The notes under the pieces are model-generated. The model saw nothing but the letters and a program-made list of their open reading frames with translations. It was not told the DNA's origin and searched no databases. The translations under genes were made by a program, and so were the position numbers. A stretch of DNA of 64,000 nt. Source: Sphingomonas sp. (lineage in GTDB: Bacteria > Pseudomonadota > Alphaproteobacteria > Sphingomonadales > Sphingomonadaceae). Location of the stretch: NCBI GenBank assembly GCA_017418975.1, contig JAFOMG010000006.1, positions 372,001 through 436,000 of the forward strand. The letters are read 5' to 3'. This document shows, piece after piece, positions 1-64,000 of the stretch (within the stretch, counting starts at the first letter, position 1; each line of letters begins with the position of its first letter).

Positions 1-1326
1 GCCGGCCTTGCCCGGCGGGACGCTGCCGGCGAGCATGGCATAGGGCATGGACAGGATCGCCGCCCAGGCGAGCCCCACGCCGATCGTCGGCAGCCAGAGC
101 GCCACCGGATCCGCGACGAGCAGGAAGCCGAGCAGCCCCGCCGCGCCGAACACCAGGCACAAGGCATGCGTGGCGCGGCGGCCGAGCCGCTCGCCGATAC
201 CGGGCAGCAGCAGCGCGCCCAGCGCCGCGACGCCGTTATAGCCGGCGAAGAGCACCCCCACCCAGTCGGCGGCGGCATTGTAGCCCGGCGAAGCGGGATC
301 CGCGGTGCCATAATGGCGCAGCGCCAGCGCGGGCACAGTATAGATCCACATCGCGAACAGCCCGTACCAGGTGAAGAACTGGACGATGGCGAGCCGCTTG
401 AGGAGCAGCGGCATCGAGCGGATGTCCTCGACGATCTCGAGCATGCCGATCGAGCTGCGACCGAGCCGGCGCAGGCGGACCACCACTGCCTGGAGCAGCC
501 CGAACAGGAAGCAGATGCCGGCGACGACATAGATCTCGCGCTTCCAGCCGGCGAGCGCGGCGGTGCCGGCGATGCCGAGGCCCGCGAGCATCCATGCCAT
601 GCCATGGCGGACCAGCGAGGCGGCGCGTTCGGGCGACAGGGCGTGCGGCGGCATCGCCGCTTCGGGCAGCCGCGCCGGCGCGGGGCATTCGCGGGTGGTG
701 GCGATCGTCCAGCCCACTGCCGCCAGCAGGCAGAATCCTCCGATATAGAAGGCCGTGCGCACCGATTGCGGGAGCATGCCCGGCTCGGGCCGGCCGCTCA
801 GCCCCGCCCAATGGACGAGCATCCAGGGCAAGGCCGATGCGAACACCGCGCCGATGCCAATGAAGAACACCTGCATCGCGAAGCCGGCGGTGCGCTGGCT
901 CTCGGGCACCCGATCCGCCACCAGCGCCCGGAACGGCTCCATCGCGATGTTGATCGAGGCGGTGAGCACCCACAGCATCAGGCTGGCGACCCAGAGGCTG
1001 GCGGCATTGGGCATCAGGAACAGGGCGAGCGCCGTGCACAGCGCCCCCGCCAGGATATAGGGCCGCCGCCGGCCGAGCGGGCCCCGGGTGCGGTCGCTCA
1101 GATGGCCGATGATCGGCTGGACGAGCAGCCCCGTCGCGGGGCCGGCGATCCACAGGATGGCGAGATCGTCGAGCTCGGCGCCCAGCGTCTGGAAGATGCG
1201 GCTGGTATTGACGTTCTGCAGGCCCCAGACGATCTGGATGCCCAGCAGACCGAAGCACATGTTCCAGATCTGCAGCAGGCTGAGCCGCGTCACGCGCGGC
1301 GCATCGCTCGCGTCGCCAGCTTGCAA
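1..1326 (-). CDS. MFS sugar transporter (SUT/GPH-like), 3' end cut by window edge
   Basis: Inner-membrane major facilitator that probably imports a di- or oligosaccharide with protons. The 442 residues in the window contain many hydrophobic helices. The loop after helix 2 reads [18 protein letters not shown] (about residues 68-86), the pattern shared by sucrose/maltose symporters. The frame is open to base 1, so the C-terminus is missing. A TTG start at 1326 is chosen because a GAGGGGGGAG ribosome site lies just upstream and no in-frame ATG precedes the first conserved helix; GTG further in is less likely. The gene diverges from a LacI-type regulator 58 bp away, the usual arrangement for a sugar transporter and its repressor. 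The substrate is inferred from the family only. Confidence 0.85.
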
Positions 1327-1384
1327 TGCTCCCCCCTCACCGTTTTAAACTGGCCGTATTCGGCTTTCCTCAAGCTTGGGCACA
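1327..1384. promoter_or_regulatory. Divergent promoter/operator region of transporter and LacI gene
   Basis: This 58-bp gap must hold both divergent promoters. It contains the short inverted repeat GTTTTAAAC at 1342-1350, a possible half of a LacI-family operator, but the symmetry is short and lacks the usual central CG. The region assignment is firm; the operator is a guess. Confidence 0.35.
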
Positions 1385-2398
1385 ATGGGCAGCAGTAGCA
1401 ACAACAATACGACGCTGCAGGACCTCGCGCAGCTGGCCGGCGTATCGATCTCGACCGTCTCGCGGGCGCTCAACGATCATCCGCTGATCAGCGCGCGGAC
1501 GAAGCAGAAGATCTGGGCGCTGGCGCGCGACCATGATTATCCCTTCCGGCCCTATATGCCGGCGGCGCCGGTGGGGGCCGAGGGGACGATCGTGATCGTC
1601 ACGCCCTTCATGCGCGGCCGGCCGCTGCCGCTCTCGCACCCCTTCTTCCTCGAGCTGCTCGCCAGCATCGGCGAGGCGGCGCGCGCGCGCGATTGCGACT
1701 TCACGGTGAGCCACACCACGCCGGCGAACTATGAGGACCTCGTCGCCACCACCACCACCAGCCGGGCGAGCGGCGTGATCTTCCTCGGCCAGTCCATGCT
1801 CCACGACGCGTTCAACCAGCTGACCGAATCCAACGCCAATTTCGTGGTGTGGGGCGCGCAGATGGCGGGGCAGCTCTATTGCTCGATCGGCTCGGATAAT
1901 CAGCTTGGCGGCCGCCGCGCCACCGCGCACCTCGCCCGGCTGGGTCGCAAGGCGATCCTGTTTTTGGGCGGCACCGATCCGGAATCGATGCAGCGCAAGC
2001 GCGGCTACAACGAGGCGCTCAAGGAAGCCGGGCTGGAAATGGACCCCAAGTTGGTGGTGCCGGTGGATTTCGAGCTGGAATCGGCCGATGCGGCGATCAG
2101 CCGGCTGTTGCGGCGTCACCTTCATTTCGACGGAATCGTCGCCTCGTCGGACCTCATCGCGCTGGGCGCGATCCGCGCCCTGCGCCGGGCGGGCGTATCG
2201 GTGCCGAGCGACGTATCGGTGGTCGGCTATGACGACATGCTGCTCGCGCGGCTTTCCACCCCCGCGCTCAGCACCATCCGGCAAGACACGTTCGAGGCCG
2301 GCCGCCAGCTCGTCTCGCGCATCCTCGATCCCTCCCCCGATCCCAGCGCCGAGCGGCTGCCGACGGACCTGATCGTGCGGGAGTCGTGCGGGGGATGA
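1385..2398 (+). CDS. LacI-family transcriptional regulator
   Basis: DNA-binding repressor or activator of sugar genes. The N-terminal LacI helix-turn-helix is clear (LAQLAGVSISTVSRALNDHP, about residues 12-31). It is followed by a periplasmic-binding-protein-like effector domain ending near SVVGYDDMLLARLSTPALST. The 337-residue length is normal for the family. ATG at 1385 is preferred over a TTG nine bases upstream; no strong ribosome site is seen for either. It diverges from the MFS sugar transporter, which is its likely target. Its stop overlaps the next start (ATGA at 2395-2398). Confidence 0.93.
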   Translation: MGSSSNNNTTLQDLAQLAGVSISTVSRALNDHPLISARTKQKIWALARDHDYPFRPYMPAAPVGAEGTIVIVTPFMRGRPLPLSHPFFLELLASIGEAARARDCDFTVSHTTPANYEDLVATTTTSRASGVIFLGQSMLHDAFNQLTESNANFVVWGAQMAGQLYCSIGSDNQLGGRRATAHLARLGRKAILFLGGTDPESMQRKRGYNEALKEAGLEMDPKLVVPVDFELESADAAISRLLRRHLHFDGIVASSDLIALGAIRALRRAGVSVPSDVSVVGYDDMLLARLSTPALSTIRQDTFEAGRQLVSRILDPSPDPSAERLPTDLIVRESCGG

Positions 2399-2670
2399 GG
2401 CGCTACGCCCTGCTCGCGGCGATCCTGCTCACCGCCTGCTCCCCGCAACCGAAGCGGGAGGCATGGGCCGTGGTGGTCAGCATCGCGCCGGATGCGAACC
2501 CCAAATGGAACCCCAACGAGGTCATGATCACCGCCCGCACGCCGGAAGGCGCCTTTGGGTCGAAGCGAGTCCCGATCGCGCGCCTCGGCTGCCGCGTGGG
2601 CGACACGGTCCACGGGTCGGCACGGGGCCTGGCCCTGACACTGGACGAGCGCGCCTGCGAACGCCGATGA
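2395..2670 (+). CDS. Small putative lipoprotein
   Basis: A 91-residue protein with a short lipoprotein signal: MRRYALLAAILLTAC, with the lipobox LTAC placing the lipidated cysteine at residue 15. The mature part is about 77 residues with a conserved-looking core (VVVSIAPDANPKWNPNEV, later GCRVGDTVHGSARG) but no domain I recognise. It starts within the LacI stop codon (ATGA), so it may be translationally coupled to that gene. A GTG nine bases upstream is in frame but gives a worse signal peptide. Function unknown. Confidence 0.7.
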   Translation: MRRYALLAAILLTACSPQPKREAWAVVVSIAPDANPKWNPNEVMITARTPEGAFGSKRVPIARLGCRVGDTVHGSARGLALTLDERACERR

Positions 2671-2769
2671 CGGCGATGGCCATTAACCGATTGCCGCCAT
2701 GCATGCCGCTCGGCTATGCCCACGCGTCAATCGGCGGGAAAACCCGCGTTCAGAGGTGAAGGTCAGCTT

Positions 2770-4062
2770 ATGCACGGTGCGCTCGGTTTGATGCGGGAGC
2801 GCCGATTCCTGCCGCTGTTCGTCACCCAGTTCCTCGGCGCGTTCAACGACAATCTGTTCAAGAACGCGATGATCTTCTTCGCGACCTACCAGATCTTCAA
2901 CTCGGTGGAGGATGAGACCCGGTTCAGCGCGATCGCGACCGGCATTTTCATCCTGCCCTATTTCCTCTTCTCCGCGCTCGCCGGCCAGCTCGCCGATACG
3001 TACGACAAGGCGAAGATCATGCGGATCATCAAGGCCGCCGAGGTCGGCATCATGCTGGTCGGCGCCGCGGGCATCTTCCTCAAGCATCTCGAGCTGATGC
3101 TCGTCGCGCTGCTCGGCATGGGGATCCACTCGGCCTTTTTCGGCCCGATCAAATACGCGATCCTGCCCCAGCACCTGGAAGAAGACGAAGTGCTGGGCGG
3201 CACCGGCATGGTCGAGGCCGGCACCTATATCGCGATCCTGTGCGGCACGATCGCCGGCGGCGTGATCAGCGCGAAGGCCGCCGCCTTTGCGGTGATCGGC
3301 GTCGCGGCGGTCGGCTGGTTCGCCTCGCTGCGCATCCCGGCCGCGCCGCCGATGACCAAGCTCAAGATCGACTTCAACATCTTCCGCGCCTCGTGGCGGC
3401 TGATCTCGGCCACCATGCACATCCGCCGCCTCTATCTCGCGATCATCGCGATCAGCGTGTTCTGGACGATCGCGGCCGTGCTCGGCGTGCTCTTCCCCCC
3501 GCTCGTCAAGAACGTGTTCCACGCCCAGAAGGACGTGGCGAGCGTGTTCCTCGGCATCTTCTCGGTGGGCATCGCGATCGGATCGGTGATCATCAACCGG
3601 CTGCTCAAGGGGCATGTCTCGGCGAAATATGCCGTCCGCTCGGTACTGACGATGATGGTGTTCGTGATCGGCTTCTATGTCGTCGCGCGCTTCTGGCCGG
3701 TGCATGACGGGCCGCTGATCAAGACCGCGGAGTTCGTGATGATGCCGCTGGGCTGGGCGGTGCTCGGCTTGCTGATCGCGATCGCGATCACCGGCGGCAT
3801 GTTCGTGGTGCCGCTCTACGCCTTCCTGACCACCACCGTCGAGAAATCGCAGACCGCGCGCACCGTGGCGGCGAACAACATCGTCAATTCGGGTTTCATG
3901 GTGTTCGGATCGGTCGGGATCTTCGGGGTGAGCAAGATCCCCGGCATAGGCGTGGCCGAATGCATTCTGGTGGTGGTGGCACTCTGCCTGGCCTCGGCCT
4001 GGTGCGCGAACCGGCTCTACAAGGCCGAGGATGCGCCGCACGCGCCCGACGTGCTGCCTTGA
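2770..4062 (+). CDS. MFS transporter related to lysophospholipid transporter LplT
   Basis: Inner-membrane major facilitator of about 430 residues. The N-terminus FVTQFLGAFNDNLFKNA and the later FFGPIKYAILPQHL are typical of the LplT family, which flips lysophospholipids inward for re-acylation and is often fused or linked to the Aas acyltransferase. Here no acyltransferase gene is adjacent. The start at 2770 is supported by an AGAGGTGAAGG ribosome site about 8 bases upstream; an in-frame ATG at 2716 has none. The cytoplasmic loop GQLADTYDKAKIMRIIK after helix 2 fits the MFS fold. The lipid substrate is a family inference. Confidence 0.85.
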   Translation: MHGALGLMRERRFLPLFVTQFLGAFNDNLFKNAMIFFATYQIFNSVEDETRFSAIATGIFILPYFLFSALAGQLADTYDKAKIMRIIKAAEVGIMLVGAAGIFLKHLELMLVALLGMGIHSAFFGPIKYAILPQHLEEDEVLGGTGMVEAGTYIAILCGTIAGGVISAKAAAFAVIGVAAVGWFASLRIPAAPPMTKLKIDFNIFRASWRLISATMHIRRLYLAIIAISVFWTIAAVLGVLFPPLVKNVFHAQKDVASVFLGIFSVGIAIGSVIINRLLKGHVSAKYAVRSVLTMMVFVIGFYVVARFWPVHDGPLIKTAEFVMMPLGWAVLGLLIAIAITGGMFVVPLYAFLTTTVEKSQTARTVAANNIVNSGFMVFGSVGIFGVSKIPGIGVAECILVVVALCLASAWCANRLYKAEDAPHAPDVLP

Positions 4063-4113
4063 AGCAGCTCAGCCGACGCTGAACCCGGGCGGCACCGGGC
4101 CGTGCCGCCGCCG

Positions 4114-4284
4114 TCAGGCAATGAACGTGAAGAAGCAGACGAAGAAGGCAGTGAAGCTCAGCGCGAAGAGCTTCACGTCGCTGTCGTCCCGCAGCTTGCG
4201 CTGCTGCGCCACGGCGCGGCGGACATGGCGGCGGAAAGGGTGGCGGCGGGGCGCGTAGCCCTCGATGACGAGCTGGCGTTGCAT
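4114..4284 (-). CDS. Small single-pass membrane protein (56 aa)
   Basis: A short reading frame beginning MQRQLVIEGYAPRRHPFRRH. It has a basic N-terminal half rich in Arg/His, then DDSDVKLFALSFTAFFVC and a hydrophobic C-terminal segment of about 20 residues ending FFTFIA. This gives a basic cytoplasmic tail plus one C-terminal membrane helix. The Arg-rich to hydrophobic layout and in-frame ATG and TGA make it look real, and small proteins of this type occur in sphingomonads, but I see no strong ribosome site. It sits convergent to the LplT-like gene and downstream of the second LacI gene on the same strand. Function unknown. Confidence 0.6.
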   Translation of the reverse strand: MQRQLVIEGYAPRRHPFRRHVRRAVAQQRKLRDDSDVKLFALSFTAFFVCFFTFIA

Positions 4285-4366
4285 GGCCAGCAGTTAACGA
4301 CTTCTTAACCTTTGCCGCCAGCACTACCTATGGTTAACCACTGTCCGGCGGCGGGACAGCCCTTGG

Positions 4367-5374
4367 TTACCGCGCGGCCGGCCCCGTGCTCGCCCGCACC
4401 ACCAGCTGATGGTCGAGCGTGACCCGCGGCTGGGGCGCATTGCCGCCCAGGATCAGCTCGGCCGCGGCGGAAGCGAGCTCCTGCACCGGCTGGCGAATGG
4501 TGGTGAGCGGCGGCCACACCGCCCGCGCCAGATCCGAATCGTCGAACCCCGCGATCGAGAGCTGGCCCGGCACGTCGATATCGCTCTCATGCGCGACGGC
4601 GAGCGCGCCGGCCGCCATGTCGTCATTGCCGGCGAAGATCGCCGTGGGCCGCTCCCTGCGCGCCAGCAGCTCGCGCGCGGCCGCGGCACCCGAGGCGAAG
4701 TCATTCTCCGCGGCGACGACGAGCGACGGATCGAAGGCGATCCCATGCGCCGCGAGCTCGGCCTTGTAGCCGGCGAGGCGATCCGCCGAGGAGGCATGGC
4801 TGTCGAGGCCGCGGATCATCGCGATGCGGCGATGCCCGAGTCCGATCAGATGCCCGACCAGTTCGCGCGCGGCGGCGATATCGTCCATCGATGCCGACAT
4901 GCCGGCATCCTTGCGCGCACCCGGCGCGATCCGGACATAGGGCAGCCCGCGCCGGTCGAGCTCGTCAAGCAATGCCGCGACCTCGGTCACTGGCGGCGAG
5001 AGGATCAGGCCGTCGAGATGCGTCTCGTCGATCAGCGCGAGCACGTTGGAGACGAGATCGGGCGATTGGCTGTCGATCGGCTGGAGCAGCAGGCGATAGC
5101 CCAGCTCGGTGCAGCGCTGCTGCGCCCCGGTCTGCACGTGATAGATGTAATAGGGACTGGGATTGTCGTAGAGCAGGCCAACCTGGAACGACTTGCGCCC
5201 GGCAAGCGTGCGCGCGGCATGGCTCGGGCGGAAGTTGAGCCGCGCGACGACTTCCTCGACACGGCGGCGCGTCTCTTCGCTGACATGCTTCTCGTTGTTG
5301 AGCACGCGGCTGACGGTCTTGAACGACACGCCGGCGATCTTCGATACTTCCTTGATCGTGGGACGGCTGGACAT
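4367..5374 (-). CDS. LacI-family transcriptional regulator
   Basis: A 335-residue regulator. Its N-terminal helix-turn-helix reads IKEVSKIAGVSFKTVSRVLN (residues 7-26), followed by the hinge RPSHAARTLAGRKS and an effector-binding domain. The start at 5374 (MSSRPTIKEV) gives the standard N-terminus; 14 more in-frame codons upstream look non-coding. It diverges from the glycerate-kinase-like gene. A good LacI-type operator (5420-5433) lies between the two, so autoregulation and control of the kinase are likely. The effector sugar is unknown. Confidence 0.92.
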   Translation of the reverse strand: MSSRPTIKEVSKIAGVSFKTVSRVLNNEKHVSEETRRRVEEVVARLNFRPSHAARTLAGRKSFQVGLLYDNPSPYYIYHVQTGAQQRCTELGYRLLLQPIDSQSPDLVSNVLALIDETHLDGLILSPPVTEVAALLDELDRRGLPYVRIAPGARKDAGMSASMDDIAAARELVGHLIGLGHRRIAMIRGLDSHASSADRLAGYKAELAAHGIAFDPSLVVAAENDFASGAAAARELLARRERPTAIFAGNDDMAAGALAVAHESDIDVPGQLSIAGFDDSDLARAVWPPLTTIRQPVQELASAAAELILGGNAPQPRVTLDHQLVVRASTGPAAR

Positions 5375-5419
5375 CACTTTCCCCGCCGGGAGGCAGCCCC
5401 GGCCTGTGCAAGCCATATT

Positions 5420-5433
5420 TGACAGCGCTGGCA
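5420..5433. promoter_or_regulatory. Candidate LacI-family operator
   Basis: TGACAGCGCTGGCA is a 14-bp palindrome with only one mismatched base pair and the central CG typical of LacI-family operators. It overlaps a plus-strand TTGACA (5419-5424) that could be the -35 box of the kinase gene. It lies 46 bp upstream of the LacI start and 24 bp upstream of the kinase start. Position and symmetry support it; binding is inferred. Confidence 0.6.
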
Positions 5434-5457
5434 GTGCGCAAGCTAAGAAGCAGATCG

Positions 5458-6213
5458 ATGGACATCGCGCAGCCTCCCCCCGCCGCGGCCGAGATCATCG
5501 CCGCACGGCTCCGACCCGGCGCGCGGAGCCCCTTCGTGCTCGGCATCGCCGGGGCGCAGGGCAGCGGCAAGTCGACGGTCGCGCGCGCCCTTGCCGCCCG
5601 TTTCGGCTGCCCGGTGCTGTCGCTCGACGACCTTTATCTCGACGGAGCCGCCCGGCAACGGCTCGCCGAGACCGTGCACCCGCTGCTGCGCACGCGCGGC
5701 GTGCCGGGCACCCATGACGTCGCCGCCGGGCTGGCGGCGATCGAAGCGCTGGCGCACGGCCCCACCCTGCTCCCCCGTTTCGACAAGGCACGCGACGAGC
5801 CCGGCAGTCCCGAACCCGTGGCCGGGCCGGCCGAGATGCTGATCCTGGAGGGCTGGTGCCTGGGCGCGCGGCCGCAGGTCGCGGCGGAACTCGCCGCGCC
5901 GATCAACGATCTGGAGCGCATGCACGATGCGGATGGCCGCTGGCGGCGCTGGGTGAACGCGCAGCTGGCCGGCCCCTATCAGGCGCTCTGGGCCCGGATC
6001 GACCAGCTCGTCTTCCTCGAGGCGCCCGGCTTCGAAGTGGTGGCCGATTGGCGGATCGAGCAGGAGCGCGCCGCACGCGGGCCGATGTCCGATGCCGAGG
6101 TCCGGCGCTTCGTCCAGCATTATGAGCGGCTGACCCGGCACATGCTGCGCCACGGCCATGGCTGGGCCGATCTGACGCTGCGCCTGGACGCCGATCGGCG
6201 ACCGAGGGATTGA
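5458..6213 (+). CDS. P-loop kinase, D-glycerate 3-kinase-like
   Basis: Soluble 251-residue kinase. A Walker A motif GAQGSGKST lies near residues 32-40, followed by LSLDDLYLD, a strand-plus-acidic motif typical of the phosphoribulokinase/uridine-kinase-like group. HPLLRTRGVPGTHD and EGWCLGARP match the plant/fungal type glycerate kinase family (phosphorylating D-glycerate to 3-phosphoglycerate). C-terminal YERLTRHML is also typical. The start at 5458 (MDIAQPPP) is chosen for the AAGAAG-like ribosome site; an earlier in-frame ATG at 5419 falls inside the putative promoter. It diverges from a LacI regulator. The exact substrate is not proven by sequence. Confidence 0.8.
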   Translation: MDIAQPPPAAAEIIAARLRPGARSPFVLGIAGAQGSGKSTVARALAARFGCPVLSLDDLYLDGAARQRLAETVHPLLRTRGVPGTHDVAAGLAAIEALAHGPTLLPRFDKARDEPGSPEPVAGPAEMLILEGWCLGARPQVAAELAAPINDLERMHDADGRWRRWVNAQLAGPYQALWARIDQLVFLEAPGFEVVADWRIEQERAARGPMSDAEVRRFVQHYERLTRHMLRHGHGWADLTLRLDADRRPRD

Positions 6214-6256
6214 TCCAGGTTAATCGGCGCCCGCATGCGCCGGGCCGGTTTTCGTT

Positions 6257-6281
6257 GGGCGCCGCGGCTCGCGCGGCGCCC
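6257..6281. terminator. GC-rich hairpin between convergent genes
   Basis: GGGCGCCGCG-gctcg-CGCGGCGCCC forms a perfect 10-bp stem with a 5-base loop. It lies in the 121-bp gap between the convergent kinase and exoprotein genes. There is no T-tract in the plus direction, so termination of the kinase transcript is plausible only. Confidence 0.4.
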
Positions 6282-6298
6282 GCCCCCCGAAAAGGGCC

Positions 6299-6331
6299 GA
6301 GAGCCCGCGCGGCCGGACCGCGCGGGCTCTC
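6299..6331 (-). terminator. Terminator of the giant exoprotein gene
   Basis: GAGAGCCCGCGCGG-ccgga-CCGCGCGGGCTCTC forms a perfect 14-bp stem, starting 3 bp past the stop codon of the exoprotein gene. Reading the minus strand, it is followed by GGCCCTTTT, a short T-run. Confidence 0.7.
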
Positions 6332-6334
6332 TTG

Positions 6335-9300
6335 CTACTTGTCGCCGTCGCCCGCGCCCTCACGCTCGCCATCGCCCTCGAGATTCCGGGAAGGGTTCTG
6401 GTTGAGCGAGAAGCCGCCGCCGACACCGAGTCGCAGCATTCTGAGGGCGTCGCTGGCATCGGCGCCCGATTGGGTGAAGCTGATCACGAGCGTGCCCGGG
6501 ATCACGGTGAGCAGATAATTGGCCGACAGCGCGAGCGTCCCCTGCCCGATCGCATAGCTGCCCACCTGCTCGCCGGCGATACGGGCCAGCGCGCCGGTGA
6601 AGCCGTCGCCGTTCACCAGCGAGCCGGCGGAGACGGTATAGCCGAACACCGGATCGGGCTGGCCGAACAGCTTGGTCGCATCCTGCGCGGTCACGCTCAC
6701 CGCGCGGCGCGTGATGTCGGCGATCACCGGCGCACCGGACAGGCTGACGGCATAGTTCCCCGCATCCGCGCCCGTCAGCGCCAGCCCGCTCACCTGCACC
6801 GCACGGCCGGTCCCGGCATTGGCATCGGCGAAGCGATAGGTGGCGGTGCCCGTCACCGTGTCGCCCGAGATCACGCCGGTGAGCGCGATCCGGCCGGTGG
6901 TGCCGGTGGTGCCGTCATAGGCACGGCTGTCCGCCGTCGCCGTGGCGGTGATCGCGCGCTGGGCGATCGTCGCGGTGCCGGTGGCGGTGCCGCTGATCGT
7001 GTAGTTCGCCGCATCGGCGCCGTTCAGCGCAAGGCCGCTCGCGGTGGCGGTGCGGTTGCCGGCATTCTTGCTGTCGAAGGCGATGCCGCTGGCAGTCACC
7101 CCGACCTGATCGCCCAGGACGACGCCGCTCAGGCCCAGCGTGCCGGTGGCGGCGGTGGTGCCGTCATAGACGCGGCCATTGGCGGTCAGCGTCGCGGTGA
7201 TCGCCCTGGCCAGGATGTCCGCCAGGTCGGTCGCCGTCGCGGCGACGACATAATTGCCCGCGTCCGCGCCCGAGAGGCTGATGCCGCTCGCCGTGACCGT
7301 CCGGGTGCCGGCGTTCTTGCTGTCGAAGGCCATGCCCGTGCTGTTCACCGACACCGCGTCGCCCGCGATCACTCCGTTCAGGCCCAGCGTGCCGGTGGCG
7401 CTGGTGGTGCCGTCATAAGTGCGGTCGTTCGCGGTCAGCGTCGCGGTGATCGTCCTGGCGATGATGTCCGCCAGCGCGGTCGCGGTGGTGCCCACGGTGT
7501 AGTTGCCCGCATCCGCGCCCGAAAGGGCGATGCCGCTCGCCGTAACGGTGTGGCCGGTGCCGGCATTCTTGTTGTCGAAGGCGTAGCTGCCGTTCGCGCT
7601 CACCTGGTCGCCGCTTACGAGGCCGTTGAGCGCCAGGCTGCCGGTGGCGTTGGTGGTGCCGTCATAGGTGCGGCCATTGGCGGTCAGCGTGGCGGTGATC
7701 GCCTTGGCGAGGATGTCCGCCAGCGCGGTCGCCGAGCCGCTGACGACATAATTGCCCGCATCCGCGCCCGAGAGAGTGATGCCGCTCGCCGTGACGGTGC
7801 GGGTGCCGGCGTTCTTGCTGTCGAAGGCCAGGACGCCGCTCGCCGCCACCTGGTCGTTGCCGATCAGGCCGTTCAGCGCCAGCGTGCCGGTGGCGCTGGT
7901 GGTGCCGTCATAGGTCCGGCCATTGGCGGTCAGCGTGGCGGTGATCGTTCTGGCGATGATATCCGCCAGCGCGGTCGTGCTGGTGCTGGCGATCACGTAG
8001 TTAGCCGCGTCCGTGCCCGAGAGGGTGATGCCGCTCGCCGTGGCCGTGCGGGTGCCCGCATTCTTGCTGTCGAAGGCCAGGACGCCGCTCGCCGCCACCT
8101 GGTCGCCGCTTACCAGGCCGGTCAGCGTCAGGCTGCCGGTGGCGTTGGTGGTGCCGTCATAGACGCGGTTGTCGGCGGTGAGGATCGCGCTGATCACCCG
8201 GGGATCGACCACGACCGTGCCCGCGCCAAAGGCGAAGGCATAGTTCATCTCCGAGGCCAGCGTACCGAGCGCCGCATAGACCGCATAGGTGCCGGCATTG
8301 CGGCCCGCCCCGCTGAGCGCGGCTGCCCCCGACCAGGCCCCGCCCGCGCTGTCGCCGTTCACCAGCCCGGTGATCGTCGCGGTGAGGACCGGGACGGCGC
8401 CGTTATAGGTCACGTGGAAGCTGTCCGGCGTGACCGTCAGCAGCGGGCGATAGCCATAGACGAAGCGGTTGCCCGCATTCGGCGCGGTGGCGAAGGTGCC
8501 GGCGCCGAAATCATAGAAGTCGCCATAATAGCTGGTGCCCGCCAGCCCGCCGAAATTGTTGTTCGGATCGGAATGGCCGAAATTGCCGCCGGTCTGGGTG
8601 TAGATCAGCCAGCGGCCTGCCGACGCGGCCAGCGCATCGGCGCCGCGCGCATTGGTGAACAGCCCGTCCGAGGCGAGCGTGATCGCATCCCCGCCCGCCG
8701 ACGACAGGATCCGGCCATTGGCCGAGATCGTCATGCCGCCATGCGAGGCGATGGTCACCGCGCCGCCATTGCCCTGGACGATGCCGTCGATCGTCAGGCC
8801 GATATTGCTGGTGAGCTTCAGCCCGTTGCTGGCGAACTGGCCGAGCTCGGCGATGCTGTTGCCGCCCGTCAGCAGCGCCGCGCCGGTGGCGCCGCCCTGC
8901 AGGCGATCGGCGATGATGTAGTAATTGTTCTGGGTCAGCGCGCCGGCGACCTGGAGGTCGAGCGTGCCGTGCACCTCTACCACGCCGTCCAGGCCCAGGT
9001 CCTGCAGGTTGCGCAGCTTGAAGCCGCCATTGTTGACGGTCACCATGCCCAGGCTGGCGACATGCGAGCCGCTGCCGCCCTGGTCGAGGTCGACGCCGCC
9101 GTTCACCGCCACCACGCCGAGCGTGCTGGCCGAAACGCTGGCGCCGGTGATCCCGCCCGCGACCGCGAGCGCAACGTCGCCGCCGGCGAGGTTGCCGAAG
9201 CGCAGGCTGCCCGTGCTCGCGCCGAGGTTCACGACGAAGCGGCCCGAGATGTCGCCGGTGGTCACGTCGCCCTGGCCGGCGATGTTGATGTGCCCGGCAC

Positions 9301-12300
9301 TGGTGGTCACGTCGCCGAGCGTGAGCGTGCCCGACGGTCCGGCGATCGCGATCGCCCCCACCGCGTTGATATCGCCCATGGCGAGATTGCCGGTGAGCAC
9401 CCTGGCCTCCACCGTGCCGCCATCGACCGCACCGAGCGCGTCGGCCCGGTACAGATTGATCGCCAGCTGGCCATCGGCATCCAGGCTCTTGCCCGCCAGC
9501 AACGTGCCGGCATTGGAGAAGGCGTTGCCGCTGGTGATCGACGCGGCATCGGCGGCGCCGAACGTCAGGTTGCCGCCCGCGCTCAGCGAGAACGCATTGG
9601 CGCCGGTGCCGGTCAGCGCGGCTCCGGCCAGCGTCAGGTCGCCGCCCGCGGCCAGGCTGATCGCGTTGCCCGCCTGGACGTTGCGGACATGCAGCTGGCC
9701 CTGCGCGGCACGGATCGAGACCGAACCTGCGGCTGCGAAGTCCGTCGAACCAAAGTCGAAGTCGCCGGCCGTGTCGGTGATGCTGAGCGAGCCGCCCAGC
9801 GTGCCGAGCGATGCGAAGCTGTTGCCCGCGAAATGGCCGGCGGTGAGCGTATAGTCATGCGCCACGACCGGCGCCAGGTTCAGCTCGATCGTGCCGGTGC
9901 CGGCGTTGAGCGTGACGTCATGGCCCTGGAGGAAGTTGATCCCCAGATTGCCGGACTGGATGGTGACGCTGCTGTTGCCGTCGGACTGGATCGTGTCGAA
10001 CACGCCGGTCAGCCCGAACAGGTTGATCGTCACGTCGCCGCCCAGCGAAGCGACCGTGCCGCCGCCGGTGCCGCAGCCGCAGCCGCCCAGGGTGCCGCCG
10101 GTGACGACCGAGTTCGCGACATCGATCGCGGCAACGGTATCGGCCCCGAGCGTGACATTGCCCTGCGCGACGAGCGCGAAGCCGTCGACCGCAGTCAGGC
10201 TGCGCACCGTGGCGCTGCCGCCCCCGGCGAACTGGCCGCCACCCGCAAGCGAGACCCGGTTGATCGCAAGATTGCCGGCGGAGATGACCGAGGCGTCCCG
10301 GGCAGCGTTCAGTTCGTCGATCGTGATCGCGCCGGTGAAGCTGTTCACGACCACATCGCCGCCCGAGCCGAGCGAGGCCGCCCGCACTTCGCCGCCGTTG
10401 ACCTCGAGATAGCGGTCGGCCGTCAGGATGGAGACGGCGGTGGTATCGACCAGGTTGCCGCCGGTCAGATAGAGATCATTGGCGGTGATGCTGCCGCCGC
10501 CAAGGATCAGGTCGCCGTTCCGGGCCTTCAGATCGACTCTGTCGCCCAGGGCCATGTTCACGGTGAGCGCGCCGTCCTCCAGATAGGCGCTGGCGTTGCC
10601 GGTACCGGCCTTCAGTTCGCCGATCGACAGGTCGCCGTCCAGCACGTTGACCGCGGCGCTTGCTCCCATGACCTGGGTGAGCGCCCCCGAATGGTCGAGA
10701 TTCACATAGGCGCCGGTATCGCCAAGGACCTTGGCCGTACCGGTGGAACCCGAAGCGCGCTCGAAATAAATGTCGTTGCCGATGCCGGAATAGTCGTTCG
10801 CGCCCAGTATCGCGTCGCCGGTGGTGCTCTGCACCATCAGGTCGCCGGCCGTACCCGTGAGCTTCGCCTGGCGCAGGATCGCGTCCCCGCCCTGTGCGTA
10901 GAGCGTGATGTTGCCGCCCGCGCTGGCATAGCCGGCGGTGATGCCGCCGCCGCCGGTGGTGGACAGGTGCACATCGCCACCGGCTTCGATGCTGCCGGTC
11001 AGGTTCAGGGTACCCGCGCTCGCGACACGGGCGTCGCCGGTGCCGCCATCGACATGGAAGGCCTCGAAGTTGCCGGCCGTGGTGGACACATCGACACCCG
11101 TCGCGCCGAGCAGCTCTCTCGCCTGGATCGCGATGGCGGAGCCGGTCACCGAGCCGGAAAGCGAACGGATCGTGCCGTTGCCGAGCAGGCCGGAGACCAG
11201 GAAGGAGATGTCGCCACCATATTCCAGCGTGCGGCCGCCCATGTCGACGGCGCCCAGGCTGGTCAGGGTCCAGATGCCCGCCCGGGCCCCGCCCGGCGCC
11301 AGCGCGCCGTTCAAGAGGGCCCCGCCGCTCAGCCTATAGTCGCCGGCGACATAGACGGTGCCGATATCGACGGTGCCGATGCCCGCATTGAGCTCGACAT
11401 CGCCGAAGCTGCTGCTCGCCCGGCCGAGCGCGATGCCCGTGCCGGTGATCGAGAGCGTGCCCGTGCCGACATCCACCTGCCCGCCGGTGATGTTGCCGGC
11501 CGCCGTGATCGTGAGGTTCCGCCTTGCCCCGAACGCGCCCGGCAGGGCCAGGTCGCCCTGGGTGTCGGTGACGAAGGCATCGAGCGGGACGACATCGAGC
11601 GGGTTGCCGCTCGCGAAGGTCAGCGCGCCAAGGCCGATGTCGCCGCCGCTGACCGAATAAGTGCCCGGCGTGGCGATCGAGCTCGCCTGGACATCGGCAT
11701 TGGCGACCAGCGTGACGTTCGCGCCCGCTACGGTGCCGAGCAGCAGCCGGCCGAGCGACCGCGCATCGACATCGCCGGCCGCGGAGATGGCGACCGCCGT
11801 GTTGTACATCGCATCGACGCCCAGCGTCGCGTTGCCGGTGGCCTGGATCTTGACCAGGCCTGGCGTGGCGCCGACGCCATAGTCGACGACGTTGGCGCTG
11901 GTGATCGAGCCGGTCGCCGCGCCGAGCGTGACGTTGCTGCCCGAGATCAGTGCCTTGAAGCCATCGCCCCCGGCGTCGTTGTTGCTGTACAGGGAGAGCG
12001 AGCCGACCGTGACGTTGCCGGTGCCGGTCACCGAGACATCGTCGCTGGTAGTGATGGCGCCGATGCTCAGGTCGTTCGCGCCGCCATTGAAAGTGACCTT
12101 ATTGCCCCAGAGCTCGCGCGCATAGCCGCCGCTGGCAGTGATCAGGATGTTGCCAGAGGCATAGATGCCGGCATTGGCGGTCAGATTTCCGTCGATGTTC
12201 AGCGTGACGTCGCCGGAGCCGAGGTTGCCGATGAGCCGCAGGTCCTGGGCGTTGGTGAAGCTGAATGCGGTGCCGCTATTGGCGGCGCCCTGCAGCCTCT

Positions 12301-15300
12301 GGACCTGGTTCTGCCGGTTGGCCGCGACGCCATAGCCGTAGAGCGCCAGCAGATCGACCGTCAGCGCACCCGCCGACTGGGTGATCTGGCCGGTCGCATC
12401 GATCACCGCCCCCATGGTCACGACGATATCGCCGGCGAGGTCGATCGCGCCGTCATTGTACAGCTGGAAATTGCTGGCGCTCACGTCACCGAGCGCGCTG
12501 AAGCGGATGGTGCGCGGGGACATCGGCGTATTGTAGAAATTCGCCCAATGCCCCGGCGTGGATACGTTCAACGTGCCGCCGGTGATCGGATCGGCGCCGG
12601 CGACGTTGATGTCCCCGCCCGCGATCAGCGTCATGGTCGAGCTGGTGCCGGCGGTGAGCGCGCCGGCGATGTCGAGGGCACCGCTGGTCTTGAAGGTCAG
12701 GTCGCCGCCCGCGCTCAGCGCGTTGATCCTGCCGATCGTGTTGCTGCCGCCGAGCAGCATGTCGCCGGTCGCCGAACCCGTAATGCTCGCGGCGCTGATG
12801 AGCGAGCCGGCGGACTGAGTGACCGAGCCGTTGGTCGCGGCCACGCTGAAGGCGCCCGCCGCGATGACGTTGCCGGTCAGGCTGACATTCGCGGCACTGA
12901 TCGAGACGGTGCCGCTCCCCGCCGAGAGATTGCCGAACTGGCCGACGCGATCGGTGCCGAACAACAGGCTGATATTGCCCGCAAGGGCGGTGGCGCCGAG
13001 CGTGCCGCTGATATCGGCACCGGCACCGCTATCGGTGACGCTGGTGCCGCGGACGAACAAATTGCCGTCCACGGTCGCGTTGTTCAGGGTGACCGCGCTG
13101 CCGGTCGCCGAGACCGTCGCATTGCCGTTGAAGTTGAAGTTCAGCTCGAGCGGCCCAGCCCCGGAGATGTTGTTCAGCGTTGCCGTGCCGGCGGTGCCGG
13201 TGTTGCTCAGGCTGATCATCGGCGTGGTGATCACGCCGCCGCTGGCCATGGTCAGCGCGAAGTCGGTCGCCAGCGCCGAGCGGACAAAGGCGACGCTGCC
13301 GGTGCCGTTCAGCCAGCCGGTGATGTCGGTCGTGCCCACCGCCAGCGAGATATTGACGCCGGAGAGATTGCCGAGATGGGCGATGACGTTGTCGCCGGTC
13401 AGCTCGATATCGCCGCCGGTGGCGTCGATATTGAGCAGGTTCGCCTTGACCGAGTTGGCGGTGATGCGGCCGACGGTCAGGTCCACCGTGCCGTTCCCGG
13501 CGGCGATCCGGCCGGCATTGAAGATATTGGAGCTGGTGGTGAGCGTGATGTCGCCGTTCTGCGAGGTCAGGCTGTCGATATAATTGAAGCTGCCGCCGAG
13601 CAGCTCGACGCTCCCCGCAGCAGTGACGTCGAGGATGTTGGCGGTGAACAGACCGCCCGGGTTGGTGACGCTGCCGGTATCCGAATAGAGGCCGAGCGTG
13701 CTGCCGGCATGGACGGTGCCCCACAGCGCGACGTCACCGACATTGCGGAAGAGGAAGTCGCCACTGGTGGTGACCGTGCCGAGCCGGCCGACCACATTGG
13801 CCTGCTGCAGGTCGGCGCTGTCCGCGTCGACGCTCAGCGTCTGCCCGGTGATCGTGCCGCCGGTCTGGTTGATGCCCGCGGCGCCGTTCAGCGTGACGCT
13901 GGTTCCGGCGGTGATGGCGCCGGTCAGGTCATAGGCGGCCGCGCCGTTATAGGTCAGCTCGGTGCCGGCACTGAGCGCGCCGACGGTGCCGATCGCATTG
14001 GCCTTGTCGAGCGAGAGCGAGCCATGCGCCGAGGCGGTGATCGAGCCGCCGGTCATCGCGCCCGACTGCCAAATATTGCCGTTGATCGAACGGACGTCGA
14101 TCGCCCCGCCATTCGCCGCGGTGATGCCGGCGATCGTGAAGGTGCCGGTGTTGACGAAGGTGACGTCGTCGCCCGCCAGGATCACGTCGCTGCCGGCGTC
14201 GATCTGGTTGGCCGCGCCCAGATCGATATCGCCCGCCGCGCTCACCCTGAGCCAGCCGGTGTTGATCCGGCCGCCCGTCTGGCGGACCGCGCCGCCGGCA
14301 TTCAGCGTGAAGGTGTCGTCCGCATCGACATCGGCTGTCAGCGTGACCGCATCCAGGCTGGCGATCTTGACATAGCCATTGGGGCTGCTCAGCGCGCCGA
14401 GCGAGGCGATGTGGTTGGTCGCGCCGTTCAGGTCGACAAAGGCATAGCCGGTGGCGATCAGCTTGTTCGCGGTGATCGAGCCGGAGGTCTGGCGGACATA
14501 GCCGCCATTCGCCGTGCCGCCGAGCGTGACGGTGTCGCCGCTGATATCGCCCTGGATATCCAGCAGGGTGGAGAGGATCGAGACGTCGCCCGTCGTGGCG
14601 GTCGCGCCATAGACATAGCTCATATTGCCGGTGAGCGAGATGCCGGTCGCCGCCTGGGCGGTGATCCCGCCGCTGTTGACCGCCCCGCCCGCCATCGAGA
14701 TCGAGCCGCTCTGGCTGGTCAGGAAGCTCTGGTACATCCCGTTCTGGATCGCGCCCGAGATGGTGAAGCTGCCGGCATTGGTGAAGGAGAGCTGCCCCCC
14801 GCTGAACCCGCCGAGCGAAGCGACATGGTTGGCGGTGGTCAGGTCGACATAGCCGCCGGCGAGGTTCAGCGTCAGCGTGCCGGCGGTGATGTTGCCGCCA
14901 GTGAGATTGTCGCCATTGTTGATCGTGACGTTGTGGCTGCCGGCGTCGATCGCGTCGATCTGCAGCGCCGTCCCGTTGCGCAGGTTGAGATTCGAGCCGG
15001 TGGAGATCAGGCCGATGCGGCTGATCTGGTTGCCGCTATTGTCGAGCACGACATTGGTGCCGGTGGCCGAGAAGATGCCGGCGACGATCGAAGTGCCGGC
15101 CTGCTGGGTGACGGCGCCGCCGTCCGAGATCATCTCGACGATATGGCCGGCCGCGCTGATGTTGCCGAGCGCGAAATCGCCGGTGTTGCGGAAGCGCAGG
15201 TCCTTGCCGTTCGAGTTCAGCGTCGCCAACGCGACGTCGTTGCGGTTGAGCAGGCTGATGCCGTTGGTCGCGCCCGTGCCGCTCGTCGCCTGAAGCTCGC

Positions 15301-18300
15301 TCGAGCGGATCACGCCGGTGCCGGTCTGGGTGAGGTTTCCGGCGGCGATGAGCCTCACCAGGCCCGGCGCCGAGATCTCGCCGTCGAGCGTCAGGTTGCC
15401 GCTGGCGTTCAGCGTGAAGCGGCCGTTCGTGGTGACGTCATTCACCGTGCCGATCGCATTGGCCTGGCCGAGCAGGATGTCGCCGCCGAGCGAAGTGACG
15501 GTCAGGGCGCCGGCGGAGATGGCGGCGATCTGGTTGATCCCGCCGGTGTCCGAGGTGAGCGAGAGCAGGCCGGGCGTGCTGACGGTGCCGAGCCTGATCG
15601 AGTTCGCCGAACGGAAGCGGATGTCGCCGGTGGTCGATACGAGCTCGATGCTGCCGAAGGGGTTGGTATTGTTGGCCGCGCCAAGGGTGATCGCACCATC
15701 CGCATGCGCGATCAGGTTGTCGCCGGTCAGCGTGCCGCCCTGCTGCAGGATCGCGCCGCTGTTCGAATAGAGTGCCAGCTGCTGGCCGAACGCGCCGACA
15801 TCGTCGGTCAGGATCAGGTCGCCGGCATTGGCGAGCGTGATGTCGCCGCTGGAGCCGAGATTGCGGACCGCGCCGAAACGGGTGACCGCGTTGGCGTTGC
15901 CGTCCAGGCGGATGCCGCCATCCGCGGTGAGCGTGGCCGTGTCGCCCACCGTCAGGATGGTGCCGACATTCTGGCGGATCGCGCCGCTATCCGAGACCAG
16001 CGTGAGGTTGCCGCCCACCGTCATGTTGGTCAGCGCGATATCGCCACTGTTGCGGAAGCGCAGATTGCCGCTGGTTGTGCTGAGCCCGCCCAGCGCGGTG
16101 ACGTTGTTGGCCCGGAACAGGTCGAGCCCGGTGCTGGCATAGGCCGAGAGGCTGGCCGTGATGATCGCGCCGCCGGCCTGGCTGATCGCGCCGTCGGTGG
16201 AGCTGAGCGTTACCGAACTGCCCGAGATGGTGCCGAGCAGCGTAAGATCGTCGCGCACCGTGAAGCTGACCGCATTGCCCGCGGTCAGATCGCCGAGCTG
16301 CCCGACCTGGTTCGCCCGGGTCAGCACGATCTGGTTGCCCGCGCTCGCGTCCAGCCGGGCCGCGGTGATGATGCCGGCATTCTGGTTGATCGAGCCCAGG
16401 TTGGCGTTCAGCGAGACGGCATTGCCGCCGCCGGCCGTGATGTCGCCGCCCAGCGCGAAGCCGCTGTTGCTGGAATAGGAGATGCCGCCGTTCTGCGTCG
16501 CCAGGCCATAGATCGTCCCGACATCGTTGTTGGCGTTCATGGTGATCGCACCGGCGGCGGTGACGTCGAGCCCGCCCGCCGTGATCGCGCCGCCGAGCTG
16601 GGAAAGCGTGCCGCCCGTGCCGAGCGACAGGCGCCCGGTGCCGAGGTTGATCGTGCCGTTGACGCTGAGGCTCGAGCTGGACCGGAAGGATGCGTCGCCG
16701 CCCGCGGTGACGTTGCCCAGCGTGCCGATCCGGCCGCCCAGGTTGATGGTGCCGGAAGCCGCTGCGTTCAGCGTATCGACATTCACATAGTCGCCAAGGT
16801 TGCCGATGCTGCCATTGGTGACGGTGAGCGAGGCGGTTCCGCCCTCCACGGCGCCGAACCGGGTATTGCCGTCCGAGACGACGGTGATGCCGCCGCCATT
16901 GTAGGCGATCAGTGCGTCTACGCTGCCCAGCTGGTTGGTGGCGCTGGTCAGCGAGATGCCGCTCGCGCGCAGGTCGAGGAAATTGCCCGGAGCGTAGAGG
17001 ATCTGGCCGGCGCTCTGCGTGATGTTGCCGCCCTGGCTCCAGAGCTCGAAATAGGGCGAGCTGATCGTACCGGTCAGCGCGACATTGCCGCTGGTGTAGA
17101 TCTGCGCGGCGGTGTTGACGTTGCCGACCCCGGCGATGCTGTTCCAGATCCCGCCCGAACCGCGCAGGCTGAAGCTCTGGCCACCGCTCAGATTGATCGC
17201 GCCCGAAGTGATCAGGCCGCCATTCTGCCGGACATTGGCGTTGGCAGCGATCGTGGTGAGCGAGAGCGACTGGCCGTTCAGCGCGTTGATGTCGCCGGTG
17301 ATGTCGAAGCTGTCGGCATCGGTATAGGCGATGCCGCCAGAGGCAGCGTTGGTCAGTCCGGCGATGTTGGCGACATTGTTGGTCGCGCTGGTGAGCGAAA
17401 GGCCGGTGGATGCCGTGGCGCGCAGCGTGCCGGCGACGATCCCACCGCCGCTCTGCGTCATCGCATGGCCGATGCTGACCAGCAGCACTTCCTGGCCCGC
17501 CGCCGAGATGTTGCCCGCCAGGTCCAGGTTCGTGAAGGTGGAGAAGAGGATGCCGCCGCTGGTGCTGTTGGTCAGCCCGGCGATGGTGCCGATGGCATTG
17601 CCGGCATGGCCGAAGGCGATGCCCGTCGCCGCCTTCGCGAAGAGGCTGTTCGCGGCGATCGGGCCACCCTGGCTGATCGCGCCGGTATCGGAGGTCAGCG
17701 AGAGCGCATTGATGGCATAGCCCGGTATCCCGGCGAAATCGATGCTTCCCAGATTGCGGAGCGTGACATTGCTGCCGTCGCCATAGGCGAAGCTGGAGCT
17801 GGCGCCGGTGAAGTCGTTCGCGCCGCCGAGGATCAGGTCGCCGCCCGCAGTCACGCTCAGGCTCGGCGCCACGATCTTGGCATTGCCGCTCTGCACCACC
17901 GAACCGCCGGCAGCGCTCAGCGTCGCGCTGGCCGCCGAGATCGTGCCGGCCGTCTGGGCGATCCCGCCGCTCGTCGCGGTGAGCGTCGCGCCGTTGGTGG
18001 CCGTCACGTTGCCGTCGAGCGTGAATCCGGTGCTGGCGAAATCGATGCTGGTGCCGCTCAGGCCGTGCACCGTCGCGACCTGGTTGCTGCTGCTCGTCGC
18101 CGAAAGCTGGCCGCCGGCATTGGCGGTGAGCGAGCTGGCCTGGAGGCCGAAATTGTTGACGGTGATGTCGCCCGCCGCGCTCAGGGTGACGTCGCCCGCG
18201 GGGTTCATGAACTGCAGGTACAGCGCGTCGCCGTTCAGTCGCACGGTGCCGCCAGCACGGACCACGGTGGGCGTCGCGGCGCCGAAGCTGTTGCTGCCCA

Positions 18301-21300
18301 TCAGGTCGAGATTGGCGCCGGTCAGGATCGATGCATTGGCATCGATGCGTCCCGTGCCGCTCTGCACGATGTCGCCGCTGCCGCGCAGGGTGACGTCATT
18401 GGCCGAGATCGTGCCCGCCGTCTGCGAGATGCCGCCGCCATTGGCCAGCAGGTTGACCGAGCGCAGCCCCACCTTGCTGGCGCTGACGTCGCCCGCGACG
18501 GTGAAGCTGCCGGCATTGGAGACGAGGACGTCGCCATAGGTGGCGACCAGCTTGCTGAAGCTGTTCACGTCGACGCTGTTGGTCAGGTCGATATGGCCGG
18601 CGGTCATCGACAGGCCGTCGACATTGATCCCGCTCGAGGCGAGATTGCCCCCGGCGGTCACCACGGCATTGCCGGTGGTGTTGAGCCCCACGACGATCCC
18701 ACCCGAACCGCCATTGTTGAGGGTGATGGTGCCGCCGCCGGTCGAGGTGCCGATGAAGTTGGTGAAGCGGTTGTCGCCGCCGAGCGTGATGTTGCTCGCC
18801 GCTGCCATGGCGCCGGTGGTGACGTTGACGGTCCCGCCGCTCTGGGCGATCGCACCGGTCGTGGCGATCAGGCTCGTCGCGATGGCCGTGAAGGTGCCGG
18901 TCAGATCGATATTGTTGTCGGCGACCAGGGTGAAGCCGCTGTTGACGCCGATGCCGTCGAGCTTGATGTCACCCGCGGCGTAGATGGTGGCGTTGATGGC
19001 AACCACGCTGAGCTTGTCCGCATCGACCTTGCCATGCGGGGTGGTCACCACGCCGACGGTGGTGGTGCCCGTGGTGATGTTGCCGGTGGTGCTGAGGAAC
19101 ACGGTGCCGGGCGCGGTGATGTCGCCTTCGATCGCCAGGCCGCCGGTATCGCGGATGCGGATGTCGCCGACATCGGTGGTGAGACCCGCCAGTGTCGTGA
19201 AGTTGTTCGAACTGCTGTTGAAGCCGATGCCGGTCGCGGCATGCGCGATGAGCGTGTTCGCGGTCAGGGCGCTGGTCTGGCTGATCGTGCCCGTGTCCGA
19301 GGTCAGGTTCAGCGTGCCGATCGCCGTGCCGTTGCTCGGCAGCAGCAGGTTGCCCTGATTCCGGATGGTAACGTCCGCGCCCACGCCATGGCCCATGTCC
19401 GTCAGCGTGCCGAAATTGTTCGCGCCGCCGATCAGCAGGCTGGTGCCCGCGCCGATCGCCAGCCGGTCGGCAGTGATCCCGCCCGCGCCCTGGGTGATCG
19501 CGCCGCCGCCGGCGTAGATCTGGACGCCGCCGCCGGAGATGTTGCCGCTCAGGCCGAGCGCGGTGGCGGTGTAGATGTTGATGTCGGTGCCGCTCGTGCT
19601 CTTGGCGGTCAGGTCGCCGAGCCCGCGGATCTTGTTGTTGCCATAGGTGAAGACGATGCTGCCGTTGGTGGCGGTGGCGGTCAGCTTGTTGGTCTCGACA
19701 TAGACGCCGGTGATATTGCCGGTGTCCGAGGTCAGCGTGAGGTTGCCGTTGTTCGCGACCTGGTTGCCCGCCCCGCCCAGGTCGAGCGTGCCGACCGTGC
19801 GCAGCGTGAAGTCGCGGCTGATCGAATAGGCGTCGAGCGCGCCGATCTCGTTCGCCCCGCCCAGCGAGACGTCGATGCCGGTGAGCGCCAGGGTGTTCGC
19901 CACCACCTTGGCACCGCTTGACTGGGTGATATTGCCCACGGCCTGGAGCTGGACATTGTCGCCGGAGATCGTGCCGCTGTTCTGCAGGATCGAGTTCTGG
20001 CTCGAATAGAGGCGGATATACTGGCCGGGGGCGTTGGCGGTGACGTTGCCGTCGAGCTTGATGTCGCCCTTGTTCTCGATGTCGATCGCACCGGCCGACG
20101 AGGTGAGATAGCGATAGCTGCCGACATTGATGGCGACGGTCTGGTCGTTCAGATAGATTCCGCCGGCCGCGTTGATACCCACCGAGCGCGCGATCACGCT
20201 GTCGTTGTTGCCGGCCGCGCCGCCGGCATCGACGGTCAGGTCGCCGGTGGTGTCGATCTTGAAGAAGATATTCGCATTGCCGGTGAGATTGATATCACCG
20301 CCATTGCTTGAGCTCGCCCAGATGATCGCGTTGCCGGTGCTATCGAGCGTGATGCTGTCACGGGCGGTGGCGGCAACCGAGTTGGCCGAGATTGAGCCGC
20401 TGGCGCCGCGCCCGATCGTGCCGAAATTCGCTTTCAGCGTCGCATCGCCGCCATTGGTGTTGAGCAGGCCGGCGACAGTCAGGTTCCCGTCGGTGTCGAT
20501 CGCGAAATTGCCGTTGGTGGTGACGGTGCCGAGCTGGATGTTGCCGCCCGCGACCAGATTGGCATTGGTCGCCGAGACGTTGAGCAGGCTGCCCGCGATG
20601 ACCAGCCCGCCATTGGTGGTGATCGCGCCGCCCGAAGTAAGCGTGAGCGCGCCGGCTGCACGGACCTGGCCGGTAAGGTCGAAGGCGTTGCTGTCGACGA
20701 TGGTGACGTTGCCACCGGTGCTGCGGATCGCGCCGAGATGATCGATGTCGTTGCCGGCCTGATCGAGCACGATGTCGCCCGCCGCGCTGGCCTTCAGCGT
20801 GCCGGCCTCGAAGAGGTTGCTGAAGCTGGTCTGGCTGATCCCGCCCGTGTCCGACGTCAGCGTGACCGTGCCGCCCGGCGCTTCGATCTGATAGTCGAGC
20901 ACGATCGCGCCGACATTGCGCAGCGTGATGTCGTGGCCGGTGCCGCTGTCGTACTGATCGGTGTCGAGCCGCCCGACCACGTCGATCTGGTTGGCCCCGG
21001 TCAACGAGATATTGCCGGTGGTGATGACGTTGAGCCGGTCGGCATCGATGATGCCGCCGGTCTGGTTGAGCCCGCTATTGCCGTAGAGGCTGACGCTCTG
21101 ACCGGTGACGTTGCCGGTCAGCACCATGTTGCCATTGTAGGTGGTCAGCAGGATGGACTGGCCTGCGGTGATGGTGCCGAGCGAGGCGATCGTGCCGGCG
21201 AGGCTTATGGAACCCGCCGCACTCGCGGTCAGGCGCGACGTGGCGATACCGGCGTTGGTGGCGAGGATGCTCCCTGTATCGGAGATCAGGGTGAGCGCGC

Positions 21301-24300
21301 CACCCGTCCGATATCCGCCGGTCCCCCCGAGGATCGGACTGAGATCGATGTTGCCGAGATTGCGCAGCGTCAGGTCGCCGCCCACCGCAAGGTCGGTGAG
21401 GGTAATGAAGTCGTTAGCCTCGCCCAGCGTCGTGGTACCGCCGCTGGTCAGCGACAGGCTGGTGGCGTGCAGCGCGGCGCCGGTGCCCTGGCTGATCGTG
21501 GTGCCGGCGGTGAGCGCCATCGTGTCGGCGGTGAGCGTCGTGCCCGCATTCTGGGTGATCGCGCCGCTGGTCGAGGTCAGCGCCAGGCTGTTGCCGGCCG
21601 CATTGATCGACTGGCTAATGTTGAAGCTGCCGGCATTGGTGAAGGCGCTCGCCCCGCCCGCGCTCAGCGTGCCGAGATTGGTGACGGCGTTGGCGCGGGT
21701 CGCGTTTACCCCGGCGGTCGCCGACAGGTTCAGCGTATCGGCGGTGATCACGCCGCCGGTCTGGTTGAGCGCGCCTAGTTCGTCGGAAATCGTCACCGTC
21801 TGGCCGGCAGCGCTGATATTGCCGGCCAGCGTGGTGCCGTAGCCACCGTTGTTGGTGGCGATGCGGATGCCGCCACTCGTCGTGTTGATGAGGGTACCGA
21901 TATTGATGATGTTGTTCGCGCCAAAGGCACCGCCCGACAGGTCGATGCCGGTGACGGCGCTCAGGTTGAGGGTGTTGTACGCATTGACATAGCTCGTTCC
22001 GCTCTGCTGGGTGATCGCCCCGCCCGAGGTCAGCGAGATCGTGTCGCCCGTGAGGCCTTGTATAATGGCGAGGTCGCCCACGGTGTTGATCGTGACGCTG
22101 GTGCTGCCCTGCGTCTGGAGCAGCTTCGCGAACTGGTTCGCGCGGGTGAAGGTGACCGTGCCGGCCTGAGCGCCGAAAGCGTCGGCGCTGATGATGCCCG
22201 CGCTCTGCGTAATCGCGCCGTTGTTGCCGGCGCGCAATATGATGGACCCGGCGCCAGCGGTGAGGTTGCCCGCGACGTCGAAGCCGTCGGCATCCTGATA
22301 CAGGGTGCTCCAGCCGAGATTGGTGATCCCGCCGATCGTCGTGACATTGTTGTTGGTGCTGCCCAGCGCGGTATAGCCAGCAGCGTTCAGAATGAGCTGG
22401 TTCGCGCGGACATAGATGCCGGCGCCGTTGTTCTGAGTGATGCCGCCGGTGTTCGAGGTCAGCGTGAGCGTGCCGCCCGTCGCGTCGATCCGGCTGTCAA
22501 GAATGATGCCGCCGTCGTTGCGGAAGGTGATGTTGTGGCCACTGGTGAACAGATTGGCGATGAGGCTGCCCACCGTGGTGACTGCATTCGCCTGGTCGAG
22601 CGTGATGTTGTTGTTGGCGGCGACGTAGAGCGTGCCGGCGGTGATCTTGGTGCCGGCGTTCTGGGTGATCCCGCCATTCATCGCGAGCAGATTCACGGTC
22701 GTGGCGGTGATGTCGCCGGTCAGGGTGAATCCGGGAACATCGGTGCCGATCTGGATGTCGCCAGCCGCCGTCAACGTGCCGAGCGAACCGATCAGATGAG
22801 AGCCCCCGCCAATCAGGATCGAGCCGTTCAGCGCCGTGGCGGTTAGCTTCGAGGTGGTGAGGATATTGCCGGCACTGATGTCGCCGGTGTCCGAGGTCAC
22901 GGTCAGCGCGCCGCCCAGGGTGGCGCCGCCGCCGGTCGTCGGATCGAGATCGATGCTGCCCAGGTTGCGCAGCGTCAGGTCGCCACCGATCGAGAGATCG
23001 GCGATGCTGGTGAAGTCATTGGCCTGCCCGAGCGTCACATTGCCGCTGCTGGTGAGCGACAGGGCGCCGCCGTGCAGCGCCGCGCCGCTGGCCTGGGTGA
23101 TCGCGGAGGCGCCATTCAGCTTGATGATGTCGCCGGTGATCGTGCCCGAATTCTGCAGGATGCTCCCGCGCGAGGTCAGGCTGACGGTATTGCCCGCGCC
23201 GCCTGCGGTGACGTCGCCGGCAAGCTTGATGTCGCCGTCGATATCGACACTGATCAGGCCGTCGTCGGTGGAGAGGTGGCTGAAGCCGCCGACATCGACC
23301 GTGAAGCCCGTGTTGATCAGGCCGATTCCGGTACCCGCGGTGATCGACACCGAATGCGCGCCCAGATCGCCGGTGTTGTACGCCTGCCCGCTCGTCTCGA
23401 CGGTGAGGGCGCCGGTGGTGGTGGCCGCGAAGCCGAGATCATTGTCGCTGCTGAGATGGATGTCGCCGCCACCCGTCGAGCTCGCCCAGAAATTGGCGAA
23501 GCCCGAACCGACGAGGGTGATCGCACCTGCGGCATAGGCATTGGTCGCCCAGGCCGAGATCGTGCCACCATTGCTGGTGATCGCGCCATTGGTGGTGGAC
23601 AGGATCAGGGTGCCAGTGCCGGTGTTGATCGCGCCGGTCAGATCGATATCGCCGTCGTTGCCCAGGTAGAAATTGTTGCCGCCAGACGTGCTCACTGCGC
23701 CGAGCTTGATGGCCCCGGCCCCGGTCAGCGATGCGCCGCCGCCGGCGGTTACCGCCAGCGTGCCGCCGAGCGAAAGCGCGCCCGAATAGGTTTCGATCGC
23801 CCCGTCGGACCGGAGGGTGATGTTGCCCGCCGCCGCGCTGATATCGCCATTGATGTCGAAGCCATCGGCTTCTCTAAGGCTGATATTGCCCGTCGCGCTC
23901 GTCAGGCCGGTGACGCTGCCGACCTTGTTCACGGCGTAAGTCGCATCGTCGAGCGTGATGTCGCCATGCGCCTGGACGTTCAGCGTGTCGGCGGTGAAGC
24001 CGTACGCGCCGACGGAACCCTCGTCCGAGATCAGCTTGAGCGCGTGGACGGGAACGAGCCACATGTCAAAATTACTAGTATCGAAGTACAGATTGCCGAC
24101 CGAGCGTATCGTGATGTCGGCGTTTGTGCCCCAGCTGAAATAGGGGAAATCGCCTAACTGGTTCGCGCCGGTTAACAGCAGGTCGGTACCGGCAATTGCC
24201 CCAAAAACACCATTGCTTGCCTGAACGCTCGCGCCGCTGTCCTGCTTGATCGCGTAGGTGGCGCGGAGTGAAATGTCAGATCCGAAGATCGTGCCGGCGG

Positions 24301-26671
24301 CCTGGGTCAGCGTGCCGTTCGGCGCGACCAGCTCCACCCGACCGACGCCCGCTCGGCCGACATCCCCGTCGACCGTGAAGTCGCCGTTGTTATAGACAGA
24401 GACGTTGGTGCCGATCAGCCGATGATAGGTGTCGACAGCGACCGTGTTGCCATTGCTGCCGATCTGGATGTCGTGAGCGGCCTCGGCGGTCAGCGAACTG
24501 GCGGTGAGGCCGGGGCCCACGACGACATCGCCACTCTCGCCATACAGGCTGACATTGCCGAGCGCGCCGTGGAGGTAGAGTTTCATCGCGTCGCCGCGAA
24601 TCCGCACATTGCTGCCGGTGCCGCTGGTGACGTCCGAAACAAGGCTCTGGTCGCCCAGATGGTTGCCCGTCTGGTTCAGGTCGATCCCGGTGACGGCGTT
24701 GAGGGTGAAGCTGGTGCCCAGGCTGATCGTGCCGCTGGTCTGCCGGATCGCGCCGCCCCGCGAAGTGAGCGACAGCGCGTTGCCCGCATGGATAACGCCG
24801 CCGAGAACGAGATTACCGTCCATTGCGAGCGTGATGTTGCCGCCCGCGCTCAGATCCCCGAACTCGGTGTAGCCGCCATCGGAGCTGAGGTTGATCGCGC
24901 CGCCCGCGGTCACGAACAGCCCGCCGGAGTTCAGTGCGTTCGTGCCCGAAGAAGTCGCATCGCCCCCGACGGTGAACCGCGCGACCGAGAAGGTGTTCAC
25001 CTTGAAGTCGAGATTGCCCGTCGCGTTGACCGTGATGCGCTCGCCATCGGCGGAATTGGCGATGAGGCTGGTGAAGCTGTTGGCCTTGGCGAGATCGATC
25101 TCACCAAGGGCGTTGGCGACCACGCTGCCGACCAGCCCGGCGCCGCCCGTCTGGCGGATCGCGCCGTTCGCGGCGTTGAGGATGACTTTATAGCCGAGGT
25201 CGTTCGCGCTGCCGCTCAGGTTCAGCGTCAGGTCGCCGGTGCTGTTGACCGTGAGATCATTGGTGATCGCATAGACATATTCGAGCGTGGCGGCGCTATC
25301 GAGGTTGTAGGCGCCGCCGCCGGACAGCATGGCGCTGCCGGCCCGGATGAGGCCGCTGCCGCTGGCCTGGCCGATGTTCAGGTTGGCGCGACCGGACGAG
25401 ACGATGTCGCCGGCGATCTCCGTGCTGCCGAGGCCGTTGTAGAAGGTGATGTCGCCGCCGGCGGTGATGCCGTTGATCTTGGCGATCTGGTTGGAGCCGC
25501 CGAACTGCATCGAACCGCCGGACCGGGCCGTGAAGGTGCCGGTGGTGATCGCGCCGATATTGCTCCAGAGCACCCCCTCGGCGGCAAGGTCGACCGTGCC
25601 CCCGGCGGCGTTCATGTTGGTGCCGACCGTGATCGAGCCGCTGGACAGCATCGAGATCGCCGGCGCGGTGAAATCCATGAAGTTGCCGCTGGCGATATCC
25701 GCGCCGCCATTGCCCGCGACGGCGGCCGCATCCGCCGCGCCGTTCACGATATTGTGCCCGGTGGTGAGGACGATCGCGCCGGTCTCGTCGAGCGCCGCGG
25801 TCGTCGCGGTCAGGTTGCCCGTGAGCAGCAGGCTCGACATGACGCCGGTCTTGGAGACGAGCGCGGCGAACACCCGGTTGCCGCTCGTGGCGCCGCCGAG
25901 CTTGAGCGCATTGGCATCGCCGGTGCCATCGGCCCCGCTGGCCACCTCGAAGCTGAGCAGGTCGAGATCGTCCGCGCCGGTCTGGCGGAAGCTGATCTGG
26001 TATTTGGCCGCCGCGCCATAGAGCACGTTGCCGCCGTCCTGCGCCGAGATGCTCGACCCCGCCTCGGTGGTGATCACCGGCGCCACCAGCGCGATCGCGC
26101 CGCCATGGCTGGTGATCTGGGCGCCGTTCTGCACGGTGATGCCGGTGCCGCTCGCCGCGCCGGTGAAGCCGAAGCTGGTCGCGGTATCGTCCAGAAAGCC
26201 GCCTGGGCTCGAATCGGTCGCGCGGTCCACCGCCGCGGTGGTGACGAGCAGGCCGCCGGTGCTGATCCGGGCATTGGCCCCGATCACCACGCCATTGGCG
26301 TTGTAGATCCAGATATTGCCGCCGGCCGCCCCGCCGGCGCCGATCGTGCCGTTGAGGTTGCCGTTGATCGTGCTCGAAGTCGCGCTGTTGACGCGGTTGA
26401 GCACGATGTCGCTGCGATTGGCGAAGACGAAATTGGCGGTGTCGCCGCTGTTTATGTCGAACCGGCTCCAGTCGATCACCGTGCGCGAGCCGTTCAGCGT
26501 CACATTGGTGGTGTTGGCGTTCGGCTGGTCGATCACGGGGGCGCCGCCATTGCCGGTCGCGCCGGTCTGGACGAGCTGCGCGTGCGCGGGCGCCGCCCAG
26601 AGCGCGGCGAGCGCGAGCGCGCCGAAGGCCGAGGTGGTGAAGAGGCGGCTGCGGCGGCGGGGGGCGGACAT
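6335..26671 (-). CDS. Giant two-partner secretion exoprotein (FHA-like adhesin, YDG/MBG repeats)
   Basis: Predicted 6778-residue secreted protein. MSAPRRR then a hydrophobic stretch ending AAPAHAQ is a signal peptide. The next 250 or so residues form the TPS (haemagglutination activity) domain that engages the outer-membrane partner. It includes DWSRFDINSGDTANF, LNRVNS and the variant NANGVVIGANARI, where the family usually has NPNG. Thousands of residues of beta-helix repeats (GNVTLTSDTGAI-type) follow. Near the C-terminus come an MBG-like unit, six YDG repeats and a final MBG domain, ending in an acidic-basic tail. No toxin or protease domain is visible. The start at 26671 is set by GAGGG, which overlaps the transporter stop and has ideal 8-base spacing; the ATG at 26677 would be only 2 bases away. 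It lies 11 bp after its transporter gene. Probably an adhesin or biofilm protein. Confidence 0.93.
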   Translation of the reverse strand: MSAPRRRSRLFTTSAFGALALAALWAAPAHAQLVQTGATGNGGAPVIDQPNANTTNVTLNGSRTVIDWSRFDINSGDTANFVFANRSDIVLNRVNSATSSTINGNLNGTIGAGGAAGGNIWIYNANGVVIGANARISTGGLLVTTAAVDRATDSSPGGFLDDTATSFGFTGAASGTGITVQNGAQITSHGGAIALVAPVITTEAGSSISAQDGGNVLYGAAAKYQISFRQTGADDLDLLSFEVASGADGTGDANALKLGGATSGNRVFAALVSKTGVMSSLLLTGNLTATTAALDETGAIVLTTGHNIVNGAADAAAVAGNGGADIASGNFMDFTAPAISMLSSGSITVGTNMNAAGGTVDLAAEGVLWSNIGAITTGTFTARSGGSMQFGGSNQIAKINGITAGGDITFYNGLGSTEIAGDIVSSGRANLNIGQASGSGLIRAGSAMLSGGGAYNLDSAATLEYVYAITNDLTVNSTGDLTLNLSGSANDLGYKVILNAANGAIRQTGGAGLVGSVVANALGEIDLAKANSFTSLIANSADGERITVNATGNLDFKVNTFSVARFTVGGDATSSGTNALNSGGLFVTAGGAINLSSDGGYTEFGDLSAGGNITLAMDGNLVLGGVIHAGNALSLTSRGGAIRQTSGTISLGTSFTLNAVTGIDLNQTGNHLGDQSLVSDVTSGTGSNVRIRGDAMKLYLHGALGNVSLYGESGDVVVGPGLTASSLTAEAAHDIQIGSNGNTVAVDTYHRLIGTNVSVYNNGDFTVDGDVGRAGVGRVELVAPNGTLTQAAGTIFGSDISLRATYAIKQDSGASVQASNGVFGAIAGTDLLLTGANQLGDFPYFSWGTNADITIRSVGNLYFDTSNFDMWLVPVHALKLISDEGSVGAYGFTADTLNVQAHGDITLDDATYAVNKVGSVTGLTSATGNISLREADGFDINGDISAAAGNITLRSDGAIETYSGALSLGGTLAVTAGGGASLTGAGAIKLGAVSTSGGNNFYLGNDGDIDLTGAINTGTGTLILSTTNGAITSNGGTISAWATNAYAAGAITLVGSGFANFWASSTGGGDIHLSSDNDLGFAATTTGALTVETSGQAYNTGDLGAHSVSITAGTGIGLINTGFTVDVGGFSHLSTDDGLISVDIDGDIKLAGDVTAGGAGNTVSLTSRGSILQNSGTITGDIIKLNGASAITQASGAALHGGALSLTSSGNVTLGQANDFTSIADLSIGGDLTLRNLGSIDLDPTTGGGATLGGALTVTSDTGDISAGNILTTSKLTATALNGSILIGGGSHLIGSLGTLTAAGDIQIGTDVPGFTLTGDITATTVNLLAMNGGITQNAGTKITAGTLYVAANNNITLDQANAVTTVGSLIANLFTSGHNITFRNDGGIILDSRIDATGGTLTLTSNTGGITQNNGAGIYVRANQLILNAAGYTALGSTNNNVTTIGGITNLGWSTLYQDADGFDVAGNLTAGAGSIILRAGNNGAITQSAGIISADAFGAQAGTVTFTRANQFAKLLQTQGSTSVTINTVGDLAIIQGLTGDTISLTSGGAITQQSGTSYVNAYNTLNLSAVTGIDLSGGAFGANNIINIGTLINTTSGGIRIATNNGGYGTTLAGNISAAGQTVTISDELGALNQTGGVITADTLNLSATAGVNATRANAVTNLGTLSAGGASAFTNAGSFNISQSINAAGNSLALTSTSGAITQNAGTTLTADTMALTAGTTISQGTGAALHATSLSLTSGGTTTLGEANDFITLTDLAVGGDLTLRNLGNIDLSPILGGTGGYRTGGALTLISDTGSILATNAGIATSRLTASAAGSISLAGTIASLGTITAGQSILLTTYNGNMVLTGNVTGQSVSLYGNSGLNQTGGIIDADRLNVITTGNISLTGANQIDVVGRLDTDQYDSGTGHDITLRNVGAIVLDYQIEAPGGTVTLTSDTGGISQTSFSNLFEAGTLKASAAGDIVLDQAGNDIDHLGAIRSTGGNVTIVDSNAFDLTGQVRAAGALTLTSGGAITTNGGLVIAGSLLNVSATNANLVAGGNIQLGTVTTNGNFAIDTDGNLTVAGLLNTNGGDATLKANFGTIGRGASGSISANSVAATARDSITLDSTGNAIIWASSSNGGDINLTGNANIFFKIDTTGDLTVDAGGAAGNNDSVIARSVGINAAGGIYLNDQTVAINVGSYRYLTSSAGAIDIENKGDIKLDGNVTANAPGQYIRLYSSQNSILQNSGTISGDNVQLQAVGNITQSSGAKVVANTLALTGIDVSLGGANEIGALDAYSISRDFTLRTVGTLDLGGAGNQVANNGNLTLTSDTGNITGVYVETNKLTATATNGSIVFTYGNNKIRGLGDLTAKSTSGTDINIYTATALGLSGNISGGGVQIYAGGGAITQGAGGITADRLAIGAGTSLLIGGANNFGTLTDMGHGVGADVTIRNQGNLLLPSNGTAIGTLNLTSDTGTISQTSALTANTLIAHAATGIGFNSSSNNFTTLAGLTTDVGDIRIRDTGGLAIEGDITAPGTVFLSTTGNITTGTTTVGVVTTPHGKVDADKLSVVAINATIYAAGDIKLDGIGVNSGFTLVADNNIDLTGTFTAIATSLIATTGAIAQSGGTVNVTTGAMAAASNITLGGDNRFTNFIGTSTGGGTITLNNGGSGGIVVGLNTTGNAVVTAGGNLASSGINVDGLSMTAGHIDLTNSVDVNSFSKLVATYGDVLVSNAGSFTVAGDVSASKVGLRSVNLLANGGGISQTAGTISANDVTLRGSGDIVQSGTGRIDANASILTGANLDLMGSNSFGAATPTVVRAGGTVRLNGDALYLQFMNPAGDVTLSAAGDITVNNFGLQASSLTANAGGQLSATSSSNQVATVHGLSGTSIDFASTGFTLDGNVTATNGATLTATSGGIAQTAGTISAASATLSAAGGSVVQSGNAKIVAPSLSVTAGGDLILGGANDFTGASSSFAYGDGSNVTLRNLGSIDFAGIPGYAINALSLTSDTGAISQGGPIAANSLFAKAATGIAFGHAGNAIGTIAGLTNSTSGGILFSTFTNLDLAGNISAAGQEVLLVSIGHAMTQSGGGIVAGTLRATASTGLSLTSATNNVANIAGLTNAASGGIAYTDADSFDITGDINALNGQSLSLTTIAANANVRQNGGLITSGAINLSGGQSFSLRGSGGIWNSIAGVGNVNTAAQIYTSGNVALTGTISSPYFELWSQGGNITQSAGQILYAPGNFLDLRASGISLTSATNQLGSVDALIAYNGGGITVVSDGNTRFGAVEGGTASLTVTNGSIGNLGDYVNVDTLNAAASGTINLGGRIGTLGNVTAGGDASFRSSSSLSVNGTINLGTGRLSLGTGGTLSQLGGAITAGGLDVTAAGAITMNANNDVGTIYGLATQNGGISYSSNSGFALGGDITAGGGNAVSLNANLGSINQNAGIITAARLDASAGNQIVLTRANQVGQLGDLTAGNAVSFTVRDDLTLLGTISGSSVTLSSTDGAISQAGGAIITASLSAYASTGLDLFRANNVTALGGLSTTSGNLRFRNSGDIALTNMTVGGNLTLVSDSGAIRQNVGTILTVGDTATLTADGGIRLDGNANAVTRFGAVRNLGSSGDITLANAGDLILTDDVGAFGQQLALYSNSGAILQQGGTLTGDNLIAHADGAITLGAANNTNPFGSIELVSTTGDIRFRSANSIRLGTVSTPGLLSLTSDTGGINQIAAISAGALTVTSLGGDILLGQANAIGTVNDVTTNGRFTLNASGNLTLDGEISAPGLVRLIAAGNLTQTGTGVIRSSELQATSGTGATNGISLLNRNDVALATLNSNGKDLRFRNTGDFALGNISAAGHIVEMISDGGAVTQQAGTSIVAGIFSATGTNVVLDNSGNQISRIGLISTGSNLNLRNGTALQIDAIDAGSHNVTINNGDNLTGGNITAGTLTLNLAGGYVDLTTANHVASLGGFSGGQLSFTNAGSFTISGAIQNGMYQSFLTSQSGSISMAGGAVNSGGITAQAATGISLTGNMSYVYGATATTGDVSILSTLLDIQGDISGDTVTLGGTANGGYVRQTSGSITANKLIATGYAFVDLNGATNHIASLGALSSPNGYVKIASLDAVTLTADVDADDTFTLNAGGAVRQTGGRINTGWLRVSAAGDIDLGAANQIDAGSDVILAGDDVTFVNTGTFTIAGITAANGGAIDVRSINGNIWQSGAMTGGSITASAHGSLSLDKANAIGTVGALSAGTELTYNGAAAYDLTGAITAGTSVTLNGAAGINQTGGTITGQTLSVDADSADLQQANVVGRLGTVTTSGDFLFRNVGDVALWGTVHAGSTLGLYSDTGSVTNPGGLFTANILDVTAAGSVELLGGSFNYIDSLTSQNGDITLTTSSNIFNAGRIAAGNGTVDLTVGRITANSVKANLLNIDATGGDIELTGDNVIAHLGNLSGVNISLAVGTTDITGWLNGTGSVAFVRSALATDFALTMASGGVITTPMISLSNTGTAGTATLNNISGAGPLELNFNFNGNATVSATGSAVTLNNATVDGNLFVRGTSVTDSGAGADISGTLGATALAGNISLLFGTDRVGQFGNLSAGSGTVSISAANVSLTGNVIAAGAFSVAATNGSVTQSAGSLISAASITGSATGDMLLGGSNTIGRINALSAGGDLTFKTSGALDIAGALTAGTSSTMTLIAGGDINVAGADPITGGTLNVSTPGHWANFYNTPMSPRTIRFSALGDVSASNFQLYNDGAIDLAGDIVVTMGAVIDATGQITQSAGALTVDLLALYGYGVAANRQNQVQRLQGAANSGTAFSFTNAQDLRLIGNLGSGDVTLNIDGNLTANAGIYASGNILITASGGYARELWGNKVTFNGGANDLSIGAITTSDDVSVTGTGNVTVGSLSLYSNNDAGGDGFKALISGSNVTLGAATGSITSANVVDYGVGATPGLVKIQATGNATLGVDAMYNTAVAISAAGDVDARSLGRLLLGTVAGANVTLVANADVQASSIATPGTYSVSGGDIGLGALTFASGNPLDVVPLDAFVTDTQGDLALPGAFGARRNLTITAAGNITGGQVDVGTGTLSITGTGIALGRASSSFGDVELNAGIGTVDIGTVYVAGDYRLSGGALLNGALAPGGARAGIWTLTSLGAVDMGGRTLEYGGDISFLVSGLLGNGTIRSLSGSVTGSAIAIQARELLGATGVDVSTTAGNFEAFHVDGGTGDARVASAGTLNLTGSIEAGGDVHLSTTGGGGITAGYASAGGNITLYAQGGDAILRQAKLTGTAGDLMVQSTTGDAILGANDYSGIGNDIYFERASGSTGTAKVLGDTGAYVNLDHSGALTQVMGASAAVNVLDGDLSIGELKAGTGNASAYLEDGALTVNMALGDRVDLKARNGDLILGGGSITANDLYLTGGNLVDTTAVSILTADRYLEVNGGEVRAASLGSGGDVVVNSFTGAITIDELNAARDASVISAGNLAINRVSLAGGGQFAGGGSATVRSLTAVDGFALVAQGNVTLGADTVAAIDVANSVVTGGTLGGCGCGTGGGTVASLGGDVTINLFGLTGVFDTIQSDGNSSVTIQSGNLGINFLQGHDVTLNAGTGTIELNLAPVVAHDYTLTAGHFAGNSFASLGTLGGSLSITDTAGDFDFGSTDFAAAGSVSIRAAQGQLHVRNVQAGNAISLAAGGDLTLAGAALTGTGANAFSLSAGGNLTFGAADAASITSGNAFSNAGTLLAGKSLDADGQLAINLYRADALGAVDGGTVEARVLTGNLAMGDINAVGAIAIAGPSGTLTLGDVTTSAGHINIAGQGDVTTGDISGRFVVNLGASTGSLRFGNLAGGDVALAVAGGITGASVSASTLGVVAVNGGVDLDQGGSGSHVASLGMVTVNNGGFKLRNLQDLGLDGVVEVHGTLDLQVAGALTQNNYYIIADRLQGGATGAALLTGGNSIAELGQFASNGLKLTSNIGLTIDGIVQGNGGAVTIASHGGMTISANGRILSSAGGDAITLASDGLFTNARGADALAASAGRWLIYTQTGGNFGHSDPNNNFGGLAGTSYYGDFYDFGAGTFATAPNAGNRFVYGYRPLLTVTPDSFHVTYNGAVPVLTATITGLVNGDSAGGAWSGAAALSGAGRNAGTYAVYAALGTLASEMNYAFAFGAGTVVVDPRVISAILTADNRVYDGTTNATGSLTLTGLVSGDQVAASGVLAFDSKNAGTRTATASGITLSGTDAANYVIASTSTTALADIIARTITATLTANGRTYDGTTSATGTLALNGLIGNDQVAASGVLAFDSKNAGTRTVTASGITLSGADAGNYVVSGSATALADILAKAITATLTANGRTYDGTTNATGSLALNGLVSGDQVSANGSYAFDNKNAGTGHTVTASGIALSGADAGNYTVGTTATALADIIARTITATLTANDRTYDGTTSATGTLGLNGVIAGDAVSVNSTGMAFDSKNAGTRTVTASGISLSGADAGNYVVAATATDLADILARAITATLTANGRVYDGTTAATGTLGLSGVVLGDQVGVTASGIAFDSKNAGNRTATASGLALNGADAANYTISGTATGTATIAQRAITATATADSRAYDGTTGTTGRIALTGVISGDTVTGTATYRFADANAGTGRAVQVSGLALTGADAGNYAVSLSGAPVIADITRRAVSVTAQDATKLFGQPDPVFGYTVSAGSLVNGDGFTGALARIAGEQVGSYAIGQGTLALSANYLLTVIPGTLVISFTQSGADASDALRMLRLGVGGGFSLNQNPSRNLEGDGEREGAGDGDK
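6705..8201 (-). repeat. Six tandem YDG-domain repeats in the exoprotein gene (about 249 bp each)
   Basis: Six consecutive units of 82-84 codons each carry R/K-x-I-T-A-T-L-T-A-(N/D)-x-R-x-YDGTT, then FDSKNAGTR and LSGADAGNY. Units 1-5 are close to each other at DNA level (for example the YDGTT-to-start-of-unit stretch recurs almost unchanged), and unit 6 is more diverged. In adhesins such repeats extend the stalk. The DNA identity makes copy number prone to change by recombination. Confidence 0.9.
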
Positions 26672-26682
26672 GAGCATATCCC

Positions 26683-28395
26683 TCAGAAGATCGAGGCGGA
26701 GAGGCTGACGAGGATGCGGTCGGCGGGCTTGGGCGCCTTGGGCGCGACCCGGTCGAACGGATGCGCCCAGGCGAGATCGAGCGAGAACCACGGGCCGATC
26801 TGCGCGCGGACGCCATAACCGGCCGATCGCAGCGTCACCTGGTCGGCGCCCGGGCCGATATTGGTGAGCCGCACCGCATCGAGGAACGCATAGGGCCGGA
26901 AGGCCGAGCGCTTGGCGAAGGCGAAGGGCGCGGTGCTGATCTCGAGGGTCGAGCCCAGCGCCCGATCGCCCGAGGCAGCCGAGGGATCATAGCCCCGGCC
27001 GATCGAGAGGTTGCCGGCGGCGAACTCCTCGTACGAGAGCAGCGGCGTGTCGGTATATTGCCAGCTGGCGGAGACGCTGGCGGTCACCGGACCGATGACG
27101 CGACCGCCGACCGAGAGATCGGCGCGGACCACCGTCGCATCCGGACGCCCGCCGAAGCGCGAGGCGACCCGGTTGCCATAGGGCGTGGCGCCGAGCCCGT
27201 TGATGCCCTTGCGCAGCTCGAGCGAGCCGGTGGCCGCCACCGAGTGCGAGGCCAGCTCGCGCGGCGCGAGATGGCCGTCGAGCCGGGCGAAGAGCACCCG
27301 CAGCTTGTCCTCGGTCAGCGTGGCGACGCCGCCGCCGAACTCGACCTTCTGGTCGATCCATTCCAGCCCGCCCGAGAGGTTCAGATTGTAGCGGCGGTGG
27401 CGCAGCAGCGGATAGGTGAGCCGGGCATTGCCGGCGAAGCTGTTGCCGAGCAGATCGAGCGGCTTGAGCGCGGCGCCTGGCCGGGTCCGCGCGAACGAGC
27501 CCGACAGGTCGACCTGAAGGCCCTCCCCGCCCAGCTTGACGCTCTCGGTCAGCTGGATGACCCGCTGCTCGGGGCTGGAGATCGTGCCATAGCCGACGAT
27601 GGTGGTGCGCTCGCCGAAGGGCGTGAAGCTGTTATAATCGACGCGCGCGGTGGCCAGGTCGCGGCCGATCGAGTCCGAACCATAGTCGTTCACCGCGAAG
27701 GTGGCGGTGACCGGCGTGCGCGAGACGGCGATGTCGAGATCGACTGCGCCGTTGCCGCCCGGCGACTGCCTGAGCGAGGCCTGGACGATCACGCCCGGAA
27801 CGTCCGAAGCGAGCAGCAGATAGCGCTGCGCCACGTTGAGATCGAAGGGGGTCATCCCCTTCAGCTTGTCGAGATAGCGCTCGACCTGGCGCTGCCCCGG
27901 GCCGACATCGCCGTGATAGCTCACCGACGCGACATGCGCCTCGGTGACCGAAAGGATCAGCTTGCCGTCGGCGATGCGCTGCTGGGGGATATCCACCGCC
28001 GCCAGCACGCCGCGGCGCAGATAGAGAGCCGCCACCCGGTCGCGGATCGTGCAGATCGTGGCGATGGGCACTTCCCTGCCGAGCAGGTCGGCATAGGCGA
28101 AGCGGAGCTTGTCCTCGCCCAGCGCGAGGGCGCCGTTGTTGCCCTGGAACGCGACGTCGGTCAGCGTGACCTTCAGGTCGCTGCCGGCGAAGGGGCATGG
28201 CCCCGCTTCCATGTCGCGGAACAGCTCGCCGCGCGGCGCGGCGGGGATCGGCGTCTGCTGGGCGGGATTGAGCTGCTGGCGGTTGGGCAGCACCTGCGCG
28301 GCCGCGGGCAAGGCCAGCGTGGTGCCCCCGAGGAGCAGGAACATGGCAAGCGTCTTCCGCCCGCTCGGGAGATGCTGCACGGCAACCTTCGGCAT
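26683..28395 (-). CDS. TPS outer-membrane transporter (FhaC/ShlB/HecB family)
   Basis: A 570-residue outer-membrane beta-barrel that exports the adjacent giant exoprotein. MPKVAVQH to LALPAAAQ is a signal peptide. A proline/glutamine linker (NRQQLNPAQQTPIPAAP) is followed by POTRA-type domains (VTLTDVAFQGN, VAALYLRRGVLAAVDIPQQ, ILSVTEAHV). A 16-strand-type barrel ends in the aromatic terminus SLSASIF, the normal signal for barrel assembly. The start at 28395 gives the signal peptide; more in-frame codons upstream run into the promoter. Its stop is 11 bp before the exoprotein start, so the two form one unit. A strong regulated promoter sits at 28477-28523. Confidence 0.93.
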   Translation of the reverse strand: MPKVAVQHLPSGRKTLAMFLLLGGTTLALPAAAQVLPNRQQLNPAQQTPIPAAPRGELFRDMEAGPCPFAGSDLKVTLTDVAFQGNNGALALGEDKLRFAYADLLGREVPIATICTIRDRVAALYLRRGVLAAVDIPQQRIADGKLILSVTEAHVASVSYHGDVGPGQRQVERYLDKLKGMTPFDLNVAQRYLLLASDVPGVIVQASLRQSPGGNGAVDLDIAVSRTPVTATFAVNDYGSDSIGRDLATARVDYNSFTPFGERTTIVGYGTISSPEQRVIQLTESVKLGGEGLQVDLSGSFARTRPGAALKPLDLLGNSFAGNARLTYPLLRHRRYNLNLSGGLEWIDQKVEFGGGVATLTEDKLRVLFARLDGHLAPRELASHSVAATGSLELRKGINGLGATPYGNRVASRFGGRPDATVVRADLSVGGRVIGPVTASVSASWQYTDTPLLSYEEFAAGNLSIGRGYDPSAASGDRALGSTLEISTAPFAFAKRSAFRPYAFLDAVRLTNIGPGADQVTLRSAGYGVRAQIGPWFSLDLAWAHPFDRVAPKAPKPADRILVSLSASIF

Positions 28396-28476
28396 CGCTC
28401 GGCCTTTTTTTGTCTGGAACTGGGAAACCCGGAGGCCGCTTCGCCCCACGACCCGGGCGAGCGATCCTGCCTGCCG

Positions 28477-28523
28477 ATCGTACCGCAGGCGGAATTTTGC
28501 GTCTGTCGCTACTAATAGTGACA
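28477..28523 (-). promoter_or_regulatory. Promoter A of the TPS operon: dyad plus TACGAT -10
   Basis: The dyad TGTCGCTACTAATAGTGACA (28504-28523) matches its own reverse complement at 16 of 20 positions. Reading the minus strand, it is followed by GACGCAAAATT and, 21 bp after the dyad, by TACGAT (28477-28482). With a start site near 28470 the dyad centres at about -43, the usual place for a LuxR/NarL-type activator overlapping a poor -35. The same arrangement, with the same 21-bp spacing, recurs at 29992-30038. The rest of the 366-bp gap (28396-28761) holds only a weak hairpin GGGAGC-gaata-GCTCCC at 28688-28704, possibly ending the upstream gene. Confidence 0.7.
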
Positions 28524-28761
28524 GGCGAATGACGTTGCGAAACCGCGGCATCGCCGCCCCATGTTCCCCCATTCGCCCCTGTCCCACACGCAAGTCACGA
28601 CAGGAAAACACCAGCTTCATCGACACAGGCCCCCAACCGCGATCGTGCGGACACGATCCGGAATGGAGGTGCCTAGGCAGGCGTACCGGGAGCGAATAGC
28701 TCCCATATGGTAGTGGTTTAGGCGCGGTTCATCTTCGCGGGGAAGCCGACCGGTGCGCGCC

Positions 28762-29925
28762 CTACCCGAGTCGGACGGTAGGCACCGACATGGCCAGGCG
28801 CACGAGATCGAGCTGGCGGTGGCAACCGGTCTTGGCCTGGATCGTCTTGAGCCGGGTGCGCGCGGTCGAGAGCTGGATGCCGAGCTTCTCCGCCGCTTCG
28901 TTCAGCGGCACGCCGGCGATCACCGCGTCGGCGAGCTTCTCTTCCGCCGGGGACAAGGCGAAGCGCCGCGCGATCCAGGCGACCGCGCCGGGCGGCGTGT
29001 CGTCCGGGTCGGATATGACCAGCAGCACCTGGCCGGGCAGGCTCGGCAGGCCGAACTCGGCCGCGGTGGCGATGGGCCAAAGCATCGCGTGCAGCGGCAC
29101 CCCGCCGCTGCGGCGCGGCAGCATCACGCCGGAAAGCTCGCCGCTCGCCTCCATCGGCGCGTCCGCGCTGGCGCGGCAGGCGGCGAAGGCCAGGTCGAGC
29201 GCGCGGCTGCACTTGTCGTCGAAGCTGCGCGGCTGGCCGAAGCGATTGAGCATGACGCCCTCGCCGCGCGCGACCAGCGCTTCGGCGCGGCGGTTCATCG
29301 TCATCACCCGGCCCTCGCGATCGAGCACGAGGGCGGCGTGCATCCAGCCGTCGAACACCGCCTGCGCGGCCATCCCCGCCATGCGCGCGTCCATCAGCGT
29401 GCGGCGCAGCTTGAACGCGCGGCCGAAATGCGGGGCGAGCAGCCGGAGCAGCTGCATCTGGTGCTCGCGCCGCGCCGTGTCGTTCCGCCGGTCGGCGAAG
29501 GAGAGCGAGGCCCAGCCGCCCGGCTCGCGCTCGAGCACCATGCCGGTGCCGTGATGGCCGATCCGGTGGACGCGCATGAAGTCGTTGTAATGCTCGGTGC
29601 GGAACAGCTCCTCCTCGCGGATGATCGCCTCGGTCCGCACCGGCTGGCCGATGCCGTTGCGCGGTACGAAATCGACATAGGGGCTGTTGGAGAAATAATG
29701 GGCTGCATAGTCGCGCATCGCGGCGTCGGAATAATTGGCCGTCACCGTCAGCGCGGCCGCAGGGAGATGGCTCTCATGGCTGAACAGCGCGACGGTGATT
29801 TCGGGGTAGATTTCCTCGACGCGATCGACCAGCCGCTGCCACAGGCACGGATCGAGCGCGGCTTCGTAGATACCGCCGACCAGCTCCGCCACCAGCAGGG
29901 GCGTCAGGGGTTCCGGGCTTGGCAT
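28762..29925 (-). CDS. LuxR-type helix-turn-helix regulator
   Basis: A 387-residue regulator with a C-terminal LuxR/GerE DNA-binding domain: FALSPAEEKLADAVIAG, then NEAAEKLGIQLSTARTRLK, then IQAKTGCHRQLDLVRLA. The roughly 310-residue N-terminal part has no receiver domain and no recognisable autoinducer domain. It contains a PAS-like stretch (AALVLDREGRVMTMNRRAEAL, about residues 200-220), so it may sense an unknown signal. ATG at 29925 begins the conserved-looking N-terminus. It precedes the TPS operon on the same strand, has its own matched promoter (29992-30038) and diverges from a two-component system. It is a candidate regulator of the exoprotein. Confidence 0.88.
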   Translation of the reverse strand: MPSPEPLTPLLVAELVGGIYEAALDPCLWQRLVDRVEEIYPEITVALFSHESHLPAAALTVTANYSDAAMRDYAAHYFSNSPYVDFVPRNGIGQPVRTEAIIREEELFRTEHYNDFMRVHRIGHHGTGMVLEREPGGWASLSFADRRNDTARREHQMQLLRLLAPHFGRAFKLRRTLMDARMAGMAAQAVFDGWMHAALVLDREGRVMTMNRRAEALVARGEGVMLNRFGQPRSFDDKCSRALDLAFAACRASADAPMEASGELSGVMLPRRSGGVPLHAMLWPIATAAEFGLPSLPGQVLLVISDPDDTPPGAVAWIARRFALSPAEEKLADAVIAGVPLNEAAEKLGIQLSTARTRLKTIQAKTGCHRQLDLVRLAMSVPTVRLG

Positions 29926-29991
29926 GACGCGACTCTCGTTTGTGCCCGACCTGGGAAATGTCACATTAACCGGGGCAGGGCTCCGGAACAA

Positions 29992-30038
29992 ATTGTAACG
30001 AGCATGAAATATTGCGTATGTCGCTATTTCTAGGGACA
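29992..30038 (-). promoter_or_regulatory. Promoter B of the LuxR-type gene: dyad plus TACAAT -10
   Basis: The dyad TGTCGCTATTTCTAGGGACA (30019-30038) has half sites TGTCGCTA and TAGGGACA. On the minus strand it is followed by TACGCAATATT and, exactly 21 bp after the dyad, by TACAAT (29992-29997). Element, flank and spacing match promoter A at 28477-28523. The predicted start near 29985 leaves a leader of about 60 nt. A second, weaker promoter match (TTGTTC-N17-TAATGT, 29963-29991) also exists. The divergent response-regulator promoter must lie in the same gap but is not clear. Confidence 0.7.
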
Positions 30039-30148
30039 AGCCCGGGGCGGTTCGAATGGTAAGAGCGCGAAAACCGGGCGCCGCCGCGCGCCCATCCGAT
30101 CGCCGCCACGGCCACGCCCCGGGAAGCGGGCCGCTCCAGGATGTCCCG

Positions 30149-30838
30149 ATGCCCGATGCCGCCTCGCCACTGCTCAAGGTCGCGCTGGTGGAGGACGATA
30201 TCGCCTTCCAGAACAGCTTCGCCGCGGCAGTGCGCAGCTCGACCGACATGCAGCTGATCGGCATGGCGCACAATGTCGCCCAGGCGCGCAGGATGCTGGC
30301 CGGCGATCCGCTCGACGTGCTGGTGGTCGATCTCGGCCTGCCCGACGGATCGGGGATCGACGTGATCCGCGCCGCCCATGCCAGCTGGCCCGACTGCGGG
30401 ATCATGGTGAGCACCACCTTCGCCGACGAGAAGCACGTGATCGCCTCGATCGAGGCGGGGGCGGCGGGCTATCTGCTGAAGGACAGCTCGGCCGAGAAGA
30501 TCGCGGACGAGATCCGCGCCCTCCACGCCGGGGGCAGCCCGATCAGCCCGCGCATCGCCCGTCAGATCCTGCTGCGCTTCCGCCCGGCCGAGCCCGTGCC
30601 CCAGATCCCCACCGCCGCCGCGCTGGCGGCGGCGACCCCGATCGCCTCCCCGCTCTCGCCGCGCGAGCGCGAGGCGCTCGAGCTTATCACCAAGGGCTTC
30701 AGCTATGACGAGATCGCCGAGCTGATGCTGGTCTCGCGCAACACGGTGATGACCTTCGTCCGGCGAATCTACCAGAAGCTCGAGGTCACCTCGAAGGCGG
30801 AAGCGATCTTCGAGGCCCGCAACCATGGTATTCTCTAG
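30149..30838 (+). CDS. NarL-family response regulator
   Basis: A 229-residue DNA-binding response regulator. The receiver domain shows the acidic pair (LVEDD, about residues 12-16), the phosphoacceptor in VLVVDLGLPDGSG (about residue 55), the conserved Ser/Thr in MVSTTFADE and the lysine in YLLKDSS. The C-terminal LuxR-type domain reads LSPREREALELITKGFSYDEI, then RNTVMTFVRRIYQKLEV. ATG at 30149 has AGGA seven bases upstream. Its end overlaps the kinase gene start by 14 bp, so the pair is co-translated. It is the best candidate for binding the dyads in the neighbouring promoters. Confidence 0.92.
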   Translation: MPDAASPLLKVALVEDDIAFQNSFAAAVRSSTDMQLIGMAHNVAQARRMLAGDPLDVLVVDLGLPDGSGIDVIRAAHASWPDCGIMVSTTFADEKHVIASIEAGAAGYLLKDSSAEKIADEIRALHAGGSPISPRIARQILLRFRPAEPVPQIPTAAALAAATPIASPLSPREREALELITKGFSYDEIAELMLVSRNTVMTFVRRIYQKLEVTSKAEAIFEARNHGIL

Positions 30839-32741
30839 GTCGCTGCGGACCTTCCTCGCCTATGCGGGACTGGCGACGCTGGTCCTCGTCGCCCTCTATC
30901 TCGGATCCCGGCCGCAGGGCATTCACCTGACCCGCGCGCAGCTGCTGGTCCAATATACCCAGGGCTATCCCCCACCGTCGCGCACCGCTGACTGGCGCGC
31001 GCTGCCGGGCCGGTGGCAGGACGTCGCCCTGCCCCATGCGCTCCGGCCGCGCATGCTGCCGGGTGCCGGCGACGCCGGGCTGCTGCCCACCCAGACGACC
31101 TGGTATCATTTCACGCTCGACTCCGCGCAGTCTGCGCCGAGCGGCGCCTATCTCTACATCCCGCGCTGGAAGACGGATGGCGAGCTGGCCATCTATGTCG
31201 ACGGGCGGCTCTTCTACCAGACGCACGCCAATCTCCAGTGGAACGGTTCGAACCGGCCGCTGTGGATACCGCTGGAAGAAGCCGCCGAAAGCGCCCCGCC
31301 CAGGGACCTGCTGATCCGCATCCGCCACGTCCGGGGCATCGGCGGCGCGCTTTCCACGCTGTGGATCGGCGACTATCGCCAGCTCGCCGCAGCTTACTAC
31401 ACCCGCGCCTTCTTCCAGGCCGAGCTGCCCTATATCAGCTCGGCGATGTTCCTGGCGACGGGCGCGTTCGCCTTTCTCGTCTGGCTGCGGTCCCGGCGCG
31501 AGACGCTCTACCTCCTCTATGCGCTGATGACCGTCGCGACGTTCCTGCGGGTGATGCACGCCTATATGGGCGCGGATCGCCTGCCCATATCGGACGCATG
31601 GTTCGGCTGGATCACGGTCAATTCGGTGGGCTGGACCGTCCTGATCGCCCATCTCTTCCTCACCGCGCTGCACCACCATCATGCGCGCTGGCTGACCGCG
31701 GCCATCACCGTCATGTGCCTGGGCTTCGGCGGAATCACCCTGCCACTGTTCGAGGGCACGGCCGACGCCACCATCGTCTCCCCGCTGATGTACATCACCA
31801 TGGTGAGCATGGGCACCTTCACCTTCATCGTGCACATCATCTGGAGCCGCCGGGCGGGCACCATGGAGGGTATCGGGCTGGCGATCTGCGGCCTGCTCTC
31901 GTTCATCCTGGGCGGGCGCGACATGCTGCTGCAGAACAACATCATCGACATCGAGAGCCTGTTCGTCTCCTTCTACGCGCAGATCGCGCTGATCATCGCC
32001 TTCTGCCAGATCATGCTGAGCCGCTATATCCGGGCAATGCACGCGGTGGCCGAATCCAACCTGGTGCTCGCCAGCCGGCTGGCCGAGCGCGAGGCCGAGC
32101 TCAACGCCAGCCACCAGAAGCTGCGCGAGATCGAGCGGCGCGAAGTGCTCTTCCAGGAACGCCAGCGCCTGATGCAGGACATGCACGACGGGCTCGGCTC
32201 CTCGCTGGTGAGCACGCTGCGCATGGTCGAGCACGGCCATATCGACGAGGCGGACATCGCCCAGCTGCTCAAGGGCTGCATCGACGACCTGAAGCTCACC
32301 ATCGATTCGATGGAGCCGGTGGAGACCGACCTGCTGCTGCTGCTCGGCACCCTGCGCTTCCGCCTGCAGCCGCGGCTCGAAGCGACGGGCATCCGCCTGC
32401 GCTGGGACGTGCGCGACGTGCCGCCGCTCGCATGGCTCGACCAGCGCCATTCGCTCCACATCCTGCGCATCCTGCAGGAGGCCTTTACCAATGTGATCAA
32501 GCATGCGGGCGCCAGCGAGATCATGGTCACCACCGGCGTGCGCGACGGCCAGGTCTGCGTGGGCGTGGAGGACAATGGCCGGGGCTTCGACGCGACCATG
32601 GCGGCGCAGGGCCGCGGCCTTGGCAACCAGGCCCGCCGCGCCGAAGTGATCGGCGGCAAGGTCGCGCTGGAGTCGACCGCCGAGGGGACCTGTTTCACCC
32701 TGTTGCTGCCGATCGAGAGCGCCCGCACCCAGCCCGCCTGA
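30825..32741 (+). CDS. Membrane sensor histidine kinase (7TM sensor, HisKA_3 type)
   Basis: A 638-residue kinase, partner of the response regulator. One N-terminal membrane helix is followed by a periplasmic jelly-roll-like domain (about residues 40-195; TWYHFTLDS to LYIPRWKTDGELAIYVDG), which resembles 7TMR-DISM sensor domains. About seven hydrophobic segments (200-400) and a coiled coil follow. The dimerisation/phosphoacceptor box is DMHDGLGSSL with His454. The ATPase domain has EAFTNVIKHAGA and VEDNGRGFD, the N and G1 boxes of the NarX/DegS class. The periplasmic domain may bind a carbohydrate-like ligand; that is inferred from the fold type only. Confidence 0.9.
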   Translation: MVFSRSLRTFLAYAGLATLVLVALYLGSRPQGIHLTRAQLLVQYTQGYPPPSRTADWRALPGRWQDVALPHALRPRMLPGAGDAGLLPTQTTWYHFTLDSAQSAPSGAYLYIPRWKTDGELAIYVDGRLFYQTHANLQWNGSNRPLWIPLEEAAESAPPRDLLIRIRHVRGIGGALSTLWIGDYRQLAAAYYTRAFFQAELPYISSAMFLATGAFAFLVWLRSRRETLYLLYALMTVATFLRVMHAYMGADRLPISDAWFGWITVNSVGWTVLIAHLFLTALHHHHARWLTAAITVMCLGFGGITLPLFEGTADATIVSPLMYITMVSMGTFTFIVHIIWSRRAGTMEGIGLAICGLLSFILGGRDMLLQNNIIDIESLFVSFYAQIALIIAFCQIMLSRYIRAMHAVAESNLVLASRLAEREAELNASHQKLREIERREVLFQERQRLMQDMHDGLGSSLVSTLRMVEHGHIDEADIAQLLKGCIDDLKLTIDSMEPVETDLLLLLGTLRFRLQPRLEATGIRLRWDVRDVPPLAWLDQRHSLHILRILQEAFTNVIKHAGASEIMVTTGVRDGQVCVGVEDNGRGFDATMAAQGRGLGNQARRAEVIGGKVALESTAEGTCFTLLLPIESARTQPA

Positions 32742-32837
32742 CCTCGGCCCCGGGATTTCGCGCGGGCCAATATTTCCTTTGCTGAAACTCCCATCGGATT
32801 AGGGGATGTTGAACGCACGCAGCACGAGGCAGCTTCC

Positions 32838-33806
32838 ATGCGTTCGACATCCCCCGCCCCAACCGCTCCCGCCTTCGCGACCGAGATCGCGGACACCGTC
32901 TCGGCGCTCAACGCCGCGCGATCGGCCTGGCGGACGCGGCAGCCGAGCCGCGGGAGCGTGGCTCGCTTCCCTTCCCCCTCCGGCCTGGCGCGGGTCGTCG
33001 AGCATCTCTCGGCGGCACTTTTCCCCGCCCGGCTGGGCGGCTTTCGCGGTGACGTGGCACGCGAGGACGATTTCGTCGCGGAGCAGCTGGGCAGCGCCCT
33101 GACGCTGCTGCGCGAGGAAGTGGCGAGCGAGCTCGATTATTGGCAAGCCGAGTCCGACCAGCTCTTCGAGCCCGATCAGCCCGACGCCATCACCCGCCTC
33201 TTCGCCGCGACGCTCGCGGACATTCGCGCCCTGGTCGATGCCGATGTCGAGGCCGCCTTTGTCGGCGATCCCGCCGCGCGCAGCGCCGACGAGATCCTGA
33301 TCAGCTACCCGGGCGCGCTCGCCATCCTCCATCACCGGATCGCGCACCAGCTCCATACGCTGGGCGCCGTCATCGTCGCGCGCGTGATCTCGGAACTGGC
33401 CAATGCGCGCACCGGCATCGACATCCATCCCGGGGCGACGATCGGCCCCAGCTTCTTCATCGACCACGGCACCGGCGTGGTGATCGGCGAGACCGCGATC
33501 ATCGGGCAGGGCGTGCGCCTCTACCAGCACGTCACCTTGGGCGCGCGCAGCCCGCTCGGCCTGGCGCCCACCGGGCCGCGCACCCGGCACGCGCGCCATC
33601 CGATCGTCGAGGACGACGTCACCATCTATGCCGGCGCCACCATCCTGGGCCGGGTGACGATCGGGCGCGGCAGCGTGATCGGCGGCAATGTGTGGCTGCT
33701 CGACGACGTACCGCCCGAAAGCGTGGTGGCACAGCCCGAGGCGATCCGGCTCGCCCCCGCCGCGCGCGCCGCGCTATCCGAGCGGCTGGCGGAGCATGGC
33801 GCATGA
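32838..33806 (+). CDS. cysE: Serine O-acetyltransferase (EpsC-like)
   Basis: Cytoplasmic enzyme transferring acetyl from acetyl-CoA to L-serine, the first step of cysteine synthesis. The 322 residues have an extended alpha-helical N-terminal part (about 1-190), typical of long EpsC-type enzymes. A left-handed beta-helix follows with hexapeptide repeats (GIDIHPGATIG, IDHGTGVVIGETAIIG, LGRVTIGRGSVIGGNVW) and the catalytic His of DHGTG. Its last four bases overlap the next start (ATGA), indicating co-translation. The 96-bp upstream gap after the kinase gene shows no clear regulatory site. Confidence 0.92.
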   Translation: MRSTSPAPTAPAFATEIADTVSALNAARSAWRTRQPSRGSVARFPSPSGLARVVEHLSAALFPARLGGFRGDVAREDDFVAEQLGSALTLLREEVASELDYWQAESDQLFEPDQPDAITRLFAATLADIRALVDADVEAAFVGDPAARSADEILISYPGALAILHHRIAHQLHTLGAVIVARVISELANARTGIDIHPGATIGPSFFIDHGTGVVIGETAIIGQGVRLYQHVTLGARSPLGLAPTGPRTRHARHPIVEDDVTIYAGATILGRVTIGRGSVIGGNVWLLDDVPPESVVAQPEAIRLAPAARAALSERLAEHGA

Positions 33807-34516
33807 GCCCGCTCATCGGCGTCCTTTGCTGCAACGAGATTGCCGACCGGCCGATCCAGGCGGTCGCGACGCGGTTCATCCGCCCGCTGGCCGAGATATC
33901 CGGCGCCACCGTGCTGCTGGTACCCGCCATTGCCGGCGCGTTCGACGCGGCGTCGCTCGCCGCGCGGCTCGATGGTCTGCTGCTCACCGGTTCGCGTTCG
34001 AACATCGCGGCGCGCCGCTATGGCGGCGGCGGCATCGCCACGGGGCCCCTCGACGAGGAGCGCGACGAAGCGGCGCTCGCGCTGGCCGGCCGCATGATCG
34101 ATGCGGGTCGTCCGGTGTTCGGCATCTGCCGCGGCCTGCAGGAGCTCAACGTGCTGTTCGGCGGCACGCTGACCGACGATCTCGCCGCGCATCACCGCGA
34201 GGGCGACCATCTGCCCTATGAAGCGCTGTTCGACCATGATCACGACGTGGAGCTGCGACCCGATGGCCTTCTCGCCGCCATGACCGGCGCGCGGCGCATC
34301 CGGGTGAATTCGGTGCACCGGCAGGGGATCGACCGCCTCGGCCATGGACTGGAAGCCGAAGCCCATGCCGCGGGCGACGGCCTGGTGGAGGCGTTCTCGG
34401 CCCGCCCCGCCGGCGCGGCGGTGCTGGCCGTGCAATGGCATCCGGAATGGGACGCGGCGCGCCGGCCCGAAAGCCGCGCCTTCTTCCGCTTCGTCGGCGA
34501 GGCGATCGCCGCCTGA
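33803..34516 (+). CDS. Class I glutamine amidotransferase, peptidase C26 (PuuD-like)
   Basis: A 237-residue enzyme of the gamma-glutamyl hydrolase type. The nucleophile elbow is VFGICRGLQELN (Cys near residue 113), and the catalytic His-x-Glu lies in VQWHPEWD. The N-terminal IGVLCCNE and LLLTGSRSN fit PuuD-like gamma-glutamyl-GABA hydrolases. The start ATG overlaps the serine acetyltransferase stop by four bases. The coupling to cysteine synthesis suggests a role with a gamma-glutamyl thiol or amine, but this is only suggested by context. Confidence 0.88.
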   Translation: MSPLIGVLCCNEIADRPIQAVATRFIRPLAEISGATVLLVPAIAGAFDAASLAARLDGLLLTGSRSNIAARRYGGGGIATGPLDEERDEAALALAGRMIDAGRPVFGICRGLQELNVLFGGTLTDDLAAHHREGDHLPYEALFDHDHDVELRPDGLLAAMTGARRIRVNSVHRQGIDRLGHGLEAEAHAAGDGLVEAFSARPAGAAVLAVQWHPEWDAARRPESRAFFRFVGEAIAA

Positions 34517-34527
34517 GCCTGCCGGAC

Positions 34528-34917
34528 TCAGCCCCCGCGCAGGCTGTCGGGCACCACGCCGCCATTCTCGGCGAGCTTCGCCATGACCGCCTGGTGCAAT
34601 GCGATGTTCTGCTCGGCGGTGCCGGGCTCGCCGGCATGCACGTCCAGCTCGTCGGCGAGCTGCTTGCGCGCGTCGAGGCTGGAATCGAGATCAAGCAGCT
34701 TGAGCAGATCGACGATCGAAGTCTGGTAGTTGCCGCCGCCGCCCTTCATGCTCGCCATCTCGGACAGCACCGCTCCGACATCGACCGGCGTCGCGTCCGC
34801 GGCGGGAGCCGGCGCCGCGGCCGGAACGGCCTCCGCTTCCGCGGGCGCGGGCTCGGGTGCGGGGGCATCCGCCTTGTGGCCGAAGATCTTGCCCATGATG
34901 CTGCCGAAGATGCTCAT
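34528..34917 (-). CDS. DUF3597 domain protein
   Basis: A 129-residue protein: MSIFGSIMGKIFGHKA, an Ala/Pro/Glu-rich linker (about residues 18-45), then a conserved C-terminal domain VDVGAVLSEMASMKGG, SIVDLLKLLDLDSSLDARK, and NIALHQAVMAKLAENGG. These match DUF3597, a NMR-solved helical domain of unknown function sometimes related to LysM-type proteins. GGAGG lies 6 bases before the ATG. It is convergent to the amidotransferase gene, with 11 bp between stops. Function unknown. Confidence 0.88.
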   Translation of the reverse strand: MSIFGSIMGKIFGHKADAPAPEPAPAEAEAVPAAAPAPAADATPVDVGAVLSEMASMKGGGGNYQTSIVDLLKLLDLDSSLDARKQLADELDVHAGEPGTAEQNIALHQAVMAKLAENGGVVPDSLRGG

Positions 34918-35078
34918 TCAATCCTCCCGTCCCATGCGATGAAGCGCCCCGCGCCTCCACTCCAAACGCACGCTCCGCCAAAAGGGTTCGGGCCGCCAAA
35001 AGAGTTCGGGCGGAACGGGCAATAGCGGCGGGCGTTCACGCCATGGTTCCGCACCGGGAGCTCGAACAGGAGGTAAGG

Positions 35079-35666
35079 ATGCAGGTTCTTCGCTGGATGA
35101 TGCTGGGGGCCGCCGGGCTCGCACTCGCAGGCTGTGGTTCGAAGACCGAAACCACCAAGACCGACACGACCACCGTCACCACCAACACCGATGGTTCGAT
35201 GATGTCGAACGGGATGGACATGGCGCCAGCTGCCGCGTCCGCCGGCCAGGCCTTTGCGAACGCCGCCGCGGCGAGCGACGCATTCGAGATCGAGACGTCG
35301 AAGCTCGCCCAGGGCCAGTCGCAATCCGCGGCGATCAAGAGATTCGCCGATGCGATGATCAAGGCGCACACCGAATCGACCGCCAAGCTCAAGACGGCGG
35401 CGAGCGCGGCCATGCCCGCCATCACCCCCGATCCGGCGCTGACCGCGGCCCAGCAGCAGGTGCTGGATTCGCTCAAGCCGCTGAAGGGCGCCGAGTTCGA
35501 CAAGGCCTATGCCGCCGCCCAGGTCGACGCGCATCAGAAGACACTCGATGCAGTGAAGGCGACCGTCGGCAACAAGGACGTGCCGCAGCCGCTGCGCGAT
35601 TTCGCGACCAAGCTGATCCCGACCGTCACTGCGCATCTGAACATGGCCAAGGGACTCAAGGCCTAG
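35079..35666 (+). CDS. DUF4142 lipoprotein
   Basis: A 195-residue probable envelope lipoprotein. The signal MQVLRWMMLGAAGLALAGC has its lipobox Cys at residue 19. A Thr/Lys-rich linker follows, then the four-helix DUF4142 domain (FANAAAASDAFEIETSKLA, AIKRFADAMIKAHTES, HQKTLDAVKATVGN, LRDFATKLIPTVTAHL). Such proteins are ferritin-like in shape, without clear metal ligands here, and have unknown function. The start at 35079 has AGGAGG at ideal spacing. A palindromic repeat follows the stop. Confidence 0.88.
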   Translation: MQVLRWMMLGAAGLALAGCGSKTETTKTDTTTVTTNTDGSMMSNGMDMAPAAASAGQAFANAAAASDAFEIETSKLAQGQSQSAAIKRFADAMIKAHTESTAKLKTAASAAMPAITPDPALTAAQQQVLDSLKPLKGAEFDKAYAAAQVDAHQKTLDAVKATVGNKDVPQPLRDFATKLIPTVTAHLNMAKGLKA

Positions 35667-35678
35667 GTTGAGAACTTA

Positions 35679-35727
35679 AGCAAGTATTTGATTTTCCACC
35701 GTCACCCCGGCCTTGCGCCGGGATGAC
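35679..35727 (+). repeat. Palindromic intergenic repeat, copy 1
   Basis: AGCAAGTATTTGATTTTCC followed by the hairpin CGTCACCCCGGC-cttgc-GCCGGGATGACG. The same roughly 48-bp sequence, with a few changes, recurs inverted at 42259-42303. It lies 12 bp after the DUF4142 stop and may also end transcription. Confidence 0.75.
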
Positions 35728-35816
35728 GAAGGAGGAATATCAATCCTCAACCCAGGGCCAATGCCCTCATCCAGGCCCCGCCCACCCCGCGCCGGCCCCA
35801 TGTTACATTTTTTCGG

Positions 35817-35840
35817 CGGGATCGGCCCCTCCCTGCGTCT
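35817..35840 (+). promoter_or_regulatory. Candidate ECF-sigma promoter of the TonB receptor
   Basis: CGGGAT (35817-35822), 13 bp, then CGTCT (35836-35840), preceded by TG and followed by CA. The same pair with the same 13-bp spacing occurs upstream of the ECF sigma gene at 42039-42062. The -10 lies about 41 bp before the receptor start. Recognition by the nearby sigma factor is inferred. Confidence 0.5.
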
Positions 35841-35881
35841 CACGGAGTGACACCGCGATCAGCGCGGCAGGGAGGGACGAT

Positions 35882-38800
35882 ATGCGAAACCGGGGGGTGT
35901 TCTCGATCCATGGCTCTTGCTCCGCGATGGCGGCGGCCTTGTGTGTATCCGTCGCTCCGGCCGCGGCGGCGCAGCAGGCCCGCAGCTTCAACATCGCCGC
36001 CGGGGACCTGGGCAGCGCGCTGAACGCCTTTGCCCGGCAGGCGAACCAGGAGATCATCTTCTCCAGCGCGATGGTGGCGGGCAAGCGGACCAGGGGCATT
36101 CATGGCAGCCTGGCGCCGCGCGACGCACTGCGCGCGCTGCTCGAGGGGACCGGCCTGAGCGTTGAGGGCGGAAGCGTCCTCACCCTGCGCAGGATCGCAC
36201 GGCCCGAGGAAGCACGCCGCCAGACGGCGAGCTTCGAAGCCCCGCCCGCCCCGGCGCGCGGCCAGGACCGTGCCGCCGACCAGACGCCGCCGGCCCGGGA
36301 GGAAGCCGCTTCCGAAGGCGCCGAGCTGATCGTCACCGGCTCGCGCATCGTACGCAACGGCAATGACGCTCCGACGCCGACCACGGTGCTGAGCGCCGAG
36401 GACATCTCGGAACGCAACCCGACCAACATCGCCGACTATGTCAGCCAGCTGCCCGCGATGGGAACCGGCAACACGCCGCGCACGACCACCCTGTTCGCCA
36501 ATGCCACCGGCGGCGCGAACCAGCTGAGCGCCCGCGACCTCGGCGTCACCCGCACGCTGACCCTGCTCGACGGCCGCCGGGTCGTCGGCTCCGGCATGTC
36601 TCCCGCGGTGGACATCAACATGCTGCCGCAAAACCTGGTCCAGCGCGTCGACGTGGTGACCGGCGGCGCTTCGGCCGCCTATGGCTCCGACGCGGTGGCG
36701 GGCGTGGTGAACTTCATCCTCGACACGAAGTTCACCGGGCTGAAGGGCGGCTTCAACTTCAGCCAGACCGACTATGCCGATGGTCGGGTCGTGACCGGCG
36801 ACCTCGCCTGGGGTGCCAAGTTCGCGGGCGGGCGCGGCCATGTCCTGCTGAGCGGCAACTATTACAAGGGCGACCGGATCGACTTCTACCACCATGTCCG
36901 CGACTGGTATCAGCCGGGCCTGCGCCTGATGAACAATCCGGCATGGACGGCGACCAATGGCGAACCCGGCCAGATCGTGCGCACCGATGCCGGCTATAAC
37001 AGCACGCCGGGCGGCGTGATCGCCACGGGCCCGCTGAAGGGCATGTCCTTCGGCCCGGGCGGCACGGTCGGCACCTTCGTGTTCGGGCCGATCCAGCAGG
37101 GCCAGGTCCAGGCCGGCGGCACGGTGGAATCCATGCCGATCCGCGGCGCATTGATGCCCGACGACAAGCATTGGAGCCTGTACGGGCGCCTCAGCTACGA
37201 ACTCACCGACGACATCAACGCGATCGTCGAGGCAAGCTATGCCGGCAACGACACGATCAACTGGTCGGCCGTCTACAACCGCCAGGGCACCACGGCGATC
37301 ACCGTCACGCGGGACAATCCCTTCATCCCCCTGGCGACGCGGCAGGCGATGGACTCGGCGCAGGTCACGTCGTTCCAGATGAACCGCCTGTTCTACGACA
37401 TGATCAACACGCCGGGCTCGCATATCGGCGAGGCGGGCTATAATCGCCGCCAGGATCGCGTCCTGCTCGCGCTGGAGGGCAGCTTCCTGGGCAGCGGCAA
37501 GTGGCGCGCCTATTACCAGCGCGGCCACAGCAAGGTGTGGTACACCCGCGACAACAACATCATCCTGGGCCGGTTCAACCAGGCGATCGACGTGATCGCC
37601 AATCCGGCGGCGGGCGGCGTGGCCGGAGTGGCGGCGGGCACGCCGATCTGCCGCTCGACGCTCGCCAATCCCGGCAATGGCTGCGTGCCGATGAACCTGT
37701 TCGGCGAGGGATCGCTGGGCGCGGCCTCGATCGCCTGGGTGACCGGCTATGCCGACGGGCTGCGGACACGCCAGGACCTGGATTTCTATCAGGACGTCTG
37801 GTCGATCGACGCGCAGTATAATCCGTTCTCGACCTGGGCGGGGCCGGTCTCGATCGCCGCCGGCTTCGAATATCGCAAGGAATCCTTCGTCTCGACGGCC
37901 GACAGCTATTCGCTCCAGTCGCTGTGGAACGTCGGCAACTTCAAGGGCGGCAGCAACGGCTATAATGTGAAGGAGTTCTTCGGCGAGGTCCTGGTGCCGC
38001 TGCTGAAGGATTCGGTCGTGGCGAAGAGCCTGGAGCTGAACGGCGCGATCCGGCGGACCGACTATTCGACGAGCGGCCCGGTGACGACCTGGAAGGCGGG
38101 ACTGAGCTGGGAAGTCGTCGACGGGCTGCGGCTGCGCGGCACCCGCTCGCGCGACATCCGGGCGCCGAACCTCAACGACCTGTTCGCACCCGCCAGCCAG
38201 TTCGTGAACGCCTATCTGGACCGGACCCAGCCGGGCAGCCCGCAGGTGCCGAACACCACGCTGAGCGGCGGCAATCCCAACCTGACGCCGGAAATCGCCG
38301 ATACCTGGACCGCCGGCGGTGTCTATACGCCGCACTGGCTGCGCGGCTTCAGCTTCTCGGTCGACTGGTACAAGATCGACATCAAGAACGCGATCACGGC
38401 GGTCGGCGCCCAGCAGATCATCGACATGTGCTACGGCTTCAACCGTCCGGTGAACCCCGCTGCCTGCGGCTCGATCGTGCTGGCGCCGGGCGCGACCAAC
38501 CTGGTGAACGCCACCATCTATACCAGCGGCATCAACGCCCAGAACGTCGCGGTGGAGGGCATCGACTATGAGGCGAGCTATCGCGCCAGCCTGAGCGACA
38601 TCTCCGCGAAGCTGCCGGGATCGATCAACCTGCGGCTGCTGGTCTCGCAGCGGCTGAAGGACGAGACCAACCTGCCCGGCGATGCCGCGCCGCCCATATT
38701 GGGCACGTTCAGCAGCCTGAAATGGCGTGGCCTGATGACCGCCACCTATGCCGTCGGCCCGAGCCGCACCACCCTGACGACGCGCTATCTGGGGTCCGGC

Positions 38801-39061
38801 AGGATCACCAACCAGCCGGAGGCGAGCCGGACGGGCATTCCCGACGCGCTGAACCATGTCGATCCGGTCTGGTATTTCGAGCTCGCCCAGAATGTCGACA
38901 TCAAGCTCGGCAGCCGCAAGGTCACCCTGTTCGGCGTCGTGGAGAACCTGTTCGACCGCGCGCCCGAACCGATCCCCAGCAGCGGCACTTCGTTCGGCAC
39001 CTCGGCGCCCTATGACATGATCGGCCGCAGCTATCGCATGGGCTTCCGGTTCAAGTTCTGA
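35882..39061 (+). CDS. TonB-dependent receptor with N-terminal signalling (STN) domain
   Basis: A 1059-residue outer-membrane receptor for active uptake of an unknown ligand. A signal peptide of about 33 residues ends APAAAAQQ. The STN domain follows (about 35-105; FNIAAGDLGSALNAFARQAN, GIHGSLAPRDALRALLEGTG), as in FecA-type receptors that signal to an anti-sigma factor. TonB box-like ELIVTGSRI lies near residue 148, then the plug (LTLLDGRRVVGSG, VDVVTGGASAAYGSDAVAGV) and barrel, ending RMGFRFKF. ATG at 35882 has a GGGAGGGA ribosome site. The sigma/anti-sigma pair on the opposite strand is the likely partner. The large Oar/CirA-like size and nearby peptidase suggest a peptide or protein-derived ligand. 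Confidence 0.93.
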   Translation: MRNRGVFSIHGSCSAMAAALCVSVAPAAAAQQARSFNIAAGDLGSALNAFARQANQEIIFSSAMVAGKRTRGIHGSLAPRDALRALLEGTGLSVEGGSVLTLRRIARPEEARRQTASFEAPPAPARGQDRAADQTPPAREEAASEGAELIVTGSRIVRNGNDAPTPTTVLSAEDISERNPTNIADYVSQLPAMGTGNTPRTTTLFANATGGANQLSARDLGVTRTLTLLDGRRVVGSGMSPAVDINMLPQNLVQRVDVVTGGASAAYGSDAVAGVVNFILDTKFTGLKGGFNFSQTDYADGRVVTGDLAWGAKFAGGRGHVLLSGNYYKGDRIDFYHHVRDWYQPGLRLMNNPAWTATNGEPGQIVRTDAGYNSTPGGVIATGPLKGMSFGPGGTVGTFVFGPIQQGQVQAGGTVESMPIRGALMPDDKHWSLYGRLSYELTDDINAIVEASYAGNDTINWSAVYNRQGTTAITVTRDNPFIPLATRQAMDSAQVTSFQMNRLFYDMINTPGSHIGEAGYNRRQDRVLLALEGSFLGSGKWRAYYQRGHSKVWYTRDNNIILGRFNQAIDVIANPAAGGVAGVAAGTPICRSTLANPGNGCVPMNLFGEGSLGAASIAWVTGYADGLRTRQDLDFYQDVWSIDAQYNPFSTWAGPVSIAAGFEYRKESFVSTADSYSLQSLWNVGNFKGGSNGYNVKEFFGEVLVPLLKDSVVAKSLELNGAIRRTDYSTSGPVTTWKAGLSWEVVDGLRLRGTRSRDIRAPNLNDLFAPASQFVNAYLDRTQPGSPQVPNTTLSGGNPNLTPEIADTWTAGGVYTPHWLRGFSFSVDWYKIDIKNAITAVGAQQIIDMCYGFNRPVNPAACGSIVLAPGATNLVNATIYTSGINAQNVAVEGIDYEASYRASLSDISAKLPGSINLRLLVSQRLKDETNLPGDAAPPILGTFSSLKWRGLMTATYAVGPSRTTLTTRYLGSGRITNQPEASRTGIPDALNHVDPVWYFELAQNVDIKLGSRKVTLFGVVENLFDRAPEPIPSSGTSFGTSAPYDMIGRSYRMGFRFKF

Positions 39062-39069
39062 ACTTGCCG

Positions 39070-39099
39070 CCGCCATCCCGGTACGAGCCGGGATGGCGG
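39070..39099 (+). terminator. Hairpin after the TonB receptor
   Basis: CCGCCATCCCGG-tacgag-CCGGGATGGCGG forms a perfect 12-bp stem 8 bp after the receptor stop, followed by TTT. Its arms resemble the intergenic repeats of this genome, so it is both a repeat and a likely terminator. Confidence 0.7.
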
Positions 39100-39117
39100 T
39101 TTCCCGGGCGCGAGAAA

Positions 39118-39147
39118 AAACCCGTGCGGACCAGTCCGCACGGGTTT
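39118..39147. terminator. Bidirectional terminator between receptor and peptidase genes
   Basis: AAACCCGTGCGGA-ccag-TCCGCACGGGTTT forms a perfect 13-bp stem with an A-run on its left and Ts on its right, so it can end transcription in both directions between the convergent genes. Confidence 0.85.
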
Positions 39148-39169
39148 CTGATTTCGGCGGGGGTTTCCC

Positions 39170-40480
39170 TCAGCGCGGCGCGCGACGGGGCGCGCGGCCG
39201 CCAAAGGTGACGAGGCTCTCCGCGCCGTCCGCCGACAGGGCGGAGACGCCAATGAACACATCGTCCACGATCACGTCCTTCAGCACCGTCTCGCCGGCCG
39301 AGGCCGGCACGTCGCGCTGCTCGGTCCAGTCCTGCTTGTCGTTGCGCCGCCAGCGGATGCGATAGCCGGCCGCATCGGGCACCGGGGCCCAGGTCACGGT
39401 GGTGTTCATCCCGAGCGCGCCGTTCAGGCTGACCTGCGCCGGCGCCGCCGGCGCCGCGGCGAGCCGCGCGATCGTCGCGGCGTTGATCGCCGTCACCTTG
39501 GCGAGATAGGGGAAGTCCATCTTGTCGACGGTGTCGCCATATTCGATGCCGCCCTCGGTGCGCAGGTCCTGGTGCTGCTGGTTGTAATTCTCGATGCCCA
39601 CCGAGAAGCGCACCGCCGGATAGCCGAGCTTGAGGAACGGCTCATGGTCGCCGCCGCGGCCGAACCGGTCGTTGCGGCGATCGACGAACACGTCGAGCCC
39701 GCCCGGTATCCCCTGCGCGACCTGGTCGATCGCCTTGGCCAGGGCGCGGCTGGGGCCGTCGTCCTCGCCGCCATTGACGCGGCGCGCCATCTGCCCGGCC
39801 AGATCCTCCGACGCGCGAATCCCTTCGGAGAAGACCCGCACCCGGTCCGCCACCCGCGCGCCGTTCTGGCCCATGGTATTGCCGACAATGTCGTTGTTGA
39901 GCACCGCCGTGACGTTCCAGCCCCGCTCCTTCGCGGTCTCCGCGAGCAGCGTGCCGCCCAGCAGCCCCTGCTCCTCGCCCGAGAGCGCGGCATAGACGAT
40001 CGTCGCCTTGAACTTCTTCCGCGAGAGCAGCCGCGCCGTCTCGAGCACCAGCGCCACGCCGGACGCATCGTCATTGGCGCCCGGGGCGTCGCGCGTGATG
40101 TCCATCACGTCGCTGACGCGGCTGTCGATATGGCCCTGCACGATCACCACGCGGCTGGGATCGCTGCCCGGCTGGATGGCGAGGACGTCGACGACGTTGA
40201 CGCCGGCCGGCGCGCGCTCGTTGGTGAACACCCGCTCGATCGTGGAGACCTGGATGCAGCCGCCACAGCGGGCGGCGGTCTTCTTCATCTCCTCGCCGAA
40301 CCAGCGGCGGGCGGCGCCGATCCCGCGCTTGGGATCGTCGGGCGAGGACAAGGTGTGCCGCGTGCCGAAGCTCACCAGCTTCTCGACATCGGCCTTGAGC
40401 CGGGCCGGATCGGGCTTGTCCTGCGCGGCCGCGGTGGCCGGCAGCAGGATGGCGGCGAAAGCGAGAGACGAGTAGCGCAT
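39170..40480 (-). CDS. Secreted M28-family metallopeptidase
   Basis: A 436-residue zinc aminopeptidase-like enzyme exported by a signal peptide (MRYSSLAFAAILLPATAAAQ). The M28 metal and catalytic residues are visible in VIVQGHIDS, PGANDDASG, LSGEEQG and GGDHEPF. Two cysteines (ARCGGCIQ) may form a disulfide. The last 90 residues (VSLNGALGMNTTVTWAPVPD onward) look like a fibronectin type III fold. The start at 40480 has GGGGGA upstream. It begins 14 bp after the FecR stop, so it is the third gene of the sigma operon. It may trim peptides taken up by, or sensed through, the facing TonB receptor. Confidence 0.92.
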   Translation of the reverse strand: MRYSSLAFAAILLPATAAAQDKPDPARLKADVEKLVSFGTRHTLSSPDDPKRGIGAARRWFGEEMKKTAARCGGCIQVSTIERVFTNERAPAGVNVVDVLAIQPGSDPSRVVIVQGHIDSRVSDVMDITRDAPGANDDASGVALVLETARLLSRKKFKATIVYAALSGEEQGLLGGTLLAETAKERGWNVTAVLNNDIVGNTMGQNGARVADRVRVFSEGIRASEDLAGQMARRVNGGEDDGPSRALAKAIDQVAQGIPGGLDVFVDRRNDRFGRGGDHEPFLKLGYPAVRFSVGIENYNQQHQDLRTEGGIEYGDTVDKMDFPYLAKVTAINAATIARLAAAPAAPAQVSLNGALGMNTTVTWAPVPDAAGYRIRWRRNDKQDWTEQRDVPASAGETVLKDVIVDDVFIGVSALSADGAESLVTFGGRAPRRAPR

Positions 40481-40494
40481 GGTTTCCCCCTTGA

Positions 40495-41508
40495 TCATTC
40501 GGCGATTGGTCCAGGCCGTTTCGAGACGTATATTCGCCCCTCGCCGTCGTTGCGCACCTCGACCGGAAGCGTCACTTGCAGCGCCTCCAGGAAGCCGGCC
40601 TGGTTGCTCGTCCGGAACATGCCGTTGATCCGCAGGTCCGCCACCGCGGGATCGACGACGATCTTCCGGCTCGAATATTCGTTCATTTCCTCGACCGCGC
40701 TGGCGAGCGGCTCGTTCTCGAAGAAGACCTGCCCCTCCGCCCAGCTCATCGCGCGCTCCGTATCGACGGTGCGCAGCTTGGGGAGCGCGTCCCCGGCAAC
40801 CGCCACCAGCTGCTGCCTGGGCTTCAATATCTGCTGGGTGGAGCCGCGGCGGAACTGCACCGGCCGGACCGCGACGCTGCCCTCGGCCAGGGTCACCCGC
40901 AATTCGCCCTTCGAGAGATCGACGTCGAACACGGTGCCGAGCGCGGTGATCGTCCGCTCCCCCGCCTTGACGACGAAGGGCCGCCGCGGGTCCTTGGCGA
41001 CCTGGAACAAAGCCCGCCCGGCGAGCAGCGTGACGTCGCGCCGCGACGCGCCGAGCAGCACCGAAAGCCGCGTGCCCGAATCCAGCGTCACCACCGAACC
41101 GTCCGCGAGCGTCACTTTCGTCCGCTCGTTGGGCGAGGTCACATAGACCGAGCCGCCCTGGAACTGGGCGACGATCTCCGCGCCGCGCTCGGTCTGGGCG
41201 CCGATGGCCACCATCACCACCAGGACGATCGCGGCGGCGACCGCGAAGATCGATGCGAGACGCCGCCGCCGGATGGCATCGACGCCGTTGCGCGCCTCGT
41301 CGCGCAGCGCGCTGAGCTCGGGCAGGCGCGCATGGGCCCGCAGCTCGGCGAGCGCCACCTGCAACCGTTCATGCGTGATCCGGTGGAGCGGATCCTCCTG
41401 CAACCACGCCTGAAAGGCCTGGCGGTCGCTGGACGTCGCCGTGGCGCCGCGCAGGCGCGCGTCCCAGGTCGCCGCCGCTTCCTCCACCTTGTCGAGGGAC
41501 GTGCTCAT
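40495..41508 (-). CDS. FecR-type anti-sigma factor
   Basis: A 337-residue inner-membrane anti-sigma regulator. The cytoplasmic N-terminal DUF4880-like part (AATWDARLRG, FQAWLQEDPLHRITHERLQ) is followed by a membrane helix near residues 88-104 (IFAVAAAIVLVVMVAIG). The periplasmic FecR domain follows (VTLADGSVVTLDSGTRLSV, LLAGRALFQVAKDPRRPF, ALGTVFDVDL), then a C-terminal STN-like region (DLRINGMFRTSN) that would contact the receptor's signalling domain. It overlaps the sigma gene by four bases and precedes the M28 peptidase gene. Confidence 0.93.
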   Translation of the reverse strand: MSTSLDKVEEAAATWDARLRGATATSSDRQAFQAWLQEDPLHRITHERLQVALAELRAHARLPELSALRDEARNGVDAIRRRRLASIFAVAAAIVLVVMVAIGAQTERGAEIVAQFQGGSVYVTSPNERTKVTLADGSVVTLDSGTRLSVLLGASRRDVTLLAGRALFQVAKDPRRPFVVKAGERTITALGTVFDVDLSKGELRVTLAEGSVAVRPVQFRRGSTQQILKPRQQLVAVAGDALPKLRTVDTERAMSWAEGQVFFENEPLASAVEEMNEYSSRKIVVDPAVADLRINGMFRTSNQAGFLEALQVTLPVEVRNDGEGRIYVSKRPGPIAE

Positions 41509-42017
41509 CGCGCTTTCCGGAGGCGGTGGAGCAGATGCCCGTTCGCCCTGGCCATGTGCTTCTCGACGGTGCTGAGCGACAGGCCCGTGCGGCGCGCGAT
41601 CTCCACCTGCGCAACGCCGTCGAAATGATATTGGCTGAACACCATGCGCACGATTTCGGGCAGCTCGTACAAGGCGGCGATCATGATCTGCAGCGCCTCG
41701 CGGCTCTGCAGGATGCGTTCGGGAGAGAAGCCGGCCTCGTCCTCGACGTCGAAGCCCTCGGGCGCCGGGCTCATGATGCTACGCACGCTGGCGCGGCGCG
41801 CCTTGTCGCGCAGGACATTGGCGGCGACCTGGAAGACATAGCCCTGGACATTGGCGATGGCCGCGAGATCCTGGGCCGCCAGCCGGCTGAAGACGTCCTG
41901 CACCAGGTCGTCGGCATCCTCGAAATGCTCGACCCTGCGCTGGAAGAAACGCAGCAGCGGCATCCGATATTGCGCGACGACTTCATCCAGCCCCGGGTGC
42001 CTGGCGGCATCTGGCAT
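41505..42017 (-). CDS. ECF sigma factor, FecI type
   Basis: A 170-residue extracytoplasmic-function sigma factor. Region 2 reads YRMPLLRFFQRRV then DADDLVQDVFSRL and YVFQVAANVLRDKARR. Region 4 reads LYELPEIVRMVFSQYHFDG, then QVEIARRTGLSLSTVEKHMARA. The N-terminus is the short FecI kind. Its stop overlaps the FecR start (ATGA). The promoter-like pair CGGGAT-N13-CGTCT at 42039-42062 sits just upstream and is shared with the TonB receptor, pointing to autoregulation. Confidence 0.93.
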   Translation of the reverse strand: MPDAARHPGLDEVVAQYRMPLLRFFQRRVEHFEDADDLVQDVFSRLAAQDLAAIANVQGYVFQVAANVLRDKARRASVRSIMSPAPEGFDVEDEAGFSPERILQSREALQIMIAALYELPEIVRMVFSQYHFDGVAQVEIARRTGLSLSTVEKHMARANGHLLHRLRKAR

Positions 42018-42038
42018 GCAAGATCCTCCCGACCCCTA

Positions 42039-42062
42039 AGACGCAAGCCCTTGCCCATCCCG
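42039..42062 (-). promoter_or_regulatory. Candidate autoregulated ECF promoter of the sigma operon
   Basis: On the minus strand CGGGAT (42057-42062), 13 bp, CGTCT (42039-42043), preceded by TG and followed by TA. It is the same as at 35817-35840 in front of the receptor. The -10 is 21 bp before the sigma start codon. The rest of the gap to 42309 holds only a palindromic repeat. Confidence 0.5.
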
Positions 42063-42258
42063 TAAAGGAAAAGTCGAGCCGCCCGGCTTTGTCGCACCAT
42101 TTCGGGGGCTTCGGCGCAAGGGCCGGGAAAGGATGATCGAGAGATGCGATCGTCGGGAGGCGAATCCGGCGGGAGGCCGATCGCCTGCCGGGTTGAGGCC
42201 TCATCTTCTGCTTTCGTCGCCCCCGCCAGCTGTCTTACGGAGGGAAGAAGAAGCGGGA

Positions 42259-42303
42259 TTCCGGCTCAAGGCCGGGATGACGGCGGAAAATCAAATACTT
42301 GCT
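42259..42303 (-). repeat. Palindromic intergenic repeat, copy 2 (inverted to copy 1)
   Basis: The reverse complement reads AGCAAGTATTTGATTTTCC then GCCGTCATCCCGGCcttgaGCCGGAAT. It matches 35679-35727 closely, with the hairpin arm slightly decayed. The two copies flank the receptor/sigma module in opposite orientation. Confidence 0.75.
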
Positions 42304-42309
42304 CGGGAT

Positions 42310-42717
42310 CTAAACCTGGGAGGCGGCGCCGGGTGCTTCCGTCACCGCCTCGCGCATCAGCCAGCCGACCCATAGCAGCACGCCGAGCAGGCCGCAGATC
42401 AGCACCGGCACGGAAAACGCTTCCCCGATGCGCGCATGGCTGGCGACCGCCCCGCCGAGAAAGGCCGTCAGCAGGGCGCAGCCCGTCGCCCCGAACCTGC
42501 GGGTAAGGAACCCGCAAACGCCGAGGATCAGGATGCCCGCCAGATAGGGAAGCTGCCCAGGCGGGTAGCCGATATGCTCCTGGGGCGCCGCCAGCACGCC
42601 CGGCGCCAGCAGCATGACCAGCGCATTGGCCAGCAGCAGCGCGCTGACCAGGATCGAGCATATCCAGCCGATGCGCGGCCGGGCGGAGGCCAGAAACGGC
42701 CTGGAGAGGATAGGCAC
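42310..42717 (-). CDS. DoxX-like membrane protein
   Basis: A 135-residue membrane protein with four hydrophobic helices. The pattern RIGWICSILVSALLLANAL, LAGILILGVCGFL, ALLTAFLGGAVASHARIGE and GVLLWVGWLMRE matches the DoxX-like (PF13564) family, function unknown. A GTG start at 42717 is chosen because GAAGGGA lies 10 bases upstream and it puts a short polar N-terminus before the first helix. No ATG fits as well; one in frame further up belongs to the region past the autotransporter stop. It follows the autotransporter gene on the same strand but is separated by a terminator-like hairpin. Confidence 0.75.
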   Translation of the reverse strand: MPILSRPFLASARPRIGWICSILVSALLLANALVMLLAPGVLAAPQEHIGYPPGQLPYLAGILILGVCGFLTRRFGATGCALLTAFLGGAVASHARIGEAFSVPVLICGLLGVLLWVGWLMREAVTEAPGAASQV

Positions 42718-42806
42718 CGGGCAAATGTCCCTTCTGAAATCGGAAACGGGAGAGGGCTTCGATGTGCTCGAACGCCAGGTTGCAGGCCCGGACGGATATC
42801 CGGTTG

Positions 42807-42844
42807 CCATCGTCATCCCGGCCAGGAAGCAGGGATGACGATGG
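42807..42844 (-). terminator. Terminator-like hairpin after the autotransporter
   Basis: CCATCGTCATCCC-(12)-GGGATGACGATGG forms a perfect 13-bp stem 18 bp past the autotransporter stop. Its arms are of the GTCATCCC repeat type. There is no T-run, so it may act as a repeat-derived terminator or mRNA 3' stabiliser. Confidence 0.55.
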
Positions 42845-42862
42845 CAGGATGAGCCCGCGCGA

Positions 42863-45800
42863 TCAGAACGCGATCGAGAGGCCGGCATTCACGCTGTGCC
42901 GGGTGACATCTCCGAACTTGTTGCCGACGCCCGAGCCATATTCGCCCGAATAGCTCAGGTTCAGCCGGACGCCCTTCGACACCGGCGCCGTCACGCCCAA
43001 TGCGAGATGCGCCATGGTGTTGCCGCGCTCGGCCGCCAGCGCCGACATCAGGCCGCCCGCGTTCGCCGCGGCATAGGAGGCGCTGGCCCGGCCGTTGTCG
43101 CCGCTGAACTGGTGGCGGATGCCTGCCTCGGCCCAGGGGGTGATACCGCCGAGATCGAAGCTGACTCCCAGCGCGGCATCGCCGAACAGCGCGTTGCCGG
43201 TGTTCTTCACCACTTCCAGCGCGAAGCCCGAACCGCCCTCGGTCACATGGTTGCGACCGCCCTCGACATAGGTGAGGCCGACGCGCGGCGTGATGCGGGC
43301 CGAGCCCAGCGCCACCTGATAGCCCGCCGACAGGTCGGCGACGAAGCCGCCCAGATCGTAGCGCGACGTCGCGGTGCCGCCCGGCACGGCGCGACGGGTC
43401 TTGGCCTGGGAGAGGTCATAGGCGACCAGGCCGCGCAGCGCGAGGCCGCCGAGCTCGGCGCTGGCCGAGACGCCGACCTGCATGCCCTCCAGCCTGGTGG
43501 TGGCGCCCAGGCCCTCCACCGTCTGGCTGGTCGAGAGCGTGCCGGCAAAGGCATTCACCCGGGCCGTTTCCGAGAAGCCCCAGCCGAACCCGCCGAGCAG
43601 GCCGCGGCTGTCGCTGCGCAGGTCGTGCGCGCCGGTGCCGGCATTCCCCTGGAGCGCGCCCTCCTGATACAGGCCCTGGGCGAAGCCGTAGAAGCCGACA
43701 TGGCCCTTCCCGCCATTCTCCAGCGCGCGCATCGCATCGGCCACGGCCAGGCCGTTCTCGATGCTCGCCTGGTCCGCCGCCGCATAGGCCTCGGCGCTGA
43801 GCTGGGCGAAGCCGGCGGCGCGCGAGGCGCCGTTGGTCTCGACCAGCGCCGGCAGGGCGGTGGTGAAGGTCTGCACCATCTGGCCGCCGCCCAGCACCGC
43901 ATTGGCGTAGCGGATCGAGTCGCGCACATTGGCGCCGAAAGCGGCGTCATTCTGGAATTCGCCGACCAGCTGGATACGGTTCCCCCGCGTCGCCACGAAG
44001 CCGAACACCGTTTCCGACTTGTTGATCGTGGTGAAGCCGCCGGTGATGCCGCCCTGCGCCACGACGAGATCGAGCGCGCCGCCCGGCGTCGACTGGAGTA
44101 TGCCCGTGATGTCCAGCGTGGCGCCCGGCTGGATGTTCATCGTGCCCGAGATGTTCAGGCGGTCGCTCCCGGTCGGCGCCATTTCGAGCAGCAGGTTCGA
44201 GCCGTTGGTGAACAGCACGTTGCCGTTGACCGTCATCGTTCCCGGCGAAGCGCCCGGCGACAGCGTGCCGCGCACTTCGATGTTGGCGTTCACCGTGCCC
44301 GCGGTGCCGAAGGTCGCGCCGTGGCTGACCACGATGGTCTTGGCCGAGGTGATGGTGGTGCCGGCCTGGCCGATCAGGCGGCCGCCGGTGACCGAGACGG
44401 TGTCGTAGCTGATGTTCCCCGTCAGCGACACCACGCCGCCGGCGACGTTGAACGCCTCGAATTCGGTGAAGCCCTGGCCGTTCCACGCGGTCGGCGCGGC
44501 ATAGGTGCCCTGGGTGTTGAACTCGAGCGTGTCATAGCCGGTGCCGCCGCTGGCGGTGCCGGTGATCGCGTTGGCGCGGCCGAGCGTCAGGCGGTCGTCG
44601 CCCGCGCCCAGCGCGACATTGCCCGCCAGCGTGCCCTGCACGTTCAGGTTGTTGGCCCCGTCATTGCCCATGAGCGCCGGCGTGGTGAGCGTCGAGCCCG
44701 CCGCGACCGTCAGCCTGGCGCCGAACAGATCGACCGTGTCGAACTGCGCGTCGCGATCGACGATCAGCTCGCCGGCATCGCCCGATTCGAGCTGCTCGAA
44801 GCCGGTGGCATTGACGCTGCTCAGCCGGCGGACCGTGTTCGCCGCCTGGTTGAGCACCAGGCGATCGATGCCGTCGCCGCCGTCGATCGCGCCGCTCAGC
44901 GTGGCGCCGCTCGCCAGGGTCAGCACATTGTTGGCCGCGCCGAAGCTGGTCTGCTCCGCCGTCACCGTGCTGCCCGCCGCGACGGTCAGGTTGCCTTCCT
45001 CCACCGAGATGGTCTGGTAGGTGCCGTTGCCGCTGATCGCGAGGTTGCCGGCACCCCGCGCCACGATATCCTCGAAATTGAGGATCCTGGCGGTGGCCAG
45101 CGTCGCGGTCTGGTCGGCGAGCGTGTTGAAGATCAGCGCGTCGTGCCCGGCCCCGCCATTCACCGTGCCGAGGATCGAGCCGCCGTCGACGATCAGCTGG
45201 TTGTCATGCTCGTCGAAGTTGAGCGTCTGGTCGGCGGCGATGGTGCCGCCCAGCGTCAGCGACGAACCGCCGGCGACGTTGATCGTCTCGAAGCTGGTGA
45301 TCCCGCCGGCGATCCGCGAATCGCCCGTCAGGTTGAGGTTGAGCACGTCGTTCCCCGCCCCCCCGTCGAGCATGCCCGAGAGCGTGCCGTTCAGGATCAT
45401 GGTGAGCGTATCGTCGCCACCGCCCAGCGACACGCCGCCGGTGAGCGCGGTGTTGAGGATCACCGACTGCGCGCTGTCGTCGCCGATGATGTTGCCGATG
45501 TGATGATCGCCCGTGCCCGGATTGACCGTCAGGTCGGCGCCGTTGCGCAGCGTCACCGTGTCGAAGTCCTGGTTCATGCCGATCGTCAGCCGGGCATTGC
45601 CCGAGACGTCGAGCGATTCGAAGTTGATGACGTTGGGCAGGTCGCTGGTGTCCTGCGTGATCTCGAAGGCCACCGTGTCGATGCCCTCGCCCCCGTCGAT
45701 CAGGCCGGTGACGGTGCCGCCGGCGAGCACGAGGCGATCATTGCCCGCGCCCAGGTCGATATTGCCCTCGACCACGCCGCCGGCGTTGAGCGTCACGGTG

Positions 45801-48800
45801 TCGTTGCCGCCACCCATGGCGAGGCTACCGCCGATCGCGCCCGAGACGGTGACCGATTCCGCCGCGTCCGAACCGGCCAGCGCGGTCGCGCCCTGGGTCT
45901 GGAAGCGCGTGCCGGCCGCCACCGTCACGTTCGAACCCGCCATGTTCAGCGTGTCGAGATCGGCGGTGCCGCGGATCGTGATCGAGCCCGTGCCGCGCTG
46001 GCCCAGCGTCTCGAAGCCGCGGAACTGATCGAAATTGACCGTGCCGCCGCCGGTCACGTCGACGAGCAGCGTGTCGGTGCCCTCGCCGCCATAGGCGGTG
46101 CCGGTGAAGATGCCCGCGGCGGCATAGACGAAGGTGTCGTTGCCGTCGCCGAGGCGCAGGTCGCCCTGGAGCGTGCCGTAATTCTCGAAGACGTCGTCGC
46201 CGGCGCCCAGGTCGACATTGCCGATGATCGTGCCACCGGCGAGGTTGCGGATCTTGTCGGTGGTGTTGATCGTCTGGATGCCGCCCGCGATCACATAGGT
46301 CTGGGTCGTGTCGTCACCCGGGGCATGGAGATCCATTCCGCCCGCGTCGAAGTTGCTGTCGCCCTGCAGGACCGTGTCCGCCCCGCCCCGGATCGTCCCG
46401 AGATTGTCGAGCTCGAACAGCCGCAGCGCCGCATCGACGCCGGTGCTGCCATAGCCCTCGTCCTCGAGGCCGGCGACCATCAGCGCCGTCGACACGCCGC
46501 CGGTGGCCTCGATCGTGCCGCCCGCCGCATTGGTCATGCCGACGATGCCATGGTTGCCGAGCAGCGCCGCGAAGACCCCGGTGGCGATGGCCGCCGACGA
46601 ACCGCTGCTGCTGCCGCCGCCATTGGCCGCGATCCGGCCGCTATTGACCAGCTTGCCGACCAGCACCGGCTGCTGCTCGTCGAGGCAATCCTCGCCGAAC
46701 GCGCCGCCGAGCGCAGTGAGCAACAGGCCGGTGCCGCCCCGGCCGGTGGATTCGATCGTGCCGCCATTGGTCACGTCGAACGACTGGCCGACGATATGCG
46801 CCCCGGCACTTTGGCGGCTCGCCGCGCTGATCGTGCCGGTGTTGGCGAGCTTGACCAGCCCCCCTTCGCCAAGGAGCCGCATGCCATTGCCGTCATCGGC
46901 CGACGAAGTGATCTGGCCGCTGTTCGTCACATCGATGCTGCGGCCGTTCTCGTCGCTGGCATAGCTTTCGACATGGACGCCGCCCGCCCCAGTCGAGGTA
47001 ATCCTGCCGCTGTTGTTCAGCGTGAAGGCGCCGATGCCATAGTCGCGATAGACCCTCAGGCCGTTCTGCCGCGCGGTGATCGTGCCGGTGTTGGTGAAGC
47101 TCGACAGCGTGCCGGTGGCATAGACTCCCCGAACCGCGCTGGTGATCGTGCCGTTGTTCACCAGGTCGAGCTGGGCGTCGTAGCGCGGATCGGTGACTTC
47201 GATCGCGGCGTTCAGCGTGTCGTCGGCGATATCGAAATTGGCGTTGTTGATCACCTTGCCGTCGCCCAGCGCGCGCAGCCCCCTGGTCTGGGTCGCCGCC
47301 GAGGTGATCGTCACTTCGGTCTGCGCGCCGCTCGCCTCGACGCCGTGCAGCTCGAAGTCCGTGGGGATCACGTTGGTGGCGAGATCGAAGGTCCCGCTGC
47401 TGGTGAAGGACCGGCCATAGGCGTCGATGCCCGCCCCGCCGGTCACCGTGCCGCTCACGTCGAGCGCCGCGCCGTTGCGGGTGAGCACCGTGTCGTCGCC
47501 ACCGCCCATGTCGAGATTGCCGGTGACCTTGCCGCCGGTCGCGAGATAGAGATCGTTGCCGTTGCCGAGCAGCACATGGCCGGTGATCGTGCCGGCATTC
47601 TCGACGATGTCGTCGGCATTGCCGCCGACGATCGCGGCGCCCGGGGTGCCCGCGGCATTATCCGTCTTGTGGCCCTGAATCAGGCCGGCCGCATAGTTGA
47701 CGATGCGATTGACGCCGTAGCCCGTGGTCTCGATCGCATTGCCATGGGCGCTGGTGATGTCGCCGCTGTTATGGACTACCGAATTCTCCATGCGGATGCC
47801 GGTGCCCTGCATGGTGACCCGGCCGACGCCCAGATTGCCGCGGTCGTTGGTGAACATGCCGTTGCGGAGGTCCACGCCGAGCCCGAAATTGCCTGCCGAG
47901 GCGTCCTTCGAATCTTCCCAGATCGAGGCGCGGTTCATGATCGTGCTGCCATCGGCCTCGAGCAGCACGCCATAGGCGCTGCCCAGCTTGCGCAGGTTGG
48001 TGCTCGCCGAGATCAGCACCTCGGTGCCGGCCCCGGTCTTGAGCGCGGTGCCGCCGCTGATGCCGATATAGCCGCTCTGCGCGAACAGCTCGACGCGGCG
48101 CGCATAGGTGGCGTCGACCGCGATGCCCGCGGTGCCGCCGTTGACGGCACCGGCAATCACCAGGTCGAGCCCCTGCCCGCCCTCACCGAACACGCTGCTC
48201 GTCGAGTCCCTCTCGACGATGATCGAGGGACGATCATAGCCGCCATTGTTGAAGCCCATGTCGAGCACGACCCGACCGTCACCGGCCACCCGCAACAGGC
48301 CGCTATAGCTGTAATGGCCGCCGGTGCCGTCGGCCGGTCCTTTCAGCGTGAGCACCGTACCGGCCCCCGCCGCCTCGTAGATCGTGCCACCGGAGAAGCC
48401 GGTGGCTTTGCCCTGGAGCACCGAGAAGGTCTGCGTCTCGCCGGCACGGGCCTGCAGCACGTTGTTCCCCGCGCCCATGTTGACCGTTCCGGTCACGAGG
48501 CTCCCGGTATCGACGCTGCCGTTCTGGCCAAGGCGCTTGATGTCGACGACCAGCTTGTCGTCGCCGGCGCCGGCGGAGACATTGCCCTGCACCGAGCTGC
48601 CCTCGGCGAGCCACAGCATGTTGCTGCCGGTGCCGCCCAGCACGACGTCACCCACGATCGTGCCCTTGTTCGCGACCCGCGCGCCGGAGGGAGCCTGGGT
48701 ATAGAATTCGACGGCGGCGCCTTCGCCCGCGCGGATCTCCCCTTCGTTGATCAGCCTGGGCGAGTTGTAATTTTGCGTGCCGTAGGCGGAAACCGCGGCG

Positions 48801-50503
48801 TGCCCGCCGGTCCCGACGATCGAGCCGCGGTTCGTCAGGCTCGAGTCATAATAGAGGACCACCGCCCGATCGCCGCGGATCACGCCGCCGGTGTCGTTCA
48901 GGAAATTGCCGTACAGGCTGTCCAGGCTCACGGCGGTGCTGTTCTCGGACGTGTTCGAGATCGTGCCGCTGTTATAGCCCGAACCGGCCACGCTAACCGC
49001 GGTCGACACCTGCCCCTCGGCATGGATCGACCCGCGATTGGTGAAGCCATTTGCGTTCTCGGCGAGCCCGCCGCCTCTCGTGCGGATGCCGTAGAACGCC
49101 TCTCCGGAGAGATTGATCGTCGCGCCCGTGTCGTTGACGAAGCTGGTGCGGTAGTCATTGGCGTCGATCAGCGCGGTCGGGGCGTCGTTCTCGGGAGTCG
49201 ATACGCCGGTGAAGTTCAGCGTGCCGCGATTGACGAAGGTCAGCGGCGCGCTGTTGCTGAAGTCGTTGTACGCCTTGATGGTGAGGCCGGCGTCCGATCC
49301 GGTGTAGGTGAGGTTGGCCAGGTTGGTGACGGTTCCGGGGCCGGACACGTCGAGGGCGCCGGTCAGGTTCTCGGCCGCGATGGTCACGTCGAGGTTGCAG
49401 CCGCACAGGTCGAGCCCGTAGCGCTCGAAGCCCGTCGGCAGCTGCCCGAAGGCGATCGTTCCCGAGCCGGTCATGCGGATGCCATAGGTGTCGATGCCCG
49501 CGCCGCCATCGAGCGTGCCGCCGGGCATGCCGGCAAGGCCGGTCCCATTGCCCTCGCGCCAGAACTGGTCGTCGCCATCGCCCAGCGCGATGCTCCCCGT
49601 CACGCTGCCGCCGATCCGCTGGTAGAAGCGATCGCCATATTGGCCGAGCGCGAGGCCGCCGACGATCTGGCCGGCATTCTCCACCTCCGCTCGCCCGGTG
49701 ACTCGAATGGCTGTGTCGCCGGCGCTGCGGATCACGCCCCCGGCCTTGTTCTGGAGCTCGAGGTACAGGGCCGAGATCGCCGGTGCGGTGCCGCGCGCCT
49801 CGATCAGGCCATGATTGCGGATATCGCCCTGGTCGACGGCGATGGTCGCTTCGGCGGCCGAGTTGTTCGCGATGGTGCCGCGATTCTCGATGTCGAGATA
49901 TTGGGCACGGATCGCCGAAACATCGCCCCCCTCGATCGTGCCGGCATTCGCGCCACCGGCCTCACGGACGTCGATGCCGCCTTCGATGCGGCCGGTGCCA
50001 CGGTTGCGCAGCTCCAGCGAGGCGGAACGGGCACGCACGGCCGGGCCGTCGGTACCACGCACCAGGCCGCTATTGTCGAGCGTGATGAAACCGCCGGCAT
50101 CGTCGCCCTGGCGCAGGGCGTTGCCGCCCGAAAGCGTGCCCGACCTGCCGATCTTCACCTCGAGACCCGCCGCGTCGGCGAGCAGGACCGCGGGCCCCTG
50201 GGAGAACACGCCGCCGTCGACGATCAGCCTGCCGCCGACATCGAAGCGCAGCGCCGGGCCCTCGGTCGCCTGGCTGCCGACGGTCGCGCCGGGCCGCACG
50301 GTGACGGTGCCCTCGGCCACGGCCATGACGAAAGGCGCCGATGCCCCCGTGCAGACGATCTGCGCGCCTTCGCCCGCGCATTGCGCGCGCGCCGCCGTCG
50401 AGGAAAGGGCGATGGCCAGCGTCGCCGCGCTCACGAACAGCGCGGCGCGGCCCTTGGCGCGAGGAAGAATCGAAATACGGGTCGGGAACGCGGTACGCGC
50501 CAT
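42863..50503 (-). CDS. Large type Va autotransporter adhesin
   Basis: A 2546-residue autotransporter. The N-terminus MARTAFPTR to SSTAARAQ is an extended signal peptide, followed by a CAGEGAQIVC disulfide-type start common in sphingomonad autotransporters. The passenger (about 40-2250) is repetitive beta-helix: the first third has NxGTI-type repeats (AGTIEGG, NRGTIANNS), the rest has GDGDDxFW/LGAGDDxL acidic repeats like AIDA/pertactin-type passengers. The last 270 or so residues are the translocator barrel (VGFYGFAQGLYQEG to HSVNAGLSIAF) ending in F. ATG at 50503 has GGAGCAGC upstream. It follows a glycosyltransferase gene. The passenger probably acts in adhesion; no protease motif was seen. 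Confidence 0.93.
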   Translation of the reverse strand: MARTAFPTRISILPRAKGRAALFVSAATLAIALSSTAARAQCAGEGAQIVCTGASAPFVMAVAEGTVTVRPGATVGSQATEGPALRFDVGGRLIVDGGVFSQGPAVLLADAAGLEVKIGRSGTLSGGNALRQGDDAGGFITLDNSGLVRGTDGPAVRARSASLELRNRGTGRIEGGIDVREAGGANAGTIEGGDVSAIRAQYLDIENRGTIANNSAAEATIAVDQGDIRNHGLIEARGTAPAISALYLELQNKAGGVIRSAGDTAIRVTGRAEVENAGQIVGGLALGQYGDRFYQRIGGSVTGSIALGDGDDQFWREGNGTGLAGMPGGTLDGGAGIDTYGIRMTGSGTIAFGQLPTGFERYGLDLCGCNLDVTIAAENLTGALDVSGPGTVTNLANLTYTGSDAGLTIKAYNDFSNSAPLTFVNRGTLNFTGVSTPENDAPTALIDANDYRTSFVNDTGATINLSGEAFYGIRTRGGGLAENANGFTNRGSIHAEGQVSTAVSVAGSGYNSGTISNTSENSTAVSLDSLYGNFLNDTGGVIRGDRAVVLYYDSSLTNRGSIVGTGGHAAVSAYGTQNYNSPRLINEGEIRAGEGAAVEFYTQAPSGARVANKGTIVGDVVLGGTGSNMLWLAEGSSVQGNVSAGAGDDKLVVDIKRLGQNGSVDTGSLVTGTVNMGAGNNVLQARAGETQTFSVLQGKATGFSGGTIYEAAGAGTVLTLKGPADGTGGHYSYSGLLRVAGDGRVVLDMGFNNGGYDRPSIIVERDSTSSVFGEGGQGLDLVIAGAVNGGTAGIAVDATYARRVELFAQSGYIGISGGTALKTGAGTEVLISASTNLRKLGSAYGVLLEADGSTIMNRASIWEDSKDASAGNFGLGVDLRNGMFTNDRGNLGVGRVTMQGTGIRMENSVVHNSGDITSAHGNAIETTGYGVNRIVNYAAGLIQGHKTDNAAGTPGAAIVGGNADDIVENAGTITGHVLLGNGNDLYLATGGKVTGNLDMGGGDDTVLTRNGAALDVSGTVTGGAGIDAYGRSFTSSGTFDLATNVIPTDFELHGVEASGAQTEVTITSAATQTRGLRALGDGKVINNANFDIADDTLNAAIEVTDPRYDAQLDLVNNGTITSAVRGVYATGTLSSFTNTGTITARQNGLRVYRDYGIGAFTLNNSGRITSTGAGGVHVESYASDENGRSIDVTNSGQITSSADDGNGMRLLGEGGLVKLANTGTISAASRQSAGAHIVGQSFDVTNGGTIESTGRGGTGLLLTALGGAFGEDCLDEQQPVLVGKLVNSGRIAANGGGSSSGSSAAIATGVFAALLGNHGIVGMTNAAGGTIEATGGVSTALMVAGLEDEGYGSTGVDAALRLFELDNLGTIRGGADTVLQGDSNFDAGGMDLHAPGDDTTQTYVIAGGIQTINTTDKIRNLAGGTIIGNVDLGAGDDVFENYGTLQGDLRLGDGNDTFVYAAAGIFTGTAYGGEGTDTLLVDVTGGGTVNFDQFRGFETLGQRGTGSITIRGTADLDTLNMAGSNVTVAAGTRFQTQGATALAGSDAAESVTVSGAIGGSLAMGGGNDTVTLNAGGVVEGNIDLGAGNDRLVLAGGTVTGLIDGGEGIDTVAFEITQDTSDLPNVINFESLDVSGNARLTIGMNQDFDTVTLRNGADLTVNPGTGDHHIGNIIGDDSAQSVILNTALTGGVSLGGGDDTLTMILNGTLSGMLDGGAGNDVLNLNLTGDSRIAGGITSFETINVAGGSSLTLGGTIAADQTLNFDEHDNQLIVDGGSILGTVNGGAGHDALIFNTLADQTATLATARILNFEDIVARGAGNLAISGNGTYQTISVEEGNLTVAAGSTVTAEQTSFGAANNVLTLASGATLSGAIDGGDGIDRLVLNQAANTVRRLSSVNATGFEQLESGDAGELIVDRDAQFDTVDLFGARLTVAAGSTLTTPALMGNDGANNLNVQGTLAGNVALGAGDDRLTLGRANAITGTASGGTGYDTLEFNTQGTYAAPTAWNGQGFTEFEAFNVAGGVVSLTGNISYDTVSVTGGRLIGQAGTTITSAKTIVVSHGATFGTAGTVNANIEVRGTLSPGASPGTMTVNGNVLFTNGSNLLLEMAPTGSDRLNISGTMNIQPGATLDITGILQSTPGGALDLVVAQGGITGGFTTINKSETVFGFVATRGNRIQLVGEFQNDAAFGANVRDSIRYANAVLGGGQMVQTFTTALPALVETNGASRAAGFAQLSAEAYAAADQASIENGLAVADAMRALENGGKGHVGFYGFAQGLYQEGALQGNAGTGAHDLRSDSRGLLGGFGWGFSETARVNAFAGTLSTSQTVEGLGATTRLEGMQVGVSASAELGGLALRGLVAYDLSQAKTRRAVPGGTATSRYDLGGFVADLSAGYQVALGSARITPRVGLTYVEGGRNHVTEGGSGFALEVVKNTGNALFGDAALGVSFDLGGITPWAEAGIRHQFSGDNGRASASYAAANAGGLMSALAAERGNTMAHLALGVTAPVSKGVRLNLSYSGEYGSGVGNKFGDVTRHSVNAGLSIAF

Positions 50504-50603
50504 GATGCTGCTCCAATGCCGGAAGTGCCGGCCCGGATGTGCGCGCCAGCGTGAACAGCAAGGGCAGATGCCGATGTTCGAAAAGGAGTGCCAACCCTTT
50601 AAT

Positions 50604-50637
50604 TGCACAGCGGAATGCAACTTCACGCCACTGTGCA
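50604..50637. promoter_or_regulatory. Inverted repeat between glycosyltransferase and autotransporter
   Basis: Perfect 7-bp arms TGCACAG and CTGTGCA are separated by 20 bp, just downstream of the glycosyltransferase stop and about 100 bp upstream of the autotransporter start. It could be an operator or a weak 3' hairpin. The 138-bp gap otherwise shows no clear promoter. Confidence 0.35.
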
Positions 50638-50641
50638 GTTT

Positions 50642-51817
50642 TCAGCCGGGCATTCCCGCCAGGATGTTCTGGACCAGCAGCCGGGTCATCGTGCTCGCCG
50701 AATGATTGCCATGGCGGGCCGCCGCTTGGGCGGCCTGCCGGCGCAGGTCATCGTCGCCGGCGGCGCGGCGCAGCGCCTCCCGCACGGCATCGGCGCCGGC
50801 GGACACGGCCTGGGACCGCGCGACGCCGGCGAGGCGCAGCCGATAGGTGAGCAGCAGCGATTCCAGCGTATCGGGCAGGAGCAGCTGCGGCACGCCCGTG
50901 GCGAGCATGCTCGCCGACGCGCCATAGCCGCCGCGGCCGACATAGAGCGCCGCTCCCCGCCCCGCCGCGGCGAGATCGATGGGCGCGGCGCTGTACCGGA
51001 TGTTGGGCGGCAGCGCCTCGCCGGGCGGACTCGCCGAATGCCAGAGCACCGGCCAGCCCAATCCGCCGAGCGCCTGCGCCACCACCGTGCTGCCGGCCCG
51101 GTCGAACGGCAGGTAGACGAGCGTGCGCGGCCCCTCCCCCCGGGGCCATTCGGGACGGGCGTCCGCTGCGATGCCGATCAGGGGGCCGTAATAGAGGCTC
51201 GTCCCGTCGGGCCCATGATGGTCGAGCTCGGCCCAGGCGAGCGAATGGAGCGGCGCCCCCGCGAGCAGCTCGCCCAGCCCGGCGAGCGCGGGCGCGCCGA
51301 AATGGCGGCAGACCTCCCGCACCGCCTGGTCCGCGGGTTGCCGTGCCGCGGCAAGTTCGGCGGGGTGGTGCCTGCCCCAGGGCTGCAGGCTCGCGCCCGC
51401 GTCGCGCGCGCGGGGCGCAACGAAGGTCGGGCCGAGCCTGTGCGCGGGAAGCCCGGCGACATGCGCCGCCAGCAGGGACATGGGGGCATGCTCCACGAGC
51501 AGCGCGACCGGCTCCAGGCGCTCGAAGACATCCAGCCATTGCCGGACCAGGGGAACGGCGCCGGCCGCATCGGTCAGCCCGCCCGCCGCGAGCACCTGGC
51601 CATAGGTCAGCGTCTCCCGCCGGGGCGCCGGGCCGGCGAAGCGCGGGCCCGGCACCACCAGATCGAAGGCGTCGCGCTCGAGCCTGAGCGCGGTCTGCGG
51701 GGTACGCGCCGCCAATGCCAGATGATGCCCGCCCGCGCGCAACGCGCGGCAGACGGGCGCGAGGGTGGCGACATGGCCATATCCCAGCCCGAGTTCCCAG
51801 GTGGCGAGCAACCGCAT
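50642..51817 (-). CDS. UGT/MGT-like glycosyltransferase (GT-B fold)
   Basis: A 391-residue enzyme resembling UDP-glycosyltransferases and macrolide-type transferases. The N-terminal LATWELGLGYGHVATLAPV is the acceptor-domain start. The C-terminal donor-site motif is YVGRGGYGASASMLATGVPQLLLPDTLES. Residues such as DRAGSTVVAQALGGLGWPVLW precede it. No membrane segment is seen, so it is cytoplasmic. The start at 51817 has GGGAGA nearby; an in-frame earlier start is weaker. It lies 138 bp before the autotransporter on the same strand and diverges from a TetR gene. It may glycosylate the adhesin before export, or a lipid or small molecule. Confidence 0.82.
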   Translation of the reverse strand: MRLLATWELGLGYGHVATLAPVCRALRAGGHHLALAARTPQTALRLERDAFDLVVPGPRFAGPAPRRETLTYGQVLAAGGLTDAAGAVPLVRQWLDVFERLEPVALLVEHAPMSLLAAHVAGLPAHRLGPTFVAPRARDAGASLQPWGRHHPAELAAARQPADQAVREVCRHFGAPALAGLGELLAGAPLHSLAWAELDHHGPDGTSLYYGPLIGIAADARPEWPRGEGPRTLVYLPFDRAGSTVVAQALGGLGWPVLWHSASPPGEALPPNIRYSAAPIDLAAAGRGAALYVGRGGYGASASMLATGVPQLLLPDTLESLLLTYRLRLAGVARSQAVSAGADAVREALRRAAGDDDLRRQAAQAAARHGNHSASTMTRLLVQNILAGMPG

Positions 51818-52003
51818 GCAATCTCCCGGGCCGGACCGGCGCAATCCCGCACCCTAGCCGCGACCGGGCGCCGAGGCACAGCCGCCTTTACTTCCCACTG
51901 GCGTGCAATCCCGTCGCGAGGCGGACGGCTTCCGTCGCAGCCGATGCGGCATGGCCGGGCCCGATTGCGCATGGGCGCGGCCAGCGTTGAAAAGGGGGCA
52001 GCC

Positions 52004-52657
52004 ATGTTCATTGTCGGGGACATCCATCCGGAGACTTCCGCGCCCCGCAGCCGGCGCGACAATCGCGCCGCGATCCTGCACGCCGGCCGCGCGCTGTTCG
52101 CGCGCCACGGCGTTGCCGGCGTCACCTTCGAGCAGATCGCGTGCGAAGCACGGCTGACGCGCCGGACGATCTACAACCACTTCGCCAATGTGGACGATCT
52201 GTTCCTGGGCGTGGTCCACCAGACGCTGCGGCAGCTGAAGGCGCAGATGCCCGCCGCGCCGCCGGCCGAGCAGCAGCTGCACGCCGGGCTGACCCGGTTC
52301 ATGCGGGACTTGTTCGGGCTGTTCGCCAGCCCCTGCTTCTCCGATCTCCATCTGGCGCTGGTGCGCCACGGCAATGATCGCCCGGACCTGCGCAGCGCCT
52401 TTGCGCGCGAGCTCCTCGAGCCGCTGCACGCCGGCCTGGCCAGCTATCTCGGTGCGCGGCGCGCCCGCGACTTCCACCGGGATCCGCAACGCAGCGCCCG
52501 CGAAATCGTCGCGATCATGCTCGGCCTCGCCGAAACGTCGCGCCTGCTCGGCCGCACCGGCGAGGAGGCGATCCGCCACGCGCTTCCCCTGATCGGCGCC
52601 CTGGCCCAGGCGCTCGCCCAGACGCAGCAACAGAATCCGCTCTGCCGGGTGGCCTGA
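52004..52657 (+). CDS. TetR-family transcriptional regulator
   Basis: A 217-residue regulator with an N-terminal TetR helix-turn-helix: RDNRAAILHAGRALFARHGV, then FEQIACEARLTRRTIYNHFA, then NVDDLFLGVVHQ. The ligand domain ends in LAQALAQTQQQNPLC. The start at 52004 has AAAGGGGG 5 bases upstream. It diverges from the glycosyltransferase gene across 186 bp, in which I found no clear palindrome. The likely target is the divergent glycosyltransferase, possibly with the autotransporter. Confidence 0.92.
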   Translation: MFIVGDIHPETSAPRSRRDNRAAILHAGRALFARHGVAGVTFEQIACEARLTRRTIYNHFANVDDLFLGVVHQTLRQLKAQMPAAPPAEQQLHAGLTRFMRDLFGLFASPCFSDLHLALVRHGNDRPDLRSAFARELLEPLHAGLASYLGARRARDFHRDPQRSAREIVAIMLGLAETSRLLGRTGEEAIRHALPLIGALAQALAQTQQQNPLCRVA

Positions 52658-52744
52658 GCCGCCGCCCGGCCCCGGCACGGCGCCGGCGCGGCGGCAAGGC
52701 CCGCGAATCGCTCCCGCACATCACCGGCAGGGTATCCCGGAACG

Positions 52745-52769
52745 AAAAAAGCCCGCATTTCTGCGGGCT
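52745..52769 (-). terminator. Terminator of tRNA-Ala
   Basis: On the minus strand AGCCCGCA-gaaa-TGCGGGCT forms an 8-bp stem followed by TTTTTT, 17 bp past the tRNA 3' end: a canonical intrinsic terminator. Confidence 0.85.
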
Positions 52770-52785
52770 CATTTCATCGGGGGAA

Positions 52786-52861
52786 TGGTGGAGCCGAGGG
52801 GGATCGAACCCCTGACCTTCGCAATGCCATTGCGACGCTCTCCCAGCTGAGCTACGGCCCC
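52786..52861 (-). tRNA. tRNA-Ala (anticodon GGC)
   Basis: 76 nt including the encoded CCA. The acceptor stem begins GGGGCCG, the D-arm AGCTCAGCTGGGAGAGC is standard, the anticodon loop reads ATGGCAT giving GGC, and the T-arm contains GGTTCGATC. GGC reads GCC (Ala). Confidence 0.97.
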
Positions 52862-52880
52862 AAACCCCGGGAAGACGGGC

Positions 52881-52909
52881 CCTCTAGAAGGGCTCCGCGG
52901 GTCTGGCAA
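52881..52909 (-). promoter_or_regulatory. Promoter of tRNA-Ala
   Basis: On the minus strand TTGCCA (52904-52909), a 17-bp spacer and TAGAGG (52881-52886), with a predicted start about 13 nt before the mature tRNA. The spacing is ideal; the match is by eye. Confidence 0.5.
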
Positions 52910-52943
52910 GGACCTTTTTTCGGTCCCTGCCGATTTCCCCGAA

Positions 52944-53261
52944 TTATTGCTCTTCGTCGTCGCCGCCGGTCTCGACGCCCAGGTCGTCGTCGCCGCCCAG
53001 ATCGACGTCGTCGTCCGCCGAGGGCTCCTCGTCGTCGTCGCCGATGTCCAGATCCTCGTCACCCAGATCGGAATCCTCCGCCTCGGGCTTCTCGGTCTTC
53101 ACCGCCTCGAAGGGCAGCGGCTGCTTGGACTTCAGGATCGGCTCCGGATCCCAGGAGAACCCGCAGCTGATGCAGGTCACCGGCTCGTCCTTGGTCAGAT
53201 CGTAGAAGCGCGTTCCGCACTTCGGGCACGCGCGCTTCGTGCCCCATTCGGGCTTCACCAT
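52944..53261 (-). CDS. TIGR02300 family protein (FYDLN acid)
   Basis: A 105-residue protein: an N-terminal zinc-ribbon-like part MVKPEWGTKRACPKCGTRFY, then DLTKDEPVTCISCGFSW, giving four cysteines as CPKC and CISC that may bind zinc. A highly acidic Asp/Glu-rich C-terminus follows. FYDLN followed by an acidic tail defines TIGR02300, found widely in alphaproteobacteria, function unknown. It diverges from aroA, 101 bp away. Confidence 0.93.
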   Translation of the reverse strand: MVKPEWGTKRACPKCGTRFYDLTKDEPVTCISCGFSWDPEPILKSKQPLPFEAVKTEKPEAEDSDLGDEDLDIGDDDEEPSADDDVDLGGDDDLGVETGGDDEEQ

Positions 53262-53362
53262 GTGTTGCCTCTTCGCCTTTCAAATCTTGGATTTCGGGAA
53301 CAGGTCCCGGAAAGTGGGAGGCGCCTTGCCATGCCGCAAGGGCGCTGTCAAAGCCGCGCGTC

Positions 53363-54688
53363 ATGTCCGCCTCTCCTCCCCGCCCGCTCGGCGTCTCCGC
53401 CCGTGGTCCCCTGAAGGGCCGTGTCACTGTCCCCGGCGACAAGTCGATCAGCCATCGCTCGCTGATGTTCTCGGCGCTCGCCGTCGGGGAAAGCCGGATC
53501 GAGGGGCTGCTCGAGGGCGAGGACGTGCTCGCCACCGCCGCCGCGATGCGCGCGATGGGCGCGACGATCACGCGCGGCGACGATGGCGCATGGACCGTGA
53601 GCGGCGTCGGCGTCGGCGGACTGCTCCAGCCCGAGACTGCGCTCGACATGGGCAATTCGGGCACTTCGACCCGGCTGCTGATGGGCCTGGTCGCCAGCCA
53701 TCCGATCACGGTGACCTTCACCGGCGACGCCTCGCTCTCCAGCCGCCCGATGGGCCGCGCGATCGAGCCGCTCGGCCAGATGGGCGCGGAGATCACCGCG
53801 AGCCCGGGCGGACGGCTCCCCTTGATGCTGCGGGGCATCAATCCCGCCGTGCCGATCACCTACACGCTGCCGGTGGCCTCGGCGCAGGTGAAGTCGGCGG
53901 TGCTGCTCGCCGGGCTCAACACGCCCGGCATCACCCGGGTGATCGAGCCGGTGCCGACTCGCGACCATAGCGAGCGCATGCTGCGCGGCTTCGGCGCCGA
54001 GCTGACCGTGGAGGACGGCCCCGAGGGCAAGATCATCTCGATCCGCGGCGAGGCGGAACTGAAGCCCCAGCACATCGTCGTGCCCGGCGACCCCTCCTCG
54101 GCCGGCTTCTGGATGGTCGCCGCGTCGATCGTGCCGGGATCGGACATCACCATCGCCAATGTCTGCATGAACCCGACCCGCACCGGCCTGATCCAGGCAT
54201 TGCGGATGATGGGGGCATCGATCGAGGCGCTGGACCCGCGCGAGGTGGGCGGCGAGCCGGTCGCCGATCTGCGCGTGCGCCATGCCCCGCTAAAGGCGAT
54301 CGAAGTGCCGCCCGAGCTCGCGCCCAGCATGATCGACGAATATCCGATCCTGTTCGTCGCCGCCGCGGTCGCCGAGGGGCGGACGGTCGCGCGCGGCGCG
54401 CACGAGCTGCGCGTCAAGGAATCGGACCGGATCGCGACGATGCGCGCGGCGCTCGAAGCCAATGGCGTCGTCCTCGAGGAGTTCGAGGACGGCCTTGCCA
54501 TCACCGGCACCGGCGGCGCGCCGATCCCGGGCGGCGGCGGCGCGTTCACCAAACTCGACCACCGCATCGCGATGAGCATGGCGGTCGCCGGCCTCGCCGC
54601 CGCCGCGCCCATCGCGATCGACGATGTCGCGCCGGTGCAGACCAGCTATCCCGGTTTTTTCGACGTGCTCGACAGCCTCGTCGCATGA
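53363..54688 (+). CDS. aroA: 3-phosphoshikimate 1-carboxyvinyltransferase (EPSP synthase, class II)
   Basis: Enzyme of the shikimate pathway joining shikimate 3-phosphate and PEP. The 441 residues include PGDKSISHRSLM near the N-terminus, MGNSGTSTRLLMG, LPVASAQVKSAVLLAGL, PTRDHSERMLRGFG and HELRVKESDRIA. LPVASAQVKSA and RDHSERML are of the class II (CP4-type) group, which tends to tolerate glyphosate; this is a family statement, not a measured property. It starts the aroA-peptidase-cmk group, and its stop overlaps the next start by four bases. rpsA and ihfB follow further down. Confidence 0.96.
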   Translation: MSASPPRPLGVSARGPLKGRVTVPGDKSISHRSLMFSALAVGESRIEGLLEGEDVLATAAAMRAMGATITRGDDGAWTVSGVGVGGLLQPETALDMGNSGTSTRLLMGLVASHPITVTFTGDASLSSRPMGRAIEPLGQMGAEITASPGGRLPLMLRGINPAVPITYTLPVASAQVKSAVLLAGLNTPGITRVIEPVPTRDHSERMLRGFGAELTVEDGPEGKIISIRGEAELKPQHIVVPGDPSSAGFWMVAASIVPGSDITIANVCMNPTRTGLIQALRMMGASIEALDPREVGGEPVADLRVRHAPLKAIEVPPELAPSMIDEYPILFVAAAVAEGRTVARGAHELRVKESDRIATMRAALEANGVVLEEFEDGLAITGTGGAPIPGGGGAFTKLDHRIAMSMAVAGLAAAAPIAIDDVAPVQTSYPGFFDVLDSLVA

Positions 54689-55668
54689 GGCTCGGCCGTC
54701 GCGCCTTTCTGGGCGGGATGGCCGCCGGCACCCTGGCCCTCCCCGCCTGGGCCGGGCCGCGCGACGAGATCCTGTTCAAGCCCGACCGGGAGCTGATGGT
54801 CCCGGTCGAGGGCGGCAGCGTCTATGTGCGGGTGAACGGCAACCTCAAGGGCCCGCGCCCGCCGCTGATCTATGCGCATGGCGGCCCCGGCGGCGATCAT
54901 TCGGGGCTACTTCCTCTCACTGCCCTGGCGAGCGAGCGCGCGGTGATCCTGTGGGACCAGCTCGACAGCGGCCGCTCGGACGCGCCGCTCGATCCGAAGA
55001 ACTGGCGGGTCGAGCGCTTCGTCGACGAGATCGACCGGATTCGCGACGCGCTCGGCATCGCGCGCTGGCATGTCGGCGGCGGCAGCTGGGGCGGCACGCT
55101 GGCGATCGAATATGGCGCGCGCCGCCGTCCGGGCACGGCGAGCCTGATCGTCCAGTCGCCGCTGGTGTCCACCAGGAGCTGGATCGCCGACGCCGATCTC
55201 CTGCGTTCCCGGATGCCCGCCGAGACGCGCGCCACGCTGGAGAAATGCGACACCGCCGCGCCGCCGCCGGCCCAGGCCTGCGAGGCGGCGACCTGGGACT
55301 TCTATCGCCGCCACGTCATCCGCTCGCAGCGCGCCGACGGCATCGCCGCCTATCGCGCCCGGGCGCCGCGCGATGCCGGCGACACGCTCTACCAGCGCAT
55401 GTGGGGCAAGGCCGAGTTCGTCTCGACCGGCACGCTGCGCAACTATGACGGCGAGCCCCTGCTCGCGAAGCTCGACGGCCCGCGCACCTTGTTCGTATGC
55501 GGCGAATATGACGAGGCGCGGCCGGAGACGGTGGCGAAGTTCGCCGCGCGCGTGCCCGGCGCGACGTTCAGGGAAGTGATGGGATCGGCGCACTCGATCC
55601 TGTCCGACCGGCCCGAAGCCTATCTCGCCCTGCTGCGCGCGTGGATGGCACGCCACGACGCCGCCTGA
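54685..55668 (+). CDS. Exported alpha/beta hydrolase, proline iminopeptidase-like (S33)
   Basis: A 327-residue hydrolase. The N-terminus MRLGRRAFLGGMAAGTLALPAWA looks like a Tat-type or Sec signal, with a twin Arg and a hydrophobic region. The fold shows YAHGGPGGDHSGLL (oxyanion region), the nucleophile elbow GGGSWGGTLA, Asp in CGEYDEARPE and His in GSAHSILSD. HGGPGG is the hallmark of proline iminopeptidases of family S33. It overlaps the aroA stop by four bases (ATGA) and precedes cmk by 60 bp, so it is inserted into the usual aroA-cmk operon. Substrate: N-terminal proline peptides by family inference. Confidence 0.85.
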   Translation: MRLGRRAFLGGMAAGTLALPAWAGPRDEILFKPDRELMVPVEGGSVYVRVNGNLKGPRPPLIYAHGGPGGDHSGLLPLTALASERAVILWDQLDSGRSDAPLDPKNWRVERFVDEIDRIRDALGIARWHVGGGSWGGTLAIEYGARRRPGTASLIVQSPLVSTRSWIADADLLRSRMPAETRATLEKCDTAAPPPAQACEAATWDFYRRHVIRSQRADGIAAYRARAPRDAGDTLYQRMWGKAEFVSTGTLRNYDGEPLLAKLDGPRTLFVCGEYDEARPETVAKFAARVPGATFREVMGSAHSILSDRPEAYLALLRAWMARHDAA

Positions 55669-55728
55669 ACGCGGATTTGCATCCGAATCGCTTGACGGCG
55701 CGCCCATGTGCCGCGAACGCTCGGACAT

Positions 55729-56367
55729 ATGATCATCGCAGTCGACGGACCGGCAGCCTCGGGTAAGGGCACCATCGCGCGCGCCCTGGCGCAGCATTAC
55801 GGGTTGCCGCATCTCGATACCGGCCTGCTCTATCGCGCCGTCGCCGCCACGGTCCTGCGCGAGGAGCTGGATCCGGCCAGGGAAGCCGATGCGGTCTCCG
55901 CCTGCAGTTTCGAGGATTATCTGCTCGACGATCCCTGGCTGCGCTCCGACGAGGTGGGCAAGGCCGCGTCCGTCGTGTCCGCCCATCCGCTGGTGCGCGC
56001 CGCCCTGTTGAATCGCCAGAAGAAGTTCGCGCGCCAGGCCGGCGGCGCGGTGCTGGACGGGCGCGATATCGGCACGGTCATCGCGCCCGATGCGGACGTG
56101 AAGCTCTTCGTCAAGGCGACGCCGATGATCCGCGCCCAGCGCCGCCACCTGGAGCTGCGCAAGCACGGCGTGCTCACCAGCCTCGACAAGGTGCTGGCGG
56201 ACATCCGGGCCCGCGACGAGCGCGACTCCAAGCGAACCGAGGCGCCAATGACCCAGGCCAGCGACGCAGCGCTGCTCGACACGAGCTTCCTCTCGATCGA
56301 CGCCGCCGTGCAGCGCGCGATCGCGATCGTCGAGAGCAAGACGAACCCGATCCACGCTTCCGGCTGA
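55729..56367 (+). CDS. cmk: Cytidylate kinase
   Basis: Phosphorylates CMP/dCMP to the diphosphate. The 212 residues begin [20 protein letters not shown], with Walker [10 protein letters not shown], then [36 protein letters not shown] and ARDERDSKR, all standard. ATG at 55729 gives the family N-terminus. It is followed by a repeat-rich gap rather than directly by rpsA. aroA and the inserted peptidase lie upstream. Confidence 0.97.
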
Positions 56368-56462
56368 CGCGACGCCCTGGGGCCAGTCGATATTCAGCTC
56401 CGCCCCTTCCGTTCCCGGCGGCGAGGGACGGAAGCTGCATGTCGAAGCCTGTCCCCTCCGTC

Positions 56463-56483
56463 ATGCTGAGCTTGTTTCAGCAT
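56463..56483. repeat. Palindromic repeat hairpin
   Basis: ATGCTGA-gcttgtt-TCAGCAT, preceded by CCGTC. Together with the CCCTGAA...TTCAGGGTGACG arm at about 56523-56655 (interrupted by a 100-bp insert), it makes a composite intergenic repeat of a kind common in sphingomonad genomes. Confidence 0.65.
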
Positions 56484-56536
56484 CCAATTCTCCACCCGCG
56501 ATATCGCCGGCGGCACGTTGGGCCCTGAAACAAGTT

Positions 56537-56636
56537 GGCGCCTATCCCGTAAAGACAAGTGCACCCTATTCCGTCATCCCCGCGCAGGCGGGGATGGCGG
56601 CCATCGGGCACGCCCTGTCCCAAGGGAATAGACGCC
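56537..56636. mobile_element. 100-bp MITE-like insertion with 9-bp target duplication
   Basis: Exactly 100 bp lie between two perfect copies of AAACAAGTT (56528-56536 and 56637-56645). The ends are inverted repeats: GGCGCCTATCCC on the left and, reading inward from the right, GGCGTCTATTCC, 10 of 12 matching. Removing the insert and one copy restores CCCTGAAACAAGTTCAGGG, a clean palindrome. The interior holds the hairpin CCGTCATCCCCGC-gcag-GCGGGGATGGCGG (56571-56600). It encodes no transposase, so a partner element elsewhere would be needed. Confidence 0.65.
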
Positions 56637-56721
56637 AAACAAGTTCAGGGTGACGATGGAGGTTGGCTCGAAGCGCTCCGGCCCGCCACGCCACGCCCCT
56701 TAGCCTGAATGCCGGTCCGCC

Positions 56722-56994
56722 CTAGACTTCGAGCTGGATCTCGCCCTCCGTCGGCTGGGTGAAGCCGCGGATGATCTGCAGCATGCCCTCGGTGCCGAAA
56801 AGCTGGTAGAGCGTGAACAGCCCCTGGGCGAGATCGCCGCCGAACTTCATCGAGAAGCGCTCGATGCTGCAATCGGCCATCTCCACCGGCCCGCCCGAAT
56901 AGACGAGAATCACTTCGTTGAAGCTGCAGTTGCGAAAGACATTGCCGTCGAGCACGACCTCGGCATTCTCGAAGCGCTGCTTGTCATATTCCAT
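56722..56994 (-). CDS. Conserved-looking small protein (90 aa)
   Basis: A 90-residue protein beginning MEYDKQRFENAEVVLDGNVF, then RNCSFNEVILVYSGG and CSIERFSMKFGGDLAQGLF. The spacing of F, V and C resembles pentapeptide-like or short beta-helix repeats. No domain is recognised. ATG at 56994 is preferred because GAGGA lies 6 bases upstream; the ATG at 57000 directly abuts GAGGA. It lies opposite to cmk and rpsA. Function unknown. Confidence 0.7.
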   Translation of the reverse strand: MEYDKQRFENAEVVLDGNVFRNCSFNEVILVYSGGPVEMADCSIERFSMKFGGDLAQGLFTLYQLFGTEGMLQIIRGFTQPTEGEIQLEV

Positions 56995-57058
56995 CTTCAT
57001 TCCTCGCGACCTGGTCTCAGGCCCCGCACGTCGCATCCCGCGCGCCTCTCTGCAATGC

Positions 57059-57086
57059 TTGCGGATATGGGCGGATTCGGCTAGAG
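57059..57086 (+). promoter_or_regulatory. Candidate rpsA promoter
   Basis: TTGCGG (57059-57064), a 16-bp spacer, then CTAGAG (57081-57086). rpsA is separated from cmk by an opposite-strand gene and so needs its own promoter in the 56995-57301 gap. The leader after it is about 210 nt; GC-rich, with a small hairpin GTCGG/CCGAC near 57249-57264. Confidence 0.4.
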
Positions 57087-57301
57087 CGCGCGCGTCCGGC
57101 GGACGGGTGTTCGCGGAGGAAGGCGCGGAGGGATGACTCTCACGCGCCCTTTTCGCTTTGATCGGCGTCTTGTCTTTCCTTCGCCTGCGCCCGCACGACG
57201 GATGCCGCGACCGGCGACCGGCCGCCGCGGCGAGTCTGGCCCAAAGACCGTCGGATCCAACCGACTGGCCGGAAACAACATGATTAGGAACTGAAATCCT
57301 T

Positions 57302-59014
<1,713 letters not shown>

Positions 59015-59022
59015 GAAGTTCG

Positions 59023-59056
59023 ACGGGGAGCGGCAAAACCGCTCCCCGTTTCGTTT
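59023..59056 (+). terminator. rpsA terminator
   Basis: ACGGGGAGCGG-caaaa-CCGCTCCCCGT forms a perfect 11-bp stem followed by TTCGTTT, starting 9 bp after the rpsA stop. Confidence 0.9.
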
Positions 59057-59092
59057 ATTCCCGGATATCATGGGTTAATAGCCATCTGCGGG

Positions 59093-59121
59093 TTGATGCA
59101 GGTTGGTGAACAGGGTTAGAG
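59093..59121 (+). promoter_or_regulatory. Candidate ihfB promoter
   Basis: TTGATG (59093-59098), a 17-bp spacer, TTAGAG (59116-59121). It lies after the rpsA terminator and 68 bp before the ihfB start, so ihfB is probably transcribed independently. Confidence 0.5.
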
Positions 59122-59188
59122 AGCCCGTCAGGGATTTGGCGTTCGCGCGGAGGACCGCAGATCCGTGTGCGCAAAGGGAGGGTTGCGG

Positions 59189-59467
59189 ATGATCCGCTCG
59201 GAACTGGTTCAGTTGCTGGTGCAGGACAATCCGGGCCTTTCGGTCCGTGAGGTCGAGAAGATCGTGTCGGTCTTCTTCGACGAGATCGTCGGCCGGCTCC
59301 AGCAAGATGGCCGCGTGGAGTTGCGCGGCTTCGGCGCTTTCTCCACCCGTGCGCGCGACGCGCGCGTCGGCCGCAACCCGCGTACCGGCGAGACGGTCGA
59401 GGTGGATGCCAAGCGCGTCCCCTATTTCAAGCCCGGCAAGGAAATGCGCATCAAGCTCAACGTCTGA
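59189..59467 (+). CDS. ihfB: Integration host factor subunit beta
   Basis: 92-residue DNA-bending protein that pairs with IHF alpha. [21 protein letters not shown], then [34 protein letters not shown] and [20 protein letters not shown] with KPGKEMR are the HU/IHF signature, including the DNA-inserting proline region RNPRTGE. The start at 59189 has GGGAGG about 8 bases upstream. The position after rpsA is the usual one in alphaproteobacteria. Confidence 0.97.
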
Positions 59468-59518
59468 GCGATGCGCACCGCTTGACGCTGGCGATTCCAT
59501 GCGCTTGCGTGGACGCGT

Positions 59519-59605
59519 GCGGACGTGGCGGAACCGGTAGACGCCGGAGACTTAAAATCTTCTGCCCTCAGGGGCGTGCGGGTTCGAGTCCCGCCGTCCG
59601 CACCA
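59519..59605 (+). tRNA. tRNA-Leu (anticodon TAA)
   Basis: 87 nt with encoded CCA and the long variable arm of class II tRNAs. Acceptor stem GCGGACG pairs with CGTCCGC, the anticodon loop is CTTAAAA (TAA), and the T-arm holds GGTTCGAGTC. Confidence 0.97.
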
Positions 59606-59839
59606 GCCAGCCGTCCGGGACGCGGACGATGGCCTTTATCCGCGCGGCCATCGCCGAGCAGAGCGATGCCGAAGCCATGCTCGATTGCGTGCTCGAGAGC
59701 ATTGAGGCACGGTTCGGCTTCGGCTCCGACAGCCAGAATGAATCCCCGCCTTCGCAGCGATGACGGTGGAGTACTTGTCCCAGCGGAACACGTGCCTGGT
59801 CTTTTCCGCCTCGGGCCCCACCGGCACCGACGCCGATGC
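59606..59839. other. Gap without a supported gene
   Basis: This 234-bp gap holds a 44-codon open frame from 59629 (ATGGCCTTTATCCGC) with no ribosome site or recognisable similarity, and a half repeat (CCCCGCCTTCGC) near 59744. I cannot support a gene here. Confidence 0.4.
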
Positions 59840-60088
59840 CTACGGGCTGTCGGGCTTGTCGTCCTGGGTGGCGATGATCACGCCGCCCGCCACGATCGCG
59901 ACGACACCGATGATCGCGATGATCGGCGCGCCGGCAAGGTCCGACTTGTGCTTGGATCCGGTCGCCGCGCGCAACGACAGCTTCGACGCGGAAGTTCCAT
60001 AGGCGTCGGTTTGGGACGCCGCGAGCGCCGGCACGGCCGCCAGCGATACCAGGGCGGCGACAGCCGCGGCCCGTCCGAGAATACGCAT
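59840..60088 (-). CDS. Small exported membrane protein (82 aa)
   Basis: An 82-residue protein. MRILGRAAAVAALVSLAAVP with ALA-type cleavage (ALAASQ) is a signal peptide. A polar linker (SLRAATGSKHKSDLAG) is followed by a membrane segment PIIAIIGVVAIVAGGVIIAT and the short acidic end QDDKPDSP. The layout matches small sphingomonad envelope proteins of unknown function. ATG at 60088 has AAAGGGGAG 9 bases upstream. It diverges from the SBP lipoprotein. Confidence 0.75.
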   Translation of the reverse strand: MRILGRAAAVAALVSLAAVPALAASQTDAYGTSASKLSLRAATGSKHKSDLAGAPIIAIIGVVAIVAGGVIIATQDDKPDSP

Positions 60089-60236
60089 GGTATACACTCC
60101 CCTTTCAAAGGAATGGGAATGAAATGCCCCGCATGCCCAGATGGTTCCCGCATTGCAGCAAATCGCGGAAGCACCGCGGGGGTTGGCAGCGGCGCGCGGC
60201 GATCATACACCCGGTCTGCCCAGCCGGATTTTCCTG

Positions 60237-61700
60237 ATGTCCCCTCGCCTCTTCTGCCTGTTGTCCTTCGCCATGCTGGCGGCGTGCGACGGCGGCGCGG
60301 GGCAGCGGCGCGACGATACCGCGGTGGTGGTCAGCGCGATCGGTTCGGGCAGCGCCCTCGCCGATCCCGATGCCGGGGAGCTGGACCCCGCCCGCCGCGT
60401 GCTGCTCGGCGCGACGGCGCAGGGCCTGGTGCGGTTCGATGCCGCCGGCCAGATCGAGCCGGGCCTGGCCGAGCGCTGGATCGTGATCGACGACGGCCGC
60501 AGCTACATCTTCCGCCTGCGCGACGATGCGACCTGGCCGGATGGCGAGCCGGTCACCGCCGAGCAGGTGGTGCGCGCGCTGCGCCGCACGATCGCGCCGC
60601 GTTCGCGCAATACGCTCTCGCCTTTCCTCGCGGTGATCGACGAGATCGTCGAAATGACGCCGCAGGTGATCGAGGTGCGGCTGAAACGCCCCCGGCCCGA
60701 CCTGCTCAAGCTGTTCGCCCAGCCCGAAATGGCGGTGTTCCGGCTCGAGGGGCTCGACGGCAGCGGGCCGTTCCGCGCCACGCCGCATCGTGCCGGCGTG
60801 CTGCTGCGCCCGGCCCCCGATCCGGACGCCGCCGAGGATGCCGCCGCCCCGCGTCCGCAGGAGACGCTGCGCTTCCATGGCGAGCGCGCCGCGGTGGCGC
60901 TCGCGCGGTTCCGCGACGGCCAGTCCGACCTGGTGCTGGGCGGCAGCTTCGCCGACTGGCCGCTGGTCACGGCATCGGGCATCGCCGCGCCCAATGTGCG
61001 GCTGGACAACGCGCTGGGATTGTTCGGCCTGGCGATCGTCTCGCGCACCGGGTTCCTCGCCGATCCCGCCAATCGCGCCGCGATCGCCATGGCGATCGAC
61101 CGCGCCACGCTGACCCGCCAGGTCCATCCGGACTGGGCGCCGGTCGAGACCCTGCTGCCGGCGCAGCTCGATTCGGCCAATCCCCCCGCCCAGCCCGCCT
61201 GGGCGCCGCTCGACCTCGACCAGCGCCGGCAGAGCGCGCGGGCCTCGGTCGCCGGCTGGCGGCGCGCGCATCCGGGGCCGGTCACCCTGCGCATCGCCTT
61301 GCCGGCGGGCCCGGGCGCCACCCTGGTCTGGTCGCGAGTGGCCGAGGCGCTCTATGCGATCGGCATCGCTCCCGTCCGCACCCCCCTTGATGCGCCGGCG
61401 GACCTGCGCCTCGTCGACGCCGTCGCTCCCTATGACAGCGCCCGCTGGTTCGTCGCCACGGCCTGCCAGGCCTGCTCGGACGATGCGCAGACGCTGATCG
61501 AAGCCGGTCGCGACGCGCCGGACCTCTATGCGCGCGCGCATCGCATCGCGGAGGCCGATGCCGCGCTCACCGCGGACGGCGCTTTCATCCCTATCGCCCA
61601 GCCCTTCCGATGGTCTATCGTCGCCTTGCGGCTGCAGGCCTGGCAGGGGAACGCTCGGGCGTGGCACCCGTTGAACCACCTGCGCAACGAGACGAGGTGA
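60237..61700 (+). CDS. SBP_bac_5-type solute-binding lipoprotein (orphan)
   Basis: A 487-residue peptide/nickel-type ABC substrate-binding protein. The signal MSPRLFCLLSFAMLAAC has its lipobox Cys at residue 17. The fold shows GLVRFDAAGQIEPGLAERW, then SYIFRLRDDATWPDGEPVTA and NRAAIAMAIDRATLT, the family's usual motifs. No permease or ATPase gene lies beside it in the window, so it is an orphan here. The start at 60237 gives the lipoprotein signal. DUF4112 follows within 2 bp, and a small membrane protein diverges upstream. Confidence 0.88.
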   Translation: MSPRLFCLLSFAMLAACDGGAGQRRDDTAVVVSAIGSGSALADPDAGELDPARRVLLGATAQGLVRFDAAGQIEPGLAERWIVIDDGRSYIFRLRDDATWPDGEPVTAEQVVRALRRTIAPRSRNTLSPFLAVIDEIVEMTPQVIEVRLKRPRPDLLKLFAQPEMAVFRLEGLDGSGPFRATPHRAGVLLRPAPDPDAAEDAAAPRPQETLRFHGERAAVALARFRDGQSDLVLGGSFADWPLVTASGIAAPNVRLDNALGLFGLAIVSRTGFLADPANRAAIAMAIDRATLTRQVHPDWAPVETLLPAQLDSANPPAQPAWAPLDLDQRRQSARASVAGWRRAHPGPVTLRIALPAGPGATLVWSRVAEALYAIGIAPVRTPLDAPADLRLVDAVAPYDSARWFVATACQACSDDAQTLIEAGRDAPDLYARAHRIAEADAALTADGAFIPIAQPFRWSIVALRLQAWQGNARAWHPLNHLRNETR

Positions 61701-61702
61701 AC

Positions 61703-62134
61703 GTGGCGAGAACGACGCGGATGGCTTCGGGGGCAAAGGCGGCGGCGGCGGCGCTGCCGCTGGGAACCCATGCGGCGGACGTGCGCCGGCGGATCGAGAT
61801 GATGGAGCATCTGCTCGAGCGCAGCGTTCCCATTCCCGGCACCAAGGCAAAGGTGGGCCTCGACGCGATCCTGGGCCTGGTGCCCGTGGGCGGTGACCTG
61901 ATCGCCGCGCTGCTCGGCCTCTATATCGTCTGGGAGGCGCGCAACCTGAAGATGCCGGCGACGACGATGATGCGCATGGTCGGCAATGTCGGCTTCGACT
62001 GGCTGATCGGGCTGGTGCCGGTGGTGGGCGACGCGGCGGACTTTCTGTTCCGATCGAACACTCGCAACCTCAGGCTGATCAAGCGGCATCTCGACCGGCA
62101 CCATCCGGGCACCGCGACGGTCCATCACCGCTAA
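61703..62134 (+). CDS. DUF4112 membrane protein
   Basis: A 143-residue protein. After a basic N-terminus, RRRIEMMEHLLERSVPIPGT is followed by GLDAILGLVPVGGDLIAALLGLYIVW, then GNVGFDWLIGLVPVVGDAADFLF and RSNTRNLRLIKRHL. The repeated GLVPVxGD motif and size define DUF4112, function unknown. A GTG start at 61703 with GAGG 5 bases upstream is chosen; GTG at 61697 (overlapping the previous stop) and ATG at 61721 are alternatives. Its stop overlaps the stop of the convergent membrane gene. Probably co-translated with the SBP gene. Confidence 0.8.
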   Translation: MARTTRMASGAKAAAAALPLGTHAADVRRRIEMMEHLLERSVPIPGTKAKVGLDAILGLVPVGGDLIAALLGLYIVWEARNLKMPATTMMRMVGNVGFDWLIGLVPVVGDAADFLFRSNTRNLRLIKRHLDRHHPGTATVHHR

Positions 62135-62589
62135 CGGAAAGTGCTTTCGAGCGCCTCCGAAGGATCCGGGGTCTCGCCCCGCAGCCACGCCTCGGCGTCC
62201 GGGCGGTAGAGCAGCCAGATCAAACCGAGTTGCGCCGCTAAGGATAGCGCCGGAAAGATCATGTTCGGGGCCATGGGAAGCGCCCGGCGCGCCCATATCC
62301 CCTGACCCGTTTTATACGTCCAGAAGGCAAAGCCCAACGCCAGCAGCGCCATGAAGATGGTGCGCGCGATCCGGCGCGGCCGCGCCACGACATAGTGCCG
62401 AAGGGCAAGGTTCAGGGCGAGATGCACCGCCACCAATATCCAGGTGGCGACGGGAACCAGCGGACCGTTGTCGGGAGAGTCATTCGGCCGGAGCAGGAAC
62501 AGGTACACGAACCAGGCTTCCCCGCCGATCGCCAGGACGATCCAGAGCAGATAGAGGGTGCCAAACCAGCGGATCGGCTCCGGCTGCAT
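62131..62589 (-). CDS. Four-helix membrane protein, unknown function
   Basis: A 152-residue protein, MQPEPIRWFGTLYLLWIVLA, with about four hydrophobic helices (WFGTLYLLWIVLAIGGEAW, VPVATWILVAVHLALNLALR, TIFMALLALGFAFW, NMIFPALSLAAQLGLIWLLY) and a charged tail ESTFR. No family recognised. It starts 2 bp after the RNase T2 stop, so the two are one unit with nadC upstream. The stop overlaps the DUF4112 stop on the other strand. Confidence 0.82.
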   Translation of the reverse strand: MQPEPIRWFGTLYLLWIVLAIGGEAWFVYLFLLRPNDSPDNGPLVPVATWILVAVHLALNLALRHYVVARPRRIARTIFMALLALGFAFWTYKTGQGIWARRALPMAPNMIFPALSLAAQLGLIWLLYRPDAEAWLRGETPDPSEALESTFR

Positions 62590-62591
62590 GA

Positions 62592-63311
62592 TCAGCGCCG
62601 GCCGCCCCGCCAGATCTTCAGCGCGCTGCCATCCGCCGCGCCGCCGGTACCGGGCCGGCACGCTTCGTAGCGCATTCCCTTGTCCAGGCAGAGCCAGAGC
62701 TCGTCGAGCCACCCCTCGCGCGTCACCGTCACGCGGATCGCGCTGGCCGGAATGCCGCGATTGGCTTCGGCGAACCGCGCCTTGAACCGGCCGACGGTGA
62801 GCTCGCCGCGCGACAATTGGTCCATGTCCGGATAGCGGACCGCGTCGTAGAGCCGCTTCGCCGCGCCGAAATAGGCGGCCGGCGACATCGATGTGCAGGT
62901 GCCGTGCTTGGCCCATTCGTGCTGGATCAGCTGGGCCGAAGGCGTGGCGCAGAGCATCGACTTGATCTGCGCGGGCGGCAGGATGCGCGTGTCGGCGCAA
63001 TATTGCGGCCAGCTCCGCGTCTCCCCATCCGGCCACAGGCCGTGCAGGGTGAAGCCGAAGCGGGTGCCCTGGCGGCACTGGAAGCGATTCTCCGGTTCGT
63101 CGCCATGGGCACGGCAGAAGCCCGGGCTCCAGGTGAGCGCCAGCGTGTAGGAGCCGATCGGCATGATCCGCCGCGGCTCCTTCGCGCCGGGCAGGTCGGG
63201 GCGCGGCCGCTCGACCTTGCCGGGCACGCGGCACATCAGCGCCTGGGCCGAGGCGATGCCGGGCAGCAGCGCAAGGCCCGCGCCGGCGAGACCGAGTATC
63301 AGCTTGCGCAT
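62592..63311 (-). CDS. Secreted ribonuclease T2
   Basis: A 239-residue endoribonuclease cleaving RNA through a 2',3'-cyclic phosphate. The signal peptide runs MRKLILGLAGAGLALLPG to ASAQ. Both catalytic segments are present: CAS I FTLHGLWPDG and CAS II HEWAKHGTC, with the two histidines and glutamate intact. Several cysteines (FCRA, CRQG, YCADT, LCAT, GTCTS, WLCL, EACRPG) would form disulfides in the periplasm or outside. ATG at 63311 has AGGAG 7 bases upstream; ATGs at 63317 and 63326 are worse placed. It lies 11 bp after nadC. Confidence 0.92.
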   Translation of the reverse strand: MRKLILGLAGAGLALLPGIASAQALMCRVPGKVERPRPDLPGAKEPRRIMPIGSYTLALTWSPGFCRAHGDEPENRFQCRQGTRFGFTLHGLWPDGETRSWPQYCADTRILPPAQIKSMLCATPSAQLIQHEWAKHGTCTSMSPAAYFGAAKRLYDAVRYPDMDQLSRGELTVGRFKARFAEANRGIPASAIRVTVTREGWLDELWLCLDKGMRYEACRPGTGGAADGSALKIWRGGRR

Positions 63312-63322
63312 CTCCATGCTCC

Positions 63323-64000
63323 TCATCCCTGCGCGAAATCCAGGCCGATATCGGCGGCGGGCGCCGACTGGGTGAGCCTGCCGACACTGACATAGGTCAC
63401 GCCGCTCGCGGCGATCGCCCGGATCGTGTCGAGCCGCACGCCGCCCGAGGCTTCGGTCGGCACCCGGCCCGCGACCAGCGAGACCGCCTCGCGCAGCGTC
63501 TCCGGCCCCATATTGTCGAGCAGCAGATGCGTCGCGCCCGCGGCGAGCGCCGGCTCGATCTGGTCGATCCGGTCGACCTCGACGATGATGCGCGCGATCC
63601 CCGCGGCGACGGCACGCCGCGCCGCCTCGGCCACCGATCCGGCAACGGCGACGTGATTGTCCTTGATCATCGCGGCGTCCCACAGGCCCATGCGATGGTT
63701 GGTGGCGCCCCCCATGCGGGTCGCATATTTCTCCAGCCTGCGCAGGCCGGGCAGCGTCTTGCGCGTGTCGAGCAGCGTGGCGCCCGTCCCGGCAATCGCA
63801 TCGACATAGCTTCGCGTCATGGTCGCGATGCCGGACAGATGCTGCACGGTGTTGAGAGCCGAACGCTCGGCGGTGAGCAGCGCCCGCGCGCGCCCGCGCA
63901 GCCGCATCAGATCGGTGCCCGGCGCCACGGGATCGCCATCCTCGACCAGCCGCTCGATCTCGACCGCGGGATCGAGCGCGCGGAAAAACGCCTCGGCAAT
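63323..64000 (-). CDS. nadC: Quinolinate phosphoribosyltransferase, N-terminus cut by window edge
   Basis: Carboxylating nicotinate-nucleotide diphosphorylase of NAD synthesis, making nicotinate mononucleotide from quinolinate and PRPP. The 225 residues present are the C-terminal part: ERSALNTVQHLSGIAT, LDTRKTLPGLRRLEKYA, GGATNHRMGLWDAAMIKDNH, IIVEVDRIDQ, LLLDNMGPETLR, EASGGVRLDTIRAIAASGV. These are the family's hallmark motifs. The frame is open to the right edge. It heads a unit with RNase T2 and a membrane protein. Confidence 0.95.
   Translation of the reverse strand: MAEAFFRALDPAVEIERLVEDGDPVAPGTDLMRLRGRARALLTAERSALNTVQHLSGIATMTRSYVDAIAGTGATLLDTRKTLPGLRRLEKYATRMGGATNHRMGLWDAAMIKDNHVAVAGSVAEAARRAVAAGIARIIVEVDRIDQIEPALAAGATHLLLDNMGPETLREAVSLVAGRVPTEASGGVRLDTIRAIAASGVTYVSVGRLTQSAPAADIGLDFAQG

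Follow-up and report, generated by a model that had tools for sequence, protein, structure and literature searches.

Two matched dyads as predicted operators of a LuxR-type regulator gene, a two-component system and a giant two-partner secretion operon in Sphingomonas sp.

In a 64-kb window of a Sphingomonas sp. genome (the whole stretch of DNA that was analysed, 64,000 nucleotides), a giant two-partner secretion (TPS) operon, a LuxR-type regulator gene and a two-component system lie side by side, and two inverted repeats of common sequence stand between them. The question raised by this locus is which regulator acts on these repeats and which of the neighbouring genes they control. The features concerned are the following.

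6335-26791, minus strand: tpsA, giant frame (6818 codons) that overlaps tpsB, start provisional; TIGR01901
26683-28395, minus strand: tpsB, ShlB/FhaC-type outer-membrane transporter; Pfam ShlB and POTRA_2
28477-28482, minus strand: TACGAT, predicted as the -10 of the TPS operon; spacing to dyad B 21 bp
28500-28503, minus strand: GACG adjoining dyad B, toward the TPS-side -10; GACG in 11/11 loci with a TPS-side dyad
28504-28523: dyad B, TGTCGCTACTAATAGTGACA, same motif as dyad A; located before tpsB and predicted to serve the TPS operon as operator
28762-29925, minus strand: LuxR-type regulator gene, 387 aa; predicted as the likely binder of both dyads
29992-29997, minus strand: TACAAT, predicted as the -10 of the LuxR-type gene; spacing to dyad A 21 bp
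30015-30018, minus strand: TACG adjoining dyad A, toward the LuxR-side -10; TACG in 10/12 loci
30019-30038: dyad A, TGTCGCTATTTCTAGGGACA, motif TGTCNCTA-N4-TAGNGACA; flanked by the LuxR-type gene and the response-regulator gene, which diverge from it and are predicted to share it as operator
30060-30065, plus strand: TAAGAG after TGG, predicted as a weak -10 of the response-regulator/kinase operon; spacing to the opposite edge of dyad A 21 bp
30149-30838, plus strand: NarL-type response regulator; Pfam Response_reg and GerE
30825-32741, plus strand: sensor histidine kinase; Pfam HATPase_c

Both 20-bp dyads with their common motif are present exactly where an earlier note on this DNA had placed them. 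The minus-strand flank (G/T)ACGCAA(A/T)ATT that it described was found after dyad B as GACGCAAAATT and after dyad A as TACGCAATATT, and the hexamer TACRAT indeed stands exactly 21 bp after each dyad, as TACGAT on the TPS side and TACAAT on the LuxR side. The exact motif TGTCNCTANNNNTAGNGACA occurs in the window at dyads A and B only. When up to three mismatches were allowed, the window contained four dyad matches compared to a mean of 0.52 in shuffled sequences, and one of 100 shuffles reached four. A scan of the whole genome (4,694,557 bases), proposed in the earlier note, found the exact dyad at two places only, which are dyads A and B. Allowing up to two mismatches added a single place (C29:91029), whereas the same pattern read backwards as a control had six, and because of this control no weight was given to loose matches.

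The haemagglutinin N-terminal domain of TpsA (TIGR01901) was found within its N-terminal 597 residues. A TpsB with POTRA and ShlB barrel domains thus adjoins a TpsA with a haemagglutinin N-terminal domain, which is the arrangement of two-partner (type Vb) secretion, and the giant TpsA protein is predicted to be a secreted exoprotein. The NCBIfam relatives of the kinase are MctS, UhpB and NarQ, all under the cut-off. The window holds a second very long open frame, read either at 42863-50626 on the minus strand (2587 codons) or at 42896-50554 on the plus strand (2552 codons); the minus-strand translation of 42863-50626 gave no NCBIfam match, and no exact dyad lies near the frame.

A scan of one genome per species yielded 12 orthologous loci, ten of them labelled Sphingomonas, one from a Sphingopyxis MAG (L014) and one from Caulobacter sp. 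AP07 (L013). Their LuxR-type protein is identical to that of the window in one locus (L004) and 61-98% identical in the other 11, and a response-regulator ortholog is present in 11/12. One of the Sphingomonas loci, L006, comes from S. leidyi DSM 4733. All 12 loci have an exact dyad in front of the LuxR-type gene; the one before tpsB is exact in 10/12, has one mismatch in Sphingopyxis (1/12) and is absent from Caulobacter (1/12). Conservation resembles a footprint on the dyads: 15 of the 20 columns of dyad A are invariant in the 12-row alignment of the LuxR/response-regulator intergenic region versus 31/216 elsewhere, and 16 of the 20 columns of dyad B are invariant in the 11-row alignment upstream of tpsB versus 27/188 elsewhere, the rows of both alignments being related, so that Fisher values for these contrasts come out too strong. 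A CCGYAACGTCRTT-like stretch directly upstream of dyad B (28524-28550) is, by eye, kept in the Sphingomonas rows but has no counterpart in Sphingopyxis. This candidate site might belong to another regulator, for instance the response regulator.

The position of -10-like hexamers relative to the dyads was scored at 55 offsets in nine of the 12 loci, leaving out two near-duplicates (L005 and L006) and Caulobacter, with an E. coli-type matrix. Offset 21 ranked first of 55 on the LuxR side (mean score 8.26), on the TPS side (5.52) and on the response-regulator side (2.09), and 53rd of 55 on the fourth dyad side, which faces no gene start. With the predicted -10 hexamer set at -12 to -7, the dyad spans -53 to -34 with its centre at -43.5, which together with the offset ranking agrees with the LuxR-like geometry and centre near -43 suggested earlier. 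No recognisable -35 box was found 17 bp from the -10-like hexamers of the LuxR and TPS sides, where CATACG and CAGACG stand. On the response-regulator side the hexamer reads TAAGAG in three loci, TACAAG in two, and TAAGAA, TAAAAG, TACAAT, TAAAGG and TAGAAG in one each; TGG precedes it in 9 of the 10 loci having one at offset 21, and in Sphingopyxis L014 the hexamer is shifted by one base. A third promoter, directed toward the response-regulator/kinase operon and overlooked in the earlier note, is therefore probable. That note had spoken of two units under common control; their number is probably three, since this operon seems to use dyad A from its other side. The half-site TAGCGACA faces the LuxR-type gene in 12/12 loci and the TPS operon in 11/11, and the dyad half toward the response regulator is more variable, which suggests that the site acts more strongly toward LuxR and TPS than in the third direction.

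To relate the dyad to its possible binders, samples of genomes were compared. Among 151 genomes of the genus, the LuxR-type ortholog was found in seven (E ≤ 8.2e-221), besides two weaker homologs (best 4.3e-32), and the exact dyad was found in the same seven, with two sites each. The family sample gave one ortholog and one exact dyad in 397 genomes, both in the genome under study, and weaker homologs in seven genomes (best 2.7e-32), and the Caulobacteraceae sample gave one ortholog, three weaker homologs and two genomes with the exact dyad among 199. The candidates scored per genome were limited to 12, 4 and 9, respectively, and the genus and family samples have seven genomes in common besides our own. 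Pooled, the exact dyad is present in 8/8 genomes with the LuxR-type ortholog versus 1/731 without it, a count that overlaps with the set of 12 loci, as the dyads of five of the seven genus genomes have the contig numbers and coordinates of loci L006, L008, L010, L011 and L015. Counting distinct genomes only, 14 carry the regulator (our own, the 12 loci and G502); all 14 have the regulator-side dyad, and the TPS-side dyad is exact in 12, has one mismatch in one and is absent from one. All exact dyads in ortholog-bearing genomes lie at the LuxR/TPS locus. The small private regulon postulated earlier is thus supported, with two exact sites in the genome under study and the same pair in its relatives.

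Related genes elsewhere were also inspected. Other TpsB homologs occur in 24/151 genus genomes (327.6 bits at most), all without the exact dyad. Distant response-regulator homologs were found in six further genus genomes at E ≤ 1e-40, and five of these six loci (39-46% identical) contain no LuxR-type or TpsB match within approximately 3.6 kb. At 14 loci of distant LuxR-type homologs (26-34% identical; L053, L054, L066-L074 and L076-L078), the upstream inverted repeats vary from locus to locus, as judged by eye from estimated gene starts.

At E ≤ 0.001, neither Pfam nor NCBIfam assigned the LuxR-type protein to a family, and in particular it had no match to a Pfam autoinducer-binding domain. 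It is predicted to consist of a GAF- or LasR-ligand-domain-like part, a PAS domain and a helix-turn-helix of GerE type, that is, a tetrahelical DNA-binding domain preceded by a PAS domain as in PAS-GerE one-component regulators. Its structure model has a mean pLDDT of only 64.7, residues 54-124 are below 50 and the N-terminal domain is poorly modelled. The best Foldseek matches of the model were VqmA and EL222 (E 2.7e-05 and 9.4e-05), with low query-normalised whole-model TM-scores of at most 0.24, except for 6ide_B (0.25). No sequence relative with a solved structure was found below E 0.1. A second tier of homologs of this protein (P0051-P0070, 42-49% identical) comes from metagenome sources.

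The locus of Caulobacter sp. AP07 appears to separate the two regulators. Although no response-regulator match was found there at E ≤ 1e-20 (94/94 candidates scored; the genome is a draft and a gap is possible), the LuxR-type gene is preceded by a perfect dyad with arms of at least 12 bp, which is 80% identical to that of our genome compared to 54% for the rest of the intergenic region and 56% for the fourfold sites of the gene. No response-regulator or kinase match was found on the contig stretch 10000-55144 of 55144. The TPS operon of AP07 is convergent with the LuxR-type gene (TpsB 63% identical, tpsA frame of 5285 codons); no dyad lies upstream of it, and offset 21 is without a -10-like hexamer on the LuxR and response-regulator sides. 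The exoprotein operon of AP07 thus seems to have lost the operator. In our own reading of the sequence, the region upstream of its tpsB seems to contain a resolvase-like remnant.

The earlier note had left the binder open between the adjacent response regulator and the LuxR-type protein. The latter is favoured and the response regulator is ranked second, because AP07 has the dyad and the LuxR-type gene and no response-regulator match. Control by the phosphorylated NarL-type response regulator, which would bind both dyads and activate the LuxR-type gene and the TPS operon much as BvgA does fhaB, appears unlikely. It would agree with the Pfam GerE domain of this protein, with the presence of its ortholog in 11/12 loci and in the same 7/151 genus genomes as the dyad, and with the inverted heptanucleotide repeats that BvgA binds upstream of fhaB (PMC2225982). 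Under such control, however, a response-regulator ortholog would be expected wherever the dyad stands, and in the AP07 draft the dyad is perfect without one being detected. The response regulator and TpsB orthologs occur in the same 7/151 genus genomes as the LuxR-type gene; the locus is passed on as a block in Sphingomonas, so that the case for the LuxR-type protein over the response regulator comes from one draft genome.

The same association of dyad and LuxR-type gene would be seen if the LuxR-type protein were a repressor that damps its own gene and keeps the TPS operon off until a signal arrives, and a dyad at -53 to -34 could block RNA polymerase. This reading is less likely still: promoters lacking a -35 box at 17 bp need an activator more than a repressor, and a distance of 21 bp kept constant on three sides is what contact with RNA polymerase would call for. 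Binding by a third regulator encoded elsewhere is improbable, as only one of the 731 sampled genomes without the LuxR-type ortholog has the exact dyad and as all exact dyads of ortholog-bearing genomes are at the locus, so that such a regulator would have to be co-inherited with it. That single exception, G715 of the Caulobacteraceae, carries an exact dyad 62 bp past the stop codon that ends a long open frame. In the surrounding 3 kb, tblastn gave no notable match to the LuxR-type protein, the response regulator or TpsB, offset 21 has no -10-like hexamer, and the site was treated as a chance occurrence. Together with the reversed control pattern, which has one exact match each in G419 and G571, it illustrates that such palindromes can arise fortuitously. 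For dyads A and B, however, a chance resemblance is hardly conceivable and was rejected, considering the genome count, two sites 1.5 kb apart that are kept in orthologous loci, the footprint-like invariant columns and the constant spacing with its offset ranking.

We therefore consider it likely that the LuxR-type protein binds both dyads as a class II activator of its own gene, the TPS operon and the response-regulator/kinase operon. In the proposed mechanism, a dimer would sit on the dyad with one monomer on each TGTCNCTA half-site and, at approximately -43.5, would replace the -35 box, the -10-like hexamers being used as promoters. The N-terminal and PAS domains may take in a signal. The bound protein would switch on the giant TPS operon as well as its own gene, and dyad A, used from its other side, would let it turn on the response-regulator/kinase operon too. 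The circuit would then comprise one LuxR-type activator, two operators and three promoters, forming a positive-feedback loop that raises the regulator, the sensor system and the giant exoprotein jointly. We infer the activating sign from geometry alone. Several observations speak against this reading: in AP07 the TPS operon has no dyad and the LuxR-side hexamer is missing at offset 21; the response-regulator-side hexamer is displaced by one base in Sphingopyxis and is weak in our genome, where it reads TAAGAG; an exact dyad occurs in G715, a genome without the LuxR-type ortholog; and the structure model of the protein has a low mean pLDDT. More tentatively, dyad A may be a mirror-image operator serving divergent promoters at an equal distance of 21 bp, with its twin driving the TPS operon, the whole forming a closed three-promoter switch that travels with the regulator gene.

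In Vibrio fischeri, one lux box lies between the divergent luxR and luxI promoters. The locus described here shares with LuxR/lux box control a 20-bp inverted repeat, a GerE-type helix-turn-helix and a similar predicted position, the centre being placed at -43.5 compared to -42.5 for the lux box (PMC3376562). It differs in the letters of the dyad, in giving no Pfam match to an autoinducer-binding domain, in a predicted PAS domain, and in having a two-component system and a TPS operon as neighbours. VqmA (Vibrio cholerae and phage VP882) and EL222 (Erythrobacter litoralis) also combine PAS and GerE-type helix-turn-helix domains in one protein. VqmA is a dimer when it binds its palindromes, and it is an activator of vqmR (PMC8284805). 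Its operator letters are GG-N6-CC; those here are unlike these, and our protein has an additional N-terminal domain. In Bordetella, the BvgAS two-component system lies beside a TPS exoprotein gene, fhaB, with inverted repeats upstream of its promoter (PMC2225982). Here too, a NarL-type two-component system adjoins the TPS exoprotein gene and inverted repeats precede the promoter, but a LuxR-type regulator in between tracks the dyad, which persists where no response-regulator ortholog was found.

The predicted regulon is new, well supported and of known kind, and it joins features of BvgAS/fhaB, VqmA and the lux box. Its novelty lies, as judged from sequence, in the operator and the protein that likely binds it, in a probable third promoter and in the tight tie between operator and regulator gene. 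Searches of the open-licence literature found no paper on the control of this giant adhesin-like exoprotein and nothing on a Sphingomonas LuxR with two-partner secretion or with PAS and helix-turn-helix domains. A regulator nameless in Pfam and NCBIfam thereby gains a likely operator and circuit, as does the exoprotein. The dyad motif is specific enough (1/731 genomes without the regulator) to spot the system in genomes sequenced later. Should the mirrored promoter prove real, the locus would be a compact natural case of a single operator acting both ways and tying a one-component regulator to a two-component system.

Outside the locus, places with at most one mismatch numbered two in 12 genomes (G547 and G551), as many as for the reversed control, and no third regulon member is claimed for this reason. 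The one in G551, the genome of L015 (C6:340971; L055:2072-2091), has TATGCT 21 bp away and lies between a sigma-factor-like gene (by eye) and a gene of unknown function, the number of such places being at chance level. The one in G547 (C86:14096-14115) and the two-mismatch near-dyad of our genome (G000:C29:91029-91048) both stand approximately 20 bp before gene starts, and the genes that follow them are homologous and encode, by eye, an outer-membrane-like protein.
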